From a bacterium (GTDB lineage: Bacteria > Acidobacteriota > Thermoanaerobaculia > Multivoradales > JAHEKO01): 64,000 bases of DNA. Numbering within the stretch: position 1 is the first letter of the stretch; each line of letters begins with the position of its first letter. Location of the stretch: positions 1 through 64,000 of the forward strand of contig JAAENP010000004.1 in assembly GCA_024224155.1 (NCBI GenBank), given 5' to 3'. Under the pieces are notes generated by a model. That model worked only from the letters and a program-made list of their open reading frames with translations. It did not search any database and was not told the DNA's origin. The position numbers and the translations under genes are program-made. This document shows, one piece after another, positions 1 to 64,000 of the stretch.

Positions 1-74
1 AAGCGCCTAGTCGTCCTGGGAGCAGAAAGCCGTTCACGTTCGAATCTGGTACCTGTTCCCGAGTTTCTTGAAAG

Positions 75-151
75 TGGTAGGCCCGCGCGGACTCGAACCG
101 CTGACCTCTACGATGTCAACGTAGCGCTCTAACCAGCTGAGCTACGGGCCT
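75..151 (-). tRNA. tRNA-Val (GAC)
   Basis: Read on the minus strand this gives a complete 77-nt cloverleaf. The 7-bp acceptor stem starts at 151, followed by T8/A9 and a D-arm with AGCTGGTTA. The anticodon stem CTACG/CGTAG encloses the loop TTGACAT, so the anticodon is GAC. The T-arm carries GGTTCGAGTCC, and CCA is encoded in the DNA at 75-77. It decodes the valine codons GUC/GUU. It lies head to head with the CorC-type gene, about 265 nt away, and no other tRNA sits beside it. Confidence 0.96.
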
Positions 152-416
152 AAGAACCCCCGTCGATGCCAGAAACATTAGCCCCGAGCGCGCATCGACC
201 ACCACCCGAGCCAGGAGAACTTACAACCGCACTCGTCCACTGTCAATTGGCCGCCGGCCCGTAGGAACATCCCAGCCGCCGACAACGCGCCCGGTGCTGG
301 CAATCCGGCAAGTATTTGCTGTGCTAAGCTCCCGCCGTTCGCATGGAACCCGACTCCGACCCCCCTGATCCCAGTCCAACGCCAGACACGGTGAACAGCC
401 GGTCACTCGGTAGCCG

Positions 417-1775
417 GTGAGCTCGGTCTTGCTCGTCGCCAGCGGGCTGCCCGGCTCGCTTGAACTGAATCCCTGGCTGGGCCTGACACTCGGGCTCTTT
501 CTGGTCCTGCTCAACGGCTTCTTCGTCGCCGCCGAATTCGCGCTGGTCAAGCTCAGGCCGACCCAGCTGGCGCCGGACGTTCGCAGAGGCGAGCGCCGCG
601 CGAAAGTGGCCAAGCACATGCTCGGCCACCTCGACGCTTACCTTTCGGCGACTCAACTCGGCATTACCCTGGCAAGCCTGGCGCTAGGCTGGATCGGCGA
701 GCCGGCGTTCGTATGGCTGCTCGAGCCGGTGGTGACCAAGCTCCCCGGCGCCACACCGGCGCTGGTCCATTCGGTGAGCCTCGGGGCCGCGTTTCTGGTT
801 ATCACCGTCCTTCACATCGTCCTGGGCGAGGTGGCGCCCAAGTCGCTCGCCATCAGAAAGCCCAAACCTACCGGCCTTTGGATCGCGGTTCCGCTGTTCC
901 TGTTCTACAAGGCGACCTACCCGGCGATCTGGATTCTGAACCACGCGGCCAACTGGATCTTGAGGCTCTTCGGCGTCGAACCGCTGCACGGCGAGGAGAT
1001 CAGCCACGACGAAGAGGAGCTCCGACTGCTGCTGGCATCGACGGCGAACGACCGTCTCACTCGCCAGAAGCGGCGTATTCTGGACAACGTCTTCACGTTC
1101 TCGGCCATGCCGGCGCGCAAGATCATGGTGCCGCGCAGGGATGTCGCCTACATGTCCACCCAGCGCTCGGTCGCAGAGAACATCGAGCTCGCGAGAAGAA
1201 CCGGCCACACCCGATTCCCCCTCTGCGACGGCGACCTGGATCACATCCTTGGCCTGATCCACATCAAGGACGTCTTTCGGGCCGTCCCGACGCCGAGCTC
1301 CCTGACCGAGGTCCAGCGCGAGATCCTCTTCGTGCCCGAGACTTTTCCGCTCGATCGTCTTCTGCGACGCATGCGCACCAAGAAGGTCCATCTCGCCGCC
1401 GTCCTCGACGAGTACGGCGGCGTGAGTGGCATCGTCAGCCTCGAGAACGTGATCGAGGAGATTGTCGGCGAGATCCAGGACGAGTTCGATCTCGAAACAC
1501 CCGAGATCGTAGAGATTCCCGGCGGCGGCTACGCGGTCGCGGGATCGACGCTGGTCGAAGACCTGGAACAGGCTCTCGACGTCGAGTTCAGTGAGCGGGA
1601 CGAAGACACCGTGGCCGGCGTCGTACTATCCGAACTGGGGCGCCGCCCAGAGTCCGGCGACACGGTGCGATTGGGTCCGCTCGAGCTGAGAGTTGCCGAG
1701 GTTCGAGGCAACCGCATCCATGCCCTCGAGGTGAGTCGCGCCGACGTCACCACGGCTGCCGGCGAAACCAAGTGA
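417..1775 (+). CDS. CorC/HlyC-family CNNM and CBS domain membrane protein
   Basis: This 452-residue protein belongs to the hemolysin C/CorC (CNNM) family, whose members are linked to divalent cation efflux or homeostasis. The N-terminal DUF21/CNNM domain has several hydrophobic spans, including LGLFLVLLNGFFVAAEFALV and the stretches around residues 100-180. A CBS pair follows at roughly 220-340, with the hallmark HIKDVF and YGGVSGIV segments, and a CorC_HlyC C-terminal domain fills about 355-445. The GTG start at 417 overlaps the stop of a 25-codon ORF (343-420), which could couple translation but may be chance. The exact substrate cannot be read from the sequence. Confidence 0.9.
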   Translation: MSSVLLVASGLPGSLELNPWLGLTLGLFLVLLNGFFVAAEFALVKLRPTQLAPDVRRGERRAKVAKHMLGHLDAYLSATQLGITLASLALGWIGEPAFVWLLEPVVTKLPGATPALVHSVSLGAAFLVITVLHIVLGEVAPKSLAIRKPKPTGLWIAVPLFLFYKATYPAIWILNHAANWILRLFGVEPLHGEEISHDEEELRLLLASTANDRLTRQKRRILDNVFTFSAMPARKIMVPRRDVAYMSTQRSVAENIELARRTGHTRFPLCDGDLDHILGLIHIKDVFRAVPTPSSLTEVQREILFVPETFPLDRLLRRMRTKKVHLAAVLDEYGGVSGIVSLENVIEEIVGEIQDEFDLETPEIVEIPGGGYAVAGSTLVEDLEQALDVEFSERDEDTVAGVVLSELGRRPESGDTVRLGPLELRVAEVRGNRIHALEVSRADVTTAAGETK

Positions 1776-1779
1776 GGCT

Positions 1780-3498
1780 TCAGGAGGGCGACTCGCTCAG
1801 AATCGCGTCGAGAACCGCGTCCACGGCGCTCGCCAGCGCCACCAGCTTCTTCTCGCCGTCTCGTCTCAGTGAAACCTCGCACTGGTCATTGGCCAGCGAC
1901 TTGGAGCCCACCACGACGCGAATCGGCACGCCGATCAAATCGGCATCGTTGAACTTGACACCGGGCCGCTCCTGGCGATCGTCGAGCAGGGCGTCTACCC
2001 CCTTTTCGAGCAAGGCCTCGTAGATTCTTCCCGCGGTCTGAACGACCTCATCGTCGTTCATGTTGAGCGGCACCACCAGTGCCTCGAACGGGGCCAGCGG
2101 AAGGGGCCAGATGATGCCCCTGTCATCGTGGTTCTGCTCGATGGCCGCCGCCACGGTCCGTCCGATGCCCAGCCCGTAGCACCCCATGACCATCGGATGG
2201 CTCTCGCCCTGATCGTCGAGGTAAGTGCAACCCATCGGCTCGGAGTATTTCGTGCCCAGCTTGAAAATATGCCCGACTTCTATGCCGTGAGAGATCAGGA
2301 GATCTCGATCGCAGTTGGGACAGGGGTCGCCGCCCTCGACCAGCAGCAGATCGTGGAACTCGTCGAGGCGCACGTCCTTGCCAAAGTTGGCGCCCACCCA
2401 ATGGGCGTCGGCCTGATTTGCCCCGCACACGAAGTTGCCGATGCCCTCGACCGACTTGTCGGCGACCAATCGCGCTCTCTCCAAGCCGATGGGACCGGCG
2501 AAGCCCACCGGCGCGCCGCTGACCTCTTCAACCATGGCCTCGTCCGCCAGCTCCAGCTCCTGCACGTCCAGTAGATTCTTGAGCTTGATCGAGTTGACTT
2601 CCCGGTCTCCGCGAACCAACGCCGCGACCGGACCTTCTTCGGTGCGATAGATGATCGTCTTGACGATTCGCTCGGGCTCCACGCCAAGGAAGGCGGCGAC
2701 TTCCTCGACCGTGGTTTTTCCGGGGGTTTCCTCCACACGGGCCTCCTCGGCCGGTTCTTCCTTCGGGGATCTCACCAGACCCGCCGTCTCCGCCTTCTCC
2801 TGGTTGGCGGCGTAGCCGCACTCGGCGCATCGCAGAACCAGGCTCTCACCGGTGTCGGCCACGACCATGAACTCGTGCGAAGCGGAACCACCGATCGTTC
2901 CCGAATCCGCCTCGACCCTGATGAAGTCGAGCCCGCACGCCCGAAAGATACGCTCGTAGGCACCGCCCATGGCCTCATAGGCTTCTTCCAGGCTCGCCGG
3001 AGTCGTGTGAAACGAATAGGCGTCCTTCATCAGGAACTCGCGGCCCCGCATCAAACCGAAGCGCGGCCGGATCTCGTCGCGAAACTTGACCTGAATCTGA
3101 TAGAGATTCACCGGCAGCTGACGATAGCTGGTCACGTCTTTGCGCACGATGTCGGTGATGATCTCTTCATGAGTCGGCCCGAAACAAAACTCGCGGGCGT
3201 GGCGGTCGTCCATCCGCAGCAGCTCTCTACCGTACTGCACCCAGCGTCCCGACTCCCGCCAGAGCTCGGCCGGCTGGATGGCGGGCATTGTCAGCTCCAC
3301 GCTGCCAGCGGCGTTGAGCTCCCGACGAACAATGGCCATCAGCTTGGAGAGACTTCTCCAACCCAGGGGCAGGTAGCTATAGATCCCGGCGGCCGCCCTG
3401 CGAATCATGCCGGCGCGCACCATCATCTGATGGCTCACCACTTCGGCGTCCTTGGGAACCTCGCGGGTCGTAAACAGATAGAACTGACTCCAGCGCAT
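1780..3498 (-). CDS. proS: Proline-tRNA ligase, bacterial type with editing insert
   Basis: Class II aminoacyl-tRNA synthetase charging tRNA-Pro. At 572 residues it has the length of the bacterial ProS with an inserted YbaK-like editing domain. Motif 2 is seen as FRDEIRPRFGLMRGREF, motif 3 as GCYGLGIGRTVAAAIEQN, and the anticodon-binding domain is C-terminal. The editing insert lies between motifs 2 and 3, roughly residues 220-390. An in-frame start 20 codons upstream lies inside the preceding TPR gene. I chose the ATG at 3498 because MRWSQFYLFTTRE is the usual N-terminus and it begins 2 nt after the TPR stop, implying cotranscription. Confidence 0.97.
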   Translation of the reverse strand: MRWSQFYLFTTREVPKDAEVVSHQMMVRAGMIRRAAAGIYSYLPLGWRSLSKLMAIVRRELNAAGSVELTMPAIQPAELWRESGRWVQYGRELLRMDDRHAREFCFGPTHEEIITDIVRKDVTSYRQLPVNLYQIQVKFRDEIRPRFGLMRGREFLMKDAYSFHTTPASLEEAYEAMGGAYERIFRACGLDFIRVEADSGTIGGSASHEFMVVADTGESLVLRCAECGYAANQEKAETAGLVRSPKEEPAEEARVEETPGKTTVEEVAAFLGVEPERIVKTIIYRTEEGPVAALVRGDREVNSIKLKNLLDVQELELADEAMVEEVSGAPVGFAGPIGLERARLVADKSVEGIGNFVCGANQADAHWVGANFGKDVRLDEFHDLLLVEGGDPCPNCDRDLLISHGIEVGHIFKLGTKYSEPMGCTYLDDQGESHPMVMGCYGLGIGRTVAAAIEQNHDDRGIIWPLPLAPFEALVVPLNMNDDEVVQTAGRIYEALLEKGVDALLDDRQERPGVKFNDADLIGVPIRVVVGSKSLANDQCEVSLRRDGEKKLVALASAVDAVLDAILSESPS

Positions 3499-3500
3499 GA

Positions 3501-5348
3501 CTATTGGCGTTCTTTTTCTTGCACCCGCTCGAGAACGCGATTCGTGTCCTTCATGCACTCCATCATCTTCTGCTGCACCGACATCCCCCTTCCCTCTGCC
3601 TCGCGGGCTCGCGCCAGAACCTGCTTCGCCTCTTCCTCGTCACCCGCCGCCAGTAACGCCATTCCCAGATGGGTCAAGGTCGGCGCCGACGGGTCCAGCT
3701 CACTCGATCGCGTCAAGAAGTCCACAGCCTCCTCGAACTCGTCGCGCTTGTAGTGCACCCAACCGAGCGCCGCCAGCGGGAACTGGCGCAGCTCTTCCGG
3801 TGAAGAGTCGAGCGAACGGCGAGCAAGCTCCAGGGCCTCATCGAGATCTTCCTCCATCTCGGCCAGCGAGAACGCCATTTCGTAGTATGCAATGGCTCGG
3901 GCAAAGCTCGACGAACCCTCTTCGAGCAAACGGTTTCCGACCCTGAAGCCCTCGCGAAAGCGACCTTCGGCCCGAAGCGCCTCGATCAGGGTCGCGCAGG
4001 CGGTCGCCTTGAGCATCTCGTTCGGCTCGAGCTCGAGCAGACGCCGAGTCGCCAGCTCGCTGTCCTTCGAGCGCTTGTGCTCCAGGCAAACCAGGGCAAA
4101 ATTGATCAGCAGCGTCGGATTGTCGGGCTCTACGTCCAGCGCCCGGCGATAGCAGGACAGAACACGATCGGGCCGCGAACGCGCGCTCGCTTGTGCGGCC
4201 TTGTCGAGCCAACCGCGCGCCTTCTCGGAGATCTCCGGCAGGGGCGACTCCCGGTGGCCAGAGAGATAACGAATCAAATCTTCATAGCGGAGCTTCTTGG
4301 GGTTGAGTCTCTGAGCGCGCCGAAAGGAATCGAGTGCCTTCTGGTGCCAGCCTCGATCCAAATAGGCCAGACCGAGCAGGTGATGAGCCTCTTCGTGAGC
4401 CGGATCCCGCCTGACGGTCTCCTCCAGCGATCGCGCCGCTCGAGTCAGTTTCCCCATCTCGTAGTAGCAACTGCCCAGTAGGAACAGCGCCTCCGGTACC
4501 GGATCGAGAGCCACGGCTCGTTCGAGAAGCGTCGCGGCGCTCGCCAGATTGCCGCGCGCGGCAAACACCGCCCCGAGACTGAAGGACGGCAGAAACGAGT
4601 CCGGATGGAGTGCCAGTGCGCGTTGCAGCAAGGTCTCGGCGCTTTCGGCGTCGCCTCGCTCATGCTGGATCACGCCGGTGTAGACAAGACCTTCATAGTG
4701 GTCGGGAGCGGCGGTCAGGACCTGTTTGAAGTAGGCCAGGGCCCGCTCGGTCTCGCCGTCGTTGAAGTAGGTCTCACCGATGAAATAACCAAGCTCGTAG
4801 TTCTGCTTGTCCAACCGGTACGCGGCCTCCAGAGCCTTGAGCGCGCGATCGACGTCGAACCCGAAGAGAGCGTACTCGGCGTCGTCCAGAAGCTCGACGA
4901 ACAGCTTGCGGCGCTTACCGGTGAAAAGGGCCGCCATCCGACCCTTGACCTCGACGAAGCGCTCGCGCTTTTCGAGGGCGAGCAGCTGGTAGTCCATGCG
5001 GGACTGCCAGAGATCGTTCCACTCCTCCGTATCGACGATTCGCTTCTTCTCCAAAAGCTCACGCAGCGCGGATACGCCGGTTTGGTTGACTACGATGCTG
5101 CGCTCCTGCTTATTGAGCGCCATCATCAACTCGCGAATCGTCACCGCCGATCGCTTGACCGCCTCTTCGAGGATCGAAATCCGCTCGAGCAGGTGCTCGT
5201 CGAAGGAGAAATCCTCCTCCGGTGAAGACTCTTCGAAGTCCGAGGGGACCTCGGCACCCTGCCCCGAAAGCACCAGCAGCTTCTGGTGACAGCGGGCGCA
5301 GTACTCCTCTTCTTCGCGATTCAGCGCTCCACAGGCCTGGCAGAACAT
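3501..5348 (-). CDS. Zinc-ribbon TPR protein
   Basis: A 615-residue cytoplasmic protein with no signal peptide. The N-terminus carries a zinc-ribbon knuckle with Cys3, Cys6, Cys17 and Cys20. A charged, probably helical stretch follows (about 50-130), then a long solenoid of tetratricopeptide repeats from about 150 to 590, recognisable by repeated A-x-x-L-G-x-x-Y-x-x-G signatures such as LGAVFAARGNLASAATLLERA. TPR solenoids bind partner proteins, but no partner can be named here. It is cotranscribed with proS, and a good sigma-70 promoter lies upstream at 5445-5473. A specific function is not recognisable. Confidence 0.85.
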   Translation of the reverse strand: MFCQACGALNREEEEYCARCHQKLLVLSGQGAEVPSDFEESSPEEDFSFDEHLLERISILEEAVKRSAVTIRELMMALNKQERSIVVNQTGVSALRELLEKKRIVDTEEWNDLWQSRMDYQLLALEKRERFVEVKGRMAALFTGKRRKLFVELLDDAEYALFGFDVDRALKALEAAYRLDKQNYELGYFIGETYFNDGETERALAYFKQVLTAAPDHYEGLVYTGVIQHERGDAESAETLLQRALALHPDSFLPSFSLGAVFAARGNLASAATLLERAVALDPVPEALFLLGSCYYEMGKLTRAARSLEETVRRDPAHEEAHHLLGLAYLDRGWHQKALDSFRRAQRLNPKKLRYEDLIRYLSGHRESPLPEISEKARGWLDKAAQASARSRPDRVLSCYRRALDVEPDNPTLLINFALVCLEHKRSKDSELATRRLLELEPNEMLKATACATLIEALRAEGRFREGFRVGNRLLEEGSSSFARAIAYYEMAFSLAEMEEDLDEALELARRSLDSSPEELRQFPLAALGWVHYKRDEFEEAVDFLTRSSELDPSAPTLTHLGMALLAAGDEEEAKQVLARAREAEGRGMSVQQKMMECMKDTNRVLERVQEKERQ

Positions 5349-5444
5349 CAGCTCTCGGTCGGGTTTTCAGCTGGGGAAATGTGTCGAGAAGCGGTTCCCC
5401 GGTCGGGTCTTCGACGAAAGAAGCCGTTCTCCAGCAACGCGCCG

Positions 5445-5473
5445 AGATTACGGCAACGCAGTTGGGGGGTCAA
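5445..5473 (-). promoter_or_regulatory. Sigma-70 promoter for the TPR-proS unit
   Basis: On the minus strand TTGACC (5473-5468), a 17-nt spacer and TAATCT (5450-5445) form a good sigma-70 promoter. Transcription would start near 5438 and leave a leader of about 90 nt before the TPR start at 5348. The -35 box overlaps the stop codon of the upstream bactofilin-like gene, so the two units are separable. Confidence 0.5.
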
Positions 5474-6375
5474 GCCGAGTCCGGCAAGGCTGGATCGAAC
5501 CAGGGCTCGCGTCGCCCGAACTTGGTACCGATCGCACAGCCTACGCCCAAGAGGGTGACGACGGTCCATGTCCAGGTGCCCAACCAGGGCACGAGCTTGA
5601 CCGCGCCCAACGTCAGAAGCCCGAGGATAGCCGCGTTGAGCGGATTCCAGCGGCGGTGCAGCCGTCGCGTGATCCATGCTCCCGCCGCGTGGAAGACCGC
5701 GACACTCCCCCAGAGCTTGAACAACAGCATCGACATCACAACCAGGAACAGGAGTGGGACCCCCATGATCGACGAGGCCAGCGCGCTGAAGAACAGCGCT
5801 GTGAGAAACAAGGTCAAGACGGTGCCCAGTCCGATGAGAAACATTCGCAGAGGCTCGGCAGCCACCGCGGAAGACGCACTCAGAACCTCTCGGCCACTCG
5901 AAGCCATGATCAAAACCGCCCATAGGAGCCAGGCGGCGAGCAGCGCCAGTTTGGCCCCCAGAATCACTCTCGAAAACGCCGACAACCCGAGGCTGGGGCC
6001 TTCGAGGAGAACCAGCCAGGCGCCGCTAACGGACGGATACGATACCGAGCGCCCGCCGATGATCGAGCCCGCTTCCGCCGTCAACCGGCCGCCGAGAACA
6101 AAGATATCGCCATCGACCCGCGCCTGATCGGCAACCGTAACGTCACCTCCGAGCACAATGACGTCACCTCGGGCCGTGCCGTTGACCCGAACCGAGCCAT
6201 TGACCGCCGCGACATCGTCGAGGGCGTCGCCGTCGATCACGAGATCGCGGCCGACCGCAACCAGCTGCCGGCGAGCCAGGCTCCCCTTCTCGACCACCAA
6301 AGCGGACTCCTGAGCCGGTAACAGTCCAGCCTGTAGAAACAGCACCAGAAAACCGACGGCTGTCAGTCTCTTCAT
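5470..6375 (-). CDS. Bactofilin-like polymer-forming domain membrane protein
   Basis: A 301-residue protein with a signal peptide (MKRLTAVGFLVLFLQAGLLPAQ). Residues 30-105 are a short beta-helix-like series, VAAVNGSVRVNGTARGDVIV and then VLGGDVTV...VLGGRLTAEAG, as seen in polymer-forming/bactofilin-related proteins. The rest is strongly hydrophobic, with about five membrane segments between 120 and 285. The combination suggests a periplasmic beta-solenoid anchored by an integral membrane domain. It sits directly downstream of the ECF sigma/anti-sigma pair, so it is a plausible member of that regulon. The function is not established. Confidence 0.7.
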   Translation of the reverse strand: MKRLTAVGFLVLFLQAGLLPAQESALVVEKGSLARRQLVAVGRDLVIDGDALDDVAAVNGSVRVNGTARGDVIVLGGDVTVADQARVDGDIFVLGGRLTAEAGSIIGGRSVSYPSVSGAWLVLLEGPSLGLSAFSRVILGAKLALLAAWLLWAVLIMASSGREVLSASSAVAAEPLRMFLIGLGTVLTLFLTALFFSALASSIMGVPLLFLVVMSMLLFKLWGSVAVFHAAGAWITRRLHRRWNPLNAAILGLLTLGAVKLVPWLGTWTWTVVTLLGVGCAIGTKFGRREPWFDPALPDSA

Positions 6376-6444
6376 TGAACCAAGTCTAACTCGGAACCTG
6401 GCCTGATTCCGCCACCGGCGGTCGGCCCGAGACGACCTGTCGCG

Positions 6445-7050
6445 TCAGGATCGGCCGCGCCGCTCCGAGGAGTCGCCCCTGGCCACTGCTTGGCGACGAG
6501 ACAGGTGCCAAAGGTAGCGCAGGAAAAGGTAGTCGACGCCGAGCACGAAGACTCCGAAGGCAGCGAACCCCACTCGCGAGCGCGACAGAAGCTCACCAAG
6601 GGCCAGTCCGATTCCGGACCAGGACGCCGCCAGGAGACCGGCGCCGGCCAACGCGGCCGAACGAAAGAGCTCCGCCATCGCGGCCAAGGTGCCGATCCAC
6701 GGTAGCGCTTCCCCCAGGGGCTCGCCCTGGAATGTGAGGGCGTAGGCCGTCGCGAGCAGAGCGACGAAGACCACCGCCGCGACGCGCCAGCTGGCGGGTC
6801 GGCGCATTTCCCACGGTGCCGGCGGCATGTTCTCCAGCACCCGTCGGGCGAGGTCCGGATCGGCTTCGATCTTGGCTTCGTCGAGCAGGGAATCCAGAGA
6901 GATCATCTCTTCGCGTACTGTCCGGCACTCCGGACAGCGAGACGCGTGCTCCTCCAGCTCCCGCGCCTCGCTTCGCGTCAGGCCTCCATCAAGCTCGAGG
7001 TAGGCGAGCTCGAGGTATTCGGAGTGTTGCTTCTGTTGACGGTTTCGCAT
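6445..7050 (-). CDS. Anti-sigma factor with zf-HC2 domain
   Basis: A 201-residue protein with an N-terminal zinc-binding anti-sigma domain showing His35-x3-Cys39-x2-Cys42. Hydrophobic spans at about 88-106 and 125-190 anchor it in the inner membrane. Such proteins hold their cognate ECF sigma factor at the membrane until a signal releases it. The gene starts 24 nt after the sigma factor gene stops, which is the usual sigma/anti-sigma arrangement. Two or three transmembrane segments rather than one make it somewhat larger than the simplest family members. Confidence 0.85.
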   Translation of the reverse strand: MRNRQQKQHSEYLELAYLELDGGLTRSEARELEEHASRCPECRTVREEMISLDSLLDEAKIEADPDLARRVLENMPPAPWEMRRPASWRVAAVVFVALLATAYALTFQGEPLGEALPWIGTLAAMAELFRSAALAGAGLLAASWSGIGLALGELLSRSRVGFAAFGVFVLGVDYLFLRYLWHLSRRQAVARGDSSERRGRS

Positions 7051-7074
7051 CGGTTCGGTGCACCCAGTCTCTCG

Positions 7075-7662
7075 TTAGTCGACGAGATAGTCCGCCAGGC
7101 TCTCCTTGAGGATCTGCCGGGCTCTAAAGAGCTTGTTCTTGACGGTTCCCAGAGGCAGCTCCTTCAACTCCGCAATCTCGGCGTAGGACAGCTCACCGTA
7201 GTGCCGCATCACGATCAACTCCCGATACTCCCACGGCAGAGCCTTGATGGCCTCGGTGATCGCGTCGCCACGCTCTTGATTTCGCAGCTCGCCGTAGGGC
7301 CCGCGCTCCTCGGACGGGAACTCCCAGGTCGAGTCGGTGTCCTGGTTCTTTGACGGCCGGTCCATCGACACCAGCTTGAGGCGTCGCTTGCGCAGCCGAT
7401 CGATCGCGGCATTCTGTCCGACCCGAAAGAGCCAAGTAGAGAATTTGTACCGCGAGTCGTACCGATCAAGAGCCTGAAAGGTCTTGAAAAAGACCTCCTG
7501 AGCCAGGTCGTGGGCCTCGGCCTGGTCGTAAAGAAGGCGATAGAGAAAGTTGACCAACCTTCCCTGGTAGCGCTTGACGATCTCACCGAACTGCTCCTTG
7601 TCGCCTTTCAGGACCGCCGCGATGATCTCCGCGTCCGAGTCTTCCGGCGGCTCCTTTGTCAT
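7075..7662 (-). CDS. ECF RNA polymerase sigma factor
   Basis: A 195-residue sigma-70 family factor of the extracytoplasmic-function class. Region 2 is about residues 25-95, with DLAQEVFFKTFQALDRYDSR and the FSTWLFRVGQNAAIDRLRKR segment that recognises the -10 element. Region 4 is about 130-185, a helix-turn-helix with LPWEYRELIVMRHYGELSYAEIAE and LPLGTVKNKLFRARQIL. There is no region 1 or 3. It is the first gene of a unit with a zf-HC2 anti-sigma factor. A possible self-recognised promoter lies just upstream. Confidence 0.94.
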   Translation of the reverse strand: MTKEPPEDSDAEIIAAVLKGDKEQFGEIVKRYQGRLVNFLYRLLYDQAEAHDLAQEVFFKTFQALDRYDSRYKFSTWLFRVGQNAAIDRLRKRRLKLVSMDRPSKNQDTDSTWEFPSEERGPYGELRNQERGDAITEAIKALPWEYRELIVMRHYGELSYAEIAELKELPLGTVKNKLFRARQILKESLADYLVD

Positions 7663-7671
7663 AAGTGTTAC

Positions 7672-7693
7672 GACGCCTCTCGGGAAAGGTTGC
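7672..7693 (-). promoter_or_regulatory. Possible autoregulatory ECF promoter
   Basis: On the minus strand GCAACC (7693-7688) is followed 12 nt later by CGTC (7675-7672), resembling the AAC...CGTC bipartite promoters used by many ECF sigma factors. The spacing is short for the classic pattern. It would place the transcript start only a few nt before the ATG at 7662. A sigma-70-like TAATCT at 7699-7694 is an alternative. Confidence 0.3.
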
Positions 7694-7725
7694 AGATTAC
7701 GGAAGTTGTGTCGGCCCGCCCGCGG

Positions 7726-7884
7726 CTAGCCTTTATTGAGCTTCCTGCCCACCAGAAACATCAGCCCTCCCATGGCCAACAGCCCGATTTCGGCGCGCAG
7801 TGCTTCGTAGAAGAGCCCCACCAGTAGCGCCGTGCCGACGACCACCAGGGCGAAGAACTGAAGCAGCCAGCCGAGCGTGCGCAT
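7726..7884 (-). CDS. 52-residue small membrane protein
   Basis: The ATG at 7884 opens a 52-codon frame ending at TAG 7726. The product has one long hydrophobic N-terminal helix (LGWLLQFFALVVVGTALLVG), a short acidic turn (FYEALRAEIG) and a second hydrophobic span (LLAMGGLMFLVGRKL), ending in basic residues. This is the pattern of a two-helix inner-membrane peptide. It lies in the 257-nt space between the thioredoxin-like lipoprotein gene and the sigma factor gene, on the same strand as both. I do not recognise a named family. Codon use and GC-rich third positions fit the neighbours, which supports it being real. Confidence 0.6.
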   Translation of the reverse strand: MRTLGWLLQFFALVVVGTALLVGLFYEALRAEIGLLAMGGLMFLVGRKLNKG

Positions 7885-7919
7885 CTAGCAATCGGTGATG
7901 GAGGTCGGGTCGCTCTGCG

Positions 7920-8495
7920 TCATGGCGTGGCGGCGGCACCGGAGCCATCGAGGTCGTCGCGGCCCGACAGCCATCCGTCCGCCTCGCCGGTGAGGAGTGC
8001 CACGAGATCCTTCTCGATGGCCTCCGGGGCGCTTTCCACGATTCGCCCCGACTCGATTCCGCTCTTGACTACGATCAGCGTCGGGACATAGAGGATCTCC
8101 TTACCCTCGAGAAGGTCTTCGGGCTCGCTCTTGGTTCGGTCCACGCCGACATATCGGATCGGAAACCCGAGATCTCCGCCAGCCATTTCCACCGCCCGCC
8201 AGAGCCGGGTCAGCTCGCGGCGACTGTCCGAGCACCAGGTCCCGAAGAAGACGACGACCTCGGCGTCGTCGACCGGCTCAGCCAACCGCCGGGACCAGAC
8301 CTCATCAGGCTCCGCCCGCACCAGGTCACCGACCCACTCCGGCATCTCGGCCAGAATCTCGGCCTGCGTCGTGGGGCCGACAATGGGCTCCGGCTCCGGG
8401 CTCTCGGACCGGCTGGTCTTGCCACCGGAAGCGCACGCGCCGAGCAAGAGACCAGCGACTACAGCGCCGGCTACAACCGGCGCAAACTCACCCAT
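7920..8495 (-). CDS. Thioredoxin-fold lipoprotein with CxxS active site
   Basis: From the ATG at 8495 this is a 191-residue protein with a signal sequence ending in the lipobox LLGAC (Cys21), so it should be lipid-anchored. The fold is thioredoxin-like: VVVFFGTWCSDSRREL is the active-site strand and helix, and YVPTLIV supplies the cis-proline. The site is CSDS, with no resolving cysteine, so a disulfide oxidoreductase role is doubtful and a monothiol or binding role is possible. A GTG nine codons upstream is an alternative start. It follows the HEAT-cyclophilin gene closely. Confidence 0.75.
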   Translation of the reverse strand: MGEFAPVVAGAVVAGLLLGACASGGKTSRSESPEPEPIVGPTTQAEILAEMPEWVGDLVRAEPDEVWSRRLAEPVDDAEVVVFFGTWCSDSRRELTRLWRAVEMAGGDLGFPIRYVGVDRTKSEPEDLLEGKEILYVPTLIVVKSGIESGRIVESAPEAIEKDLVALLTGEADGWLSGRDDLDGSGAAATP

Positions 8496-8531
8496 GCGAG
8501 GTTCTTCGACGCCCCAATTCACGCCGCGAGT

Positions 8532-10598
8532 CTACCGTAGGGGTCCGGCGTCACGAGCCAGCTCGCGGACTCTCAGGATCGTGTCTCCCTGCTCTATCGT
8601 GTTCAGCCATTGCTCACCGGCCACGACGCGTCCGAAAGCCGTATAACTGCCGTTCAGATGCGGTTGCGAGCTCATCGTCAAGAAGAACTGGCTTCCGGCG
8701 GTGTGGGTTCCGGAGCGGGCCATGCCGATCACTCCGCGCTCGAACGGGATCGTGCTGTTCTCGTCTCGCAGTGAGAATCCGGGGCCTCCCCAACCGTCCC
8801 CCCGGGGGTCGCCTCCCTGGGCAACGAAATCGGGGATGACCCGGTGAAACTCGAGACCGTCATAGAAACCGGCCTCCGCCAGCTGGATGAAGCTGATGCA
8901 GGTCAGAGGCGCCGCCCGCGGATCGAGCTGGATGATGATCTCTCCCCGCTCGGTCACCAACCGGACAAACCGGTCTCCGTTCATTGTGCGGATCATGTTT
9001 CGGTAGTCCTGGATCGACCTGGTCGATGAAATCGCGCCCAGAGGCGGTCGCTCGCGGTCGAGCGAGACCAGGGCGTCGCCGGCCGCCCGACGCACGAGGT
9101 AGTCCGAGCTCTCCGCCAGCCGCTCCAAAGCCGCTACGCTCGCGCCGCGCTCGAGCGGCTCCGCGGCCGCTCGAGCCGCCAGCGCCGCCGCGCCATTGAC
9201 CTGGAGATCCGGCATTCGGTTTTTGGCTTTCGTGGTCACCGCCAACATGAGCTCGTCGAGGGGTGCGACCGGGTTGGAGGCAAGCCACTCGAGCGCCAGC
9301 GCGCGAATCCCGGGATCGGGGTCGAGTAGTGCTTCGCGTGCCGTCACCTCGACTCTGCGGTCGCCCGGGCGCGCAGCGTCGAAAATCACCGTCCATCCGG
9401 CCATTCGGACGGCCGGTACCGGGTCGCGCCTCAAGCGATCGACCACCCCATTCAAGCCGGCAATCGACGCCGCGCGAGCCGCCACTCGGCGCATCGATGG
9501 CCATCTCGACTCCGCGGCGCGCAGAATCAACTGCTCGGACTCGACATCTCCGTAGCGAGCCAGAGAGAGGAGCGCCAACTCGGCGGATCGCCCGCGCTCA
9601 CCGGATGCCAGCTCTCGCAGCCGCGCGCCGAGGCCGTTGCCCGGCGTCCAGCTACCAGCGCTCTCCAGAGCCGCAAGCCGAATCCAAGTGCGCTCGTCTC
9701 CGATCAACTCTTCGAGGTCGGCGAGCCAGGCCTCCGGCGGCGCCGCCTTCCCGGCATCGATCAAGCTACTTGCGGCGCGCAGAGCCTGCACCACCACTCC
9801 CTGGTCCTCGCTCGCCAGAAGAGCGCGGAGCCGCCCGAGATCGGAGCGATCGCCCAGGCGTCCCAGACCTCGTGCAGCCCATCCGCGCACCCATGGATCC
9901 GAGCTGTCGAGGGCCGAGCGCAAGCGCGGCAGTCCCCTGACGTCGCCGCTGCGCGCCAGTGCGTAGAGCAGCCAGCGATAGAGCTCCGGAGCGAGCCCGG
10001 TTTCGAGATCCTCGCCGGTGTGCGACTCGCCCGCAGGACCGGCTTCGACGCCATGGATCTCCTCCGGTTTGAGGCGGAAAAGGACCGGAAACAGCCGCTG
10101 TCGTCTCTCGGCCTCGGGCAAGACCCCCAGCGCCGCCTCGATCCTCGTCAAGGGCACGCCGATCCGAGCCAGGGCCTCGGCGGCCAGCCGCCCGACCTCG
10201 CGGTCGCGATCTCCCAGCGCGCCCAAGAGCGCGGGATAGGCGCTCCGATCGCCCAGCTGACCGAGACCGAACGCCGCGGCCCTTCTGACTTCGACAACCG
10301 GATCCACGAGAAGAGACTCCAGATAGGGAAGCCCACGGCTGTCTCCCACGCGCCCCAACGCGATCGCCAGCCGCTCGTGAAGCTCCGGGTGCTGGCGAAA
10401 GATCGTGCGAACGGCGAACGGCTCAAAGAACAGCTGATCCGCCATCAGCATGAGCAATGCCGGGCCCTCGAGCTCGTCGAGCACCTCCTCGGTGGCCGGT
10501 GCTCCGAGCGGCCCCTGGTCTCTCACGGCGGGGGTCGTGCAGGCCACCGCCAACCAGCCGGCCAGAACCAAGTGCAGGGCTCTCGTTGCCGGCGTCAA
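8532..10598 (-). CDS. Lipoprotein fusing HEAT repeats to a cyclophilin PPIase
   Basis: A 688-residue lipoprotein with lipobox LAVAC (Cys20). Residues about 60-510 are HEAT/PBS-lyase-type repeats, with signatures such as VRRAAAFGLGQLGD and VRGWAARGLGRLGD. Residues about 542-680 are a cyclophilin-type peptidyl-prolyl isomerase: FHRVIPDFVAQGGD gives the catalytic Arg and the Phe and Gln of the site, with MARSGTHTAGSQFFLT and HLNGSYTAFGRV after it. Cyclophilins isomerise Xaa-Pro bonds. A HEAT scaffold attached to one, probably in the periplasm, suggests a docking chaperone for envelope proteins (inference). It starts 3 nt after the phosphoesterase gene ends. Confidence 0.85.
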   Translation of the reverse strand: MTPATRALHLVLAGWLAVACTTPAVRDQGPLGAPATEEVLDELEGPALLMLMADQLFFEPFAVRTIFRQHPELHERLAIALGRVGDSRGLPYLESLLVDPVVEVRRAAAFGLGQLGDRSAYPALLGALGDRDREVGRLAAEALARIGVPLTRIEAALGVLPEAERRQRLFPVLFRLKPEEIHGVEAGPAGESHTGEDLETGLAPELYRWLLYALARSGDVRGLPRLRSALDSSDPWVRGWAARGLGRLGDRSDLGRLRALLASEDQGVVVQALRAASSLIDAGKAAPPEAWLADLEELIGDERTWIRLAALESAGSWTPGNGLGARLRELASGERGRSAELALLSLARYGDVESEQLILRAAESRWPSMRRVAARAASIAGLNGVVDRLRRDPVPAVRMAGWTVIFDAARPGDRRVEVTAREALLDPDPGIRALALEWLASNPVAPLDELMLAVTTKAKNRMPDLQVNGAAALAARAAAEPLERGASVAALERLAESSDYLVRRAAGDALVSLDRERPPLGAISSTRSIQDYRNMIRTMNGDRFVRLVTERGEIIIQLDPRAAPLTCISFIQLAEAGFYDGLEFHRVIPDFVAQGGDPRGDGWGGPGFSLRDENSTIPFERGVIGMARSGTHTAGSQFFLTMSSQPHLNGSYTAFGRVVAGEQWLNTIEQGDTILRVRELARDAGPLR

Positions 10599-10601
10599 TC
10601 G

Positions 10602-11345
10602 CTAGATCCCGATCGCCAGCCGATGAGCCAGAACCTCGGGCAGCCCAGCCTTCAGAATCCGCCGTTGCGCATCCTCGATGGCGTAGTCACAGCGACGCCA
10701 GTGAATCTGCTCGCTCACCGAATCGTAGATGAAGTACGCGGTCCGTGGGTCTCGATCGCGCGGCTGCCCGACGGAGCCTGGATTCGCCAGGTAGCGCGTA
10801 CCCGGCTCGAGCTGAATCGTCACACCGTCGCCTTCGAGGGCAAGTGACGCAAGTCGCCCTTCCTCGGCCGAAAAGCAGCTGGGGATATGGGTATGCCCGA
10901 AAAACGTGAGCAGGCCGCGATGCGCGGCGAAGATGACCGCGGCGTCCTCGAGGCTGATCACATACTCGTCCTCGTCCAGCGGCGAGCCGTGACAGATGAA
11001 CAAGCCGGGGGCAATCTCCATCGGTCCGCGCGGTAGCTCTCTGAGGTACTCGAGGTTCTTCTCGGTCAGCTGGTCTGTCGTCCAACGCACCGCCAGGCGA
11101 GCCACGACGTTGAAGTGGGTGTCATGAAGCGGCATCGCGACGACTCTGTCGTGATTGCCGCGAATGATCACCGTCGGCTGCGGGAGGCCGAGAAGTCGTT
11201 CGATCACCTCGTTGGGCTCCGCGCCGTAGCCAACCAGATCACCGAGCACCAGAACCGATTCGATCGATTGGTCCGCGCTGTCCTCCAAGACGGCTTCGAG
11301 AGCTTCCGCGTTGCCGTGGATGTCGGTGAGAATCAGGTAGTTCAT
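10602..11345 (-). CDS. Metallophosphoesterase, YfcE/MJ0936-like
   Basis: A 247-residue calcineurin-like phosphoesterase. The metal-binding motifs are in order: DIHGN (D8, H10), VLGDLVGYG, IIRGNHDRV, then CHGSP and FGHTH further on. This set matches small single-domain phosphodiesterases. The physiological substrate is unknown. Its start overlaps the stop of the shikimate kinase gene by 4 nt, consistent with translational coupling in the same operon. Confidence 0.88.
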   Translation of the reverse strand: MNYLILTDIHGNAEALEAVLEDSADQSIESVLVLGDLVGYGAEPNEVIERLLGLPQPTVIIRGNHDRVVAMPLHDTHFNVVARLAVRWTTDQLTEKNLEYLRELPRGPMEIAPGLFICHGSPLDEDEYVISLEDAAVIFAAHRGLLTFFGHTHIPSCFSAEEGRLASLALEGDGVTIQLEPGTRYLANPGSVGQPRDRDPRTAYFIYDSVSEQIHWRRCDYAIEDAQRRILKAGLPEVLAHRLAIGI

Positions 11346-11986
11346 TTGCGACCCGTCTGGAACCGGTTCGCGGGCTCGCCCGCCGAGAGAATCCGTTGGA
11401 GGCGTTTCGCGGTCTCCTCCGGACTCGCGTCCGCCGCGACGTCGATTCTCAGATCGGCAGCGGCATAGGCGTCACGCCGAGCCTCGTACAACCGTCGAGC
11501 CTCTGCCACCGAACCGAAGAGTGGGCGCTGGGTCCTGCCGATCCCATCCAGTCTGTTCAGAATCTCTTCAAAGGGCGCATCGAGCCAGACGCTGGTGCCC
11601 GTCGAGCGCATGAGCTCAACGTTCGCAACTCGGGTCGCGGTGCCGCCACCGGTCGCGACCACCAGATCTTGCTCGCGACCCGCGACCGAGCCGAGGGCCG
11701 CGGTCTCGAGGCTTCGAAAGGCCTCCTCGCCTCGCTCCGAAAAGATGTCGGCGATCGCCATCTTCGCCTCGGTTTTGACCGTACGATCCAGATCCACAAA
11801 CTCCCTGTTCATCAGCTTCGCCAAACACGATCCGACCGCCGTCTTGCCGGCGCCCATGAAACCGACCAGGTAGACCTTGCAGACATGGTCGCTTGCTGGG
11901 TGCCCTTGCGGGCCGCTCGGCTCGTGCTCTATGACTTCCGACCTTCCCTTCGAATGGCCCGGACCAGCAGGAGCGCGAAACCGCCC
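11342..11986 (-). CDS. aroK: Shikimate kinase
   Basis: Phosphorylates shikimate at the 3-OH with ATP in chorismate synthesis. The Walker A loop is GFMGAGKTAVG, followed by the shikimate-binding DLDRTV and EEAFRSLET segments, the glycine-rich ATGGGTATR loop and the lid arginine region RTQRPLF. No ATG, GTG or TTG lies in frame between the stop of the upstream 35-codon gene and the P-loop. The nearest canonical in-frame start is therefore the ATG at 11986, inside that gene, giving 214 residues with an unusual leader. A rarer start codon nearer the P-loop cannot be excluded. Confidence 0.9.
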   Translation of the reverse strand, partial: GRFRAPAGPGHSKGRSEVIEHEPSGPQGHPASDHVCKVYLVGFMGAGKTAVGSCLAKLMNREFVDLDRTVKTEAKMAIADIFSERGEEAFRSLETAALGSVAGREQDLVVATGGGTATRVANVELMRSTGTSVWLDAPFEEILNRLDGIGRTQRPLFGSVAEARRLYEARRDAYAAADLRIDVAADASPEETAKRLQRILSAGEPANRFQTGRK

Positions 11987-12036
11987 CATACGGCGCCACA
12001 GACAGCGATCATGAAGAGTAGCGCGGTTCCACTCAT
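11929..12036 (-). CDS. MetS-like small subunit of an NSS transporter
   Basis: A 35-codon gene starting ATG at 12036. The product is one hydrophobic helix (LLFMIAVCGAVWGGFALLLV) with a basic tail (RAIRREGRKS). Small single-helix proteins of this kind (MetS family) are encoded beside sodium-dependent NSS transporters such as the MetP type and are needed for activity. This one begins 8 nt after the NSS transporter gene stops, which is the characteristic position. The last 58 nt overlap, in another frame, the earliest canonical start of the shikimate kinase gene. Confidence 0.75.
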   Translation of the reverse strand: MSGTALLFMIAVCGAVWGGFALLLVRAIRREGRKS

Positions 12037-12044
12037 ATCCCGGC

Positions 12045-13487
12045 CTACGACCTTTGCGCCTCGACCCGTCGGGCAACCAGCCAACGGTCCAGCAGAATCA
12101 GTCCCACCAGAGCGACAGCGAACTGTACCAGCACGGTGCCGACCGTCGCCGCACCGAATGGATTCAGCCACCCCTCGGGATCCCAGCCCTTGGCTTCCCA
12201 CAGCCACCAGAGCATCAGGAGGACAGCCTCCACCGGAACCACGACCGAAATCAAGAAACTCCACCAACGACCGATGCGCAGGTCGCAACCCTCGGCGTTG
12301 ACGACCTCGGTTCGCAGCTTCTCGACGCCGAACCTGCGTGCCGCGAAGGCAAAGAGAAACCCCGACACCATGAGGCCGACTCCCCACACCCAGTCCTGAT
12401 TGTGGAGAAAGTCGAGTGACAGGGCCGAAGGGGCTCCGAACCAGAGCGCCATCAGGCCGACGATGACCAGGGCCTTGCGGCGAGTGAAACCGGCGTCGAT
12501 AAAGACCCTCGTGATCAGCTCGATCATGGAGATCAGGCTCGTGAGTGCCGCAAACGAAAGCGCCAGGAAGAACAGAACCATGAACAATCCACCGGCGGGC
12601 ATCTGCCCGAAGAGCTGCGGCATCCAGATGAAGGTCAGGCCCTCATTCCCCGCTCCGACGATCTCATCCCGGGCGCCGGGGTTGAGCGCGAAGACCGTAC
12701 ACAGGACCATGATCCCCGCCAAGAGCGACATGGAGTTGTTGCCGAAACCGATCAGGAAAGCGTTCAACGGAACGTCTTCGCGCGCCCGCATATAGATGGC
12801 GTAGGTGAGGATCAAGCCCCAGCCAGCGCCGGTATCCCAAGCGTTCTGGGTCAGGGCCTGGAGCCAGATGTTGACGTCTCCGAGCGCGCTCCAATCGGGT
12901 TTGAACAGGAACTCGAGGCCGGCGACGGCGCCGGGCAGAGTGACCGCCCTGACGGCCAGAATGACGACCAGAAGAACCAGCATGGGAATCAGCACCTTCG
13001 CCACCCGCTCGATTCCGCGCACCCCGAACCAGACCACGGCGACGGCAAGCGCCAGAGCCAGAGCGTGGGTGACGAACGACTGGCCGGTGCCGGCGTAGGA
13101 CTGCCAGAACGCCTGAGGATCGGCGCTACCGAGCTCCCCGACGAGTGACGCGAAGAAGTACCGAATGCACCACCCCGCGACTACCGAGTAGTAGAAAGCG
13201 ATGGCCGCCGCGCAAAGCGCTACCCAGCCTCCCATCCAGCCGGCGCGCTCGCCGGCGAACAGGCGAAAGGCGCCGACGGTGCCCATTCGTCCCTTCTTGC
13301 CGAAGGCAAACTCGACGATCATGAGCGGAATCGACCAGACAAGAAGAAACACCAACCAGGCGACCAGGAAGCTGCCGCCACCGTTGGTCGCGACGATCCT
13401 TGGAAACCGCCAGATGTTGCCGGTCCCCACGGCCATGCCCAGGGTCGCCAGAATGAGGCCCCAGCGGGTGGCGAACGTCTGGCTCAA
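12045..13487 (-). CDS. Sodium-dependent NSS (SNF) family amino acid transporter
   Basis: A 480-residue neurotransmitter:sodium symporter-type permease. The first helix has the signature GMAVGTGNIWRFP, whose unwound centre binds Na+ and the substrate amine. About 11-12 hydrophobic helices are visible, including the ALTQNAWDTGAGWGLILTYA segment typical of the bacterial MetP-like branch. The adjacent MetS-like gene supports an importer of methionine, alanine or similar neutral amino acids, but the substrate is inferred. Its ATG overlaps the thiE stop codon by 4 nt. Confidence 0.92.
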   Translation of the reverse strand: MSQTFATRWGLILATLGMAVGTGNIWRFPRIVATNGGGSFLVAWLVFLLVWSIPLMIVEFAFGKKGRMGTVGAFRLFAGERAGWMGGWVALCAAAIAFYYSVVAGWCIRYFFASLVGELGSADPQAFWQSYAGTGQSFVTHALALALAVAVVWFGVRGIERVAKVLIPMLVLLVVILAVRAVTLPGAVAGLEFLFKPDWSALGDVNIWLQALTQNAWDTGAGWGLILTYAIYMRAREDVPLNAFLIGFGNNSMSLLAGIMVLCTVFALNPGARDEIVGAGNEGLTFIWMPQLFGQMPAGGLFMVLFFLALSFAALTSLISMIELITRVFIDAGFTRRKALVIVGLMALWFGAPSALSLDFLHNQDWVWGVGLMVSGFLFAFAARRFGVEKLRTEVVNAEGCDLRIGRWWSFLISVVVPVEAVLLMLWWLWEAKGWDPEGWLNPFGAATVGTVLVQFAVALVGLILLDRWLVARRVEAQRS

Positions 13488-14125
13488 CTGCTTCCCTCGG
13501 CAAGTGCCACGAGTCGGCGGCAGTTGGCGCCGATATCTCCACGACAGACCGCTCCGAGCATCGCCACCGAGTCGGCTCCGGCTGCCAGCACGTCGCCAAG
13601 GCGGTGCTCGTTGATTCCCCCGATCGCCACGAGCGGTTTACGGGTCAGGTGCCGCGCCCGACGGACGCCTTCGAGACCTACGACATTCTCCGGGTCCCGT
13701 TTTCCGGTGGTGCTGAAGACCGGGCCGATGGCAATGACGTCGACCGCGCCGTCGGCGTCCGCCTCGCTGACCTGGTCCTCGTTGTGGGTCGACCGCCCGA
13801 TCATCCTCTCCGGACCCACAACCCGGCGCGCGGCCTCTGGCTCGAGGTCGTCCTGGCCGAGGTGGACGCCGTGAACCGGAAAGAGCCGAGCCAGATCGGG
13901 TCGGTCGTTGACCCAGAGCTCCACCTCGGAACCTTCGACTGCACGGCAGCACCCTTCCAGATCTGCGGCGAGCTCGTCGTCGAAAGAACGCTTGGCTCGA
14001 ATCTGGATCCAGCGCACGCCTTCGCCGGTCATGCTCTTCACGGCTTCGACCAAGGTTAGCCCGCCCAGGCTTTCCTGGTCCGCGAGCGCGTAGATCCTCG
14101 GAATCCGACGACCTGCGGCTGCCAC
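13484..14125 (-). CDS. thiE: Thiamine-phosphate synthase
   Basis: Joins HMP pyrophosphate and the thiazole phosphate to make thiamine phosphate. The TIM-barrel signatures are visible: the QIRAKRSFDDEL strand, VNDRPDLARLFPVHGVHLGQDDL, GRSTHNEDQVSEAD, IAIGPVFSTTGKRDPENVVGLEGVR and PLVAIGGINEHR. With the GTG at 14125 the product is 213 residues, the usual length. A TTG at 14146, just after the accC stop, is a reasonable alternative start. I saw no TPP riboswitch upstream, in keeping with its place inside an operon. Confidence 0.93.
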   Translation of the reverse strand: MAAAGRRIPRIYALADQESLGGLTLVEAVKSMTGEGVRWIQIRAKRSFDDELAADLEGCCRAVEGSEVELWVNDRPDLARLFPVHGVHLGQDDLEPEAARRVVGPERMIGRSTHNEDQVSEADADGAVDVIAIGPVFSTTGKRDPENVVGLEGVRRARHLTRKPLVAIGGINEHRLGDVLAAGADSVAMLGAVCRGDIGANCRRLVALAEGSS

Positions 14126-14150
14126 CGCGCCGGGGTCTTTCAGCAAGCCC

Positions 14151-15515
14151 CTATGCCCCCACCCCCGTCGGCTTGGGTCTCTGCGGGCGAAAACGCTCCA
14201 TGAAGCGCGTCGAAACATCGCCCCTCCGGAAGCGGTCGTCTCGGAGAATCTCGCGGTGTAGAGGGATACTCGTGTCTACGCCCTCGATGACGAAGAACTC
14301 GAGAGCCCGTTCCATGCGTCGGATGGCCTCGTGCCGATCGGTGCCGTGCACGATCAGCTTCGCCACCAGGGAGTCATAGAACGGCGGAATCACATAGTCC
14401 TCATAGACATGGGTATCGACCCGAACCCCAGGGCCACCGGGTGGATGGAAGGTCGTCACCACGCCCGGCGACGGTCTGAACGTCTCGGGATGCTCGGCGT
14501 TGATCCGGCACTCGATCGCGTGACCGCGGGCCTGCAGGCCGCTCGGGATACGCAGCTTCTCGCCCCAAGCCAGCCGCAACTGTTCTTTGACCAGATCGAC
14601 GCCAGTAACCATCTCGGTCACGGGATGCTCGACCTGGATCCGCGTGTTCATCTCCATGAAATAGAAACTTCCGGTGCGGTCGAGCAAGAACTCGATGGTG
14701 CCCGCGTTCTCGTAGCCGACGTGCCGAGCCAGCCGCACCGCGGCCTCCGCCATGCTAAGCCGCAGCTCGGGTGTCAGCGCCGGGGACGGAGCTTCCTCGA
14801 GAAGCTTCTGGTGACGCCTCTGGATCGAGCATTCGCGCTCGCCAAGCTCGACGGCATTGCCATAACGATCTCCCAGAACCTGGAATTCGATGTGCCGGGG
14901 CTCCAGGAGGTACTTCTCGAGGTAGATCGAGCCGTCTCCGAAGGAGACCGCGGCTTCCTCGCTCGCGGTTTGAAGCTGCTGCTCGAGCTCTTCCGGTCCC
15001 TGCACGATCCGCATGCCACGTCCGCCGCCACCGGCGGAAGCCTTGAGAATCACCGGATACCCGACCCGGGAAGCAACCGCACGGGCCTCGGCGGCAGTCG
15101 ACAGGGGCTCTTGGCTGCCCGGGAGTACCGGGATATTGGCTTCGAGGGCCGTCTTTCTGGCTCGGGACTTATCGCCCATCAAGCGAATGCTGTCCGGGCT
15201 CGGACCGATCCACTTGATATTGCATTCGCGAAGGGCGTCGGCAAAGCTCGCGTTCTCGGCCAGAAACCCGTAGCCCGGATGCACCGCCTCCGCGCCCGTG
15301 ATCTCGGCGGCCGAGATAATAGCCGAGATATTCAGATAGCTCTGTGTCGACGCTGCGGGGCCGATGCAGACATCCTCATCGGCATAGGTAACGTGCAGAC
15401 TGTCGCGGTCGGCGGTGCTGAACACCGCCACCGTGCGAATGCCCAGCTCGCGACAGGCTTGAATGATCCGAAGCGCGATCTCGCCCCGATTGGCGATCAG
15501 TATTTTCTTGAACAT
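14151..15515 (-). CDS. accC: Biotin carboxylase subunit of acetyl-CoA carboxylase
   Basis: Carboxylates the biotin on AccB using bicarbonate and ATP, the first half-reaction of fatty acid synthesis. At 454 residues it is a free-standing AccC. It begins with [17 protein letters not shown], has the ATP-grasp glycine loop [14 protein letters not shown], the [19 protein letters not shown] segment, [18 protein letters not shown] and the [13 protein letters not shown] region. It starts 15 nt after accB, forming the standard accB-accC pair. Confidence 0.97.
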
Positions 15516-15530
15516 TCAGCCAGCCGGGAA

Positions 15531-15998
15531 TCACGAACTCACGCGAATCACGAAGAGTGGCTCTCCGAACTCGACCGGTTGCGCGTTCGAGGGAAAGATC
15601 TCCAGAATCTCACCGTCGACGTCGGACTCGATCTCGTTCATCAACTTCATGGCTTCCACGATACAGAGCACCTGACCCACCTTGACTCGATCGCCGACTC
15701 GAACGTAAGGATCGGATTCCGGGCTCGGGGCCTCGTAGAACGTCCCCACGATCGGCGAGGTGATGCGATGGCCCGATGGCTCTTCCACCCCTGTCGCCGC
15801 CACCGGAGCGACGGCTTCGCTCGCCGCGGCGGGCACGGGTGTCGCCTGAAGCTGTGGTGCGGCCGCCGTCACCGATAGCGGAGCACCGGCCGGACGACCG
15901 ACGATCTTGACCCGAAAGTCTGATCGCTCCACCTCGAGCTCATGCAGTCCCTTCTGGCAGACAATGTCGATTAATGCCTTGATTTGCTCGAACGTCAA
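15531..15998 (-). CDS. accB: Biotin carboxyl carrier protein
   Basis: A 155-residue biotin acceptor of acetyl-CoA carboxylase. The C-terminal biotinyl domain holds the lysine in VEAMKLMNEIESDVDGEI. An Ala/Pro-rich linker (about residues 35-75) joins it to the N-terminal helix region (FEQIKALIDIVCQKGLHELEVE). The start appears to be TTG at 15998, supported by the very strong purine-rich Shine-Dalgarno GGGGGAGG at 16012-16005. It is directly followed by accC. Confidence 0.95.
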   Translation of the reverse strand: MTFEQIKALIDIVCQKGLHELEVERSDFRVKIVGRPAGAPLSVTAAAPQLQATPVPAAASEAVAPVAATGVEEPSGHRITSPIVGTFYEAPSPESDPYVRVGDRVKVGQVLCIVEAMKLMNEIESDVDGEILEIFPSNAQPVEFGEPLFVIRVSS

Positions 15999-16028
15999 TT
16001 GGTGCCTCCCCCGCGAGCCGGTTGGCTA

Positions 16029-16397
16029 CTACAGCAGATCATCCTCGAATGCCAAAGACGCGCGGCGCAACTCGAATCGAGCCCGCCCGAAGCTGGGGCC
16101 TCCGGCCAGCACGAGCATCAAGTAGTAGCCGGGGGCGACTCGGCCGAGCATCACCAAGAAGCGCTTGGTCATCACCGAGTACTCGAATACCTCTCCCAGG
16201 CCCAGCTCGCCGTGGTTCTCCGAGATCGCCTTGAGCTGGGTCAGGAGCTCGACGGCGAGGTTGTCGCTGTCGAGCTCGGAAAGCTCATCCTTTGCGGTGT
16301 AGCTCTCTACACGGATGCCGTCGGAGGCGACCAACGACACGAAAGCAAGGTTGTCCAGACGCGAAGCGATATCCGCCAGTCGCTGCTCAAACATCAA
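16029..16397 (-). CDS. Roadblock/LC7-like domain protein
   Basis: A 122-residue single-domain protein with the roadblock/LC7 alpha-beta pattern: an N-terminal helix (FEQRLADIASRL), strands AFVSLVASDGIRVES, a central helix with LAVELLTQLKAIS, and the pair VFEYSVMTKRFLVMLG and YYLMLVLA. Bacterial roadblock proteins often regulate small GTPases (MglA type) or scaffold signalling proteins. No GTPase gene is nearby. The gene overlaps the upstream TPR gene by 4 nt, so the two products probably work together. Confidence 0.7.
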   Translation of the reverse strand: MMFEQRLADIASRLDNLAFVSLVASDGIRVESYTAKDELSELDSDNLAVELLTQLKAISENHGELGLGEVFEYSVMTKRFLVMLGRVAPGYYLMLVLAGGPSFGRARFELRRASLAFEDDLL

Positions 16398-17431
16398 ACG
16401 CCTGCTTCAACCGCTTTTCGTAGCTGCGCGCGGTAGGCGATCAGCACCGACCTGAGGCGTTCCAACCTGTCGGCGGTCGATTCTTCTTCCTCGTCGCCGG
16501 CGTCACGAGCGGCAGGCGTTTCCCCCTCGAGCGCGGCTTCGAGCCCGCGTTGGGCCACCTCGTTGTAGGGCTCGCGAGCGAGAACATCTTCGAAGACCGC
16601 GGCGGCTTCCTGATAATGCCCCTGCTCGAGATAGAGGCTTCCCATCGTCACGGTCGACTCCGCGCCGGCGGCCGGGGACGGCTCCCCGGCTCCCGGCAGA
16701 TCGTACTCAGAGGGCTCGACCAGCTCACTTTCGAGCTGCCCGGCTGCCTCCAGGGTAAAGATGCCCTCTTCTGCGACCGCCTGCCAGTAGCCCGCTGGAC
16801 CTCGCGCCGTCCACGCCGTGCCAAAGGGCTCATCGCTCTCGAAATCGTCCGGGGCTGTTTGCGCGCCGATCTCGGTTTCTGAAACCGGTGAAGGCGGTGA
16901 AACCGATGAAAGTGGCGAAACCGGCTCGGCGACAGCAAGCTCCTCGCCCTTTCCGAGCCAGTCATCACTCGGCGGAGGCAAGGCGTCCTCCGGCTCGGCG
17001 ACAGGAAGCTCGTCGCCGCGCTCCGCGGCCTCCAAAAGGGCGCGCAGCCGCTCGATGTCGGCATCCCCCTCGCCCATCATCTCGTAGATGTCCAGCTTGT
17101 CGCGCGCCTCGGCGAACCTGCCGATGCCGGTGTAGGCCCCGACCAGGAGCTTGTTGGCAACCAGGTGGGTCGGATCCAGTTTGACGATCCGCTCGAGATG
17201 GAGCACGGCGTCGGCGAAGCGCTCGCTGTCGACGAGATAGCGACTCAGGGCGACGCGCGACGCGGTGTGGTCGGGATAGACCTCCAGCCCGGTGGCGAGC
17301 ACGTCGATCGAAGCCGAGAGATCACCTTTCTTTCGGTGCTCCTCGGCCAGCCGAAGTCCTACCTGCGGTGTCTTGTCGACTTGCCAGCGGCGCTCGAGGT
17401 CCTCGAGCGAATGGGAAGTTTCGGCTGTCAC
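16394..17431 (-). CDS. TPR protein preceding a roadblock gene
   Basis: A 345-residue protein with TPR-type repeats at the N-terminus (about 20-130: LRLAEEHRKKGDLSASIDVL and HTASRVALSRYLVDSERFADAVLHLERI) and again near 265-305 (GSLYLEQGHYQEAAAVFEDVL). In between is a Pro/Ser/Glu-rich, probably disordered linker, including PLSSVSPPSPVSETE. The start is GTG at 17431, preceded by an SD-like GGAG. It is first in the run that contains the roadblock protein and accBC. I infer a scaffold role for the roadblock partner; the exact function is unknown. Confidence 0.75.
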   Translation of the reverse strand: MTAETSHSLEDLERRWQVDKTPQVGLRLAEEHRKKGDLSASIDVLATGLEVYPDHTASRVALSRYLVDSERFADAVLHLERIVKLDPTHLVANKLLVGAYTGIGRFAEARDKLDIYEMMGEGDADIERLRALLEAAERGDELPVAEPEDALPPPSDDWLGKGEELAVAEPVSPLSSVSPPSPVSETEIGAQTAPDDFESDEPFGTAWTARGPAGYWQAVAEEGIFTLEAAGQLESELVEPSEYDLPGAGEPSPAAGAESTVTMGSLYLEQGHYQEAAAVFEDVLAREPYNEVAQRGLEAALEGETPAARDAGDEEEESTADRLERLRSVLIAYRAQLRKAVEAGV

Positions 17432-17461
17432 GGCGAAGAAGCTCCGTAAAGGCTAGCAGGA

Positions 17462-17470
17462 ACTATATCA
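17462..17470 (-). promoter_or_regulatory. Extended -10 promoter of the TPR-accBC run
   Basis: On the minus strand TG-A-TATAGT matches the extended -10 consensus with five of six -10 positions. No good -35 box is present, as is common for extended -10 promoters. Transcription would start about 25 nt before the GTG at 17431. Confidence 0.5.
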
Positions 17471-17574
17471 GTGACCATCGGGGAAACGATGCCTTCGTGT
17501 CCCCTCCCAACCGGTAATCCAAGCCGGACGCTAGCGCCCCCCTCGCACGTTCGACAAGACTTCTCGAAAAGAAG

Positions 17575-19194
17575 CTAGGGGATCGTGACCGTCACCGTAT
17601 CCGCCACCTGCGTGGTATCGGGGCTGTCGGCCTGAACGAGGTTCGTGACGTCTTTCGAAGTGACGTCGGCAGTGGTAACCACGTAGTCCTGTTCGCAGAC
17701 AATCGACTCTGCCGGCTGCAGCAGCATAACGGGAACCGTCGGCAAACAAGTGGGTGCCGGAGTCAGGTTGGATGCCACCGTCACGGCCGAAAGGTCCACG
17801 TCGCCGCTGTTGTTCACGACGATATCGAAGCGCAGGGTGTCGCCCGCGGCGATGTCACCTCCAGGATCGGCGATCAGGCTTTCGCTTTCGTCGTACGAAA
17901 CGGCAATGCTCAGCTGCGGCGTCGGCGCGATGGGATCTTCGACGGTGACCTCCTTGGTGATGCTGTCGTCACCGCCGTCATTGATCGCCGTCAAGGTCAC
18001 GAAATAAGTCCCTGCGAACTCGTAGGAATGGGACACGGGCGCCGTGGTCGTCGCGGTGGTGGAGTCCCCGTCGCCGAAATCCCACACGAACGTGAACGGG
18101 GGGTCGCCCAGAGTCGTGTTGGAGAAGGTGGCCGTGAGGCCAACCGTCGAAACGCCGAAGTCCGCGATCGGCGGATCCGGCTGGATTCGAATCGGCACCG
18201 GACCGGAATCGACCAAGACCCCTCCGCCGCCACCCACCTCGGCCGACACGTTGAAGGAAATGGCCGTCGCCGGTAGGGCCGCCAAATCTGCCTGGGTCAC
18301 TCTGAGGGTATCGGAGGCCTGACCGCCCGCGTCGGTGGTCACGAGTCCTCCGCCCGAGTCCAGGTTCCCTGCCTCGGTGATGAAGTTGACCTGTTCGCCA
18401 ACGGCGGCTTCAAACTCGTCGTCGCGCACCAAGGCCGAGAGCTGAATCACGCCGCCGGCGGCCGGAATGCTCGTGGGCTGCACCGTGAGCGTGATGTTGA
18501 AGGCGAACCCGGTCACCGTGATCTCGACGATCTCACTGATCTCAGAGCCGTCGTCTCCGGCGGCGCGAGCCGTGATCTCGAAAACGCCATCGGTAATACC
18601 GGCCACGCTCTTGACGGTCAGGGTGTCTTTCACGACACCGTTGTTGTTGGTGACCGAGCCCCCGGACTCGAGCGTCCCGATGTCGGCCTCAAAAGCCACC
18701 GCAATACCGCGAATCACGTTGTTGAGATCGTCGCGGACGATCGCCTTGAGCTTGATCTTCTCGCCCCCGGGCGGCAGGTCCTTGTTGATGGTCTCCGGGG
18801 TCGCGGTAAAGTCGATGAAGCTCGCCAATGCGCCGATCTGAATCTCGATGGTCGCGGTTCCCGCCGCGCCGGAATCGGCGGTGACCGTGGCCATGCCGAT
18901 CCGAAGGTCGCCGCGCAGCGTCGCCTCGGCGATCCCACGGTCGTCGGTCGCCACCACGGTGTCGATCGTGCCCAGGGTCGTCGCGAAGTTGATCTCGGTG
19001 CCCGGGTTGACGGCGGTGCCGTCCGATTTTCGGGCCAAGACCGTGATAATCGCCTCGCCGTCGACCGCGATCCGCGTGGGATTCGCGGTGATCGTGAGCG
19101 CCGACTCGGCCGGCGCCACCGGCGTCGGCCGGTCGCACGAAGCCCAGCTGGTCAGAAGCAACAGAGCGGCAAGTAGGCGGGTTCCGGTCCTCAT
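17575..19194 (-). CDS. Lipoprotein with Big_1-like, PKD and DUF11-like domains
   Basis: A 539-residue lipoprotein (lipobox ASC, Cys20). Residues about 30-330 contain three Ig-like domains of the invasin/intimin Big_1 type, recognisable by repeated LTITANPTRIAVDGEAIITV, GIAEATLRGD and LTVQPTSIPAAGG segments. A PKD domain follows at about 345-420 (FVWDFGDGDSTTATTTAPVSHSYEFAGTYFVTLT). The C-terminus (about 425-539) resembles a DUF11 bacterial surface domain. It is the last gene of the pil operon run. A surface-exposed adhesive or structural role is inferred from the domains. Confidence 0.8.
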   Translation of the reverse strand: MRTGTRLLAALLLLTSWASCDRPTPVAPAESALTITANPTRIAVDGEAIITVLARKSDGTAVNPGTEINFATTLGTIDTVVATDDRGIAEATLRGDLRIGMATVTADSGAAGTATIEIQIGALASFIDFTATPETINKDLPPGGEKIKLKAIVRDDLNNVIRGIAVAFEADIGTLESGGSVTNNNGVVKDTLTVKSVAGITDGVFEITARAAGDDGSEISEIVEITVTGFAFNITLTVQPTSIPAAGGVIQLSALVRDDEFEAAVGEQVNFITEAGNLDSGGGLVTTDAGGQASDTLRVTQADLAALPATAISFNVSAEVGGGGGVLVDSGPVPIRIQPDPPIADFGVSTVGLTATFSNTTLGDPPFTFVWDFGDGDSTTATTTAPVSHSYEFAGTYFVTLTAINDGGDDSITKEVTVEDPIAPTPQLSIAVSYDESESLIADPGGDIAAGDTLRFDIVVNNSGDVDLSAVTVASNLTPAPTCLPTVPVMLLQPAESIVCEQDYVVTTADVTSKDVTNLVQADSPDTTQVADTVTVTIP

Positions 19195-19216
19195 GGAATC
19201 GCTTCAGTATACGCAG

Positions 19217-19248
19217 CAGGGCGGCTGCCCGTCTAGGCAGCCGCCCTG
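19217..19248. terminator. 13-bp perfect hairpin between two lipoprotein genes
   Basis: The arms 19217-19229 and 19236-19248 are perfectly complementary over 13 bp around a 6-nt loop. It lies between the IPT/PKD lipoprotein stop and the next start. No T-run follows on the minus strand, so it may be a processing or attenuation hairpin rather than a classic terminator. A TATACT -10-like box at 19211-19206 (minus) sits between it and the downstream start. Confidence 0.5.
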
Positions 19249-19274
19249 TGGTTTGACTGGATTCTCGGCCCGAT

Positions 19275-20663
19275 CTAGTCCCCGTTGCAGGGCGCTCCGA
19301 TCGGAGCCAAGTAGGTGTAGCCACCGGGTGCCGTATGGCTGGTCCCCGACGCCAACTCGACGACCACGTCGACCAGGGTGTCGGCAACCACCAGGCCCGT
19401 CTCTGGGTCCGCGTCGATGTTGCAAGGTACGGTCGCCAGAATCCCTGGAGGCGTGACCACGACAACTCGAGTCGGCGTGACGGATAGGGTCGTCGCGAAA
19501 CCACCGCCGATGAAGACACGCAGCGAATCGGAGAATCCGGTACCGGTGATCGCTATGCTCTGGCCTCCCGATGCCGGACCGGCGTTCGGCGAGATATCGG
19601 TTATGAAAAGGTTCCCGCTTTCTCCGGGCGTCGGGACGCACCCGCTACCCAGAGGAGTAAGAATCGTCAGATCAACGGCCACGGTATCTGACCCAACGTT
19701 GCCGGAGACCTCGACGGTGATACTTATCGGAGACGGAATCGGAACTAATTTGAACCCGTCCAAAATTCCGTCCCCATTGGAGTCGCAAGGCTCCTCTGGA
19801 AACGCGAAGTTGACCGGTGCATCGATCACGAGGAGTGTCGACGACTTCGAAATGAGCTTCGACAGGAGGCCATTGACCAGAACCCGAATAGCGTTGTCAA
19901 AACCCTGGCCGCGGATTTGGAGACGCTCGCCCGGCCTCACCTGTCTCGGGTTCACGTCCGTGATGAAGACGTCCTGGACCGCTCGTACGATCTCGGCGCT
20001 CTTGGCAAACTCCTCGCCCCGGAAAATCGTCAGCTCCACCGGGTAGTCCCCCGGCAGGGCGTAGATGTGTGCCGGATGCTCTTCGGTGCTCGTATTACCG
20101 TCGCCGAAGTCCCAGAGAAAGCGGTCCGGTCTGCCGCTGGATTCGTTCAGAAACTGAATCGAAAGATTGTCGGTGGTGTTCTGGAACGAGAACGCGGCCA
20201 CCAGGGCCGGCAGTTCCTCGAGGACCTCGATCGTCGTCTGGCCGGCGGAGGCCTCGAGCTGTGCCGTGATGACCGCTACGCCGGTGACTGCACCGGGAAA
20301 GAGCGGCACCTGCGCCCGCCCGTTGACCGTTCCCAAGGCGAGGGACGTGAGGGCGCTCCCGGGCGCGTCAAACTCACCCAGCGAGGTCGACACGACGATC
20401 GTCGTTCCGCTCGGAGGTGCCAGGTTGTTGTCGGCACGGCGTACGTCCACGGTCACCGTAGCCGGATTCTGGTCGTTGACTCTCAGAAGGTCGGGCGAAA
20501 CCGTGACCTTCAGCACCCAATTGGCGCTGGGACCTCCCCCGCCAGTCGTTGGCTGCTGCTGAGGTGCCGTCGGAGAATCCGTCGAGCACGCCATCAACAG
20601 GCTCAGCATCAGGACGGGCAAAGCCCAGCCGGCGGTCAGCTTCGTGTTCTTGAAACGGGTCAT
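19275..20663 (-). CDS. Lipoprotein with PKD and two IPT/TIG domains
   Basis: From the ATG at 20663 this is a 462-residue lipoprotein with lipobox LLMAC (Cys26). A Thr/Pro/Gln-rich spacer follows the anchor. An Ig-like domain comes at about 45-140. A PKD domain is near 150-230 (FLWDFGDGNTSTEEHPAHIYALPGDYPVELTI), followed by two IPT/TIG domains starting ITDVNPRQVRPGERLQIRGQ and ITDISPNAGPASGGQSIAIT. The start chosen gives a clean signal peptide and lies 10 nt after the upstream stop. It is part of the pil operon extension and probably envelope-associated. Confidence 0.8.
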   Translation of the reverse strand: MTRFKNTKLTAGWALPVLMLSLLMACSTDSPTAPQQQPTTGGGGPSANWVLKVTVSPDLLRVNDQNPATVTVDVRRADNNLAPPSGTTIVVSTSLGEFDAPGSALTSLALGTVNGRAQVPLFPGAVTGVAVITAQLEASAGQTTIEVLEELPALVAAFSFQNTTDNLSIQFLNESSGRPDRFLWDFGDGNTSTEEHPAHIYALPGDYPVELTIFRGEEFAKSAEIVRAVQDVFITDVNPRQVRPGERLQIRGQGFDNAIRVLVNGLLSKLISKSSTLLVIDAPVNFAFPEEPCDSNGDGILDGFKLVPIPSPISITVEVSGNVGSDTVAVDLTILTPLGSGCVPTPGESGNLFITDISPNAGPASGGQSIAITGTGFSDSLRVFIGGGFATTLSVTPTRVVVVTPPGILATVPCNIDADPETGLVVADTLVDVVVELASGTSHTAPGGYTYLAPIGAPCNGD

Positions 20664-20673
20664 GACGACTCTC

Positions 20674-21222
20674 CTAGGGAATTGCGGTGACGGTAAAGTT
20701 GGCCGGGGCTGTCTCAACAGCATCGCCCGACAGCGTCCGCCCGAAGAACCGGAGGTGGAAGTTCAGGATGATCTTGTTGTCGCCGGTCTCCTTGTCGAAA
20801 CCGCCGTTCACGAAGAACAGATCCGAGATCGGCGGTTCATCGAACTGCGCCGGGCCCATCACCGGGAGATTCTCAACGGTGAAAATGCCGCCGACGGGAA
20901 CCACGCCGAACAGACCCTCGACGTAGATCGGCGGCACCCTCGTCCCGGTATCGCCGCGGGTGTACGTCACCTCGTAGGACTCGATCTCGACGTTCATCAG
21001 GTTCGAACCGATGACGTCGGGGTTCTTGATGACGCTTGTGACCTGAATCTCGCCGACCTGCAAGAACCCGTCGGACGAGTTGACGGACAGTGAGATCGGG
21101 AGCCCATCAAAATCGGAGATCGACAGAAGCACGCCTCCGCCGTCCGTCCGATCGGTTCGGCTCTCGCAGGCGAGCAGGCTCGCCGCCAGAAATCCGAGTG
21201 CGATGAATCTTGTCGCTTTCAT
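20674..21222 (-). CDS. Uncharacterised lipoprotein after pilQ
   Basis: A 182-residue lipoprotein (MKATRFIALGFLAASLLAC, Cys19). The mature part is mostly beta-strand-like, with regions such as GGIFTVENLPVMGPAQF and IILNFHLRFFGRTLSGDAVE. I recognise no family. It begins 23 nt after the pilQ stop and 10 nt before the next lipoprotein, so it is cotranscribed with the pilus genes. The obvious idea is a pilotin-like or pilus-surface accessory role, but the sequence alone does not show it. Confidence 0.7.
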   Translation of the reverse strand: MKATRFIALGFLAASLLACESRTDRTDGGGVLLSISDFDGLPISLSVNSSDGFLQVGEIQVTSVIKNPDVIGSNLMNVEIESYEVTYTRGDTGTRVPPIYVEGLFGVVPVGGIFTVENLPVMGPAQFDEPPISDLFFVNGGFDKETGDNKIILNFHLRFFGRTLSGDAVETAPANFTVTAIP

Positions 21223-21245
21223 GAATCGACCCCTTTGCCAGATCT

Positions 21246-24158
21246 CTAGAGCTTGACCACGCGTGGCGTGATGAAAATAAGCAGTTCTTCGTTTTCGTCG
21301 TTGCGACGCTTGTTCTTGAACAGATGCTTGAGAATCGGAATGTTCGACAATCCAGGCACCCGATCCTCGCCCTGATCGCTGGTCACCTTGTAGATGCCGC
21401 CGATCACGGTCGTGCCGCCGTCGCGAACGATGACTCGCGTGGAAGCGTCCTTGGTCGAGATCGGAGCGTTGCTGGCGCCGACGACGGCGAACGCGAGCTG
21501 CGGCTCGCGCTTCTGAATGTCGATGTCCATCAGGACGGTGCCCTCGGCGGTCACGTGGGGCGTCACGTCGAGGCGCAGAGTCGCGTTCACGAACTGCACG
21601 CTGACCGTGTTGTTGGCAATCGTCTGAATCGGAATCTGAAGACCGCTCTGAATCGACGCCTGCTCATTGTTGAGCGTCGTGATTCGCGGTGCCGAGAGGA
21701 TGTTGATCAAACCTTCGCTCTCGGCCGCCTGCAGGAAAGCGTCGAGGTTGAAGGTGCCCAGAACGTTGCCCATGGTGATTCCCAAGAAACCGTTGCTGCC
21801 ACCGGTCAGTAGATTGACGCCGCCATCCGCCGTCCCGGTGTTGGGGAACTGGAGGCCGGTCGTATTGCCGCGCTCGGCACTCGCGACCGCGTCGAAGCCC
21901 AGCTGAATGCCGAGGGTCTTGCTGAACCGCTTGGTGGTCTCGATGATCCTCGCCTCGATCATCACCTGCGGCTCGGGAATATCCAGGTTCTCGATTACCG
22001 CGATCACGGTGTTGATGTGCGAGGGCAGCTCCTTGATGATCAAGGTGTTGGTGCGTGAATCGACGATCGCCGAACCGCGATCGCTCATGATGCTGCCACC
22101 ACCGCCGCTGCTCAGAATGGTTGCGATGTCCGTGGCCGTCGCGTAGCTCACGCGACGCATGATGGTCTTGAGCGGAATCGACAGTGCCTTCGCCGCCTCG
22201 AGCCGGGCCTGCTCCTCGGCCTCCTGGCGAAGCACGGACACCGGAGCGACACGCATGATGGTGCCCTCCAGCTGATAGTCGAGACCATTGATTCTGAGAA
22301 TCTGGTCGAGGGCCTGATCCCAAGGTACATCGGTGAACTCGATCGTCACCGATCCGGTGACCCCCGGCTGGACGACCACGTTGAGTCCGCTGATCTGAGC
22401 AAACGACCTCAAAACGTCCTTGACGTCCGCGTCCTGGAGGCTGAGTGTCATCGGCTCGCCGGTGTAAACCGTCCCGTCGGCGGCCGTTAGATCACGAGTC
22501 TCGAAGCCGGACGGATCCTCGACCTCGGCTTCGGGCGTGAGATCCACAGACACGTTGAACAGGGACTTGGCCGGCTCGGCAGCGGGCTCCGGCTCTTCTT
22601 CCCAAGCCGGAGCTTCCTCTTCCTCCCATCCCGCCGCTTCCGAGGGCTCATCCCAGGTCGGAGCGTCCTCTTCGACCTCTTCCCAGGTCGGGGCCGCCGC
22701 GGGCTCCTCCATGGTGGCAGCAGCTTCCTCGGCCACTTCCTCGGCCATTTCCTCGGCCGCTTCCTCGACCGGAACCTCCTCGGGCTCCTGCCAGGCCTCG
22801 GCCGGCTCCAGCTCCGCCACCGTAGCCGTGGCGGTCGGGTCCTCTTCCCACATCGGCGCCGGCTCGGCTTCAGCTATGGCTTCCTCCGCGGCTTCTTCCA
22901 TGGCCGGAGTCTCAGCTTCCGTCCAGGTCGGAGTCGGCTCGACTTCCTCGGGCTCGACCGCCATCGTCTCGGCGGCCTCCTCCAAGATCTGCGCGGCTTC
23001 CGGCTCTGTCGCTACGGCCGCCATCTCCGCCGGCTCCATCTCGGCCTCCGGCTGCTCGGCCGCCATCGTGTCGGCCACCAGCGTGTCGGTCTCGACGTCT
23101 ACCGTGGTCATCGGCTCGGAGGGCTCCGCGTCCGGAGTTGGTTCGAGCACCTCGGTCTCGGTCATCGCGACCGTCTCGGCCGCCAGGGGCTCGACCATGG
23201 ACTCGGCCACTTCCTCGGTAGCCATCTCGCTGGCCGCGAACGTCAGCTTGAGGCCCTCGGGGGTCGCGTCGACGGTCGGGACCGATGGGTGCACGAGGTC
23301 GATCACGACCCTGGATACGAGCTCGGGTTGCGGCTTGTACTGAGCCACTCGAATCCCGTCGATCAGCTCCCCTTGCACCACGATCGTCGAAACCGGCGAG
23401 GTGTTGACCACGCCGATGAGATCGACGACGAACCGGTGGGGATCGGTGAGCGGAAAATGAGAGTAGTAGAAGGCGCCGTCTCCGGCGACCCAGACCGTGG
23501 TCGTGCCATCGTCCGTGGTGACGTCGACACCCTGGAGTTGCGTCGCCGGCACACCACTCGGTGCCGGACCGAACTCGAGAGGCGGCGAACCAGTGTCATC
23601 CTGAAAAACCGTCGCTTTCTGGATTTCGAGCTCTCCACTGATAGCACTGGCTGACGAAGTGCTGTAGCTCGGCACCGGCGTCAACTCGACGACTAGCCCG
23701 TCGCCAGTCGGCACGACCGCATGGTAGACGTCGGAGGATGTATCCACGACCAGGCGACTCATCGGACGCTGGCCCGCGGCCACTACCTCGAAGGCCGCCG
23801 ACCGAACCAGATCGTCGCTTAGGTCGAGCGCGAGAACGTCTTTCGCCGGGTTGCTGTTAGGCAACTCCACGACCAAGCGTCCATGACCGTCGCGGAAGCT
23901 GGTCCAGATCACAGGTCCGTCAGTGACGACCTCGAAGCTCCTCAGAGCGCCCTGCCGGCGCAGCTCGAGTCCAACGATCCTGCGTACGGCCGACACATCG
24001 CTGACCGCGGGTGTCGCCTCGACGGATGAATCTGCCGGCGCGGTATGCGCAGCTCCGGTGATCCCGAAGCTCATCAACAGGACGCAGAGCAGCGCCAAAG
24101 GCGCCAACCTACGCTTGGCCGCGCTCGCGTTTTTGTTTCCTATGCCGTGACTAACCAT
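21246..24158 (-). CDS. pilQ: Type IV pilus secretin with a long acidic linker
   Basis: Forms the outer-membrane ring through which the pilus passes. It has 970 residues, much longer than usual. After the signal peptide, two AMIN-type domains occupy about 55-160 and 200-300. Residues about 310-535 are a low-complexity Glu/Ala/Pro region with repeated Trp-Glu/Asp motifs. An STN/secretin N domain follows at about 565-640, an NolW-like domain at 660-735 and the secretin core at about 745-970, ending in NEELLIFITPRVVKL. The gene lies in the standard pilM-N-O-P-Q order. Confidence 0.95.
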   Translation of the reverse strand: MVSHGIGNKNASAAKRRLAPLALLCVLLMSFGITGAAHTAPADSSVEATPAVSDVSAVRRIVGLELRRQGALRSFEVVTDGPVIWTSFRDGHGRLVVELPNSNPAKDVLALDLSDDLVRSAAFEVVAAGQRPMSRLVVDTSSDVYHAVVPTGDGLVVELTPVPSYSTSSASAISGELEIQKATVFQDDTGSPPLEFGPAPSGVPATQLQGVDVTTDDGTTTVWVAGDGAFYYSHFPLTDPHRFVVDLIGVVNTSPVSTIVVQGELIDGIRVAQYKPQPELVSRVVIDLVHPSVPTVDATPEGLKLTFAASEMATEEVAESMVEPLAAETVAMTETEVLEPTPDAEPSEPMTTVDVETDTLVADTMAAEQPEAEMEPAEMAAVATEPEAAQILEEAAETMAVEPEEVEPTPTWTEAETPAMEEAAEEAIAEAEPAPMWEEDPTATATVAELEPAEAWQEPEEVPVEEAAEEMAEEVAEEAAATMEEPAAAPTWEEVEEDAPTWDEPSEAAGWEEEEAPAWEEEPEPAAEPAKSLFNVSVDLTPEAEVEDPSGFETRDLTAADGTVYTGEPMTLSLQDADVKDVLRSFAQISGLNVVVQPGVTGSVTIEFTDVPWDQALDQILRINGLDYQLEGTIMRVAPVSVLRQEAEEQARLEAAKALSIPLKTIMRRVSYATATDIATILSSGGGGSIMSDRGSAIVDSRTNTLIIKELPSHINTVIAVIENLDIPEPQVMIEARIIETTKRFSKTLGIQLGFDAVASAERGNTTGLQFPNTGTADGGVNLLTGGSNGFLGITMGNVLGTFNLDAFLQAAESEGLINILSAPRITTLNNEQASIQSGLQIPIQTIANNTVSVQFVNATLRLDVTPHVTAEGTVLMDIDIQKREPQLAFAVVGASNAPISTKDASTRVIVRDGGTTVIGGIYKVTSDQGEDRVPGLSNIPILKHLFKNKRRNDENEELLIFITPRVVKL
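22556..23231 (-). repeat. Coding low-complexity Glu/Ala/Pro/Trp repeat in pilQ
   Basis: This segment encodes residues about 310-535 of PilQ. It is very acidic and contains at least seven Trp flanked by Glu or Asp: PTWTEAE, APMWEEDP, EAWQEPEE, APTWEEVEED, PTWDEPSE, AGWEEEE and APAWEEEPEP. The spacing is irregular, so it is a degenerate repeat rather than a strict tandem one. It separates the peptidoglycan-binding AMIN domains from the secretin channel. Confidence 0.8.
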
Positions 24159-24181
24159 GGCTCTCGCCTCCTGTCGCGAAG

Positions 24182-24712
24182 CTACGGGTTAAGCTTCTTG
24201 ACCACCTCTCGAAACGGCTTTACAGCCGTCGGGTCGTCCACTATTTGCTTGAATGTAAGTTCGCTGGCAACGATGCTGACGACGTCTCCATCGTAGAGCT
24301 GGTCCCCTTCCCTGAGGAGATAGCTCTTGTCTTCTTCCGTCGACCGCACCTGGGCTACCGGTCCATCCTGAGTTACGAAAATACCGGTCAAGTCGACTTC
24401 CTCGATCAACAGTCCGGGGATTCCCTCCGGCCTCGGCCCGCGCATCGCCGCCCGTTCGCGCACGATCAACAGGGATTTGAACGGATCCCGACGCTCGCCG
24501 GGCTCGTAGGAATAGCCCTCTCCGAGGAACATCATCTCTTCGTCCGCCAAGAGCTCGTCCGAGCTGACGCCTCCCTCGTCTTCCGCCTCCGCCTGGGTCA
24601 ACTCTTCCGGCAGCTCTGGCGGCTGCTCGTCCTGCGCGCCCACAATTGCGCTGCCCGCAAGGCACAGCACCAGTACCAGTGCCAGCCCGGTCGTCATCGG
24701 GTGCGGCTTCAT
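24182..24712 (-). CDS. pilP: Type IV pilus inner-membrane assembly protein PilP
   Basis: A 176-residue protein with an N-terminal signal sequence, a Glu-rich disordered stretch (about 28-60) and a C-terminal beta-domain with GRRDPFKSLL, LTGIFVTQDGPVAQVRS and YLLREGDQLYDGDVVSIV. PilP links the PilN/PilO inner-membrane ring to PilQ in the periplasm. The order pilO-pilP-pilQ and a 4-nt overlap with pilO confirm the identity. The basic-residue/DPF motif is the usual PilP landmark. Confidence 0.93.
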   Translation of the reverse strand: MKPHPMTTGLALVLVLCLAGSAIVGAQDEQPPELPEELTQAEAEDEGGVSSDELLADEEMMFLGEGYSYEPGERRDPFKSLLIVRERAAMRGPRPEGIPGLLIEEVDLTGIFVTQDGPVAQVRSTEEDKSYLLREGDQLYDGDVVSIVASELTFKQIVDDPTAVKPFREVVKKLNP

Positions 24713-25302
24713 GGTGCGCTCCCTTCGTCAGCCTCGTCGTCCTCTTCCTTATAGACAAAGGTCTTCGCTCGGAAGCTGGCGGAAATCGTGTGATCGGGAT
24801 TCGAGGTAAGGGCTCCGACCTGCAAATCCTCGATGTTGATGATCCTCGAAAAGCGGCTGACCCGCTCGAAGAACTGAGCCAGGTTGTGGTAGGTCGCCTC
24901 GAGGTTGATGGCGATCGGCCACTCGCTGTAGAAGTCCTGCTCAATGAACGCGCCCGGGGTAAAACGGAGCAGGTTGAAATCACCCTGCTCGGCCAAGGTC
25001 CTGATCCGGCGCATGAGCTCCGGGGTGTTGCGACGGGCCGGCAAGATCCTCAAGAGCTTGTCCAACTCGAGCTCGAGCTGCCGAACCTCTTCCCGGAACC
25101 GGGGCAGCTGCTGTTGAGCCGCGCGACCTTCCTGAATCTTGGCCTGAAGGCCGGTCAACTGGCTCTCGAGCCCTCCGATCGCGTCCTTCTTGGGTTTCAG
25201 CAGCAGCTTGTGCGCGCCGAAGTAGACGACCCCGCCAACGACCAGGCCGGCGATGAGGCCGAAATACCAGGGCTTTCCTTCTAGTCCGGTTTGAAACGCC
25301 AT
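24709..25302 (-). CDS. pilO: Type IV pilus inner-membrane protein PilO
   Basis: A 197-residue bitopic protein: a short cytoplasmic N-terminus, one transmembrane helix (FGLIAGLVVGGVVYFGA), a coiled-coil region (about 40-80, KKDAIGGLESQLTGLQAKIQ) and a ferredoxin-like periplasmic domain with FTPGAFIEQDFYSEWPIAINLEAT and FSRIINIEDLQVGA. PilO dimerises with PilN to form the alignment complex. It lies between pilN and pilP. Confidence 0.95.
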   Translation of the reverse strand: MAFQTGLEGKPWYFGLIAGLVVGGVVYFGAHKLLLKPKKDAIGGLESQLTGLQAKIQEGRAAQQQLPRFREEVRQLELELDKLLRILPARRNTPELMRRIRTLAEQGDFNLLRFTPGAFIEQDFYSEWPIAINLEATYHNLAQFFERVSRFSRIINIEDLQVGALTSNPDHTISASFRAKTFVYKEEDDEADEGSAP

Positions 25303-25313
25303 TGTTCGATTCC

Positions 25314-25922
25314 TCAGCCGGCGGCCGTGGCCGGGCTCTGCCCTTCTGCATCGGGAACATGGGTAAAACTGAATCGAATCACGAAGGAGTAGGTCTGCCC
25401 CGCTTGTGACGCGTCTTGCAGAACCGGCTCCTGGAACTCCGGCACACGATCGAGGTTCTCCAGGAAGTTAGCCACGGCGTTCGTGTTGAACGCTCGCCCG
25501 GACAGCGTGATGGACTGTCCGGAGACCGACATCCGGTCCATCCAGAGCAGCTCCGGCAGGGCGCGTGAGATCTCGTCCATGATCTGAACCGGTCCCTGCT
25601 GGTTGGTCTTCAGCTGCGTAATGATGTCGACCTTGTTCTCGAGCTTGGCCTTCTTGGTTTTGAACTGCTCGACCTCCGCGATGATCGGCGCCAACTTGTC
25701 GACCTCGGCCTGAGCTTCGTTGACTTCGCCCTGAAGCCTGTTCATGGTGCGACCGAGCAGGAAGTTGTGGCCCAGCGAGACCAAAAGCCCGAGAGCCAGA
25801 ACGGCCAACATCGTGGCGCTGGCCGCATCGATCCCGCCCAGGTCGAAGCCGCGGCGGGTAGAGACCTTCTTCCTGGCGGTGACGGGCCGGCGCCCTTCGG
25901 AGAGGAGATTGATTCTGATCAT
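25314..25922 (-). CDS. pilN: Type IV pilus inner-membrane protein PilN
   Basis: A 202-residue bitopic protein that starts IRINLLSEGRRPV, the conserved PilN N-terminal segment that binds PilM. A transmembrane helix follows (ATMLAVLALGLLVSLGH), then a coiled coil (about 50-90) and a periplasmic ferredoxin-like domain (LPELLWMDRMSVSGQSITLSG). It lies between pilM and pilO, with short spacings. Confidence 0.95.
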   Translation of the reverse strand: MIRINLLSEGRRPVTARKKVSTRRGFDLGGIDAASATMLAVLALGLLVSLGHNFLLGRTMNRLQGEVNEAQAEVDKLAPIIAEVEQFKTKKAKLENKVDIITQLKTNQQGPVQIMDEISRALPELLWMDRMSVSGQSITLSGRAFNTNAVANFLENLDRVPEFQEPVLQDASQAGQTYSFVIRFSFTHVPDAEGQSPATAAG

Positions 25923-25927
25923 AGTCT

Positions 25928-26983
25928 CTAGTCGTCCACTTTCCTGGCAGCCAGACCGACGGCGACCGCCAGCATCGGAGCCACGGAATCAAGCCAGACC
26001 CCGTCGAAATCGCTCTCTCGGTAATGGACCCGGCGCAGCGGATCCAGAACTTCGGTTGGAACGTTGAAGCGATCCTGGAGCACTTCGCGCAAATTCGGCG
26101 TGAGCGCACACCCGCCCGAGAGCATCAACTGGGTGACCCGGTCGTCGGCCGAGGTAGCGGCGAAGAAGTCGAAGGTCTTCTGGATCTCGGCCGCGAGCTC
26201 GGTCGAAACTGCCTCCAAGATCGCTCTCGCCTCTCCCGGCGAGCATCCGGGCACCTGTTCGCCCCGCTTCAGGCGCTCCGCCTGATCGAACGACAGGCTG
26301 TACTCACGCTGCAGAGCCTCGGTGAACTGGTTGCCACCGATCGACATGTCGCGCCAGAAGACGGTCGCTCCGCGGGACAGAATATTGATCGTCGTCACAC
26401 CGGCGCCCATGTTCACCAGGGCAACGACCTGTTGAGGATCGATGTCGTAGTTGATCTCGTACGCGTTCTGCACCGCAAAAGCATCGACGTCGACTATCAC
26501 CGGGTTCTTGCCGGCCTGGCTGATCACCGAGACGTAATCATTGACCTTGTCCCGCTTGACCGCCACCAGCAGTACCTCTATGGAGTCGCGCGCCACCTCT
26601 TCGTCGCTCAACACCATGTAGTCGAGGCGAACGTCGCTGATGTCGAACGGAATGTACTGCTCGGCCTCCCACTGAATCGACTCGGCGATCTCCTCCGGCG
26701 ACATGGCCGGCATCTGGATCTTTTTGATGATCACCGAGTGGCCGGCGAGCGAGGTCGCGTAGTTGTTGCTCTTGACGCCGCTCTCTTCGGCCAGCTTGTT
26801 GACCGCGTCGACGACCAGGGACGAGTCCATGATCGAGCCATCGACGATCGCCTCTGGAGAGAGCGGCTCGAGCCCGACACGTTGCAGATGCAACTCACCC
26901 TTACGCTCTTTGAGCTCGACCAACTTGACGGTCGAACTGCCGATGTCTAGCCCGATAACTCCTTTAGCACGCGCAAACAACAC
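25928..26983 (-). CDS. pilM: Actin-like pilus assembly ATPase PilM
   Basis: A 351-residue cytoplasmic actin-fold protein that binds the N-terminus of PilN. The phosphate-binding loops are GLDIGSSTVKLVEL, VNMGAGVTTINIL and LSGGCALTPNLREVL, and MSPEEIAESIQWEAEQYIPFDI is a family landmark. It is the first gene of the operon. A leader of about 70-85 nt separates it from a probable promoter at 27064-27092, divergent from rpmB. Confidence 0.97.
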   Translation of the reverse strand: MLFARAKGVIGLDIGSSTVKLVELKERKGELHLQRVGLEPLSPEAIVDGSIMDSSLVVDAVNKLAEESGVKSNNYATSLAGHSVIIKKIQMPAMSPEEIAESIQWEAEQYIPFDISDVRLDYMVLSDEEVARDSIEVLLVAVKRDKVNDYVSVISQAGKNPVIVDVDAFAVQNAYEINYDIDPQQVVALVNMGAGVTTINILSRGATVFWRDMSIGGNQFTEALQREYSLSFDQAERLKRGEQVPGCSPGEARAILEAVSTELAAEIQKTFDFFAATSADDRVTQLMLSGGCALTPNLREVLQDRFNVPTEVLDPLRRVHYRESDFDGVWLDSVAPMLAVAVGLAARKVDD

Positions 26984-27063
26984 TCGCTACACCTCTGATC
27001 GGATGATCCAAAAAACTTTAGCTTTGATGCTACTTTAACTAGCCAACCTTAAGCATTTTCTGC

Positions 27064-27092
27064 AAGCTATACAAGAATCTACACCCTGTCAA
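27064..27092 (-). promoter_or_regulatory. Probable sigma-70 promoter of the pil operon
   Basis: On the minus strand a perfect TTGACA (27092-27087) is followed after 15-17 nt by overlapping -10 candidates TATAGC and TAGCTT (between 27071 and 27064). It points toward pilM. I saw no sigma-54 GG-N10-GC element here, although a PilR-type activator is encoded elsewhere in the window. Confidence 0.5.
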
Positions 27093-27201
27093 GGGAACGG
27101 TCCGGTGGCCGCTCGGGGCTCCATTGGCGCCCGAAAAAACCGGCTGGTGGCTTTCGCACGAATCTGCTACCATCCCGGCTTCGATTTGGAGGAATTCTCG
27201 A

Positions 27202-27429
27202 ATGTCCAAGCAGTGCTCCATTTGCGGTAAGAAGACAACCATCGGTCGGCAAATCAGTCACGCACATAACGTCTCGGCTCGTACCTGGGAACCCAATCTC
27301 AGACGTGTTCGTGCACTCGTTAACGGCTCCGTTCAGCGAATCCTGGTCTGCGCGCGTTGTTTGCGCAGTGGCAAAGTCCACAAGCCCCCGGCAAGAGATT
27401 GGCGGCCCGAGACCGTCGAAGCGGAGTAG
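27202..27429 (+). CDS. rpmB: 50S ribosomal protein L28, zinc-binding form
   Basis: A 75-residue L28. The paired knuckles CSICGK (Cys5, Cys8) and VCARCLRSGKV (Cys50, Cys53) mark the zinc-containing form, and the body holds the usual NVSARTWEPNLRRVR segment. The frame is open for 26 more codons upstream, but the ATG at 27202 follows an excellent Shine-Dalgarno GGAGGA (27188-27193) and gives the expected N-terminus. It is a lone plus-strand gene, divergent from pilM and convergent with rel, whose stop lies 9 nt away. Confidence 0.97.
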   Translation: MSKQCSICGKKTTIGRQISHAHNVSARTWEPNLRRVRALVNGSVQRILVCARCLRSGKVHKPPARDWRPETVEAE

Positions 27430-27438
27430 AGCTAGCTC

Positions 27439-29754
27439 CTAGTTCTCTTCGCCGAGCGAGCCTTGGCGATCGGGTCTGCTTCCCATCGGGCGGCGAACAT
27501 CCAGGACCCCGCGCACACCCCGAAGCCCTTGGCGTAGCTTCTCCAACTGCTTCTTGTCCTTGACCTCGACCACCACGGCGATCTGCCCACGCCCGGTCTC
27601 GACGGTCTCGGCTTCGAAGTTGCGGATGTTGCCGTCGAACTTCGCTATGGCCTCGGTGAGTCTGGCCAGCATACCGGGCCGGTCCTCGGTCTCGATGACC
27701 AGCGGCACCGGAAAGACCTCGTCGCCGACGCGCTCCCACTCGACCTCGATCTCTCGCTCCGGGTTGTACAGCAGATTCGTGACGTTGGCGCAATCGACCG
27801 AATGCACCGAGACTCCCCGACCGCGGGTGACGTAGCCGACGATCTCGTCGCCGGGCAGCGGCTTGCAGCACTTCGCCAGATAGGCCAGCAGGTCACTGTC
27901 GCCGCGCACCGCAACGGCCGCCGGACCGAACGGCAGAATTCGCTCTACCGCAGAGCGCAGGCGGCTGGGCTTGGCGTTGACCGCGGCGAGTTGTTCGCTC
28001 GTCAGCGTTCGGTCGAGCACCTGCCGAACCGTGATCTTGCCGAAACCGATACGGCTCAACAAATCATCGGCATGCGCGATACCGTCCGCCGACAGGAACT
28101 TCTGCAGCTCCTTCGACTCCAGGAACCTCTTGGCGGCGATCTTGTGTCGTTTCAGGCCCCGGTCCAGAAGTCGGCGGCCGATCTCGAGCGAACGCTTCTT
28201 CTGCTCGGTGTTCAACCACTGCCGGATCTTGCTCTTGGCTCTTGAAGTACCCACGAAGCTCAGCCAATCGCGCGAGGGCTTGCGGTTGGGGTGGGTCATG
28301 ACCTCGACGATGTCGCCGTTCTGAAGGCGGGTCTTGAGTGGAACCAACCTGCCGTTGACACGCGCTCCCGAACAGTGGTGACCGAGCTCGGTGTGGATCT
28401 TGTAGGCGAAATCGAGCGGCGTCGCCCCTCGGGGAAACGAGAAGACATCGCTCTTGGGGGTAAACACGTACACCTCGTCCGGGTAGAGGTCCAGCTTCAG
28501 CGTCGCCATGAAGGCCCGCGGATCATCCACGTCCTGCTGCCAGTCGATCAGCTGGCGCAACCAGGCGACCTCGGTCTCCGCTGTGCCTTGATCCGGCTTG
28601 CCTTCCTTGTAGAGCCAGTGCGCGGCGATACCCTCTTCGGCCACGAGGTCCATCTCACGGGTTCTGATCTGCACCTCGAAGGGCTGTCCATTCTCGACCA
28701 CCACCGTGGTGTGCAGAGATCGGTAGAGGTTCGGCTTGGGCATTGCGATGTAGTCCTTGAACCTCCCAGGCACCGGACGCCAGTGCTGATGCACCACGCC
28801 CAAGGCCGCGTAGCAGTCTCGGACTTCTTCGCTGATGATTCGAAACGCCAGATAGTCATAGAGCTGAGCAAGCTCGATCCCCTGCCGACTGAGTTTGCGC
28901 TGAATCGAGTAGTAGCGCTTCACCCGGTAGCTGATCTCGGCTTCGATCCCGGCCACCGCCAGACTCTCTTCCAGCCTGGATCTGATGTCCGTAATCGCCT
29001 TGCGCCCGATCTTGAGCTTCTCGCGCACCTTTGCCTCAAGGGCGGCGAACTTGACCGGATGCAGGTGGTAGAAGGCCAAGTCGGCGAGATCCCCCTGTAC
29101 CTTTGCCATTCCGAGCCGGTGGGCAATGGGCGCGTAGATCTCGAGCGTCTCTCTCGAGACTCTGCGCTTGACCTCCGGACCCAGGTGCTCGAGCGTCATC
29201 ATGTTGTGCAGACGGTCCGCGAGCTTGACCAGAATCACCCGGATATCCTTCGCCGAGGCCAGGATGAGCTTGCGGAAGGTCTCCGACTGAGCCTCATCGC
29301 GCCGGACGTATTCGTGCTTTCCGATCTTCGTGACTCCATCCACGAGTCCGGTGATCTCGTCGCCGAACTCGGCCGCCAGAGCCTCTCGAGTCGTCAGGGT
29401 GTCTTCGAGGACGTCGTGCAACAACCCGACGGCGACCGAGGTCTGGTCCGCCCGGAAGCCCGCCAGGAAGTAGGCCACATACAGCGGATGCGTCAGGAAT
29501 GGCTCGCCCGACCGGCGTCTCTGGTCTCCGTGCATCTCGGCCGAGAACTCGTACACCCGACGCAGGAATGCTTCGTCCGGCTGTCTGCCGAGCTCTCGCA
29601 TGTGCTCGAGGAGATCCTCGAAGCTCACGCTCTTGTGAGGCGGCTTGACCGGCGGCGGCACCGGACGTGAAGAGAATCTCTCGCGCAGAGTCGGCATCGT
29701 CTTCCGGAGCGCGGTCGGCTCCGACCTGCCGGCCCGGACGATCCGGTCCGGCAT
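27439..29754 (-). CDS. rel: Bifunctional (p)ppGpp synthetase/hydrolase
   Basis: A 771-residue RelA/SpoT homologue controlling the stringent response. The HD hydrolase domain (about 75-180) is intact, with the LLHDVLEDT motif (His113, Asp114). The synthetase domain (about 270-370) has YDYLAFRI, RFKDYIAMPKPN and EVQIRTREMD. The RFKD motif is the RxKD type of bifunctional enzymes rather than the ExDD of RelA-only synthetases. TGS (about 425-490), a helical/zinc-finger-like region with HSVDCANV, and a C-terminal ACT domain (about 690-760) complete it. Confidence 0.96.
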   Translation of the reverse strand: MPDRIVRAGRSEPTALRKTMPTLRERFSSRPVPPPVKPPHKSVSFEDLLEHMRELGRQPDEAFLRRVYEFSAEMHGDQRRRSGEPFLTHPLYVAYFLAGFRADQTSVAVGLLHDVLEDTLTTREALAAEFGDEITGLVDGVTKIGKHEYVRRDEAQSETFRKLILASAKDIRVILVKLADRLHNMMTLEHLGPEVKRRVSRETLEIYAPIAHRLGMAKVQGDLADLAFYHLHPVKFAALEAKVREKLKIGRKAITDIRSRLEESLAVAGIEAEISYRVKRYYSIQRKLSRQGIELAQLYDYLAFRIISEEVRDCYAALGVVHQHWRPVPGRFKDYIAMPKPNLYRSLHTTVVVENGQPFEVQIRTREMDLVAEEGIAAHWLYKEGKPDQGTAETEVAWLRQLIDWQQDVDDPRAFMATLKLDLYPDEVYVFTPKSDVFSFPRGATPLDFAYKIHTELGHHCSGARVNGRLVPLKTRLQNGDIVEVMTHPNRKPSRDWLSFVGTSRAKSKIRQWLNTEQKKRSLEIGRRLLDRGLKRHKIAAKRFLESKELQKFLSADGIAHADDLLSRIGFGKITVRQVLDRTLTSEQLAAVNAKPSRLRSAVERILPFGPAAVAVRGDSDLLAYLAKCCKPLPGDEIVGYVTRGRGVSVHSVDCANVTNLLYNPEREIEVEWERVGDEVFPVPLVIETEDRPGMLARLTEAIAKFDGNIRNFEAETVETGRGQIAVVVEVKDKKQLEKLRQGLRGVRGVLDVRRPMGSRPDRQGSLGEEN

Positions 29755-29817
29755 CCTCAGATTATAGGTTTATGGCCATCGGGCCCCGCCGAACAACGAG
29801 GAGCCTTTTGACGAGCT

Positions 29818-31017
29818 CTACCTGGAGGCCGCTCGTGCTTCCCGGCGCCGGCCTCTGGCACCACGCCCGAAGAGCGTTTCCCAGAGCAGGGCGAACGGGC
29901 TCGCCACGTAGATCGACGAGTACGTACCCACGATGACGCCGATCGTGAGGATGAATGCGAACCCCCTGAGCACGTCGCCACCGAGGAAGAGAATCGAACC
30001 CACCACCAGAAGGGTGGTTCCCGAGGTCAGGACCGTTCTCGACAGCGTCTGGTTCAGGCTCCGGTTCATGGTCTCTTCCAATGGTCGGGACCTGGAACGT
30101 CGCAGGTTCTCGCGAACGCGGTCGAAAACGACCACCGAATCGTTGACCGAGTAGCCCACGAGCGTCAGAAACGCGGCGATCGTCGTCAGATTGAACTCGA
30201 AACCTGCCAGCGCGTAGAGGCCGACGGTAATGAAAACATCGTGCAGCACCGCGACCAGGGCCCCGACTCCGAAGCGCAGCTCGAACCGAAACCATATGTA
30301 GATGAGCATGCCGATCATGGAAGAGACGATGGCCAGAAGTCCCTTTCGACGAAGCTCGGATCCGATCTGCGGTCCGACGTTCTCCGCACCCAAAACCGAG
30401 AACTTACCAAGCCGCGCACCGCTCTCGAGCGCCTCGGCGGACTCCGGAGTCACTTCGGCCAGCGCCGAGATCGAGGCCCAGTCCGTTATCAACCCCTGCT
30501 CGCGCCGAAGCTCGAGAATTGCATCCGCTATCGGTCCGTAGGGTGCCTGATCGACCAGCCCGGTCGAGTCGGCAAGCCCGGGCAAGCGGGCATCGGGATC
30601 TCTCGAGGTCAGGAAGCTCTCGACCACCTCTCGACCTACGCGATTGAGGTCCGGCCCCGCGCCGGAGTTGTCGAGCGCCGCGTCGAGTGCCGACACGACC
30701 AAGCCCTGACTGCCCTCTTCGGATCCTTCCACGATCGGCGTCTTGATCAGCGCCTCGTTGGCCCCGGCGACGCCGAAACTCTGGATGACCGCGTCGGGCA
30801 CGCCCGCGTCGGCAACGATGTCGCGCAGCCTGTCAACCTCGATCGGCTCGGAGAACTTCAGCGTCAACTGGGTGCCGCCGGCGAAGTCGATTCCGAGATT
30901 GAGCCGCCGGGCGCCGAAGACCACGATCGCCGAAACCAGCAAGAGCACGAGAGACAGGATCATCCAGTACTTCCTGTACTTCATGAACTGGATTTTGCTG
31001 TCGCGAAAAAACTCCAT
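29818..31017 (-). CDS. secF: Protein-export membrane protein SecF
   Basis: Together with SecD it uses the proton or sodium gradient to help Sec-dependent export from the periplasmic side. The first transmembrane helix and LNLGIDFAGGTQLTL are typical. Six membrane helices are visible, with the conserved FLTLVGYSVNDSVVVFDRVREN motif. At 399 residues it is about 80-100 longer than common SecF proteins; the extra sequence is in the first periplasmic domain (about residues 85-205). It follows secD with a 22-nt gap. Confidence 0.96.
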   Translation of the reverse strand: MEFFRDSKIQFMKYRKYWMILSLVLLLVSAIVVFGARRLNLGIDFAGGTQLTLKFSEPIEVDRLRDIVADAGVPDAVIQSFGVAGANEALIKTPIVEGSEEGSQGLVVSALDAALDNSGAGPDLNRVGREVVESFLTSRDPDARLPGLADSTGLVDQAPYGPIADAILELRREQGLITDWASISALAEVTPESAEALESGARLGKFSVLGAENVGPQIGSELRRKGLLAIVSSMIGMLIYIWFRFELRFGVGALVAVLHDVFITVGLYALAGFEFNLTTIAAFLTLVGYSVNDSVVVFDRVRENLRRSRSRPLEETMNRSLNQTLSRTVLTSGTTLLVVGSILFLGGDVLRGFAFILTIGVIVGTYSSIYVASPFALLWETLFGRGARGRRREARAASR

Positions 31018-31039
31018 GTCTGTGTCCTCTGCTGCGCCG

Positions 31040-32614
31040 TCAGATCGAAAGACGGTCTACGCGCCGGCGGCGGGAAAGGATCATGTCGAAAAGCCAGCGG
31101 CTGACGAAGATCGCGGAGAACAGCGAAGCGAAGATGCCGATCGAGAGAGTCACCGCGAAGCCCCGAATCGGCCCGGTGCCGAACTGGAACAGAAACAGCG
31201 CGGCGAGAAGCGTGGTGATGTTCGCGTCCAGCACGGATGAAAGTGCCTTTCCGAAACCCGCATCGATCGCCGACTTGACGGTTCGACCGTGCCGTAGCTC
31301 TTCCCGAATGCGTTCGAAAACCAGCACGTTGGCGTCCACCGCCATGCCGATGGTCAAGGCGATGCCGGCGATGCCGGGAAGGGTCAGCGTCGCGCCGAAA
31401 TAGGCAAGTGCTCCGAAGATCAAGACGATGTTCATCGCGAGAGCGACGACCGCGTTGACTCCGGACAGCTTGTAGACCAGAAACATGGTCAGGACGACCA
31501 GCGCCATCCCCAGAAGACCTGCCTTCAAGCCCTGGTCGATCGAGTCTTGGCCCAACGAGGGACCGACGGTCCGTTCCTCGAGGTAGGTAATCGCGGCCGG
31601 CAGCGCACCCGATTTGAGTACGGTCGACAGATCCTCGACCTCCTGGCGCGTGAATGAGCCCTCGATGATGCCGCTGTCCCGAATCTGCGCCCGGATCGTG
31701 GGCGCGGACCGCACCTTACCGTCGAGCACGATCGCCAGGCCACGACCGATGTTGGCACCGGTCACGTCGCCGAATCGCTGCCCGCCCTCATGGGTGAGAA
31801 AGAAGTTCACGATCGGCTGGTTGAAGTCGCCGAGACCTGGGCGCGCGTCCTTGAGATCGCGCCCCGTGATCACGGAGACCTTCTCCACCGCGTAATACTG
31901 CTCCGCAACGACGTTGCCTTCGCTGTCGCGAATCGGGCCGGAGACGATCTCGACGTCGTCCGGAAGCCGGCCGCCGTAGTTGCCTAGAATCTCCTCGCGG
32001 CTGGGCGCTCCGCGGCCATCCGGAGGATAGGCGACCAGACGGAAATCCAGGAACGCCGTGTTCTTGATCAGCTTCTTGACTCGCTCGGGATCGTCGACGC
32101 CGGGCAATTGGACAACGATCCGGTTGCCCTCGAGCCCCTGGCGCTGAATCACCGGCTCCGACACGCCGAAGGCGTCCACCCGGTTTCGAATGGTCTCGAG
32201 CGCCTGTTTGACCGACTGATTGGCGATCAGATTGGCGTTCTGTGCCTTCATCTCGAAGGCCACTGCATCGTCCCGCCTCTGGTAATCCCAGCCCGGCAAG
32301 AACTCGGCCGCCTCGGTGGACACATCGGCAGCGCGATCGGCGCCGACGCCCAGGATGTCGAACGCCGTCGAAGACGTCCTGGTCCCGCTAGCGGTCTCGA
32401 GGCCCTTGTCCTGGAGCTCCTGGACCAGCCGGGCCAGGTCCTTGTCGGTTTCGGCTCGGAGCGCGTCTTCCGTCTCGACCTGGAGCACGAGGTAGGTACC
32501 GCCGCGCAGATCCAATCCCAAGCTGATCTTCTCGCCGAGCGGGTAGGCCGACAGAGCGCCGACCAGGACCACCAAACCGATAATCACGCCCTTCCAGAGC
32601 AGTCCTCGCTTCAT
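31040..32614 (-). CDS. secD: Protein-export membrane protein SecD
   Basis: A 524-residue RND-like export subunit. The N-terminal helix is followed by LGLDLRGGTYLVLQVE, a large periplasmic domain (P1 and head) with FGVSEPVIQRQGLEGNRIVVQLPG, and then five further helices with the IGMAVDANVLVFERIREELR motif. It lies in the order yajC-secD-secF, with yajC ending 2 nt upstream. Confidence 0.97.
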   Translation of the reverse strand: MKRGLLWKGVIIGLVVLVGALSAYPLGEKISLGLDLRGGTYLVLQVETEDALRAETDKDLARLVQELQDKGLETASGTRTSSTAFDILGVGADRAADVSTEAAEFLPGWDYQRRDDAVAFEMKAQNANLIANQSVKQALETIRNRVDAFGVSEPVIQRQGLEGNRIVVQLPGVDDPERVKKLIKNTAFLDFRLVAYPPDGRGAPSREEILGNYGGRLPDDVEIVSGPIRDSEGNVVAEQYYAVEKVSVITGRDLKDARPGLGDFNQPIVNFFLTHEGGQRFGDVTGANIGRGLAIVLDGKVRSAPTIRAQIRDSGIIEGSFTRQEVEDLSTVLKSGALPAAITYLEERTVGPSLGQDSIDQGLKAGLLGMALVVLTMFLVYKLSGVNAVVALAMNIVLIFGALAYFGATLTLPGIAGIALTIGMAVDANVLVFERIREELRHGRTVKSAIDAGFGKALSSVLDANITTLLAALFLFQFGTGPIRGFAVTLSIGIFASLFSAIFVSRWLFDMILSRRRRVDRLSI

Positions 32615-32616
32615 CT

Positions 32617-32934
32617 TCAGCCGTCACCTTCCGATCCTTGAAGTCCCGCGATCGCGGACTTCGAGACCTTGACTTTCACATTGTCGGCAACCTTGAGCAA
32701 AACCGCCTTGTCCAGAACCGCGGTGACCTCGCCGTGCAGGCCGCCCGAGGTCACGATCCGATCGCCCTTCTTGACGTCGCTGATCATCTGTTTGAGAGCC
32801 TTCTGACGCTTGCGCATCGGAGCGATCAAAAGGAAATAGAAGATGCCGAAAATGAGGACGATCGGCACCAGCTGCATGAAGGCACTCGGCTGCCCCTGGG
32901 CCTGAGCAAAAGCAAGCATCGTGAAACTCAACAT
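32617..32934 (-). CDS. yajC: Preprotein translocase subunit YajC
   Basis: A 105-residue single-span protein of the SecDF-YajC complex. The helix LVPIVLIFGIFYFLLI is followed by PMRKRQKALKQMISDVKKGDRIVTSGGLHGEV, the family signature. The frame is open 23 codons further upstream into tgt, but the ATG at 32934 gives the normal start and overlaps the tgt stop by 7 nt, so the genes are coupled. Confidence 0.95.
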   Translation of the reverse strand: MLSFTMLAFAQAQGQPSAFMQLVPIVLIFGIFYFLLIAPMRKRQKALKQMISDVKKGDRIVTSGGLHGEVTAVLDKAVLLKVADNVKVKVSKSAIAGLQGSEGDG

Positions 32935-34073
32935 GAACCAGGTCTCGTCGGTATTGTGTCGGGATCGGCGGCGGTGTAGGCGGCGGTAAACGAACCGGCC
33001 CACTCGGCGATCGCGCCAGACGCGATAGCTTCCCTGAGATCCCGCATAAAGTCAAGAAAGAAGCGGATATTGTGCTGTGTCGAGAGGACGGTTCCGGTGA
33101 CCTCTCCGGTACGAATCAGATGATGCAGGAACGCCCTGCTGACACTTGCGCAGGTGGGACAGGAGCAGCTCTCATCGACGGGCCCGCGGTCCTCTCGATA
33201 GCGGGCATTCTTGATTCTGATCGGCCCACCGCGGGTGAACAGGATGCCGTGGCGCGCGTTGCGCGACGGCAGCACGCAGTCGAACAAGTCGATGCCATGA
33301 CGGGCCGCGTGCAAGATGTCGAGCGGCGTCCCGACCCCCATCAGGTATCGCGGTTTCGAGGCCGGAAGCAGGGGCGCCGTGAACTCGACCACCCGCTGCC
33401 TGTCCTCCAACGGTTCGCCCACGCTGACACCACCGATGGCGTAGCCGGGAAAATCGAGCTCGGCGAGGGTCTCGGCGGCTTCTTGCCGTAACTCCGTAAA
33501 GACCCCCCCCTGAGCAATCGCGAAGAGCTTCGTGGCTCCCTCCTTCCAGGCCTCGCGGGCTCTCTTCGCCCAGCGGTTGGTGAGCCTCAGCGAAGCGCCG
33601 ATCTCCTTTTTGGTCGCCCCGGCCGGAGGGCACTCGTCGAGCATCATGGCGATATCGACGCCCATGCGCTCCTGGAACGAGACCACGGATTCGGGCGAGA
33701 ACTCGAGTGCCTGGCCGTCTATGTGGCTCCTGAACGATACGCCTTTCTCGGCGATCGTGCGCAGGCGGGCCAGGCTGAAGACTTGGAATCCACCGCTGTC
33801 GGTGAGGATCGGGCCGCTCCAACCGGTGAACCGATGGAGCCCGCCCACCGACTCGACGACGTCGATTCCCGGCCTCAGGGCGAGATGGTACAGATTGCAC
33901 AGCATCATCCCGGCTCCCAGAGCCTTCAATGCCTCGGGCGTCAAGCCCTTGACGGCGCCCAGTGTCCCCACCGGCATGAAAGCGGGCGTCTCGACCGAGC
34001 CATGGCGGGTCTTCAAGAGGCCCGACCGGGCCTGACCCTCTGTTCGGACGACCGAGAAGAGTTCAGATCTCAT
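32928..34073 (-). CDS. tgt: tRNA-guanine transglycosylase
   Basis: Exchanges guanine 34 of GUN anticodons for the queuine precursor preQ1. The 381-residue TIM barrel has ILTDSGGFQVFSLA (the catalytic-site Asp region), IAQGGVFTELRQEAAE, FDCVLPSRNARHGILFTRGG and the zinc site CSCPTCASVSRAFLHHL. It sits immediately upstream of yajC-secD-secF, a gene order widely seen in bacteria. Confidence 0.97.
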   Translation of the reverse strand: MRSELFSVVRTEGQARSGLLKTRHGSVETPAFMPVGTLGAVKGLTPEALKALGAGMMLCNLYHLALRPGIDVVESVGGLHRFTGWSGPILTDSGGFQVFSLARLRTIAEKGVSFRSHIDGQALEFSPESVVSFQERMGVDIAMMLDECPPAGATKKEIGASLRLTNRWAKRAREAWKEGATKLFAIAQGGVFTELRQEAAETLAELDFPGYAIGGVSVGEPLEDRQRVVEFTAPLLPASKPRYLMGVGTPLDILHAARHGIDLFDCVLPSRNARHGILFTRGGPIRIKNARYREDRGPVDESCSCPTCASVSRAFLHHLIRTGEVTGTVLSTQHNIRFFLDFMRDLREAIASGAIAEWAGSFTAAYTAADPDTIPTRPGSC

Positions 34074-34097
34074 CCTCGGGCGCGATCGTTCGGACGG

Positions 34098-34832
34098 CTA
34101 TCGCGGGCCACTGGCGGCCGCCCGACTGTCGAAGTGGACTTCGCGAACCTCGACATCCTGAGGCAGGTCCAGCTCGAAGCGATCCTTCGGGATTCCCTCG
34201 TTCCTGCGGAAGTTCCAGAACTCGTACTCGGTCACATCACCGTCGCCTTCCACGTATTTCAGTCTCACCGGCAAGAACAGGGTCGGGTGGAGCCACAAGT
34301 CCATACCTTGAATCCGTTTCGCGACGCGCTTGAAGCGCGGCAACAGCTCCAATCGCAGAGGATCGCCGCGATCGGGTGGCAGGTGCATTGCGACGGTAAA
34401 GTACTTCATCAGCGTATCGAGCGAGGTTCCCGCGCCGAGATATCTCAGAACCCGATCGGACTGCTCGCCGACCTGAGCCTTCTCCACGCGAGCGATATCG
34501 CGGTACCAGGTCGTCATGAGTCGGTCGGCTATCACCAGAGAAATCGGCTCGGGGGCCGAGTACTCCCAGCGCACACGATCGGGCGCGGCATAGGAGAACT
34601 CACCTTCCGACCGATCCGGCTCGAGCAAAAGCGCGCTCTCCTTGATCTGGGAGAACTCTGCTTCCAGGGTCACCAGCGCCTCGTGGGCTCGGCGAATCTG
34701 CTCGGCAAGCGCCTCGAGCCGTTCGGTCGGGGGCAGTGTCCCGTCAAAAGGACTGGGAACGCCATCCTGCGCTGGCGCACCGGCCGCGAACGACAACACC
34801 GCAAGACCGAGAATGAATAGAGTTCGACGCAT
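34098..34832 (-). CDS. lolA: LolA-like outer-membrane lipoprotein carrier
   Basis: A periplasmic chaperone that carries lipoproteins released by LolCDE to the outer membrane. From the ATG at 34832 it has 244 residues with a signal peptide (LFILGLAVLSFAAGAPAQ). The LolA half-barrel fold shows in LEAEFSQIKESALLLEPDRSEGEF, PDRVRWEYSAPEPISLVIADR and the C-terminal VTEYEFWNFRRNEGIPKDRFEL. The family is sequence-divergent, but many lipoproteins in this window need such a carrier. It lies upstream of tgt. Confidence 0.85.
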   Translation of the reverse strand: MRRTLFILGLAVLSFAAGAPAQDGVPSPFDGTLPPTERLEALAEQIRRAHEALVTLEAEFSQIKESALLLEPDRSEGEFSYAAPDRVRWEYSAPEPISLVIADRLMTTWYRDIARVEKAQVGEQSDRVLRYLGAGTSLDTLMKYFTVAMHLPPDRGDPLRLELLPRFKRVAKRIQGMDLWLHPTLFLPVRLKYVEGDGDVTEYEFWNFRRNEGIPKDRFELDLPQDVEVREVHFDSRAAASGPR

Positions 34833-34864
34833 TGCTTTCTCGGCCGGGGCCAACGACGAGGCAC

Positions 34865-34894
34865 ATCCTAACCCCGACCGAGTACCACCGGCAA
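34865..34894 (-). promoter_or_regulatory. Candidate promoter for lolA
   Basis: On the minus strand TTGCCG (34894-34889), an 18-nt spacer and TAGGAT (34870-34865) each match four of six consensus positions. Transcription would start about 25 nt before the lolA ATG. Confidence 0.35.
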
Positions 34895-34944
34895 ACAAGA
34901 GCGGCCGCAAGATCGCCGCCGCCGGTTCTTTCGGGCCGGCACAC

Positions 34945-34968
34945 CGAAAAAGCGGCGGCCGCCGCTTC
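34945..34968 (-). terminator. Intrinsic terminator-like palindrome upstream of lolA
   Basis: The 16-nt palindrome at 34951-34966 (a GC-only core between A and T) is followed on the minus strand by five T residues, the layout of a rho-independent terminator. It lies about 115 nt upstream of the lolA start. It would therefore stop minus-strand transcripts entering from the 35 kb region and insulate lolA. Confidence 0.45.
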
Positions 34969-35150
34969 TCGCAACCACTTTTGACGATCTCGAAAGAAGC
35001 CGTCCTGCAGCCAAAAAGTGTCTTGTCTTTCGCTAATTAGCTCTTGCCGGACGACGCGCATCGGCTCGACTCCGAAGCTGGCACAGACCGTGCTCCATTG
35101 GGGTGGCGAAACGACGAAGGTATCGAGAGAGACGCAAAGGAGAAGACCTC
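34969..35150. other. Intergenic stretch without a gene
   Basis: About 180 nt with below-average GC and no frame using the local codon pattern. A weak promoter-like pair, TTGGGG (35098-35103) and TATCGA (35121-35126) with a 17-nt spacer, points toward the 20-codon ORF. Nothing else can be supported. Confidence 0.4.
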
Positions 35151-35213
35151 ATGCTACCGTTCAACCCGCTCTGGTTCCTCAGCTATCTCGAGGGCTTTCT
35201 CTGGAACGACTAG
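35151..35213 (+). CDS. 20-codon aromatic leader-type micro-ORF
   Basis: The ATG at 35151 is preceded at the ideal 8-nt spacing by AAGGAG (35137-35142), a stronger Shine-Dalgarno than most genes here have. The 20-residue product is rich in aromatic and aliphatic residues (four Phe, two Trp, five Leu; MLPFNPLWFL at the start) and ends at TAG. A strong stem-loop begins 22 nt downstream. It could be a leader peptide, a small membrane-active peptide or chance. The SD and hairpin favour a real transcription/translation unit, but there is no homology evidence. Confidence 0.4.
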   Translation: MLPFNPLWFLSYLEGFLWND

Positions 35214-35235
35214 GCCACTAGTCTCCTCTGCTGTT

Positions 35236-35266
35236 CCGGCGCCCCGACTCGGGTCGCCGGCGCCGG
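35236..35266. terminator. Strong two-part stem-loop after the micro-ORF
   Basis: The outer arms CCGGCGCC (35236-35243) and GGCGCCGG (35259-35266) enclose an inner stem CGAC/GTCG with a TCGG tetraloop. This gives 12 base pairs, mostly G-C. No T-run follows, so it may be an attenuator or an mRNA 3' end rather than a classic terminator. Confidence 0.5.
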
Positions 35267-35341
35267 CTCGCGGCCCGGAGCGCCGGCATCCTTCTGACCA
35301 CTCTCACCCTTCGGCCTTTCCTCCCTAAGGGCCTTCAGTCC

Positions 35342-35370
35342 TTGACACCCCTCGGGGCCGATGCTACGTT
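35342..35370 (+). promoter_or_regulatory. Sigma-70 promoter for the FYDLN zinc-ribbon gene
   Basis: A perfect TTGACA (35342-35347), a 17-nt spacer and TACGTT (35365-35370) point at the gene starting at 35401. The predicted transcript start near 35377 leaves a 24-nt leader containing a GAGGGG ribosome-binding site. This is among the clearest promoters in the window. Confidence 0.6.
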
Positions 35371-35400
35371 CCCGCCCCACGGTCTGCGAGGGGCTATTTC

Positions 35401-35565
35401 ATGACAGGCGAAGTCGAACTGGGAACCAAGCACGAGTGCCCGAGCTGCGGCACCAAATACTACGATCTCGGTAAGGCCGATGCCCCTTGTCCGAAATGCG
35501 GATCGCAAGAGGGCAAAGAGGCCGACGCCGAAGACGGGGCCAAGGCTCCCAGCAAGAAAAGCTAG
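35401..35565 (+). CDS. FYDLN-acid-type zinc-ribbon protein
   Basis: A 54-residue protein beginning ATG at 35401. Two CxxC knuckles (HECPSCGTKYYDLGKADAPC and CPKCGS) flank a KYYDLG motif, matching the FYDLN-acid family of small zinc-ribbon proteins with acidic tails. The tail here is EGKEADAEDGAKAPSKKS. The function of the family is unknown. A GAGGGG ribosome-binding site and a clear promoter precede it. The DAACS symporter gene follows after 88 nt on the same strand. Confidence 0.8.
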   Translation: MTGEVELGTKHECPSCGTKYYDLGKADAPCPKCGSQEGKEADAEDGAKAPSKKS

Positions 35566-35653
35566 CGGACCGAGCTTCCCACCGCGCTCTGTGCTAGTGC
35601 GGCAGTCCGGCGTTTGCAACCCCACGGCGAGTTGCCGTAGGGTCTGACCGCGA

Positions 35654-36901
35654 ATGAGCGAAAAGTCGTGGTATCGGAAGCTGCATTGGCAGATCCTGAT
35701 AGCAATGGTCGCCGGCGTCATCGCCGGCTTGATCGGGGGGCCCGGCATTGTGCCCAAGGTCGGATGGCTGGGCACGCTCTTCATCTCGCTGCTGCGGATG
35801 ATCATCGTGCCTCTGATCATCACGTCCATCGTGTCGGGGGTCGCTTCGATCGGCGGCGGTCGCGACCTCGGCAGATTGTTCGGCAAGACACTTGCCTACT
35901 ACGTGCTGACCAGCGCGCTGGCGATCCTCGCGGGCCTGTTCGCTGTGAACATCATCAAGCCGGGCGTCGGCGCGAACATCGGCGGCGCCCTGAAGGCGGA
36001 CCTACCCGAGCTCTCGGCCCCCAGTTCCCCGGCCGACGTCCTCCTCGACATCGTTCCCAGGAACTTCTTTGCGGCGGCCTCCAAGCCCGACATGCTCTCG
36101 GTCATCTTTTTCTGCATCGTCTTCGGCATGGCACTGGCTCACCTGCCGGAAGAGCCGCGCACCTTTCTGGTGAAGCTTTTCGACGCGGCTTTCCAGGCCA
36201 TGATGAAACTCACCGCGGGGGTCATCATGTTTCTGCCCCTGGGTGTGTTCGGGCTGATCTCGCGGCTGGTCGGCGAATCCGGTTTCGCTTCCTTCAAGGC
36301 GCTCGCCATGTACATGGTTACGATCGCACTGAGTCTGACCGTGCACCTGTTTGTGACTTTGCCGCTGGTACTGATCCTCCTCGGCAGGATCAAGCCACGG
36401 ATCCACTTTCGCAACATGATGGACGCCCTGTTGATGGCGTTTTCCACGAGCTCCTCGGCGGCCACCTTGCCCGTGACGATCAGCAACGTCGAAAAGAAGG
36501 TCGGTGTCTCCAACCGCATCTCATCGTTCGTTCTGCCCATGGGAGCCACGGTCAACATGGATGGAACCGCGCTCTACGAATGCGCGGGCGTTCTCTTCAT
36601 CGCACAGGTTCTGGGCGTGGATCTGACGCTGGGAGCCCAACTGCTGGTGGTTCTGACCGCGCTGTTGGCTTCGATCGGAGCCGCGGCGGTGCCCTCGGCG
36701 GGGCTAGTTGTGATCTTCATTGTCCTCGAGGCCGTCAACCTCAGGGGGCCCGAGGTCGACGTGATCGTCGGAGCCATGCTCGCTGTCGATCGGCCGCTCG
36801 ACATGTACCGCACGGCAATCAACATCTTCAGCGATTCTTGCGGCGCCGCCATCATCGCCAAGTCGGAAGGTGAAGATGTCGACACCGAGATCAGCGCCTA
36901 G
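35654..36901 (+). CDS. Dicarboxylate/amino acid:cation symporter (DAACS, GltP-like)
   Basis: A 415-residue transporter of the glutamate/dicarboxylate:Na+/H+ symporter family. It has about eight membrane helices and two re-entrant loops. The serine-rich HP1 tip (AFSTSSSAATLPVT), the GATVNMDGTALYE motif of helix 7 and the PSAGLVVIFIVLEAV segment near HP2 are present, followed by the DMYRTAINIFSDSCGAAIIAK helix 8. Likely substrates are glutamate, aspartate or C4-dicarboxylates; the sequence does not settle which. Confidence 0.95.
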   Translation: MSEKSWYRKLHWQILIAMVAGVIAGLIGGPGIVPKVGWLGTLFISLLRMIIVPLIITSIVSGVASIGGGRDLGRLFGKTLAYYVLTSALAILAGLFAVNIIKPGVGANIGGALKADLPELSAPSSPADVLLDIVPRNFFAAASKPDMLSVIFFCIVFGMALAHLPEEPRTFLVKLFDAAFQAMMKLTAGVIMFLPLGVFGLISRLVGESGFASFKALAMYMVTIALSLTVHLFVTLPLVLILLGRIKPRIHFRNMMDALLMAFSTSSSAATLPVTISNVEKKVGVSNRISSFVLPMGATVNMDGTALYECAGVLFIAQVLGVDLTLGAQLLVVLTALLASIGAAAVPSAGLVVIFIVLEAVNLRGPEVDVIVGAMLAVDRPLDMYRTAINIFSDSCGAAIIAKSEGEDVDTEISA

Positions 36902-36913
36902 GCAGCCGTCGCC

Positions 36914-38122
36914 GTGGATCTCCAGCGGCAAGCCTCGTATCGAGACCCGATACACGGATTCATCCACGCGGACCCGCTCGAACATGCACTAATCAACAAC
37001 CGGTCCGTCCAGCGCTTGCGCTGGATTCACCAGCTCGGTTTTGCCTACCTGGTCTTCCCCGGAGCGGAGCACAGCCGGTTCAGCCACGTTCTCGGCGCCA
37101 TGAACCTGGCCGGGCGGGTCTATGACGCCCTGGCCGCAAAAGCACCCGATTTCCTGATCCCCGACCAGTCAGCGCTCGAGCGCCGGCTGGTTCGCATCGC
37201 GGCGCTGCTTCACGACGTCGGGCATGCTCCGTTCAGTCATTCGGCCGAGGATCTCTTCGAAGACAGCATCGACCACGAGGAGATGACACGCAGAATCCTG
37301 CTCGTCGGGGATGTCCGCGCGATCTTCGACAAGTTCGGCAACGGCATCGTGCCGGAGGACGTCTGCTCTCTTCTCGGCAAGCCCGAGGATCCGCGCCGCC
37401 GCTTGTTGTCGCAGATGATCTCGGGCGAGCTGGACGTCGACAAAATGGACTATCTCTTGCGGGACAGCCTCTTCTGCGGAGTGCGATACGGCAACTACGA
37501 TCTGGACCGAATCTTGGAGACCATCGAGCCGATCCAAGACCCCGAGACCGGGGAATGGGGAATCGGCGTCGAAGAGGGCGGCGTTCACGCGGTCGAAGCG
37601 CTGGTAATGGCTCGCTACTACATGTTCACCCAGGTCTACTTCAATCTGACCGGCAAGGCGCTCGAGCTTCACTTCAACGAGTGGCTCCTCGATCAGAACC
37701 TACGCTGGCCGTCGGCACCTCTCGAGTTCCTGCGGCACGACGACATCTCCACGATGGCCCTGATGAGAGATTCGGACAGCCCGCACGCCCGCGCGGTCGT
37801 CGGTCGCCTCTACTATCGTTTGGCCTTCGAGACCGGTGAGCATCTGACCAGAGCCGAGCGAGGTGCATTCACCGAGGTACTGGACGAGATGAAGGCCCGT
37901 TTCGGAGATCACACCTTGATGGTCTCGAATTCGGCCAAGGACCCTCATCGCCTCGGCCAGGCCCGCGTGCAAGTCCGCCATTCGGACGGTTCGCTGCGCC
38001 CGATGGAGGAGTCGAGTCAATTCATCCGGCACCTGGCCCGTATCGAACGCTTTCGCGTCTATACACCTCCGGAAGTGCGCGACGAAGTGGCGGCGGCGTT
38101 CGCGGCCGCGTGGCCCGGTTAG
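36914..38122 (+). CDS. HD-domain phosphohydrolase, SAMHD1/dGTPase-like
   Basis: A 402-residue HD-superfamily enzyme starting at GTG 36914. The metal ligands are seen in HSRFSHVLG, ALLHDVGHAPFSH and later DVDKMDYLLRDSLFCGV. The opening RDPIHGFIHADPLEHALINN and QRLRWIHQLGFAYLVFPGAEHSRF are typical of the YdhJ/SAMHD1-like group, which hydrolyse dNTPs or related nucleotides. The substrate is not known. It starts 12 nt after the symporter stop and its 3' end overlaps the opposing SRPBCC gene by 4 nt. Confidence 0.92.
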   Translation: MDLQRQASYRDPIHGFIHADPLEHALINNRSVQRLRWIHQLGFAYLVFPGAEHSRFSHVLGAMNLAGRVYDALAAKAPDFLIPDQSALERRLVRIAALLHDVGHAPFSHSAEDLFEDSIDHEEMTRRILLVGDVRAIFDKFGNGIVPEDVCSLLGKPEDPRRRLLSQMISGELDVDKMDYLLRDSLFCGVRYGNYDLDRILETIEPIQDPETGEWGIGVEEGGVHAVEALVMARYYMFTQVYFNLTGKALELHFNEWLLDQNLRWPSAPLEFLRHDDISTMALMRDSDSPHARAVVGRLYYRLAFETGEHLTRAERGAFTEVLDEMKARFGDHTLMVSNSAKDPHRLGQARVQVRHSDGSLRPMEESSQFIRHLARIERFRVYTPPEVRDEVAAAFAAAWPG

Positions 38123-38607
38123 CGGGCCGTGGAAGAGCCGCCCACCCTTGGCTCCCCGGAGATCTTCTCCAGTCGCTCGAGCGCCCGAGTCCAGCGCGTC
38201 CGTGCGTGCTCCCAAACGGTCAGTCCGGCCGAAAGCGGCAGCTGCTGAAAGCCCTCCTGAAACACCATGACCTCGCAGCCGACCTCTGACGGCGCGAGCT
38301 CGACCGTGACGATTGTCGCCGCCTTCCAACCGGCATCCAGCTGCCGCAGTCCGAGCACCAATCGCTGGGGCTCGGCACGCTCGATGACCTCGGCCACCTC
38401 GCGAACGGTACCCCCGAGCGGGTCGTCGCTCTCCAGCCAAAAGACCGTCGGGGGACCGTCCTCGATGCGAGCCCGGTCGCAAAGCCAGCGACTTTGCTTC
38501 TCCGCTTCGACCCAGAACGCCCACACGTTTTCCGGCGAGCTCTGGGGCACGTTGACCCGGCGCCTGAGCTGGACGCCCGGTATGTCACCCTGCCGGATTC
38601 CCTCCAT
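38119..38607 (-). CDS. SRPBCC/AHSA1-like protein
   Basis: A 162-residue protein with the START/Bet v1-like pattern of the AHSA1 family: RRRVNVPQSSPENVWAFWVEAEKQSRWLC near the N-terminus, a central set of beta-strands (TVREVAEVIERAEPQRLVLGL) and a long C-terminal helix (LTVWEHARTRWTRALERLEKI). These proteins bind hydrophobic ligands or co-chaperone clients. Convergent with the HD gene and followed by an epimerase gene 14 nt upstream in coordinates. Confidence 0.75.
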   Translation of the reverse strand: MEGIRQGDIPGVQLRRRVNVPQSSPENVWAFWVEAEKQSRWLCDRARIEDGPPTVFWLESDDPLGGTVREVAEVIERAEPQRLVLGLRQLDAGWKAATIVTVELAPSEVGCEVMVFQEGFQQLPLSAGLTVWEHARTRWTRALERLEKISGEPRVGGSSTAR

Positions 38608-38620
38608 AGGCTGCTAGATG

Positions 38621-39529
38621 CTAGAGCAGGAGATCCCGCAACGCGCCCTCGACCTCTGGAAACCGAAACTCGTAGCCGCGCTCGAGGAGCCGCTCCGGAA
38701 CTGCTCGCTGGCCGTCCAGCACTAGGGTCGCCATCTCCCCGAGAATCAACCGCAGTGCGATCCCCGGTGTGGGCACGAAGCTCGGTCGCCTGAGCACCTT
38801 CCCGATGGCATGCGCCAGCTGGCGATTCGAAACGGCCCCGGGCGCCGCCAGATTGAAGGCGCCCTCAGCCCCATCGTCCTCCAACAGATGGACTATCGCC
38901 TCCACCTCATCCTGGAGATGGATCCATGGCAGTACCTGCCGGCCGCTGCCGACCGCTCCCCCCACCCATAGCTTGAACGGCAAGACTATCCGCGGCAGGG
39001 CACCACCCTCGACCGCGAGTACGACCCCGGTGCGGGCAACCACTCGACGCACACCTAGAGGCTCGGCGCTCTCGCCAGCCGCTTCCCAATCCCGGCAGAC
39101 CAGAGCCAGAAAATCCGTGCCCGGCGCCGTCGTCTCCGGGACGCTCTCGTCGCCCCGTGGTCCGTAGAAGCCGACCGCAGATCCTTGCACGAGAACTCCC
39201 GGACGATTGCCGCACCCGGCGAAGGCCGCGGCCAACGCTTCGGTCGATCGCACCCGGCTGTCTCGAATCCGCCGTTTCTTCCTTTCGGTCCAGCGCCCGG
39301 ACCCGATGTTCTCGCCGGCGAGATGGACGACCCCGTCCACCGCTTCGAGAACCGGGATCAACCGGTCGGCGCTGACCGTGTCCCAGCCCTCGGCGGAAAC
39401 GCCGGCCGGAAAACCGCGGACGCCGTCCGGCCGTCTGCTCAGAATCACCACCTCATGCCCGGCGTCGGTCAGCACGGCGGCCAGCGCACGGCCGACCAGC
39501 CCAGTGCCTCCAGTAATCGCGACCCGCAT
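38621..39529 (-). CDS. TIGR01777-type NAD-dependent epimerase (YfcH-like)
   Basis: A 302-residue short-chain dehydrogenase-like protein. The nucleotide-binding loop is ITGGTGLVGRALA; VVHLAGENIGSGRWTERKKRRIRDSRV, VLVQGSAVGFYGPRGDE and WIHLQDEVEAIVHLL match the TIGR01777 family. It ends with the FRFPEVEGALRDLL tail that is typical of the group. The reaction is unknown; the E. coli relative is YfcH. Confidence 0.92.
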   Translation of the reverse strand: MRVAITGGTGLVGRALAAVLTDAGHEVVILSRRPDGVRGFPAGVSAEGWDTVSADRLIPVLEAVDGVVHLAGENIGSGRWTERKKRRIRDSRVRSTEALAAAFAGCGNRPGVLVQGSAVGFYGPRGDESVPETTAPGTDFLALVCRDWEAAGESAEPLGVRRVVARTGVVLAVEGGALPRIVLPFKLWVGGAVGSGRQVLPWIHLQDEVEAIVHLLEDDGAEGAFNLAAPGAVSNRQLAHAIGKVLRRPSFVPTPGIALRLILGEMATLVLDGQRAVPERLLERGYEFRFPEVEGALRDLLL

Positions 39530-39570
39530 AGGTGGCTCAAGCCTACCCGAAGCCGACTGGAGCGATCCGA

Positions 39571-41310
39571 TCAGACTGCGGCCAGCTCCTCCTCGAGCTG
39601 CTGTCTCCGAGCCAGATCGGCGTAGACGCCGCCCTGGCTGATGAGATCGGCGTGTCGCCCCCGCTCGACGATACTGCCCCGCTCGAGCACGATGATCTCG
39701 TCGGCCGCCCGCACCGCCGAGATCCGGTGCGAAACCAGAAGGACGGTCCGGCCAACAAACACCCGGCGCAAATTGCGCAGAATCCTCTCTTCCGTATCGG
39801 CATCGACCGCTGACAGACAGTCGTCCAGCAGCAAGATCCGAGGCTCCCTGACGAGCGCACGGGCCAGAGCGACGCGCTGTTTCTGGCCCCCCGACAGCGT
39901 GATCCCGCGTTCCCCGACGACGGTCTCGAGACCTCGTGGAAACGATTCGAGATCCGCCGACAAGCCCGCGGTCTCAGCGGCTCGCTCGATTCCGTCGGGC
40001 TCGGGATCGGGCGTTCCGAACGCGATGTTCTCGGCAATAGTGGTCGAGAACAGAAACGCCTCTTGCGGGACGACTCCGATCGCCGCGCGCAGGGAGCTGA
40101 GCGGCAGGGAGCGGATGTCCAGCCCGTCGATAAACACGCGCTCGGACGGCGGGTCCAGCAAACGGGGTATCAGCGAGAGCAGCGTGCTCTTGCCGCTTCC
40201 GGTACGCCCGACGATTCCGAGTGTCTCGCCGGCGGCGAGCGTCAGGCGGATGTCCTCCAGAGCTCGCTCCGCGCTCTCGGGATAGCTGAAGGCCAGGTTT
40301 TTCATCGACACTGCGCCGCCGATCTGGGCGGGTTCCACCAGCCAACCGTCGCGGATCTCGGGCTCGGTCCCCGTGATCTCCTCGATCCGGGCCAGAGACG
40401 CCGTTCCGCGCTGGACCAGATTGATCACCCAGCCCACCGCGATCATCGGCCAGACCAGCTTGGAGAGAAAGAAATTGAAGCTGACGAATTGGCCGATGCT
40501 GATCTCACCCCTCCAGGTCAAGGTCCCGCCGAACCACAGCACCGCGACGAACCCCAGCCCGACCAGCATCTGCAGGAGTGGGTGGAACGCAGCCGACCAG
40601 CGGATCAGCTGCTTGCTGCGGCGGACATACTCGGCATTGGTCCGAGCAAAAGCATCGACCTCGGAGTCCTCGCGAGCGTGGGCGCGAACCACGCGCGCCC
40701 CGGCGAGGCTCTCCTGGACCCGGGTCGAGAGCGCCGAGAACTGCTCCTGCACTCGCCCAAACAGAACGTGAATCCGGTGACCGAAGATCTGGGTCGCCAG
40801 CGCCACAAGCGGCATCGTCGCCAGCGAAAGCAGCGTGAGCTTCAAGTTGATCCGGGCCATGAAGAAGAGGGCTCCGGACGCGGTGAGAAGAGTGCTTACC
40901 GAATACATGATTGCCGGACCACAGAGCTGGCGCACGGCCTCGAGATCGTTGGTCGCTCTCGCCATCAGGTCGCCGGTGTAGTTGCGCTGATAGAACGACA
41001 GCGGCATCGTCTGAAGGTGCTCGAAGTAGACACCGCGAAGGTCGTACTCGATCTGCCGGCTCAGGGAGACCAGAATCAGCCGCTGGCCAAAGCTGAAGAC
41101 GCCCTGGACCGTCGTCACTCCTATCAGCAAAAGGCCATAGCGCAGCAAGGTGGCGGAAGAGGCCTGGGCGACGAAGGAGTCGACCGCCCGGCCCACGATC
41201 AACGGACCGAAGAGGCCGGCGGCGACCGACGCCGCGATGCATGCCGTGCCCGCGAGGAGCTTCCGCGGATAGCGGCGCAGATAGGGCGCCAGCCGGCGGA
41301 GGGCTCTCAT
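39571..41310 (-). CDS. ABC exporter half, BmrC/YheI-like with degenerate catalytic site
   Basis: A 579-residue fused membrane and ATPase subunit. Six transmembrane helices precede the nucleotide-binding domain (from about 335), with Walker A GRTGSGKSTLL, signature LSGGQKQRVALARAL and Walker B ILLLDDCLSAVD. The residue after Walker B is Asp instead of the catalytic Glu, as in the BmrC/YheI halves of heterodimeric multidrug exporters. The product overlaps trmB by 4 nt. A matching half lies at 51911-53764. Confidence 0.93.
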   Translation of the reverse strand: MRALRRLAPYLRRYPRKLLAGTACIAASVAAGLFGPLIVGRAVDSFVAQASSATLLRYGLLLIGVTTVQGVFSFGQRLILVSLSRQIEYDLRGVYFEHLQTMPLSFYQRNYTGDLMARATNDLEAVRQLCGPAIMYSVSTLLTASGALFFMARINLKLTLLSLATMPLVALATQIFGHRIHVLFGRVQEQFSALSTRVQESLAGARVVRAHAREDSEVDAFARTNAEYVRRSKQLIRWSAAFHPLLQMLVGLGFVAVLWFGGTLTWRGEISIGQFVSFNFFLSKLVWPMIAVGWVINLVQRGTASLARIEEITGTEPEIRDGWLVEPAQIGGAVSMKNLAFSYPESAERALEDIRLTLAAGETLGIVGRTGSGKSTLLSLIPRLLDPPSERVFIDGLDIRSLPLSSLRAAIGVVPQEAFLFSTTIAENIAFGTPDPEPDGIERAAETAGLSADLESFPRGLETVVGERGITLSGGQKQRVALARALVREPRILLLDDCLSAVDADTEERILRNLRRVFVGRTVLLVSHRISAVRAADEIIVLERGSIVERGRHADLISQGGVYADLARRQQLEEELAAV

Positions 41311-42017
41311 TCTTCACGCTCCTCGGCCAGGGCGGCCGGCGAAGCGGTGGCGGCAACCACGCTACGTCCCCCCAAGGGATGAAACAGCTCTCGGCAGGGC
41401 TCGAGGCGGGCTTCGACTCGCAGGATGGGGCGGCCTTGCCTTCGGTACTTGTCCTCATAGTGCGTCCGCGGCCGCCCGCCCCAACGGTCGTCGGCGTTCT
41501 CGACCGTCAAGGCCGGATGCGCTCGCAAGAGCTCGGTCACCAGATCCCCGTAATCGAGGTAGTCGGTCGCGAAGCTGAGCACGCCCCCGGGCTGAAGGAG
41601 ACGGAGCAGAAGATCCAGTGACTCGGGATCGAAGAGTCTCCGCCCGTGATGACGGCTTTTAGGCCAGGGGTCCGGAAAGTAGACGTGAACCGAGCGCGCA
41701 AAGGAGCCCGGCAGCACCGCCGCCAAGAGATACAGGGCTTCTCCGCGTAGCAGAATGAGGTTCTCAATACGATCGCGCGCCGCTCGATCCCGCACGCGGC
41801 GGTAGTACTTGGAAGCCACTTCGATCCCCAGAAAGCCGCAGTCCGGGTCGGCCGCCGCCCGCTCGAGCAGATATCGTCCCTTGCCGAAGCCGATCTCTAC
41901 CTCCCACGCGCGACCCGGATCCGCAGCCGAAGCCAGCAAGCCGGGCAGATCGAGAGGCAGGTCGAGCTCGGCCAGCTTCTGCTCGCGGCCGGCGACGGCA
42001 ATTCGAACGGGAAGCAC
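41307..42017 (-). CDS. trmB: tRNA (guanine-N7)-methyltransferase
   Basis: Methylates G46 of tRNAs with S-adenosylmethionine. From the GTG at 42017 it has 236 residues. The SAM loop is VEIGFGKGRYLLERA, followed by LGIEVASKYYRRVRDRA, and the catalytic-site segment VHVYFPDPWPKSRHHGRRLFD is diagnostic of TrmB. A longer open frame continues into manC, but the start at 42017, 14 nt after the manC stop, gives the normal length. Confidence 0.95.
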   Translation of the reverse strand: MLPVRIAVAGREQKLAELDLPLDLPGLLASAADPGRAWEVEIGFGKGRYLLERAAADPDCGFLGIEVASKYYRRVRDRAARDRIENLILLRGEALYLLAAVLPGSFARSVHVYFPDPWPKSRHHGRRLFDPESLDLLLRLLQPGGVLSFATDYLDYGDLVTELLRAHPALTVENADDRWGGRPRTHYEDKYRRQGRPILRVEARLEPCRELFHPLGGRSVVAATASPAALAEEREE

Positions 42018-42030
42018 TCGACCGATCCGG

Positions 42031-43086
42031 CTACAGAAGGTCCGCGAAATCACCGCGGCCGAGAAGATCGACGAGTTCCTTGATTTTTTGAGACTGCTCC
42101 TTGGGCACGACGAGAACCGCGTCACCGGCGCGCACCACGACCAGGTTCGAAACTCCGACCGCCGCGATCATCCCGTCGTCCGCGACCAGGAGGTTGTCTC
42201 GCGCGTCCAAGGTCACAACCCGGCCACGAGTGGCGTTGCCCCCTGAGTCGGCTTCCAGGATCTCCGCCAGGGCTTCCCAGGAGCCCAGGTCGCTCCATTC
42301 ACAATCGAGGGGCAAGGTGGCCAGGTCCCGGCACCTTTCCATCACGGCAAAATCGATCGACACCTTCGGCAGCCGGCCATAGTGGCGGTCCAATTCCTCC
42401 GGCTGCTCCCGAATCCGCGCCAGCCCTGCGCTTATTCCGGGTTCGTGTTCAGCAATCAACTCGAGGAGGCGGCCGCCGCGAAAGACGAAGATCCCGGCGT
42501 TCCAGAGATAATTGCCGTCCGCCAGATAGCGCTCCGCCGTCTCGAGATCGGGCTTCTCCTTGAACGCCACTACCTTTCTCAAGCCCAGCTCCGCGTCCTC
42601 GGTCTCGCCCAACTCCAGGTAGCCGAATCCCGGCTCCGCCCAGCGAGGCAGAACCCCCAGCGTCATCACTCGGTCTCGGGCACGCACGAATGCCGCCGCC
42701 GAGTCGAGGGCGGCTCGAAACCCGGGTTCGTCCCCGACCCGGTGGTCGGCGGGCAGCACCGCGACCACGTCATCGTGCGCATTCATCCGGTCCAACGACC
42801 AGGCGATGGCCGGCGCGGTGTCCCTTCCTTCCGGCTCGACCAGTATCTGCTCGGCCGGCACCTCGGGAAGCTGCTGCCTCACCTGATCGGCAAGGCCCCG
42901 GATCGTGCAGACCCAGGCTTCCGTGGGCTCGACCAGTGGCTCGAGGCGCCGGACGGTGCGCGCCAGCAGGCTTTCCTTACCGTCCAGGTCGAGCAGCTGC
43001 TTCGGGCGCCGGACGCGGCTCAGCGGCCAGAACCGGGTGCCGCTGCCCCCGGCCAGAATCAGCGCCTTGAAGGCGGGCTCAGTCAC
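42031..43086 (-). CDS. manC: Mannose-1-phosphate guanylyltransferase
   Basis: Makes GDP-mannose from mannose-1-phosphate and GTP. The 351-residue protein starts with the nucleotidyltransferase motif ALILAGGSGTRFWPLSRVRRPKQLL and contains LPADHRVGDEPGF, FGYLELGE, FKEKPDLETAERY and GNYLWNAGIFVF. It ends with the short left-handed beta-helix and lacks the phosphomannose isomerase domain of bifunctional enzymes. GDP-mannose would feed cell-surface polysaccharide synthesis. The start is GTG. Confidence 0.95.
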   Translation of the reverse strand: MTEPAFKALILAGGSGTRFWPLSRVRRPKQLLDLDGKESLLARTVRRLEPLVEPTEAWVCTIRGLADQVRQQLPEVPAEQILVEPEGRDTAPAIAWSLDRMNAHDDVVAVLPADHRVGDEPGFRAALDSAAAFVRARDRVMTLGVLPRWAEPGFGYLELGETEDAELGLRKVVAFKEKPDLETAERYLADGNYLWNAGIFVFRGGRLLELIAEHEPGISAGLARIREQPEELDRHYGRLPKVSIDFAVMERCRDLATLPLDCEWSDLGSWEALAEILEADSGGNATRGRVVTLDARDNLLVADDGMIAAVGVSNLVVVRAGDAVLVVPKEQSQKIKELVDLLGRGDFADLL

Positions 43087-43104
43087 CTTCCACGCTCGAG
43101 CCGA

Positions 43105-44181
43105 TCAGCTTCCGGTTCGGCGCAGCTCGTCGTCGATCACCTTGGCGATCGCGTCGTAGGGCTGGGCTCCCGACAGGAAGCGGCCGTTGATGAACATCGC
43201 GGGCGTACCGGTCACGCCAGCAGCGACGCCGGCCTGGACGTCGGCGGTCACGCGATCGGCGTGCTTACCGCTATCGAGACACTCGTCGAAAGCTGCGGCA
43301 TCCAGCTCGAGTCTCTGCGCCACCGACTTCAGGTCCGCAACGGCCAGCGCGCTCTGATTCTCGAACATCGCGTCGTGCATCTCCCAGAACTTGCCCTGGT
43401 CGTCCGCGCAGAGAGAAGCCTCCGCGGCCTTTTGGGCCTGCGGATGAATGCTATGGAGCGGAAACTGTCGAAACACCAGGCGCACGCTGTCCGCGTACTC
43501 CTGCTTGACTCGATCGAACGCGGGAATCACCCGTGAGCAGAACGGACACTGGAAATCGGAGAACTCGATAATGGTCACCGGAGCGGACTCGGGGCCAAAC
43601 GAGGGAGCTCCCGCGTCTGCGACCTCGATGCGCAACGGATCCAGCAGAATCTCGAGCTCGTGCCCTGCGCGCAGGCTCGAGACCAGCTTGCCAAAGGCCT
43701 CCTGCTTCCGGGTCTGCTCGAGGTACTGACGAATCTGGCCGGCAACCGATTCCTTGGGCTGCTTGATCTGCCCCTTGCGCTGCTCGTAGAACTTGTCGAT
43801 CTCGTCGTCGGTGACCGCCGGAATCTTGGCGTCCACCTCGGCGGTCAGAAAGGCGTCCGCGGTCATCCCCTTGGCTTCCGCGGCTATTTCGACCAGCTTG
43901 TCGTTGACGACAGCTTCGAGCCCCTTTTCGAGCAGCTCGTGACGCTGCCGGTTCAGATCGCGCAGCTCTTTCGCCACGGCCTCTTCGACCTCGGAGCGTT
44001 GAACTTCGATGTCGCCGATACGGGCGAGTACGTCACCGGTTCCGGCTGCCAGATCGGCGGTGTCGTCATTCTGAGCCGCTGCGGTTGTGGAGAGTAGCCA
44101 AATCCCAACGACGCCGATACCGGCAAGGGCAACGATCCACCCGAGCCTCCAGCCTCGCTTGTTGCTTTCGATAGTTTCCAT
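43105..44181 (-). CDS. Membrane-anchored SurA-like/DsbA-family fusion protein
   Basis: A 358-residue protein with one N-terminal transmembrane helix (LGWIVALAGIGVVGIWLLS). Residues about 45-150 resemble the helical SurA/PrsA N-terminal chaperone region, with VLARIGDIEVQRSEVEEAVAKE and VTDDEIDKFYEQRKGQIKQP. Residues about 180-350 are a DsbA-type thioredoxin fold with the active site CPFC in IIEFSDFQCPFCSRVIPAF and the cis-Pro loop TGTPAMFING. It probably assists oxidative folding in the periplasm. No partner DsbB gene is seen here. Confidence 0.88.
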   Translation of the reverse strand: METIESNKRGWRLGWIVALAGIGVVGIWLLSTTAAAQNDDTADLAAGTGDVLARIGDIEVQRSEVEEAVAKELRDLNRQRHELLEKGLEAVVNDKLVEIAAEAKGMTADAFLTAEVDAKIPAVTDDEIDKFYEQRKGQIKQPKESVAGQIRQYLEQTRKQEAFGKLVSSLRAGHELEILLDPLRIEVADAGAPSFGPESAPVTIIEFSDFQCPFCSRVIPAFDRVKQEYADSVRLVFRQFPLHSIHPQAQKAAEASLCADDQGKFWEMHDAMFENQSALAVADLKSVAQRLELDAAAFDECLDSGKHADRVTADVQAGVAAGVTGTPAMFINGRFLSGAQPYDAIAKVIDDELRRTGS

Positions 44182-44288
44182 CTCAGGTTCCTTTCTTGGG
44201 CGCGCGCGGGTCGTGCACCGGCGCGGACCGCGTCATGATACCCAGGCGTGGGCTCGAGCGCCACACTCGCGCGGCGGCCGCGGGCAGG

Positions 44289-45140
44289 CTAGCCGCGGCC
44301 TTCGAGCCCGGCCAGCCGCCGGCTCACGCAGCCCTCGAGAATCCGATCGGCCGGAATGCCTCTGAGACGCAGCCTGGGAGCCTCCAACAGATCGGCCGCC
44401 AGCGCCAGCAGTGCCCGGCGAGCATTCGAGTGCGCCTGACTCTCGGCACAGTCCAGAATCGCGGCGGCCGCGCGCTCCCAAGGTCCTCGCGCCCTCGGAT
44501 CGTCCCATTTTCCAGATTTCTTGAGAACCGCGGCAGCGGCCAGTAGCTCGCCCGCGTGCCGGCTGCCGAGGTAGCTCTCCAGGACACGGCCGAAATCCGC
44601 GGCGGTCTGCAGCAGCTCCTCGCCTCTTGGCCGGGGACCGGTGCCCAGGAAGAGAGCCAACGATCGGCTGCGCAAGGTCGGCAGGAGATCGAACTGCGAC
44701 GGCGCCAGCATGAGGAAGTGCCGCGGGGTCGTGCCGGGTGGCTCCTCGAGCACCTTGAGCAGAACGTTGGCCGCCTCGCCGCTCAGAGTCTCCGCACTGG
44801 CAATCACGAACACCTGGCCCTGGGCCTCGAACGGGGTAACCTGGGCGCCGCGCAGGAACTCCTTGGTGGCATCGACCGAGGTGACCGTCTTCAGATCGCG
44901 CTCGAGAACCTGGAAATCAGGATGGAACGCGTTGCTGTCCCGGTCGGGCCAGGTGATCCTCTTGCAATGCCGGCACGCTCCGCAGGGGCGCTGCTCCGAA
45001 TCGGATGCGCCGTCGCAGAGCAGGCACTTCGCAAGCTGGAGCACCGCCTCGCGCCGGCTGCTCTCGGTTCCGCCGTGCAGGATCAGCGACGGATAAAGAC
45101 GTCCGGCGCGGGCGAGGTCGAGGGTCGCCTCGAGATTCAC
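44289..45140 (-). CDS. holB: DNA polymerase III subunit delta-prime
   Basis: A clamp-loader subunit of 283 residues. The P-loop is degenerate (HGGTESSRREAVLQL), as expected for delta-prime, which does not hydrolyse ATP. The zinc knuckle CLLCDG...RPCGACRHCKRI and the sensor segments QVFVIASAETLSGEAANVLLKVLEEPP are present. The first codon is GTG at 45140, overlapping the tmk stop; the tmk-holB pair is a common gene order. Confidence 0.92.
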   Translation of the reverse strand: MNLEATLDLARAGRLYPSLILHGGTESSRREAVLQLAKCLLCDGASDSEQRPCGACRHCKRITWPDRDSNAFHPDFQVLERDLKTVTSVDATKEFLRGAQVTPFEAQGQVFVIASAETLSGEAANVLLKVLEEPPGTTPRHFLMLAPSQFDLLPTLRSRSLALFLGTGPRPRGEELLQTAADFGRVLESYLGSRHAGELLAAAAVLKKSGKWDDPRARGPWERAAAAILDCAESQAHSNARRALLALAADLLEAPRLRLRGIPADRILEGCVSRRLAGLEGRG

Positions 45141-45796
45141 CCGTCGGCCCCGAGACGGTCGGCCACGATATCCGCCAATGCGGCGCGGACCTGCTCTTCG
45201 GTCTGCTGCCGCGAGCCTGCGGAGTCAATCACCCTGAAACGATCCGGCTCCCGCCGAGCCGCCTCGAGGTAGCCCAGGCGCACTCTCCCGTAGAACTCCA
45301 GGTCTTCCGCGTCCAGGCGATCGACGCCACCCGGCTCTGCCTGCCGGCCCTGCCCCTGCCCGCGCTGCCTGGCCATCTCCGCGGGAAGATCGAACAAAAG
45401 CGTCCGATCGGGCACTCGCTCACCGGTCGCCAGCGCGTCGGCCCTGTGAAGCAGCTCGAGCGGCACGCCGCGACCGAATCCTTGATACGCGAAGGTCGAA
45501 TCCGTGAAGCGATCGCAGAGAACCACAGTGCCCCGCGCGATCGCCGGATCGATGACCTCGAGAAGATGTTGCCTGCGGCTGGCGAACACCATCAACGTCT
45601 CGACGGTTCCGTCCAGCGCACCCCAACGGGGATCCAGAAACAGCGAGCGAATGGCGTCGCCGAGTGGCGTCCCTCCCGGCTCGTGGGTCACGAGCACCCG
45701 GACTCCGGAGTCTTCAAACCAGTCTCGCGCGGTGATCAGGTGGGTCGATTTGCCGCTGCCGTCCAGCCCTTCGAAGGTGATGAAGCTAGGCGTCAT
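45137..45796 (-). CDS. tmk: Thymidylate kinase
   Basis: Phosphorylates dTMP to dTDP. The Walker A loop is FITFEGLDGSGKSTHL, with the DRF motif in VVLCDRFTDSTFAYQGFGRG and the lid/DLP segment RTLLFDLPAEMARQR. It has 219 residues from the ATG at 45796. A GTG 21 nt and an ATG 12 nt upstream are possible longer starts. It lies in an operon with holB. Confidence 0.96.
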   Translation of the reverse strand: MTPSFITFEGLDGSGKSTHLITARDWFEDSGVRVLVTHEPGGTPLGDAIRSLFLDPRWGALDGTVETLMVFASRRQHLLEVIDPAIARGTVVLCDRFTDSTFAYQGFGRGVPLELLHRADALATGERVPDRTLLFDLPAEMARQRGQGQGRQAEPGGVDRLDAEDLEFYGRVRLGYLEAARREPDRFRVIDSAGSRQQTEEQVRAALADIVADRLGADG

Positions 45797-45816
45797 GCCG
45801 GAAAACATAGCACGCA

Positions 45817-45889
45817 CAACCCACCCTTTGGGTGGGCTGAAACCGCGCTCCTTTGGTGGGTTGACAGAGTGGCCGGCTTTGACCAGGAT
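45817..45889 (+). promoter_or_regulatory. pntAA upstream region: competing hairpins and promoter
   Basis: Two mutually exclusive stems share sequence: CCCACCC/GGGTGGG (45820-45826 with 45830-45836, TTT loop) and a 9-bp stem pairing 45817-45825 with 45855-45863. A TTGACA -35 box (45861-45866), a 17-nt spacer and CAGGAT (45884-45889) lie directly after, aimed at pntAA. The -35 overlaps the second stem, so the repeats could act as an operator. Confidence 0.4.
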
Positions 45890-45949
45890 TCACTTGGAAC
45901 TCGGCCGACCCAAATCAACCTCTCATCGACCGACCCTCCCAAACAAACA

Positions 45950-47083
45950 ATGAAGTTCTTGATACCTCGCGAGCGTCACGCCGCCGAGCACCGGGTGGCG
46001 GCAACCCCCGAAACCATCCAACACCTCCTCGAGCAAGGCCACTCCGTCATCGTCGAATCGGGCGCGGGCCGGGCCGCTTCCTTCCCGGATTCAGAGATGA
46101 AGACGGCCGGCGCGGAGATTGTCGAGAAGATCACCTGGTCCGATGTGGAGGCCCTACTCAAGGTTGGACCGCTGTCCACGGACGACGTCGACAAGCTGCC
46201 GGAAGGCTGCCTGGTGATCGGCCTCCTGGATCCCTACATGCATCCGGAGACGGTTGCTCGTCTTATCGAGAGGAGAGTCACCTCGTTCGCGCTCGAGCTC
46301 GTACCTCGAATCACGCGCGCGCAGACCATGGATGCTCTCTCCTCCCAGGCCTCGATCGGCGGCTACAAGGCCGTGGTTCTCGCAGCCTCGAGGCTGGGGC
46401 GCTACTTCCCGCTGCTGATGACCGCCGCCGGCACGGTTCCTCCGGCAAAAGTCGTCATCATCGGTGCCGGCGTTGCCGGCCTGCAGGCGATCGCCACGGC
46501 AAAGCGCCTGGGAGCCGTGGTCGAGGTGTCCGACATTCGACCGGCCGTCAAAGAGCAGGTCGAGTCGTTGGGCGGCAGATACATCGAAGCTCCCGAAGCC
46601 GAGGGAGCCGAAGACGAGGGCGGATACGCCAAGGAGATGGGCGAGGACTTCCTGGCCCGCCAGCGCGAGCTCCTCGCCAAGCACATCGCGGCCGCCGATG
46701 TCGTCATCACCACGGCCCAGGTCCCCGGCAGGGCGGCGCCCCGGATCGTCAGCCGAGAGATGATCGAGGGCATGAAACCCGGATCGGTGGTCATCGATCT
46801 GGCGGCCTCCAGCGGCGGCAATTGCGAGCTGACCCAAAGCGGCGAAGAAGTGGTGCACAACGATGTCCTGATCCTCGGGCCGGCCAACCTGCCCGCCACC
46901 ATGGCTCATGACGCCAGCACCCTCTATGCACGCAACATCCTGGCGCTGATCGAGCACATCACCCCGGAAGGGAATCTGACTATCGACCCGGCCGACGACG
47001 TTCAGGTCGGCGCGTTGCTCACACACGACGGCGAGGTGATCAACCAAGCCGTGCGAGAAGCACTCTCAAAAAAGGAAGAGTAG
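45950..47083 (+). CDS. pntAA: NAD(P) transhydrogenase subunit alpha part 1
   Basis: The NAD(H)-binding (dI) component of the proton-translocating transhydrogenase, which drives NADPH formation from NADH with the proton gradient. From the ATG at 45950 it is 377 residues, starting MKFLIPRERHAAEHRVAATP. Landmarks are VVIIGAGVAGLQAIATAKRLGA, DIRPAVKEQVESLGGRYIEA and the mobile loop region around EGGYAKEMGEDFLA. The open frame extends 315 codons upstream, but that part is antisense to tmk and is not coding. No Shine-Dalgarno is obvious. Confidence 0.95.
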   Translation: MKFLIPRERHAAEHRVAATPETIQHLLEQGHSVIVESGAGRAASFPDSEMKTAGAEIVEKITWSDVEALLKVGPLSTDDVDKLPEGCLVIGLLDPYMHPETVARLIERRVTSFALELVPRITRAQTMDALSSQASIGGYKAVVLAASRLGRYFPLLMTAAGTVPPAKVVIIGAGVAGLQAIATAKRLGAVVEVSDIRPAVKEQVESLGGRYIEAPEAEGAEDEGGYAKEMGEDFLARQRELLAKHIAAADVVITTAQVPGRAAPRIVSREMIEGMKPGSVVIDLAASSGGNCELTQSGEEVVHNDVLILGPANLPATMAHDASTLYARNILALIEHITPEGNLTIDPADDVQVGALLTHDGEVINQAVREALSKKEE

Positions 47084-47374
47084 ATGGGTGAACTCCTGGT
47101 CGGTCTCTACGTGTTCGTGCTCGCCATCTTCGTCGGGTTCGAGATCATCACCAAGATCCCACCGACGCTCCATACGCCGTTGATGTCGGGAGCCAACGCG
47201 ATCTCCGGAATCACGCTATTGGGAGCCCTGCAGGCCGCTCGCTCGGGATCCACCGAGCTGTCGAGTCTGCTCGCATTCGGCGCCATCATTTTCGCGACCA
47301 TCAACGTCGTCGGCGGCTTCGTGGTCACCGATCGCATGCTCGCCATGTTCGGCGGGAAGAAGAAGAAGAAGTGA
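47084..47374 (+). CDS. pntAB: NAD(P) transhydrogenase subunit alpha part 2
   Basis: A 96-residue membrane subunit carrying the first helices of the dII domain: LLVGLYVFVLAIFVGFEIITKIPPTLHTPLMSGANAISG and two further hydrophobic spans. In three-subunit transhydrogenases (Rhodospirillum-type) alpha is split into pntAA and pntAB, as here. It starts at the base after the pntAA stop codon and overlaps pntB by 4 nt. Confidence 0.95.
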   Translation: MGELLVGLYVFVLAIFVGFEIITKIPPTLHTPLMSGANAISGITLLGALQAARSGSTELSSLLAFGAIIFATINVVGGFVVTDRMLAMFGGKKKKK

Positions 47375-48792
47375 GCACAGCAGTGTCCGCAAACATCATT
47401 CCCCTTCTCTACCTACTCTCGGCGATACTCTTCATCTTCGGTCTCAAGGGCCTGACGCGTATTCGCACCGCGCGCCGAGGCAACGCCATGGCCGCCCTGG
47501 CGATGCTGCTCGCGGGCATAACCACGCTGGTCGACATGGGCAAGGCGGACTACCGCTGGATCATCGCCGGGCTCGTTGTCGGCGGTGGAATCGGCCTGTA
47601 CGCGGCGCTCAAGGTCGCGATGACCGCGATGCCGGAGATGGTCGCTCTGTTCAACGGCTTCGGCGGAGGCGCCTCGGCACTGGTGGCGCTCTCGGTGATT
47701 GCGCTTTCGCTCCTCGAGGGTGGCGACGCCCTGGGTCTCTCCTCCTCGATCAGCGCTTTCTTCTCGGTCTTGATCGGCGGCGTCACGCTCACCGGCAGCC
47801 TGGTTGCCTTCGGCAAGTTGAGTGGCAAGCTCGGCGGCGCACCGGTCGTCCTGCCCGGTCGTCATGTCATCAACGGCGTCTTGGTTCTGATTACGGTAGC
47901 CGCCGCAGTTCGCTACTTCCTGGTCTCCGGCGGCGACACGAAGACGTTGATTACCAGCTTCCTGGTGGCAACCGCGTTGAGTCTGATCCTCGGTGTCTTG
48001 ATGGTGATACCCATCGGCGGCGCCGACATGCCGGTCGTGATCTCTCTGCTCAATTCCCTGTCCGGCCTCGCCGCTGCGTCGACGGGTTTTGTACTCTCGA
48101 ACAACCTCCTGATCATCGGCGGCGCCCTGGTGGGCGCCTCCGGACTCATCCTGACGCAGATCATGTGCGTCGCGATGAACCGGACGCTGGCAAATGTCCT
48201 GTTCTCGGGCTTTGGTGGCGAGTCGGCGGCCGCCGACAGCCGCGACTACCAGAACATCACGTCCTGCGGACCTGAAGAGGCGGCCATGGTTCTCGAGACG
48301 GCAAGCTCGGCGATTCTCGTCCCCGGCTACGGCCTTGCCGTCGCCCAGGCCCAGCACGTCGCGCGCGAGCTTGGCGATCTGCTCGAATCTCGCGGCACCA
48401 AGGTCTCATACGCCATTCATCCCGTGGCCGGCCGCATGCCGGGTCACATGAACGTTCTGCTGGCCGACGCGGATGTACCCTACGAGAAGCTCTTCGAAAT
48501 GGACGCGATCAACTCCGACTTCAAGACCACAGATGTGGTCCTGGTCGTCGGCGCCAATGACGTCGTCAACCCGGCGGCCGAAACGGACCCGCAATCACCG
48601 ATCGCCGGAATGCCGATCCTCAAGTGCTACGAAGCGCAGACGGTGATGATGATCAAACGCAGCCTCAGCCCCGGCTTCGCCGGCATCAAGAACTCGCTCT
48701 TCGAAGCCGACAACACCATGATGATCTTCGGCGACGCTAAGGCCGTTCTGCAGGGACTCGTCAAAGAGCTGAAAGAGCTTGGCGCCGCCTAG
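47371..48792 (+). CDS. pntB: NAD(P) transhydrogenase subunit beta
   Basis: A 473-residue subunit with the remaining eight or nine dII membrane helices and the C-terminal dIII NADP(H) domain (about 300-473). Helix landmarks include MPEMVALFNGFGGGASALVAL. The NADP-binding motif is VPGYGLAVAQAQHVARELGDLL, followed by AIHPVAGRMPGHMNVLLADADVPYE. It starts at GTG 47371. With pntAA and pntAB it completes the enzyme. Confidence 0.97.
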   Translation: MSTAVSANIIPLLYLLSAILFIFGLKGLTRIRTARRGNAMAALAMLLAGITTLVDMGKADYRWIIAGLVVGGGIGLYAALKVAMTAMPEMVALFNGFGGGASALVALSVIALSLLEGGDALGLSSSISAFFSVLIGGVTLTGSLVAFGKLSGKLGGAPVVLPGRHVINGVLVLITVAAAVRYFLVSGGDTKTLITSFLVATALSLILGVLMVIPIGGADMPVVISLLNSLSGLAAASTGFVLSNNLLIIGGALVGASGLILTQIMCVAMNRTLANVLFSGFGGESAAADSRDYQNITSCGPEEAAMVLETASSAILVPGYGLAVAQAQHVARELGDLLESRGTKVSYAIHPVAGRMPGHMNVLLADADVPYEKLFEMDAINSDFKTTDVVLVVGANDVVNPAAETDPQSPIAGMPILKCYEAQTVMMIKRSLSPGFAGIKNSLFEADNTMMIFGDAKAVLQGLVKELKELGAA

Positions 48793-48815
48793 TCACCGAG
48801 CCGGACCGATCTTTC

Positions 48816-48844
48816 TTGGCGCTGGCTCCGAGCCGGTCTAAGAT
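48816..48844 (+). promoter_or_regulatory. Sigma-70 promoter for the ligase-CBS gene
   Basis: TTGGCG (48816-48821), a 17-nt spacer and TAAGAT (48839-48844) each match four of six consensus positions. The predicted transcript start near 48851 gives a leader of about 48 nt before the ATG at 48899. Confidence 0.5.
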
Positions 48845-48898
48845 CGACTCAACAGCAAAGACTCGAGCCGCCTCCCCGAATAGGACGGCTCAAGAATC

Positions 48899-50836
48899 AT
48901 GGGCGAGCACAGAATTTCGCGCGGTGCCGGGTCGCAGGAGATCCGCAAGTTCACCAGGAAGGTGCTCGCCGATCTACGCGCGCTCGAACTGATGCTCGAC
49001 CAGGGCATCGTCGAGTCAAACGTCCGGCGCATAGGCGCCGAGCAGGAGCTCTTCCTGGTCAACAAGAACTGGCGGCCCGCAACCAACAATCTCGAAGTGC
49101 TCGAGAAAATAGACGATCCGCGCTTCACCACCGAGCTCGGCAAGTTCAACCTTGAGTTCAATCTCGACCCCTTCGACCTGACCAGCGACTGCCTGAGGAA
49201 GATGGAGGGTCAGCTTGAAGAGCTTCTGACCAAGGCACGCATGGCTGCCGAGGATCTGGGCGTCAAGATCCTGCTGACCGGAATCCTGCCGACTCTGGAG
49301 AAGTCGGATCTCTCGCTCGACAACATGACGCCGATGCCCCGCTACTTCGAGCTCAACGAGGCTATGACCCGCCTTCGGGGCCAGGACTACGACTTTCGAA
49401 TCAAGGGCCGAGACGAGCTCGTGCTCCAGCACGACAACGTCATGCTGGAAGCGTGCAACACAAGCTTCCAGGTGCATTTCCAGGTCAGTCCCGAACGCTT
49501 CGCCAACCGCTACAACATCGCCCAGGCGGTTGCCGCGCCGGTGCTGGCGGCGGCGACCAACTCACCGCTTCTGTTTGGCCGCCAGCTGTGGCGCGAAACC
49601 AGAATCGCCCTGTTCCAGCAGTCGGTCGACACCCGCACGCCCTCGACTCACCTGCGCGAGCTCAGTCCGCGGGTCAGCTTCGGCCGTAGCTGGATCAAAG
49701 AGTCGGCCTTGGAGATCTTCCAAGAGGATCTCGCTCGATTTCGGGTGATCATGAGCACGGAAGTGAGCGAGGATCCGTTCGAAGCGCTCGAACGCGGCGA
49801 GGCTCCCAGACTCGACGCCCTGAGGCTCCACAACGGCACGATCTACCGCTGGAATAGGCCCTGCTACGGAGTAGCCGGCGGCAAGGCCCATCTCCGAATC
49901 GAGAACCGCGTCCTGCCCTCCGGACCGACGCCGCTCGATGAAATGGCGAACGCCGCCTTCTGGTTCGGCCTGATTGCCGGAGTTGGGGAGAAGTACGGCG
50001 ACATCACAGAGCACATGACCTTCGAAGAAGCTCGCGAGAACTTTGTCAAGGCGGCGAGGCTCGGCCTCGGCGCGCAGTTCGATTGGGTCGAGCGCAAGCA
50101 GGTACCCGCGCGCGACTTGATCCTCGAAGATCTGCTGCCCCTGTCTCGTGACGGCCTCACGCACCTCGGGATCGATTCCGTTGACAGCAAACGCTACCTC
50201 GACGTGATCGAGCGCCGCGTCAGCTCGGGCCGAACCGCGTCGCAATGGCTCCTTGACTCTTACGTCGCGATGAGCGAGACGGCTGGCCGCGCCGAAAGCC
50301 TCGCGGCGCTGACCGCCGCCACCTGCCTTCGGCAAGAAACCGGCGAGCCCGTTCACGAGTGGCAGACGGCCGAGCCCAGCGAAGCCGGGGACAAGAAAAA
50401 GCACTACCGCCGCGTGGACCAGGTCATGGTCACCGATCTTTTCACCGTGAATCAAGATGATCTGGTCGACATCGCTGCTTTCGTCATGGACTGGAGGCAC
50501 ATCCGGCACGTGCCGGTCGAAGACGATGACCACCGGCTCGTGGGTCTCGTGACCCATCGCTCTCTTTTGCGCATCCTCGGCGGTAGCGTGCTCAGCGGGA
50601 TCGGCAGCGCGACCTCCGTAGGTGAGATCATGCAGCGCGACCTGGTGACGGTACGCCCAGAGACCACCACGCTCGAAGCAATCAGCCTGATGCGAGAGCA
50701 CCGAATCAGCTGCCTACCGGTCGTTGCCGAGAGCAACAGACTCGTGGGAATCATCACCGAGTTTGATTTCATGGGAATCGCCGGCGAGCTACTCGACAAA
50801 TTCCTGAGCGAATCGGAGCCAAGCGATGAATCGTAG
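48899..50836 (+). CDS. Glutamate-cysteine ligase-like protein fused to a CBS pair
   Basis: A 645-residue protein with two parts. Residues about 40-480 are a carboxylate-amine ligase of the GCS2 type: NVRRIGAEQELFLVNKNWRP, TELGKFNLEFNLDP, NTSFQVHFQVSPERFANRYN and HLRIENRVLPSGPTPLDEMANA. Residues about 505-625 are a tandem CBS pair: VDQVMVTDLFTVNQDDL and VGEIMQRDLVTVRPETTTLEAISLMREHRISCLPVV. CBS pairs usually bind adenine nucleotides and regulate a linked enzyme, so the ligase may be nucleotide-controlled. The product (gamma-glutamylcysteine or another gamma-glutamyl amide) cannot be told from sequence. Confidence 0.85.
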   Translation: MGEHRISRGAGSQEIRKFTRKVLADLRALELMLDQGIVESNVRRIGAEQELFLVNKNWRPATNNLEVLEKIDDPRFTTELGKFNLEFNLDPFDLTSDCLRKMEGQLEELLTKARMAAEDLGVKILLTGILPTLEKSDLSLDNMTPMPRYFELNEAMTRLRGQDYDFRIKGRDELVLQHDNVMLEACNTSFQVHFQVSPERFANRYNIAQAVAAPVLAAATNSPLLFGRQLWRETRIALFQQSVDTRTPSTHLRELSPRVSFGRSWIKESALEIFQEDLARFRVIMSTEVSEDPFEALERGEAPRLDALRLHNGTIYRWNRPCYGVAGGKAHLRIENRVLPSGPTPLDEMANAAFWFGLIAGVGEKYGDITEHMTFEEARENFVKAARLGLGAQFDWVERKQVPARDLILEDLLPLSRDGLTHLGIDSVDSKRYLDVIERRVSSGRTASQWLLDSYVAMSETAGRAESLAALTAATCLRQETGEPVHEWQTAEPSEAGDKKKHYRRVDQVMVTDLFTVNQDDLVDIAAFVMDWRHIRHVPVEDDDHRLVGLVTHRSLLRILGGSVLSGIGSATSVGEIMQRDLVTVRPETTTLEAISLMREHRISCLPVVAESNRLVGIITEFDFMGIAGELLDKFLSESEPSDES

Positions 50837-51380
50837 ATCCCTCCTCTTCCTTGCCCTCGCCGCCGCCACCCTGCATTGCGCCAAGGCCCCTGAGCCCGAG
50901 CTGGCAACGCTCGAGCGGGTCGAGAATGCCGGGTTGGGCGTCGCCATCGCCGAGCTGCCCGAGGCGTTTTCGGTAGTCAACGCAAGCGGGCCGACGATCG
51001 AGCTCGTCGCGGCCGGCGAATCGGGCTCCGGCCGGGCGGTCGTCGCCGCCGGCTCCGAGGAGACCTTCGGCATCAACCTGGTCGAAGCGGTCAAGGAGCG
51101 CAAGGCCTGGTTCGAGGAAGCGCCTGGCGGCCGGTATTTCGGCAACCGCGAGCTCGGCACTCCGAACGGCACGGCCTTCACGGCTCGCGGTAGCTATGAC
51201 GGCGAGTCCGGGCCGGTCGAAGAAACCTGGGTCTACACAATCCACCCGGCCGCGAATCGACTCTTGACGATCACCTACACCTACCCGACCGGTGAGTCCG
51301 AAGAGCGGGTCAACCAGCTCTTGCTGCTGCTGGGCGAAATCGAGGGGCTGGCGGCAGAAGAGCCGGCGCAACCGGAATAG
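50826..51380 (+). CDS. Uncharacterised lipoprotein after the ligase-CBS gene
   Basis: A 184-residue lipoprotein (RRSLLFLALAAATLHC, Cys18). The mature domain has alternating strands and helices, including GLGVAIAELPEAFSVVNASG, EETFGINLVEAVKERKAWFEE and TWVYTIHPAANRLLTITYTYP, reminiscent of small PsbP/DcrB-like folds, which is only a suggestion. Its ATG overlaps the ligase-CBS stop by 11 nt, so the two genes are translationally linked. I recognise no named family. Confidence 0.7.
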   Translation: MNRRSLLFLALAAATLHCAKAPEPELATLERVENAGLGVAIAELPEAFSVVNASGPTIELVAAGESGSGRAVVAAGSEETFGINLVEAVKERKAWFEEAPGGRYFGNRELGTPNGTAFTARGSYDGESGPVEETWVYTIHPAANRLLTITYTYPTGESEERVNQLLLLLGEIEGLAAEEPAQPE

Positions 51381-51779
51381 CCGCTATACAAGCCGACACC
51401 GGCGCTCGGTGCGCCGCGCTTCGACGTCGGTCGGCAGAGCATCCGGCCAGGGACGCCTCGGGCTCCGAACCCGGGCCGCCGCACGTCGACGTCGGTCGAC
51501 AGGCGATTCTCCAGGGGCCGGCTCGAGCTGGGAGGTCTGCGGGAGGTCGGGCTCTCGCCTGCGCGCCGCTACGCGCAAACCACTAGAGAACTCCGGCTCG
51601 CTCTGCAGAGCGCTTGCGGCGAGCCCCCTGGGCGAATCGCCTGCCCAACCGCCTTGCCTCTGCGCTTCGGCTGGAGACCCCCAGCCATGGCCAAGGAGTT
51701 CCGAGTTCTCGATTCGCCCGTGGGAAACACTCCTGCCGGCCTCCGTCGACGCGCGTCGGAGATGACGGTCGAGACGGAA
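51381..51779. other. Non-coding tract with direct and inverted repeats
   Basis: About 400 nt with no convincing gene. A 16-nt direct repeat occurs at 51422-51437 and 51487-51502 with one mismatch. Inverted pairs include GAGAACTC (51586-51593) with GAGTTCTC (51703-51710), GGGCGAATCG (51630-51639) with its complement (51710-51719), and a small hairpin GGCTGG/CCAGCC (51669-51686). The first two pairings interleave, so they are alternatives or a pseudoknot. The tract may be a structured RNA or decayed repeats; nothing more can be said. Confidence 0.45.
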
Positions 51780-51923
51780 CGAAGCCGCCTAGATCGCGTC
51801 GAGTGCCACCAGATGCTAGGCGCGCAAGGGAGGAAACCGGAGGCGTACTTGAAGTACGCCGAGGATTTGCGACCGCAGCGCAACGCCGCAGATGCGGCAC
51901 TCGACGCGATCTAGGCGGCTTCG
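51780..51923. repeat. Palindromic element with 28-bp perfect inverted repeats
   Basis: The arms 51780-51807 and 51896-51923 are perfect reverse complements over 28 nt. They flank 88 nt containing a second perfect palindrome at 51842-51860 (GGCGTACTT, one base, AAGTACGCC). The whole unit could fold as a cruciform or long RNA stem. The right arm contains the stop codon and last four codons of the minus-strand ABC exporter. The left arm is therefore an inverted copy of that gene end. It resembles a REP/MITE-like intergenic element or a bidirectional terminator. Confidence 0.7.
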
Positions 51924-53764
51924 GAGCCGTGTTGCAGCAGATGCAGCCGGTAGTAGATTCCGCCCAGCGCCATCAACTCCTCGTGACTTCCCTCCTCGCA
52001 GAGATGTCCCTTGTGGAGAACCAGGATTCGATCCGCCTTGCGAATGGTCGAAAGCCGGTGCGCGATGACCAGCGAGGTCCGGTTGGCCAAGAGCCTCTCG
52101 AGCCCGAGCTGAATCAGACGTTCGGTCTCGGTGTCGACCGAAGACGTCGCCTCGTCGAGAATCAGGATGCTCGGCTCATAGGCGAGGGCACGAGCAAAGG
52201 CGATCAGCTGCTTTTGGCCCACCGACAGGCCGGCCCCCCGCTCGCGCACGATCGCATCGAACCCCGAGGGCAGTCGCTCGATGAAATCGAGGGCATGCAC
52301 CTCACGCGCCGCCCGACGCAGGGCCTCGTCGTCGATTCGGCGATTCCCGAGCGCGATGTTTCCCGCTACGGTTCCCGAGAAGAGAAAAATGTCCTGAAGC
52401 ACGACTCCGATGGCGGTCCTCAGCCGGTGCAGATCCCACCGCCTGACATCGACCCCGTCGACCAACACAGCCCCCGAGTCGACGTCGTAGAAGCGTTGCA
52501 CCAGGCTGGCCAGCGTGCTCTTCCCGGCTCCGGTGTGCCCGACGACGGCAACGGTCTCTCCTTCGCCGAGTCGAAACGACATGTCATGCAGGACCTCGTC
52601 GCCGGGGTTGTAGCTAAAGCTGACGTTTCTAAACTCGATGCAGCCCGAAACGGCCTTCGGCTTATGTGCCCCCGGCGGGGACTGGATCTCGGGATCCCGA
52701 TCGGTCAGCTCGAACGTCCTCTCGGAGGCCGCCATCGCCGCTTGCAGGATGTTGTATTTCTCCGAGAGGTCGGCCAGCGGCTGGTAGAAGCGCTGCGCGT
52801 ACTGGAGAAAGGCCACCAGTGCACCGAGGGACAGCACGCCCGAGACCACCTGCCCGCCTCCGTACCAGAGCACCAGAGCGATGCCGAGGGCGGTGGTCAG
52901 CTCGACCGCGGGAAAATAGACGGCGTAGTAGAAAATCGACCGCACGTGAGCGTCGCGATGCGCTCCACTGATCTCGTTCAGCTCGGTCAGTGCGGCCCGC
53001 TCGCGATTGAACAACTGCACGATCGACATACCGCTGATGCTTTCCTGCAGAAAGGAGTTGATCGCCGCGAGCTTGGCGCGAACCTCCCGGTACCACTGCC
53101 GAGCCCGACGCTTGAACCAGAATGTGAGCAAGAAAAGCAGGGGCAGAATGGCAAACGTCACCAGAGCGAGTTTCCAGTTGAACCAGAACAAAACGCAGAC
53201 GATGCCGCCCAGCAGAAACACGTCCCCGAAGATGGAGACCAGGCCCGCCGTGAAGAGCTCGTTGAGGGCATCGATATCATTGGTGACCCGGGTCACCAAC
53301 CTGCCGACCGGATTGCGATCGAAGAACGCCACCGGCAGACGCTGGAGCTTGGAGAACACCTCTATGCGCAGGTCATACATGATCCGCTGTCCCATGAACT
53401 GCATGGTCAGTCCCTGGAGGTAGAGAACACAGAAGGTCACCCCCAGGGCCGCGAGGTAGATGCCGCCCGCCCAGGCCAATCCTTGTTGTGAGGTCAGCTC
53501 GATGCCCCGTGACGCCAGCAAATCGGAAACCAGTCGGCTCACGGCCGAAGGCTCCGCGCCTTCGGCCCCGGGACTGATGAAGAGGTCGAGCGCCACGGCG
53601 GTTGCCAATGGACCGATCAACTGCAAGAGCGACGACAGCACGATCAGGCCGACCGCGGAAGCCGCCATGCCCTTGTGCGGCCAGACGTAGCTCAGAAGCC
53701 GGCTCATCAGACGGGCGTCGTAGCCCCGGCTCTCGGCCGCTAGGAGATCGTCCTCGAGGCTCAT
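51911..53764 (-). CDS. ABC exporter half, BmrD/YheH-like with intact catalytic site
   Basis: A 617-residue fused membrane and ATPase subunit from the ATG at 53764 (a longer frame exists, but MSLEDDLLAAESRGYD is the natural start). Six membrane helices precede the ATPase domain, with Walker A GHTGAGKSTLAS, the signature LSVGQKQLIAFARAL and Walker B ILILDEATSSVD with the catalytic Glu. The LSVGQ variant is typical of the YheH/BmrD/MdlB half of heterodimeric exporters. Its natural partner would be the degenerate half at 39571-41310. Confidence 0.92.
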   Translation of the reverse strand: MSLEDDLLAAESRGYDARLMSRLLSYVWPHKGMAASAVGLIVLSSLLQLIGPLATAVALDLFISPGAEGAEPSAVSRLVSDLLASRGIELTSQQGLAWAGGIYLAALGVTFCVLYLQGLTMQFMGQRIMYDLRIEVFSKLQRLPVAFFDRNPVGRLVTRVTNDIDALNELFTAGLVSIFGDVFLLGGIVCVLFWFNWKLALVTFAILPLLFLLTFWFKRRARQWYREVRAKLAAINSFLQESISGMSIVQLFNRERAALTELNEISGAHRDAHVRSIFYYAVYFPAVELTTALGIALVLWYGGGQVVSGVLSLGALVAFLQYAQRFYQPLADLSEKYNILQAAMAASERTFELTDRDPEIQSPPGAHKPKAVSGCIEFRNVSFSYNPGDEVLHDMSFRLGEGETVAVVGHTGAGKSTLASLVQRFYDVDSGAVLVDGVDVRRWDLHRLRTAIGVVLQDIFLFSGTVAGNIALGNRRIDDEALRRAAREVHALDFIERLPSGFDAIVRERGAGLSVGQKQLIAFARALAYEPSILILDEATSSVDTETERLIQLGLERLLANRTSLVIAHRLSTIRKADRILVLHKGHLCEEGSHEELMALGGIYYRLHLLQHGSEAA

Positions 53765-53909
53765 GGGTCGCGGCACTCTAGCAGTCTGTGATGGTGGTCC
53801 CGACCCCGCAGCGGTCCTCGGGCGCCGCCTCGCTAATTGGCGAATATCGGCACGGCCGGACACCGAACGTCACCTGTGACATTTTGCGCAACGCCGCCCA
53901 TGGCCGGGT

Positions 53910-53918
53910 TGCTATACT
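53910..53918 (+). promoter_or_regulatory. Extended -10 promoter of the pilT-pilC-pilS-pilR operon
   Basis: TG-C-TATACT at 53910-53918 is an extended -10 element with five of six -10 bases. No good -35 is present. Transcription would begin near 53925, just before the leader hairpin. Confidence 0.55.
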
Positions 53919-53926
53919 CTCCGAAA

Positions 53927-53944
53927 TCCGTTGAAAACAACGGA
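53927..53944 (+). promoter_or_regulatory. Leader hairpin upstream of pilT
   Basis: TCCGTTG and CAACGGA form a perfect 7-bp stem closed by an AAAA tetraloop. It would form at the very 5' end of the pilT mRNA. The ribosome-binding site AGGGAG (53949-53954) follows 4 nt later, so the hairpin may protect the message or tune translation. Confidence 0.5.
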
Positions 53945-53962
53945 CTTTAGGGAGTTTCTCGA

Positions 53963-55075
53963 ATGACAACGACGCTCAACGCCTTGCTCAAGGAGATGGT
54001 CAATCAAGGGGCGTCCGACCTCCATATTACGACCAACTCGGCGCCCCAGATACGCATTGACGGCAAGCTCCACGCGCTCAACACGCCCGCCCTCACGCCG
54101 ACCGAGACAAAGAAGCTCGCGTATTCGATACTGACCGACAAGCAGAAGCAGCGCCTCGAGGAGACCTTGGAGCTCGACCTGTCTTTCGGGATCAAGGGGC
54201 TGGCGCGATTTCGCGGCAATATCTTCCATCAACGCGGCGCCGTGGCGGCGGCCTTCCGCCAGATTCCCTACGACATCAAAGGCTTCCGGGAGCTCGGTCT
54301 CCCCACGATCGTCGAGAAGCTGTGCGAGAAGCCTCGCGGCCTCGTCCTGGTTACCGGTCCCACCGGCTCGGGTAAGTCCACGACGCTGGCCGCGATGCTC
54401 GACAAGGTAAACAGCGAAAGACCCGAGCACATCGTCACGATCGAAGATCCCGTCGAATACCTGCACCACCATAAGAAGTGCATCGTCAACCAGCGCGAAC
54501 TGAACGCAGATACGCTCAGCTTTGCCAACTCGCTCAAGTCGGTTCTCCGGCAGGACCCGGACGTCGTACTCATCGGCGAGATGCGGGATCATGAAACCGT
54601 CGAGGCGGCGCTGCGCATCGCCGAGACCGGGCACTTGACCTTCGCGACGCTCCATACGAACTCGGCCGCCCAGACCATCAACCGAATCATCGACATCTTC
54701 CCGGCGCATCAGCAGTCCCAGGTTCGAGTCCAACTCTCGTTCGTCCTCGAAGGCATTCTCTGTCAGTCCCTTCTGCCCCGAGCCAGCGGCACCGGCCGCT
54801 GTATGGCGATGGAGGTCTTGATACCCAACGCTGCGATCCGCAACCTCATTCGTGAGGACAAGATCCACCAGATCTACGGCATGATGCAAACGGGGCAGTC
54901 CAAGTTCGGCATGCAGACCTTCAATCAAGCTCTGGCCGCGCTCTATGCGCGCCGGATCATCGATCTCAAGACCGCCATGAACCGGTCCTCGAAACCAGAC
55001 GAGCTGCAAGAAATGATTGCCCGTAACACCGCCATCGGAAGCCCGGGCGCGAGGCCGGCACGAGCGGCCAGGTAG
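53963..55075 (+). CDS. pilT: Type IV pilus retraction ATPase PilT
   Basis: A 370-residue secretion-type hexameric ATPase that retracts the pilus. The N-terminal PAS-like domain starts with MVNQGASDLHITTNSAPQIRIDGKL. The core has Walker A VTGPTGSGKSTTLAAML, the Asp box TIEDPVEYLHHHKKCIVNQRE, Walker B PDVVLIGEMRDHETVEAAL and the His box HLTFATLHTNSAAQTINRIID. The typical PilT C-terminal AIRNLIREDKIHQIYGMMQTG segment distinguishes it from PilB. It opens the four-gene operon. Confidence 0.97.
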   Translation: MTTTLNALLKEMVNQGASDLHITTNSAPQIRIDGKLHALNTPALTPTETKKLAYSILTDKQKQRLEETLELDLSFGIKGLARFRGNIFHQRGAVAAAFRQIPYDIKGFRELGLPTIVEKLCEKPRGLVLVTGPTGSGKSTTLAAMLDKVNSERPEHIVTIEDPVEYLHHHKKCIVNQRELNADTLSFANSLKSVLRQDPDVVLIGEMRDHETVEAALRIAETGHLTFATLHTNSAAQTINRIIDIFPAHQQSQVRVQLSFVLEGILCQSLLPRASGTGRCMAMEVLIPNAAIRNLIREDKIHQIYGMMQTGQSKFGMQTFNQALAALYARRIIDLKTAMNRSSKPDELQEMIARNTAIGSPGARPARAAR

Positions 55076-55097
55076 CGCCGGATAAGGAGTAGATTCA

Positions 55098-56303
55098 ATG
55101 CCGAGTTTTGTTTGGAAAGGACGGGACCGTCAGGGCGACTTTCAAGAGGGCATTCTTCTGGCCGACTCCAAGGACGCCGCGACGGCGGTGCTGCGTCAGC
55201 AGCAGATCCGGGTCAACAGTCTGCGCGAGAAAGGGCGTGAAATCGCCTTCCTTCCCCGAATTCCCCGCAAGATCAATCAACAGAGGGTCGCGCTCTTCAC
55301 CCGACAGTTCTCGGTAATGCTCGACGCGGGTCTGCCACTCGTGCAATGCCTCGAGATCCTGGGAGAGCAGCAAGAGCATCTGGGTTTCGCCCAGATGTTG
55401 ACGAAAGTGCGATCGGATGTCGAAGGAGGCGCCGCCCTTGCCGAGGCGATGCGCCGCCAGCCCAAGGCTTTCGATGATCTCTACGTAAACATGGTCGCCG
55501 CCGGCGAGGCCGGCGGTATCCTCGACGTCATCCTTCAGAGACTGTCGGTCTACCTGGAGAAAGCAGTCAAGCTCAAGAACCAGGTCAAGTCCGCGATGAT
55601 GTACCCGGTCACGGTCATCACCATCGCCATCGCGGTGGTCTGGATCATTCTGTGGAAGGTCATCCCGGTCTTCGCCCAGCTCTTCGCCGGTCTTGGCGGC
55701 GAGCTTCCGGCATTGACCCGGTGGGTCGTCGCCATGAGCAACTTCCTCGCCAGGTACTCGATCTGGATCATGCTCGCTCTGGTGGCGGCTTTCTTCGCTA
55801 TCCGGGCTTATCACAGAACCGAGAAGGGGGCTCGCGTTCTGGACGGGCTCTTGCTCAAGATCCCTGTCCTGGGGGAGATTCTGCGCAAGATCGCCGTTGC
55901 CCGTTTCTGCCGGACTCTCTCGACGCTGACATCCTCGGGCGTGCCCATTCTCGACGGTCTCGAGATCACCGCCAAGACAGCGGGCAACACGATCATCGAA
56001 GACGCAATCATGGTCACTCGCCGGAGTGTCGAGGAAGGTAAGACCCTAAGTGGCCCACTCGGAGAGACCAAGGTGTTTCCACCGATGGTGGTTCAGATGA
56101 TCAATGTCGGCGAGCAGACCGGTGCTCTGGACCAGATGCTTTCGAAGATCGCCGATTTCTACGAGGACGAGGTCGACACCGCGGTGGCCGGCATGGTCAA
56201 GCTCCTGGAGCCGATCATGATCGTGGTCCTGGGTGCCATCATCGGAACTATCGTGGCCGCCATGTACCTGCCTCTCTACACGATCCTCGGCTCCATCCAA
56301 TAG
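55098..56303 (+). CDS. pilC: Type IV pilus inner-membrane platform protein PilC
   Basis: A 401-residue GspF/PilC platform protein that couples the ATPases to pilin assembly. It has two GspF repeats, each with a cytoplasmic domain (TRQFSVMLDAGLPLVQCLEIL; CRTLSTLTSSGVPILDGLEI) and hydrophobic spans near 170-200, 215-240 and 370-400. The EGGAALAEAMRRQPKAFDDLYVNMVAAGEAGGIL segment is a family hallmark. It follows pilT by 22 nt. Confidence 0.97.
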   Translation: MPSFVWKGRDRQGDFQEGILLADSKDAATAVLRQQQIRVNSLREKGREIAFLPRIPRKINQQRVALFTRQFSVMLDAGLPLVQCLEILGEQQEHLGFAQMLTKVRSDVEGGAALAEAMRRQPKAFDDLYVNMVAAGEAGGILDVILQRLSVYLEKAVKLKNQVKSAMMYPVTVITIAIAVVWIILWKVIPVFAQLFAGLGGELPALTRWVVAMSNFLARYSIWIMLALVAAFFAIRAYHRTEKGARVLDGLLLKIPVLGEILRKIAVARFCRTLSTLTSSGVPILDGLEITAKTAGNTIIEDAIMVTRRSVEEGKTLSGPLGETKVFPPMVVQMINVGEQTGALDQMLSKIADFYEDEVDTAVAGMVKLLEPIMIVVLGAIIGTIVAAMYLPLYTILGSIQ

Positions 56304-56325
56304 GCGCCGAATCAGGAGAGTGCCG

Positions 56326-58041
56326 GTGAGCCCGCAGAGCGTAGGCACCCGGGGAATGGGTCCAGACACGCTGCTGGTGAGGCCCGAGGTGAGGCTGTTC
56401 AACCAGCTGCGCTGGATGATCATCCTGAGGCTGGTGGCAATCACCAGCGTCGTACTGCCCTACTTCCTTCTGCAGCTGGCCGACAGCTCGAGGAGCCTGA
56501 CCTTCGACCTTCTCTTTCGCGGAGCCGGAGTCACCTACGCCGCCAGTCTCGTTTACCTGATCCTCTTGGCGCTGCGCTCGCCAGCGGCCAACGCACAAGC
56601 GTACATTCAGTTCGTCGGCGACCTCGTACTGATATCCGCGCTGGTGTTCTACGTCGGAGGCACATCCAGCCCGTTCACGATCCTCTACCTCATCGTCATC
56701 ACCGAGGCCTCGGTCTTTCTGAGGCGCCGGGCCGGCATTCACGTCGCGAACCTGGCCTGGCTGCTGTACGCGGCCATCGCCCTCGTCACTGCGCAGGGTT
56801 GGGTCTCGGCTCCCGGCGGCCAGGTCTTGCCGGAGATTTCGGCGCTACGCCTGGTCTATTACCTGATCATCCACCTGATCGGATTCTACGCGGTCGCCTT
56901 CATGACCGCGCATCTGGCCGCCAACGTGGCCCGCGCAGAGCGCGCCCTGGAACGCAAGGGCGAACGTCTGGCGGAGCTGCGGGTAGCCTACAGAGATGTA
57001 ATCGAGTCCATTCCGAGCGGACTGATGACGACAGACCAGGGCGGGTTGGTCACCAGCGCCAACATCGCCTCGCAGGAGATCCTTCGCAAATCCTCAGAGC
57101 ACCTGCTCGGCGAGCCGGTGTACGAGATGGGTTTGTTCTCCAAGCAGGCCTGGAACGAGCTCAAGAACGACGCCAATCGGCGACAGCGGACCCGGCTCGA
57201 CACCAGCTACCAGGTCGGGGACGACGAGATCTCGATCGGATACACGCTGAGCCCCCTGAGTGGCGGTGACGGTCCGCTAGCCGGCTTCATTCTGATTTTC
57301 CAGGACCTCTCCGAGTGGCGCCGGCTTCAGGAAGAGATCCGATTGAAGGAGCGGATGGCCGCCGTCGGGCAGATGGCCTCCGGCCTCGCCCACGAGATCG
57401 GCAACCCACTCGCAGCGATCTCGGGCTCCGTCCAGATGCTCTCATCCGGAGTTCCGGAGGCGTCCCCGAAACGCAGGCTGCTCGACATCATCCTCAAGGA
57501 AAGCCAGCGACTGGATCGGACCATCAAGAACTTCCTCCAGTTCGCGCGCCCCAAGGAAGCCGCCAGTGTCAGATTCGACGTAGCCGCCCTGGTCTCGGAA
57601 AACGTCGCCCTGTTGCGCAACAGCGACGAAGTTGACCCGGGGCACGAGATCGAGTTGGCACTCGAACCCGACAGCGTCCACCTGGTCGGCGATCCCGACC
57701 AGATCAGTCAGATCTTCTGGAACCTGGCCCGCAACAGTCTCCGGGCCATGAAGGACGGCGGCAAACTACACATCAGCGGCAGCCTCGTCGATGGCAACTA
57801 TCAACTCGATTTCCTGGACACGGGGTGCGGGATGACGGCCGAGGAAAAGTCCCGGATGTTCCATCCCTTCCGGTCGTACTTCGACAGCGGGACCGGTATC
57901 GGCATGGCCATCGTCTATCGAATCGTCGAAGAGCACAACGGCCAGGTGCACGTCGACAGCCATCCCGACCAGGGCACTCGAATACGCGTCGACCTCCCCG
58001 GCGCCGTAGCCGCTTCCCAACCCGTACCCATGGAGGCCTAG
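56326..58041 (+). CDS. pilS: PilS-type membrane sensor histidine kinase
   Basis: A 571-residue kinase starting at GTG 56326, which has a clear AGGAG ribosome-binding site. Six membrane helices (about residues 25-210) form the sensor, followed by a PAS domain (about 225-340), a dimerisation/phosphoacceptor helix with GLAHEIGNPLAAISGSVQML (His in HEIGNP) and an ATPase domain with NLARNSLRAMKDGG, FLDTGCGMTAEEK and GTGIGMAIVYRIVEEH. It matches PilS kinases that sense pilin levels in the membrane. It pairs with the adjacent pilR, 6 nt downstream. Confidence 0.93.
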   Translation: MSPQSVGTRGMGPDTLLVRPEVRLFNQLRWMIILRLVAITSVVLPYFLLQLADSSRSLTFDLLFRGAGVTYAASLVYLILLALRSPAANAQAYIQFVGDLVLISALVFYVGGTSSPFTILYLIVITEASVFLRRRAGIHVANLAWLLYAAIALVTAQGWVSAPGGQVLPEISALRLVYYLIIHLIGFYAVAFMTAHLAANVARAERALERKGERLAELRVAYRDVIESIPSGLMTTDQGGLVTSANIASQEILRKSSEHLLGEPVYEMGLFSKQAWNELKNDANRRQRTRLDTSYQVGDDEISIGYTLSPLSGGDGPLAGFILIFQDLSEWRRLQEEIRLKERMAAVGQMASGLAHEIGNPLAAISGSVQMLSSGVPEASPKRRLLDIILKESQRLDRTIKNFLQFARPKEAASVRFDVAALVSENVALLRNSDEVDPGHEIELALEPDSVHLVGDPDQISQIFWNLARNSLRAMKDGGKLHISGSLVDGNYQLDFLDTGCGMTAEEKSRMFHPFRSYFDSGTGIGMAIVYRIVEEHNGQVHVDSHPDQGTRIRVDLPGAVAASQPVPMEA

Positions 58042-58047
58042 GAAGCC

Positions 58048-59469
58048 GTGCCGAGCTATCGAATTCTAATTGTCGACGACGAGAACAGCCTGCGGGATTT
58101 CTTGAGAATGCTGCTCGAAGAGCAGGGCTACGCCACCCGCGAGGCGGACTCGGTCGGGGCCGCCCGCTCGGTCCTGGCCGAAGACTCCTTCGACTTGATT
58201 CTCTGCGACATCATGATGCCGGACGGCAGCGGACTCGACCTTCTCAAGGAGATCAAGGAATCTCCCGCCGCCGAAACAGCGGTCATCATGATGACCGCCT
58301 ACAGCTCGACCAAGTCAGCCATCGAGGCCATGAAGCTGGGAGCGTACGACTACGTACCCAAGCCCTTCGACGTCGATGAGCTCAAAGTGATCATCGAAAA
58401 AGCGGTCGAGCGCAACCAGCTCCTGGCCGAGAACGTCTACCTTCGCAAGGAGCTCGAGCAGAAGTACGGCTTTTCCAACATCATCGGCCGCAGCGGGCGC
58501 ATGCAGGAGATCTTCGCCCTCATCGAGCGCGTCAGCCGAACCACCTCGACCGTTCTGGTTCAGGGCGAAAGCGGCACCGGGAAAGAGCTCATCGCACGCG
58601 CGATTCACTTCGCCAGCCCCCGATCTCAGACGCGTTTTCTTTCGATCAACTGCGGCGCTCTTCCTGAGACCCTGCTCGAGAGCGAGCTGTTCGGCCACGA
58701 ACGGGGCGCATTTACCGGGGCGGTCAAAGACAAAAAGGGGCTGTTTCGCGAAGCCGACAAGGGCACGCTGTTCCTGGATGAGCTGGGCGAGATGAGCACC
58801 TCCATGCAAGTGAAGCTCTTGCGCGTCCTCCAGGAAAAGAAGGTGCGCCGGGTGGGCGGTCACGAAGAGGAGCCGGTCGACGTTCGTATCATCGCCGCCA
58901 GCAATCAAGACCTGGAGGGCCTGGTCGAGGCCGGCGAGTTTCGCGAAGACCTCTACTACAGAGTCAACGTCATCCCGATCGAGATCCCCCCATTGCGCCA
59001 CCGGCGAGAAGACATCCCCCTGTTGGTGGACTTCTTCATCAAGAAATACGCGAGTGAGATGGGGATCGAGACTGAGCGTGTCGACCTCGACGCGATGCAC
59101 CTTCTCGAGTCTTACCGATGGCCCGGCAACGTGCGCGAGCTCGAGAATGTCATCGAGCGAGCCCTGGCTCTGACCACCGGCGGCTCGATCGGTGTTCAAG
59201 ACATTCCTGCCCACCTGCGCAATCCGATCAAGCACAAGGACTCCTGGATGGAGCTCCCCGCGGAGGGCATGGACATCGAGGTTCACCTCGAGGGCATCCG
59301 CCGTACGTTGATGTCCCAAGCGTTGGATCGAAGCGGCGGCGTGCAGACCAAGGCTGCCGAGCTGCTCGGAATCAGCTTCCGATCGTTCCGGTACTATGCG
59401 AAGAAGGTCGGGCTCACCGGAAGCGAGGCGCACGAGCTCGACAAACAAGTGGCCATCAAGGGCGCCTAG
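58048..59469 (+). CDS. pilR: Sigma-54-dependent response regulator PilR
   Basis: A 473-residue NtrC-family activator starting at GTG 58048. The receiver domain (about 5-120) has the phosphoacceptor Asp in [13 protein letters not shown]. The AAA+ domain (about 145-375) has Walker [16 protein letters not shown], the sigma-54-contacting GAFTGA loop ([16 protein letters not shown]) and Walker [14 protein letters not shown] Fis-type helix-turn-helix is C-terminal ([22 protein letters not shown]). It should activate pilA-type promoters with PilS. No sigma-54 promoter was identified within the window. Confidence 0.95.
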
Positions 59470-59486
59470 GGGCCGGCCAGTCCTGG

Positions 59487-60329
59487 CTAAGCGATATCGC
59501 GCTTCTTGGCCGCGCTCACCGCGCCGCGGCGGACGCGGATCATCTCGGCGAGAATCGAGACCGCGAGCTCTCCGGGCAGATCGGCCCCGATCGACAGTCC
59601 GATGGGCGCGCAGAGGTCGCGCTCGTCCGGATCGAGACCGCGATCGAGGAGCTCCCTTCGCACTCGCTCGACCTTGCGCTTGCTTCCCATCAGACCCAGG
59701 TAAACCAGGCGCTCCAGACGTTGCTTCAGGATCGAGGTCAGGGCGGCCAGGTCGGTCTCCCAGCAGCGGCTGACCACCGCGACATAGAGCTCCCGATCGG
59801 CCTCGCTTTCGAGAAAGGGCCGCGAATGTTCGCGGTCGATCGCGACGATCTTCGTGCCGGCGGGAAAGAGATCCGGCTCTCGAAACTCCTCGCGATCATC
59901 GGCAACCAGGACATCGAAATCGCAGAGCTCTGCATTGCGGGCCAGTGCCTGGCCGACCGGACCACCACCGCAGATCGCGAGGAGTGGTTTGCTCACAAGA
60001 ACCTCCAGGAAGACCTCGACGAGACCCCCGCAGACCATACCGGTAGCCTCGCCTCGCACCGCGGTCTCGGTTAGATAGTAGCGCTTGACCTCGGACTGGG
60101 GATCGCGCTCGGCGAGCTTCGCCTTAGCATCGTCCCTGACCAGCGCCTCGAACGCGCCGCCACCGAGGTTGCCGTAGGTCGAACCGTCGGTCCGAACCAG
60201 GAGCTTCCACCCTGGCTTGCCCGGGCTCGAGCCCTCGGTTCGAACCACCTGGCAAAGAGCGGTGCGGCCTTGGCGCCGCACGCTGTCCTCGGTTTCCTTG
60301 AGAACCTCTGACGGAGTCGGAAGCTTCAT
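59487..60329 (-). CDS. XdhC/CoxI-family molybdenum enzyme maturation protein
   Basis: A 280-residue protein of the XdhC/CoxI family, which inserts or sulfurates molybdenum cofactor in xanthine dehydrogenase/CO dehydrogenase-type enzymes. The N-terminal domain has VVRTEGSSPGKPGWKLLV and GNLGGGAFEALV. The C-terminal Rossmann domain has LAICGGGPVGQALARNAEL and VDDRE-like ADDREEF segments, ending with ISAVRRGA-type residues. No dehydrogenase gene is in the window, but moeA lies about 1.3 kb away. Convergent with pilR. Confidence 0.9.
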   Translation of the reverse strand: MKLPTPSEVLKETEDSVRRQGRTALCQVVRTEGSSPGKPGWKLLVRTDGSTYGNLGGGAFEALVRDDAKAKLAERDPQSEVKRYYLTETAVRGEATGMVCGGLVEVFLEVLVSKPLLAICGGGPVGQALARNAELCDFDVLVADDREEFREPDLFPAGTKIVAIDREHSRPFLESEADRELYVAVVSRCWETDLAALTSILKQRLERLVYLGLMGSKRKVERVRRELLDRGLDPDERDLCAPIGLSIGADLPGELAVSILAEMIRVRRGAVSAAKKRDIA

Positions 60330-60356
60330 TTCGCGAACACCCCGGTCCCGCGCTCT

Positions 60357-60719
60357 CTAGTCGGACGGAGAGGAGGCCTTCGCCGAGGAGCTCTCCGCCG
60401 GAGCCCGGCTCGAGCCGCTCGAACCGCCGGCGTCTTTCGACTTGTCGGCGCCTTTCGATTCCGCCGAATCGGCCGCCTTGCTCGAACCGGCCGCGGCCTT
60501 TCCCGCCCCGCTCTCATCCGGTTTCCCCGGCGCCTTGCCCTTGCCCGCGTAGTCGGTCACGTACCAACCGCTGCCCTTGAACTGAAAGGCCGGCGCCGAC
60601 ATCAGCTTCTTCACCTCCCCACCGCACTTGGGACATTCGGCCATTACGGAATCGGAGCTCAACTGGAGGTGCTCGGTGTGCTCTCCGCATTCAATGCACT
60701 CGTACTCGAAAATCGGCAT
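60357..60719 (-). CDS. FmdB-family zinc-ribbon protein
   Basis: A 120-residue protein from the ATG at 60719, starting MPIFEYECIECGEHTEHLQL. The zinc knuckles are Cys8-x2-Cys11 and Cys29-x2-Cys32. Residues 50-60 contain FKGSGWYVTDYAGKGK, the conserved FmdB/CxxC_CxxC_SSSS motif. The long C-terminal tail (about 65-120) is Ser/Ala/Lys/Glu-rich and disordered. FmdB was named as a possible regulator of formylmethanofuran dehydrogenase, but the bacterial role is unknown. Confidence 0.88.
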   Translation of the reverse strand: MPIFEYECIECGEHTEHLQLSSDSVMAECPKCGGEVKKLMSAPAFQFKGSGWYVTDYAGKGKAPGKPDESGAGKAAAGSSKAADSAESKGADKSKDAGGSSGSSRAPAESSSAKASSPSD

Positions 60720-60745
60720 GGATGAAACTCCGAGCCAGCCGGCGG

Positions 60746-61537
60746 TCAGCCGGAAAAAATATCGTCCTCCGACTTCAATTGCACCTTGACCTGCGCTGTT
60801 GCTTCGGAATCGACCGCGGGCGACTGGCGCCGGACGAGATGCAGAATCTGGAAAGCATAAAGGAGTTTGACGTTTTCCGCAGCACTCAGAGGCTCCAGTG
60901 AGCAGAGATCGTAGAACGACTTCTTGCCGTCGACGGCAATCAGGAGCCGGTAGGCATTCGAGTCGAGTCCGATCTCGATCAGGTCCTCCCACTGAAAAGT
61001 GGCTTCGAACACGGTCGAGCGCTTGCCCAGGCGCTCGACCAGGGGCCTCGCCTCGGGGGCCTGCCGGATGCCGTCGAAGATGACCCGCCGGAGCGGCAGC
61101 TGAATGCGCACTCTCTGGGATCTCTCCTCGTCGGCGCCGACGTTGAAACTGACTTCACCGTCCTGCCAGAAGAAGAGACTCCACACGATCTCCTCGATAT
61201 GGGCCTGAATAGCCTGGTAGACCTGGCGTGGGGTCAGGATCCCGAGCTCGAGCAGCAGCACCCCGAATCGCTTCTCGCTGGAGGAGCGAGCGCTGGCCAC
61301 GACCTGGTAGTCCTCCTCGGTGAGCTTGCCGGAGCGCTTGAGATACTCGCCGAGGCTGTCGCCCCGGTCGGTCGAGGCGGCATGAACGACCAATCCGTCC
61401 TGAAGCACGATCTTCTTCACCACCGTCCCCTGCTTCGCCTGAATGGTTCCCCCGACTCGAAAGCGGTGCACCGTGTAGAGCATCTCCGGGAGAGTGACCT
61501 CTCTCAAACTTGCTCGATATTCGAACTTGCGGTTCAT
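60746..61537 (-). CDS. DUF4388 (PATAN-like) domain protein
   Basis: A 263-residue protein. The N-terminal DUF4388 domain (about 5-100) shows LREVTLPEMLYTVHRFRVGGTIQAKQGTVVKKIVLQDGLVVHAAS and SLGEYLKRSGKL, the PATAN pattern found in motility and signalling proteins. The middle helical part (about 100-200) includes LLLELGILTPRQVYQAIQAHIEEIVWSLFFW, the helix that commonly follows. The C-terminus has a second globular region. DUF4388 proteins are common beside gliding and pilus regulators, so a link to motility is possible. Confidence 0.75.
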   Translation of the reverse strand: MNRKFEYRASLREVTLPEMLYTVHRFRVGGTIQAKQGTVVKKIVLQDGLVVHAASTDRGDSLGEYLKRSGKLTEEDYQVVASARSSSEKRFGVLLLELGILTPRQVYQAIQAHIEEIVWSLFFWQDGEVSFNVGADEERSQRVRIQLPLRRVIFDGIRQAPEARPLVERLGKRSTVFEATFQWEDLIEIGLDSNAYRLLIAVDGKKSFYDLCSLEPLSAAENVKLLYAFQILHLVRRQSPAVDSEATAQVKVQLKSEDDIFSG

Positions 61538-61655
61538 CGGCTTTAGAGGTCCCGATCGGCCATCTGTCGGGTTTCTGCCGCGGTCAATATAGCATCGGAG
61601 TAAGCCGAGACTCTGTTAACCGGCACACATCCACCAATTCTGTAGAGTACGCCGA

Positions 61656-62855
61656 ATGGCCTGGATCTCGCCGGAAGAAGCGTGGCGTTGGCTGGCCGAG
61701 GGGCTGGGCCCTCAGGCTCCCGAAACGGTGTCTCGTCGCCGAGCGGCCGGGCGGGTGCTGGCGGCTCCCGTCCGTGCGACCGTCGACCTGCCGCCCTGCG
61801 ACATGTCTGCGATGGACGGCTACGCCGTCTCCGAGCCGGTGACCGCAGGAAGCAGTCTGCCGGTTACCGCGACGATCGCAGCCGGGGACGGCCCCGGCCA
61901 CATTCTGACCGCCGGCTCAGCGGTCCGCATCATGACCGGAGCCCCGGTTCCCGCAGGCAGCGAGGCCGTCGTTCCGGTCGAGCAGACCGATGCCGGCGAA
62001 ACGACCGTGACCTTCTCGGCGGCCTCCCAAAGCGGCGCCCACATCCGCCAGCACGGCGAGGTCGTCCGTGCCGGCGACGAGATTCTCAGCACCGGCACAC
62101 CGGTGACGGCCACGGTTCTCGGTCTCCTCGCGGCCCATGGCACCGCGGAGATCGAAGTCTACGGCGTGCCCCGGGTCGCGACCTTGAGTACGGGCGACGA
62201 AATCCTACCGCCCGAGGAAGAACCGGGCCCCGGACAGCTTCGAGACACCCACGCGGATTTCCTGCTGGCCGCTGGCAGGACTCTGCATCTCGAGTTCCAG
62301 GCACTGGGGATCGCACGTGACAATGAGGCGGACCTCGCCCGACATATCGAGCAAGGTCTCGAACATGACGTGCTTCTGATCTCCGGGGGAGTGTCCAAAG
62401 GCATCTTCGATCTGGTCGAGGACGTCCTCGCCCGATATGGTTGCAGAACTCTCTTTGACGCCGTCGCGGTCCAACCGGGCAAGCCGCTGGTTGCCGCGCG
62501 CCACGAGAATGGATGGGTCTTCGGTCTTCCCGGGAATCCGGCTTCGGCCATCGTCTGCTTTCACCTCTTCGTACGGCCGTTCTTGCGCACGATGCTGGGA
62601 TTCGAAGACGGCTACTGGCACGGGGCGTTGCGGGCCCAGCTCGCGGCGCCGCTGCCCGGGGCCCGTAAGCGCGATCGCTTCGTGAGCGCCTCAGTACGGA
62701 CCGAGGACGGCCGCATCCTGGTCACGCCGCACTCGCCCCAAGGCTCCCACGACGTTATCGCCTACGGCCACGGCTCGGCGCTCGTGCGCATCACGGCCCA
62801 CTCCGAGCCGACCGCGCCCGGCGAGAGCTGCGAAGTTCTTCTCCTACCCGGCTGA
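61656..62855 (+). CDS. moeA: Molybdopterin molybdenumtransferase MoeA
   Basis: Inserts molybdate into adenylylated molybdopterin to give the active cofactor. The 399-residue protein has ATVDLPPCDMSAMDGYAV, GSAVRIMTGAPVPAGSEAVVPVEQ, the linker TPVTATVLGLLAAHG, a MoaB/Mog-like domain with VATLSTGDEILPPEEEPGPGQLRDTHADF and SGGVSKGIFDLVEDVL, and the FGLPGNPASAIVCFHLFVRPFL segment before the C-terminal domain. It stands alone on the plus strand, near xdhC. Confidence 0.96.
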   Translation: MAWISPEEAWRWLAEGLGPQAPETVSRRRAAGRVLAAPVRATVDLPPCDMSAMDGYAVSEPVTAGSSLPVTATIAAGDGPGHILTAGSAVRIMTGAPVPAGSEAVVPVEQTDAGETTVTFSAASQSGAHIRQHGEVVRAGDEILSTGTPVTATVLGLLAAHGTAEIEVYGVPRVATLSTGDEILPPEEEPGPGQLRDTHADFLLAAGRTLHLEFQALGIARDNEADLARHIEQGLEHDVLLISGGVSKGIFDLVEDVLARYGCRTLFDAVAVQPGKPLVAARHENGWVFGLPGNPASAIVCFHLFVRPFLRTMLGFEDGYWHGALRAQLAAPLPGARKRDRFVSASVRTEDGRILVTPHSPQGSHDVIAYGHGSALVRITAHSEPTAPGESCEVLLLPG

Positions 62856-62964
62856 TCCCGCCCGCCCCGCCCGGTCGCGCACGCAGCCGCCGACGCTACC
62901 GAGCTCGCGGCCATACCCAGATCGACCGCTACGAATCTGTTGATTCGGGAAACCACGTCCCGAG
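62856..62964. other. Intergenic lead-in to the tandem repeat
   Basis: A GC-rich stretch after the moeA stop with no frame in local codon style. I see nothing in it beyond short dispersed GATTCG motifs. Confidence 0.4.
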
Positions 62965-63124
62965 CCGATTCGACAGGTACTCGGCCCAGATAGTCGAATC
63001 GGTGATCCATGCCCCGCGACTCAATCGGCCCGTCCAGGGCATAGGCGAAGGCCGACTCCGCAGGTACCCGGCCCAGACAGTGGAATCGGTGATCCACGCC
63101 CCGCGGCTGAATGAGCGCCGCGTG
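62965..63124. repeat. Tandem structured repeat with covarying stems
   Basis: A 61-nt unit occurs twice at an 87-nt offset (62965-63025 and 63052-63112). In copy 1 a 10-bp stem pairs 62965-62974 with 62993-63002; the copy 2 equivalent pairs 63052-63061 with 63080-63089. One base pair is inverted between copies (G-C in one, C-G in the other), so the stem is kept. A second stem follows in each copy: 63009-63014 with 63037-63042, and 63095-63099 with 63120-63124, where a T-A becomes C-G. This indicates a folded RNA or DNA element rather than coding sequence. Confidence 0.6.
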
Positions 63125-63169
63125 CGCCTCGGAGGGAGCCTCTCCGTGCTCCCGAAGAGGCCGCACCGG

Positions 63170-63187
63170 CGCGACTCAATCGGCCCG
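63170..63187. repeat. Third partial copy of the repeat edge
   Basis: An 18-nt segment identical to 63017-63034 of copy 1 (the CGCGACTCAATCGGCCCG edge). It shows that the element extends past the two full copies toward the metallopeptidase gene end. Confidence 0.5.
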
Positions 63188-63222
63188 GTCGACACCGCCG
63201 AGCGGCGAGCCGAGACGTTTAT

Positions 63223-64000
63223 CTACTGAAACGTGTCGCAGGCCTGTGGGTCGCCGGTCTCGAGGCCGCGATAGAGCCAGCGCTGGCGCTGCTCCGAGGA
63301 ACCGTGAGTCCAGGACTCGGGCTGCACGTAGCCGTTGCTCTTTCTCTGAATCGAGTCATCCCCGATCGCGGCGGCGGCCCGCAAACCCTCCTCGAAGTCG
63401 CCCGGCTCGATCAGGTTGCGTTGGCGATTGGCGTGGTGGCCCCAGACTCCGGCCAGACAATCCGCCTGCAGCTCGAGCTTGACCGAGAGCTGGTTGCCCT
63501 GTTCCCGTGAGGTCCGCTGGCGGGCGCGCTGGACCTGGTCGCTTATGCCCATCTGGTTCTGAATGTGGTGACCGACCTCGTGGGCGATGACGTAGGCCTG
63601 GGCGAAATCCCCGGGCGCTCCGAATCGACGCTCGAGCTGATCGAAGAAGCTCAAGTCAAGATAGACCTTGCTGTCGGCGGGACAGTAGAAAGGTCCGACC
63701 GCCGCCGAGTTGAAACCACAGGCTGAACGTACCTGACCCGAGAACAAGACCATGGCCGGCTCCTGATACCCCGAACCGAGAAGCTGATTCCAGGTGTCTT
63801 CGGTGTCCGCGAGCACGACGGACGCAAACTCGCCCAACGTGTCCCGGGGACTCGCTCCAGGGCCGCCGGAAGTGGATCCGGGTGCCGGCATGCCCTGCCC
63901 GACCTGGGCGTCCTGGATCACCTCGATCAGCTGCTGCGGGTCGCGCCCGAACATCCAGGCGAGCAGTACGATCACGATCAGGCCGCCGCAGCCGATCGGT
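63223..64000 (-). CDS. Neutral zinc metallopeptidase (KPN_02809/YpfJ family), 5' truncated
   Basis: The frame is open to the window edge, so the N-terminus is missing. The visible 259 codons start inside the transmembrane helix (GLIVIVLLAWMFGRDPQQL) that these proteins have. The metallopeptidase domain contains the HExxH site in AYVIAHEVGHHIQNQMG and a downstream ELQADCLAG segment supplying the third ligand. CGFNSAAVGPFYCPADSKVYLDLSFF is typical of the family. It ends three codons after a final ACDTF. The physiological substrate is unknown. Confidence 0.93.
   Translation of the reverse strand, partial: PIGCGGLIVIVLLAWMFGRDPQQLIEVIQDAQVGQGMPAPGSTSGGPGASPRDTLGEFASVVLADTEDTWNQLLGSGYQEPAMVLFSGQVRSACGFNSAAVGPFYCPADSKVYLDLSFFDQLERRFGAPGDFAQAYVIAHEVGHHIQNQMGISDQVQRARQRTSREQGNQLSVKLELQADCLAGVWGHHANRQRNLIEPGDFEEGLRAAAAIGDDSIQRKSNGYVQPESWTHGSSEQRQRWLYRGLETGDPQACDTFQ

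Follow-up and report, generated by a model that had tools for sequence, protein, structure and literature searches.

What is the tandem repeat that follows moeA in this genome of the Thermoanaerobaculia: a structured RNA in its own right, or a piece of a larger repeat system? The window, meaning the whole 64-kb stretch of DNA that was analysed, carries moeA (61656-62855, plus strand) and, convergent with it, a gene for a neutral zinc metallopeptidase (63223-63999, minus strand), and the repeat lies in the 367-bp intergenic region between them (62856-63222). The initial annotation described two units 87 nt apart with few differences, which is confirmed here. Unit 1 (62964-63025) and unit 2 (63051-63112), both on the plus strand, are 61-62 nt long, identical at 53 of 62 positions (85%), and start 87 nt from each other. 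The analysis indicates that the tandem repeat is no stand-alone RNA gene but part of a mosaic of short hairpin-forming repeats, dozens of which lie between genes in a small group of Acidobacteriota, and that this part is worn and was duplicated locally. The locus as a whole very probably represents a BIME-like mosaic, made up of non-coding interspersed repeats, that has decayed and undergone a local duplication.

The intergenic region and its tandem units

In the sister genome G001, a congener, the moeA and metallopeptidase genes end about 5 bp apart, and the 367-bp region is therefore extra DNA in the genome studied here; the junction without the region could also reflect a deletion in G001. 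The gap contains a half REP (62919-62932), the two units, a hairpin of a dispersed family termed A, and another half REP (63187-63195).

The structural claims made for the units fared differently. The 10-bp stem of unit 1, CCGATTCGAC/GTCGAATCGG, pairs perfectly, and the reported swap of a G-C for a C-G pair in it is compensatory (62972 G to C together with 62995 C to G). The other differences between the units in this stem produce a G-T wobble in one case and break a pair in the other (T-A to C.A). A second swap, from T-A to C-G, had been claimed for another stem. This second stem is predicted for unit 1; with the partner placed in register (+87), five of its pairs fail in unit 2, and T63010-A63041 becomes C/C. 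A C-G pair is possible there only by means of GCGTG at 63120-63124, which belongs to another helix according to an alignment of 51 copies. Of the two claimed compensations, therefore, one stands. When folding was compared with that of shuffled sequences, unit 1 reached a modest z of -2.1, and the isolated unit-2 stem was no better than the shuffles (z -0.6).

In the window's own genome (5.7 Mb, a fragmented assembly of 576 contigs), a search with the units alone found no other copy of a whole unit, and the units match dispersed repeats at their two ends only. A query spanning 62950-63200 gave 44 matches in the same genome, nearly all of which cover just 63101-63195. At the other end, approximately 26 nt at the start of the units correspond to the 5' end of family B, a second dispersed hairpin, which is about 190 nt long and has long terminal inverted repeats and 46 matches in this genome. 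The resemblance extends over the first approximately 24 nt of unit 1, while in unit 2 it comprises 24 of 26 positions (63048-63073), with a score of 42 against a shuffled maximum of 34.6. One copy of family B lies within the window on the minus strand (51480-51665), where it forms a long imperfect hairpin with inverted ends (GCCGATTCGGCAGGCAGCCGGCCAGGGG; fold z -2.4). The middle of the units shows only chance-level similarity. Taken with the broken second stem and the unremarkable stability of the unit-2 stem, these observations make it very unlikely that the two units themselves are a selected tandem RNA or DNA structure, a reading in whose favour the single real compensation in the 10-bp stem can be cited.

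The 3' end of unit 2 runs into the family A hairpin, which also accounts for the third partial copy noted earlier at 63170-63187. The 18-nt match is exact, but it belongs to the 3' arm of this separate hairpin of about 90 nt (63104-63193). Its counterpart is a plus-strand fragment at 63015-63032 (CGCGACTCAATCGGCCCG), identical at 18 of 18 positions, which is probably the remnant of a second family A copy after loss of the hairpin. Unit 1 ends in a junction of A's 3' arm with the 5' flank of A across a shared CGCG, which a deletion of the hairpin by slippage would be expected to leave.

The spacing of 87 nt equals 3 x 29, and open frames cross the region on both strands (62762-63166, minus; 63002-63229, plus), as would be expected of a protein-coding repeat. 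This explanation is hardly credible, since the frames cross or reach mobile repeat DNA that the sister junction lacks, and the coding score is weak (15.7 for 76 aa).

The covarying hairpin of family A

A selected structure with pairing-preserving changes had been proposed for the 61-nt unit. Such changes are indeed present, but the structure that covaries is the neighbouring plus-strand hairpin at 63104-63193, which matches the covariance model of family A with 94.7 bits. Three helices of this hairpin show covariation: P1 (63115-63120 with 63167-63172), P2 (63122-63130 with 63157-63166) and P3 (63134-63139 with 63148-63153), all on the plus strand. The segment 63099-63195 folds with a z of -4.8 relative to shuffled sequences. 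The junction of P2 and P3, as read from alignment A1, is a symmetric G-N-A/G-N-A internal loop, and CCTCTC at 63139-63144, comprising the last 5' base of P3 and the apical loop, is kept while both stems vary.

The alignment on which the structure rests consists of 51 copies from the window's own genome and two congeners, and it defines 21 pairs. Across these copies, 94% of cells pair, as against 31-52% in slid controls, and 12 pairs change on both sides. Double-changed cells number 102, compared with 27 in shuffles, and none of 500 shuffles reached the observed value. In a wider set of 118 distinct sequences, double changes affect 18 of the 21 pairs; this set was fitted to the model, and fitted alignments lean toward the structure. 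Part of the covariation may come from amplification of subfamilies, because the copies share ancestry, which the shuffle control does not take into account.

One explanation of such a pattern is that family A is a functional RNA element, such as a 3'-UTR stabiliser, a bidirectional terminator or an sRNA, under selection for its fold in the transcript, with the REPs as mere neighbours. The strong covariation across genera is in its favour, as is the retention of the CCTCTC loop and the GNA/GNA internal loop while the stems change. On the plus strand of family A, G-T pairs outnumber A.C mismatches by 35 to 15, as expected for an RNA fold, and this slightly favours folding of that strand as RNA. 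Against this explanation, no terminator-like T run stands beside the hairpin, and compensatory changes in repeats can arise by subfamily amplification or by hairpin-templated repair. The placement of the copies among genes, described below, bears on it further.

The ends of family A bear on its place in two familiar categories. In the consensus, A is preceded by TGAA and followed by CTATCGG, with no GTAG or CGTC tag, so that A is not filed as a REP. Pairing of the outer flanks within a copy is no better than between copies (own versus swapped flanks, p 0.13); an outer stem extending the hairpin is thus unsupported, and A has no long terminal inverted repeat. It is small, non-coding, palindromic and multicopy, and together with the long inverted ends of family B these traits resemble those of a classical MITE, which a DDE transposase would mobilise via terminal inverted repeats. 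The lack of long terminal repeats in A, the finding of no autonomous, transposase-carrying copy and the better supported association with REPs make this origin distinctly unlikely.

Additional variation was seen at the margins of the family. In some subfamilies the outer stem is kept and the inner hairpin replaced. Among low-scoring relatives (L154, L155, L156, L130 and L158), the outer GGCCGGCC...CCGGCGGCC stem is kept, and the inner hairpin can be drawn with CGAG/CGAG tandem G.A pairs. At L125 (G004:C364) and L142 (G004:C135), in another genus, there is a divergent, locally clustered branch of the family, in which GCATCTC replaces GCCTCTC in the loop.

Distribution of family A and its placement among genes

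The initial annotation expected more copies and knew of no named element of this form. The first expectation was borne out for the hairpin but not for the whole unit: the covariance model (E<=1e-3) matches family A 80 times in the own genome (G000), 29 times in G001 and twice in G002, both congeners, and 12 times in G009 and 8 times in G004, each from another genus, with no match in the other 54 relatives. As to a name, the family has none, and Rfam gave no match up to E = 1 in 62500-63600, but its general kind, that of REP/BIME-like interspersed palindromes, is known. An exact core pattern of A, run against the genomes of 85,000 species, was found in two MAGs only, named Thermoanaerobaculia (G001) and Acidobacteriota. 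A phage origin was rejected, the core pattern being absent from viral contigs. An integron attC site was also rejected as an identity, because the copies are dispersed, in both orientations and without cassette arrays.

None of 119 copies of family A overlaps a predicted gene. Convergent genes flank 44 copies, tandem genes 54 (26 copies sense, 28 antisense) and divergent genes 8, compared with 76 tandem, 11 convergent and 11 divergent pairs in a background sample of the own genome; these counts are approximate, as genes were taken from a simple codon-usage caller. Copies of A are over-represented in the gaps between convergent genes, and between tandem genes neither strand is preferred. A bias toward the 3' ends of genes is known for REPs and matches this placement. 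The same bias would suit a functional RNA, but the even split of orientations argues against a strand-specific role in a transcript, and copy numbers that differ between relatives, from 0 to 80, point to a repeat and not to a conserved gene regulator. The functional RNA explanation is accordingly unlikely.

Some of the copies predate the split from G001, as shown by one copy, L123:2418, whose orthologous site in G001 (C20:6009) is likewise occupied. This comparison covers 16 kb of contig C311; other places are too poorly syntenic to compare. In a separate observation, where neighbouring A copies lie on opposite strands within 200 nt, the order is (-,+) in 7 of 7 cases (L126, L133, L138, L139, L141 and L123), and these pairs mostly combine one GAGCGCC-type with one GGCCGGCC-type copy.

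GTAG-tagged REPs and the mosaic

Many copies of family A are flanked by GGTCGAC...GTCGACCGCTACAA, which on the other strand gives GTAG-CGGTCGAC-N6-GTCGACCG. GTAG-REPs are defined as short palindromes of 20-50 nt preceded by GTAG (PMC8266576, PMC3733652), and under this definition the flanking element reads as a canonical GTAG-tagged REP. Termed family C, it follows the pattern GTAGCGGTCGAC-N6-GTCGACCG, with a GTAG tag, an 8-bp palindrome and a 6-nt loop, and thus has the tagged short palindrome of a GTAG-REP (GTAGCGGTCGAY-N6-GTCGACCG). The pattern occurs 31 times in the own genome, 305 times in G001, 214 in G009 and 118 in G002, as against 0-1 for the reversed-pattern control, and 0-7 times in six other genomes of the taxonomic family.

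The association between REPs and family A is fixed in its arrangement. Of the 74 main-family copies, 26 have half-REPs upstream and 25 downstream within 200 nt; the orientation of these half-REPs is the same at 48 of 55 sites, and their rate is about 15-fold that in sequence further away. In G001, a module of REP, spacer, A and REP is dispersed and also tandemly repeated; identity reaches 95-97% across approximately 200-240 nt, which looks like recent spread.

At the moeA locus no intact GTAG-REP is present, only half-sites. The first, at 62919-62932 on the minus strand, is the tag and first arm of a decayed family C REP (GTAGCGGTCGATCT, with at most one mismatch). Its segment 62922-62932 is the sole match with at most one mismatch in the window, and its position and orientation match those of REPs upstream of other family A copies. 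The second, GGTCGACAC at 63187-63195 on the plus strand, lies directly 3' of family A and, read from the sequence, would be the other half; its arrangement compares with the flanks of L070, L071 and L132.

A candidate agent of movement was found in relatives. RAYT genes scoring above the NCBIfam cut-off have GTAG-REPs on both sides in two congeners, G001:C112 (L243) and G002:C97 (L244), and each has the make-up of a REPtron in Thermoanaerobaculia. The own genome encodes two RAYT-like proteins that fall below this cut-off and are not REP-flanked, and none of its Y1 genes is flanked by A, B or C, so that they were set aside as a source. The sequence stretches examined around the RAYT genes contain no copy of family A, and the proposal that RAYT moves A accordingly relies on association.

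Several variants of the REPs themselves were seen. A subset of GTAG-REPs has a 30-nt insert in the loop; in L232, L038, L039, L123 and L130 this loop holds CTTGCCCTCGAGCGAAGCGAAGGG, as if a second palindrome had been inserted. In G001, L185 (positions 1-280, G001:C20) is a tandem array of GTAG-REPs with a 35-bp period (positions 2, 72, 107, 142, 212 and 247). In contigs C53, C65, C69 and C91 of G002, the REP subtypes ..GACCTCCGTGTCGACCG and ..GAGCTCCGTCTCGACCG stand in opposite orientation about 47 nt apart, in a REPIN-like manner.

Comparison with described systems locates the family more closely. With the GTAG superfamily of REPs and its RAYT (TnpA_REP), family C has in common the GTAG tag, an intergenic position, 31-305 copies per genome and the flanked RAYT in two congeners. 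GTAG repeats are listed for Proteobacteria, Cyanobacteria, Chloroflexi and the PVC group (PMC3733652), whereas the host here belongs to the Thermoanaerobaculia, and many family C copies carry the 30-nt loop insert. The mosaics resemble BIMEs and REPINs in combining REPs with other repeated motifs in a recurrent extragenic arrangement that is dispersed, locally tandem and downstream of genes. They differ in their partner motifs, the covarying hairpin A and the longer hairpin B, and in that the REPs flanking A are mostly direct and not alternating; alternating pairs occur elsewhere, in G002. From the same phylum, TIR repeats with TIRYT genes are described for Acidobacteria, in Koribacter versatilis and others (PMC3733652). 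By description, these are alike in being palindromic repeat families linked to relatives of Y1 transposases, but here neither A nor B was found to flank a TIRYT gene. Overall, the repeats form a new family within a known category, that of REP/BIME-like mosaics, and its unusual part is the long covarying hairpin A.

A history consistent with a decayed mosaic can be proposed for the locus. A standard module of REP(-), spacer, hairpin A(+) and REP(-) would have settled between the two convergent genes; a local duplication of the spacer would then have produced units 1 and 2, and the first copy would later have lost most of its A hairpin. Most likely, a RAYT (HUH/Y1) transposase moves the GTAG-REP by acting on hairpins in single-stranded form, and it may also create or move the mosaics, in which hairpins A and B most likely are passengers, A being either a rider or a second substrate. 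The fold of A would be kept because the folded strand, whether DNA or RNA, is recognised or tolerated. It is also conceivable, though rather doubtful, that A represents a selected hairpin of a new class, which would be recognised by some partner as RNA or as single-stranded DNA and would spread by incorporation into REP mosaics. This idea leans on the conserved CCTCTC loop, the G-N-A/G-N-A internal loops and the covariation across at least two genera.

The locus serves as a warning that compensatory changes between neighbouring repeats can be by-products of a repeat mosaic. Beyond this, a GTAG-REP/RAYT system is documented in Thermoanaerobaculia, together with mosaics in which REPs occur alongside a longer hairpin with strong covariation. 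Should A prove to be a folded substrate or a functional transcript, its approximately 130 copies in two genera, with their large natural variation, would offer unusually good material for distinguishing selection on structure from repeat dynamics.
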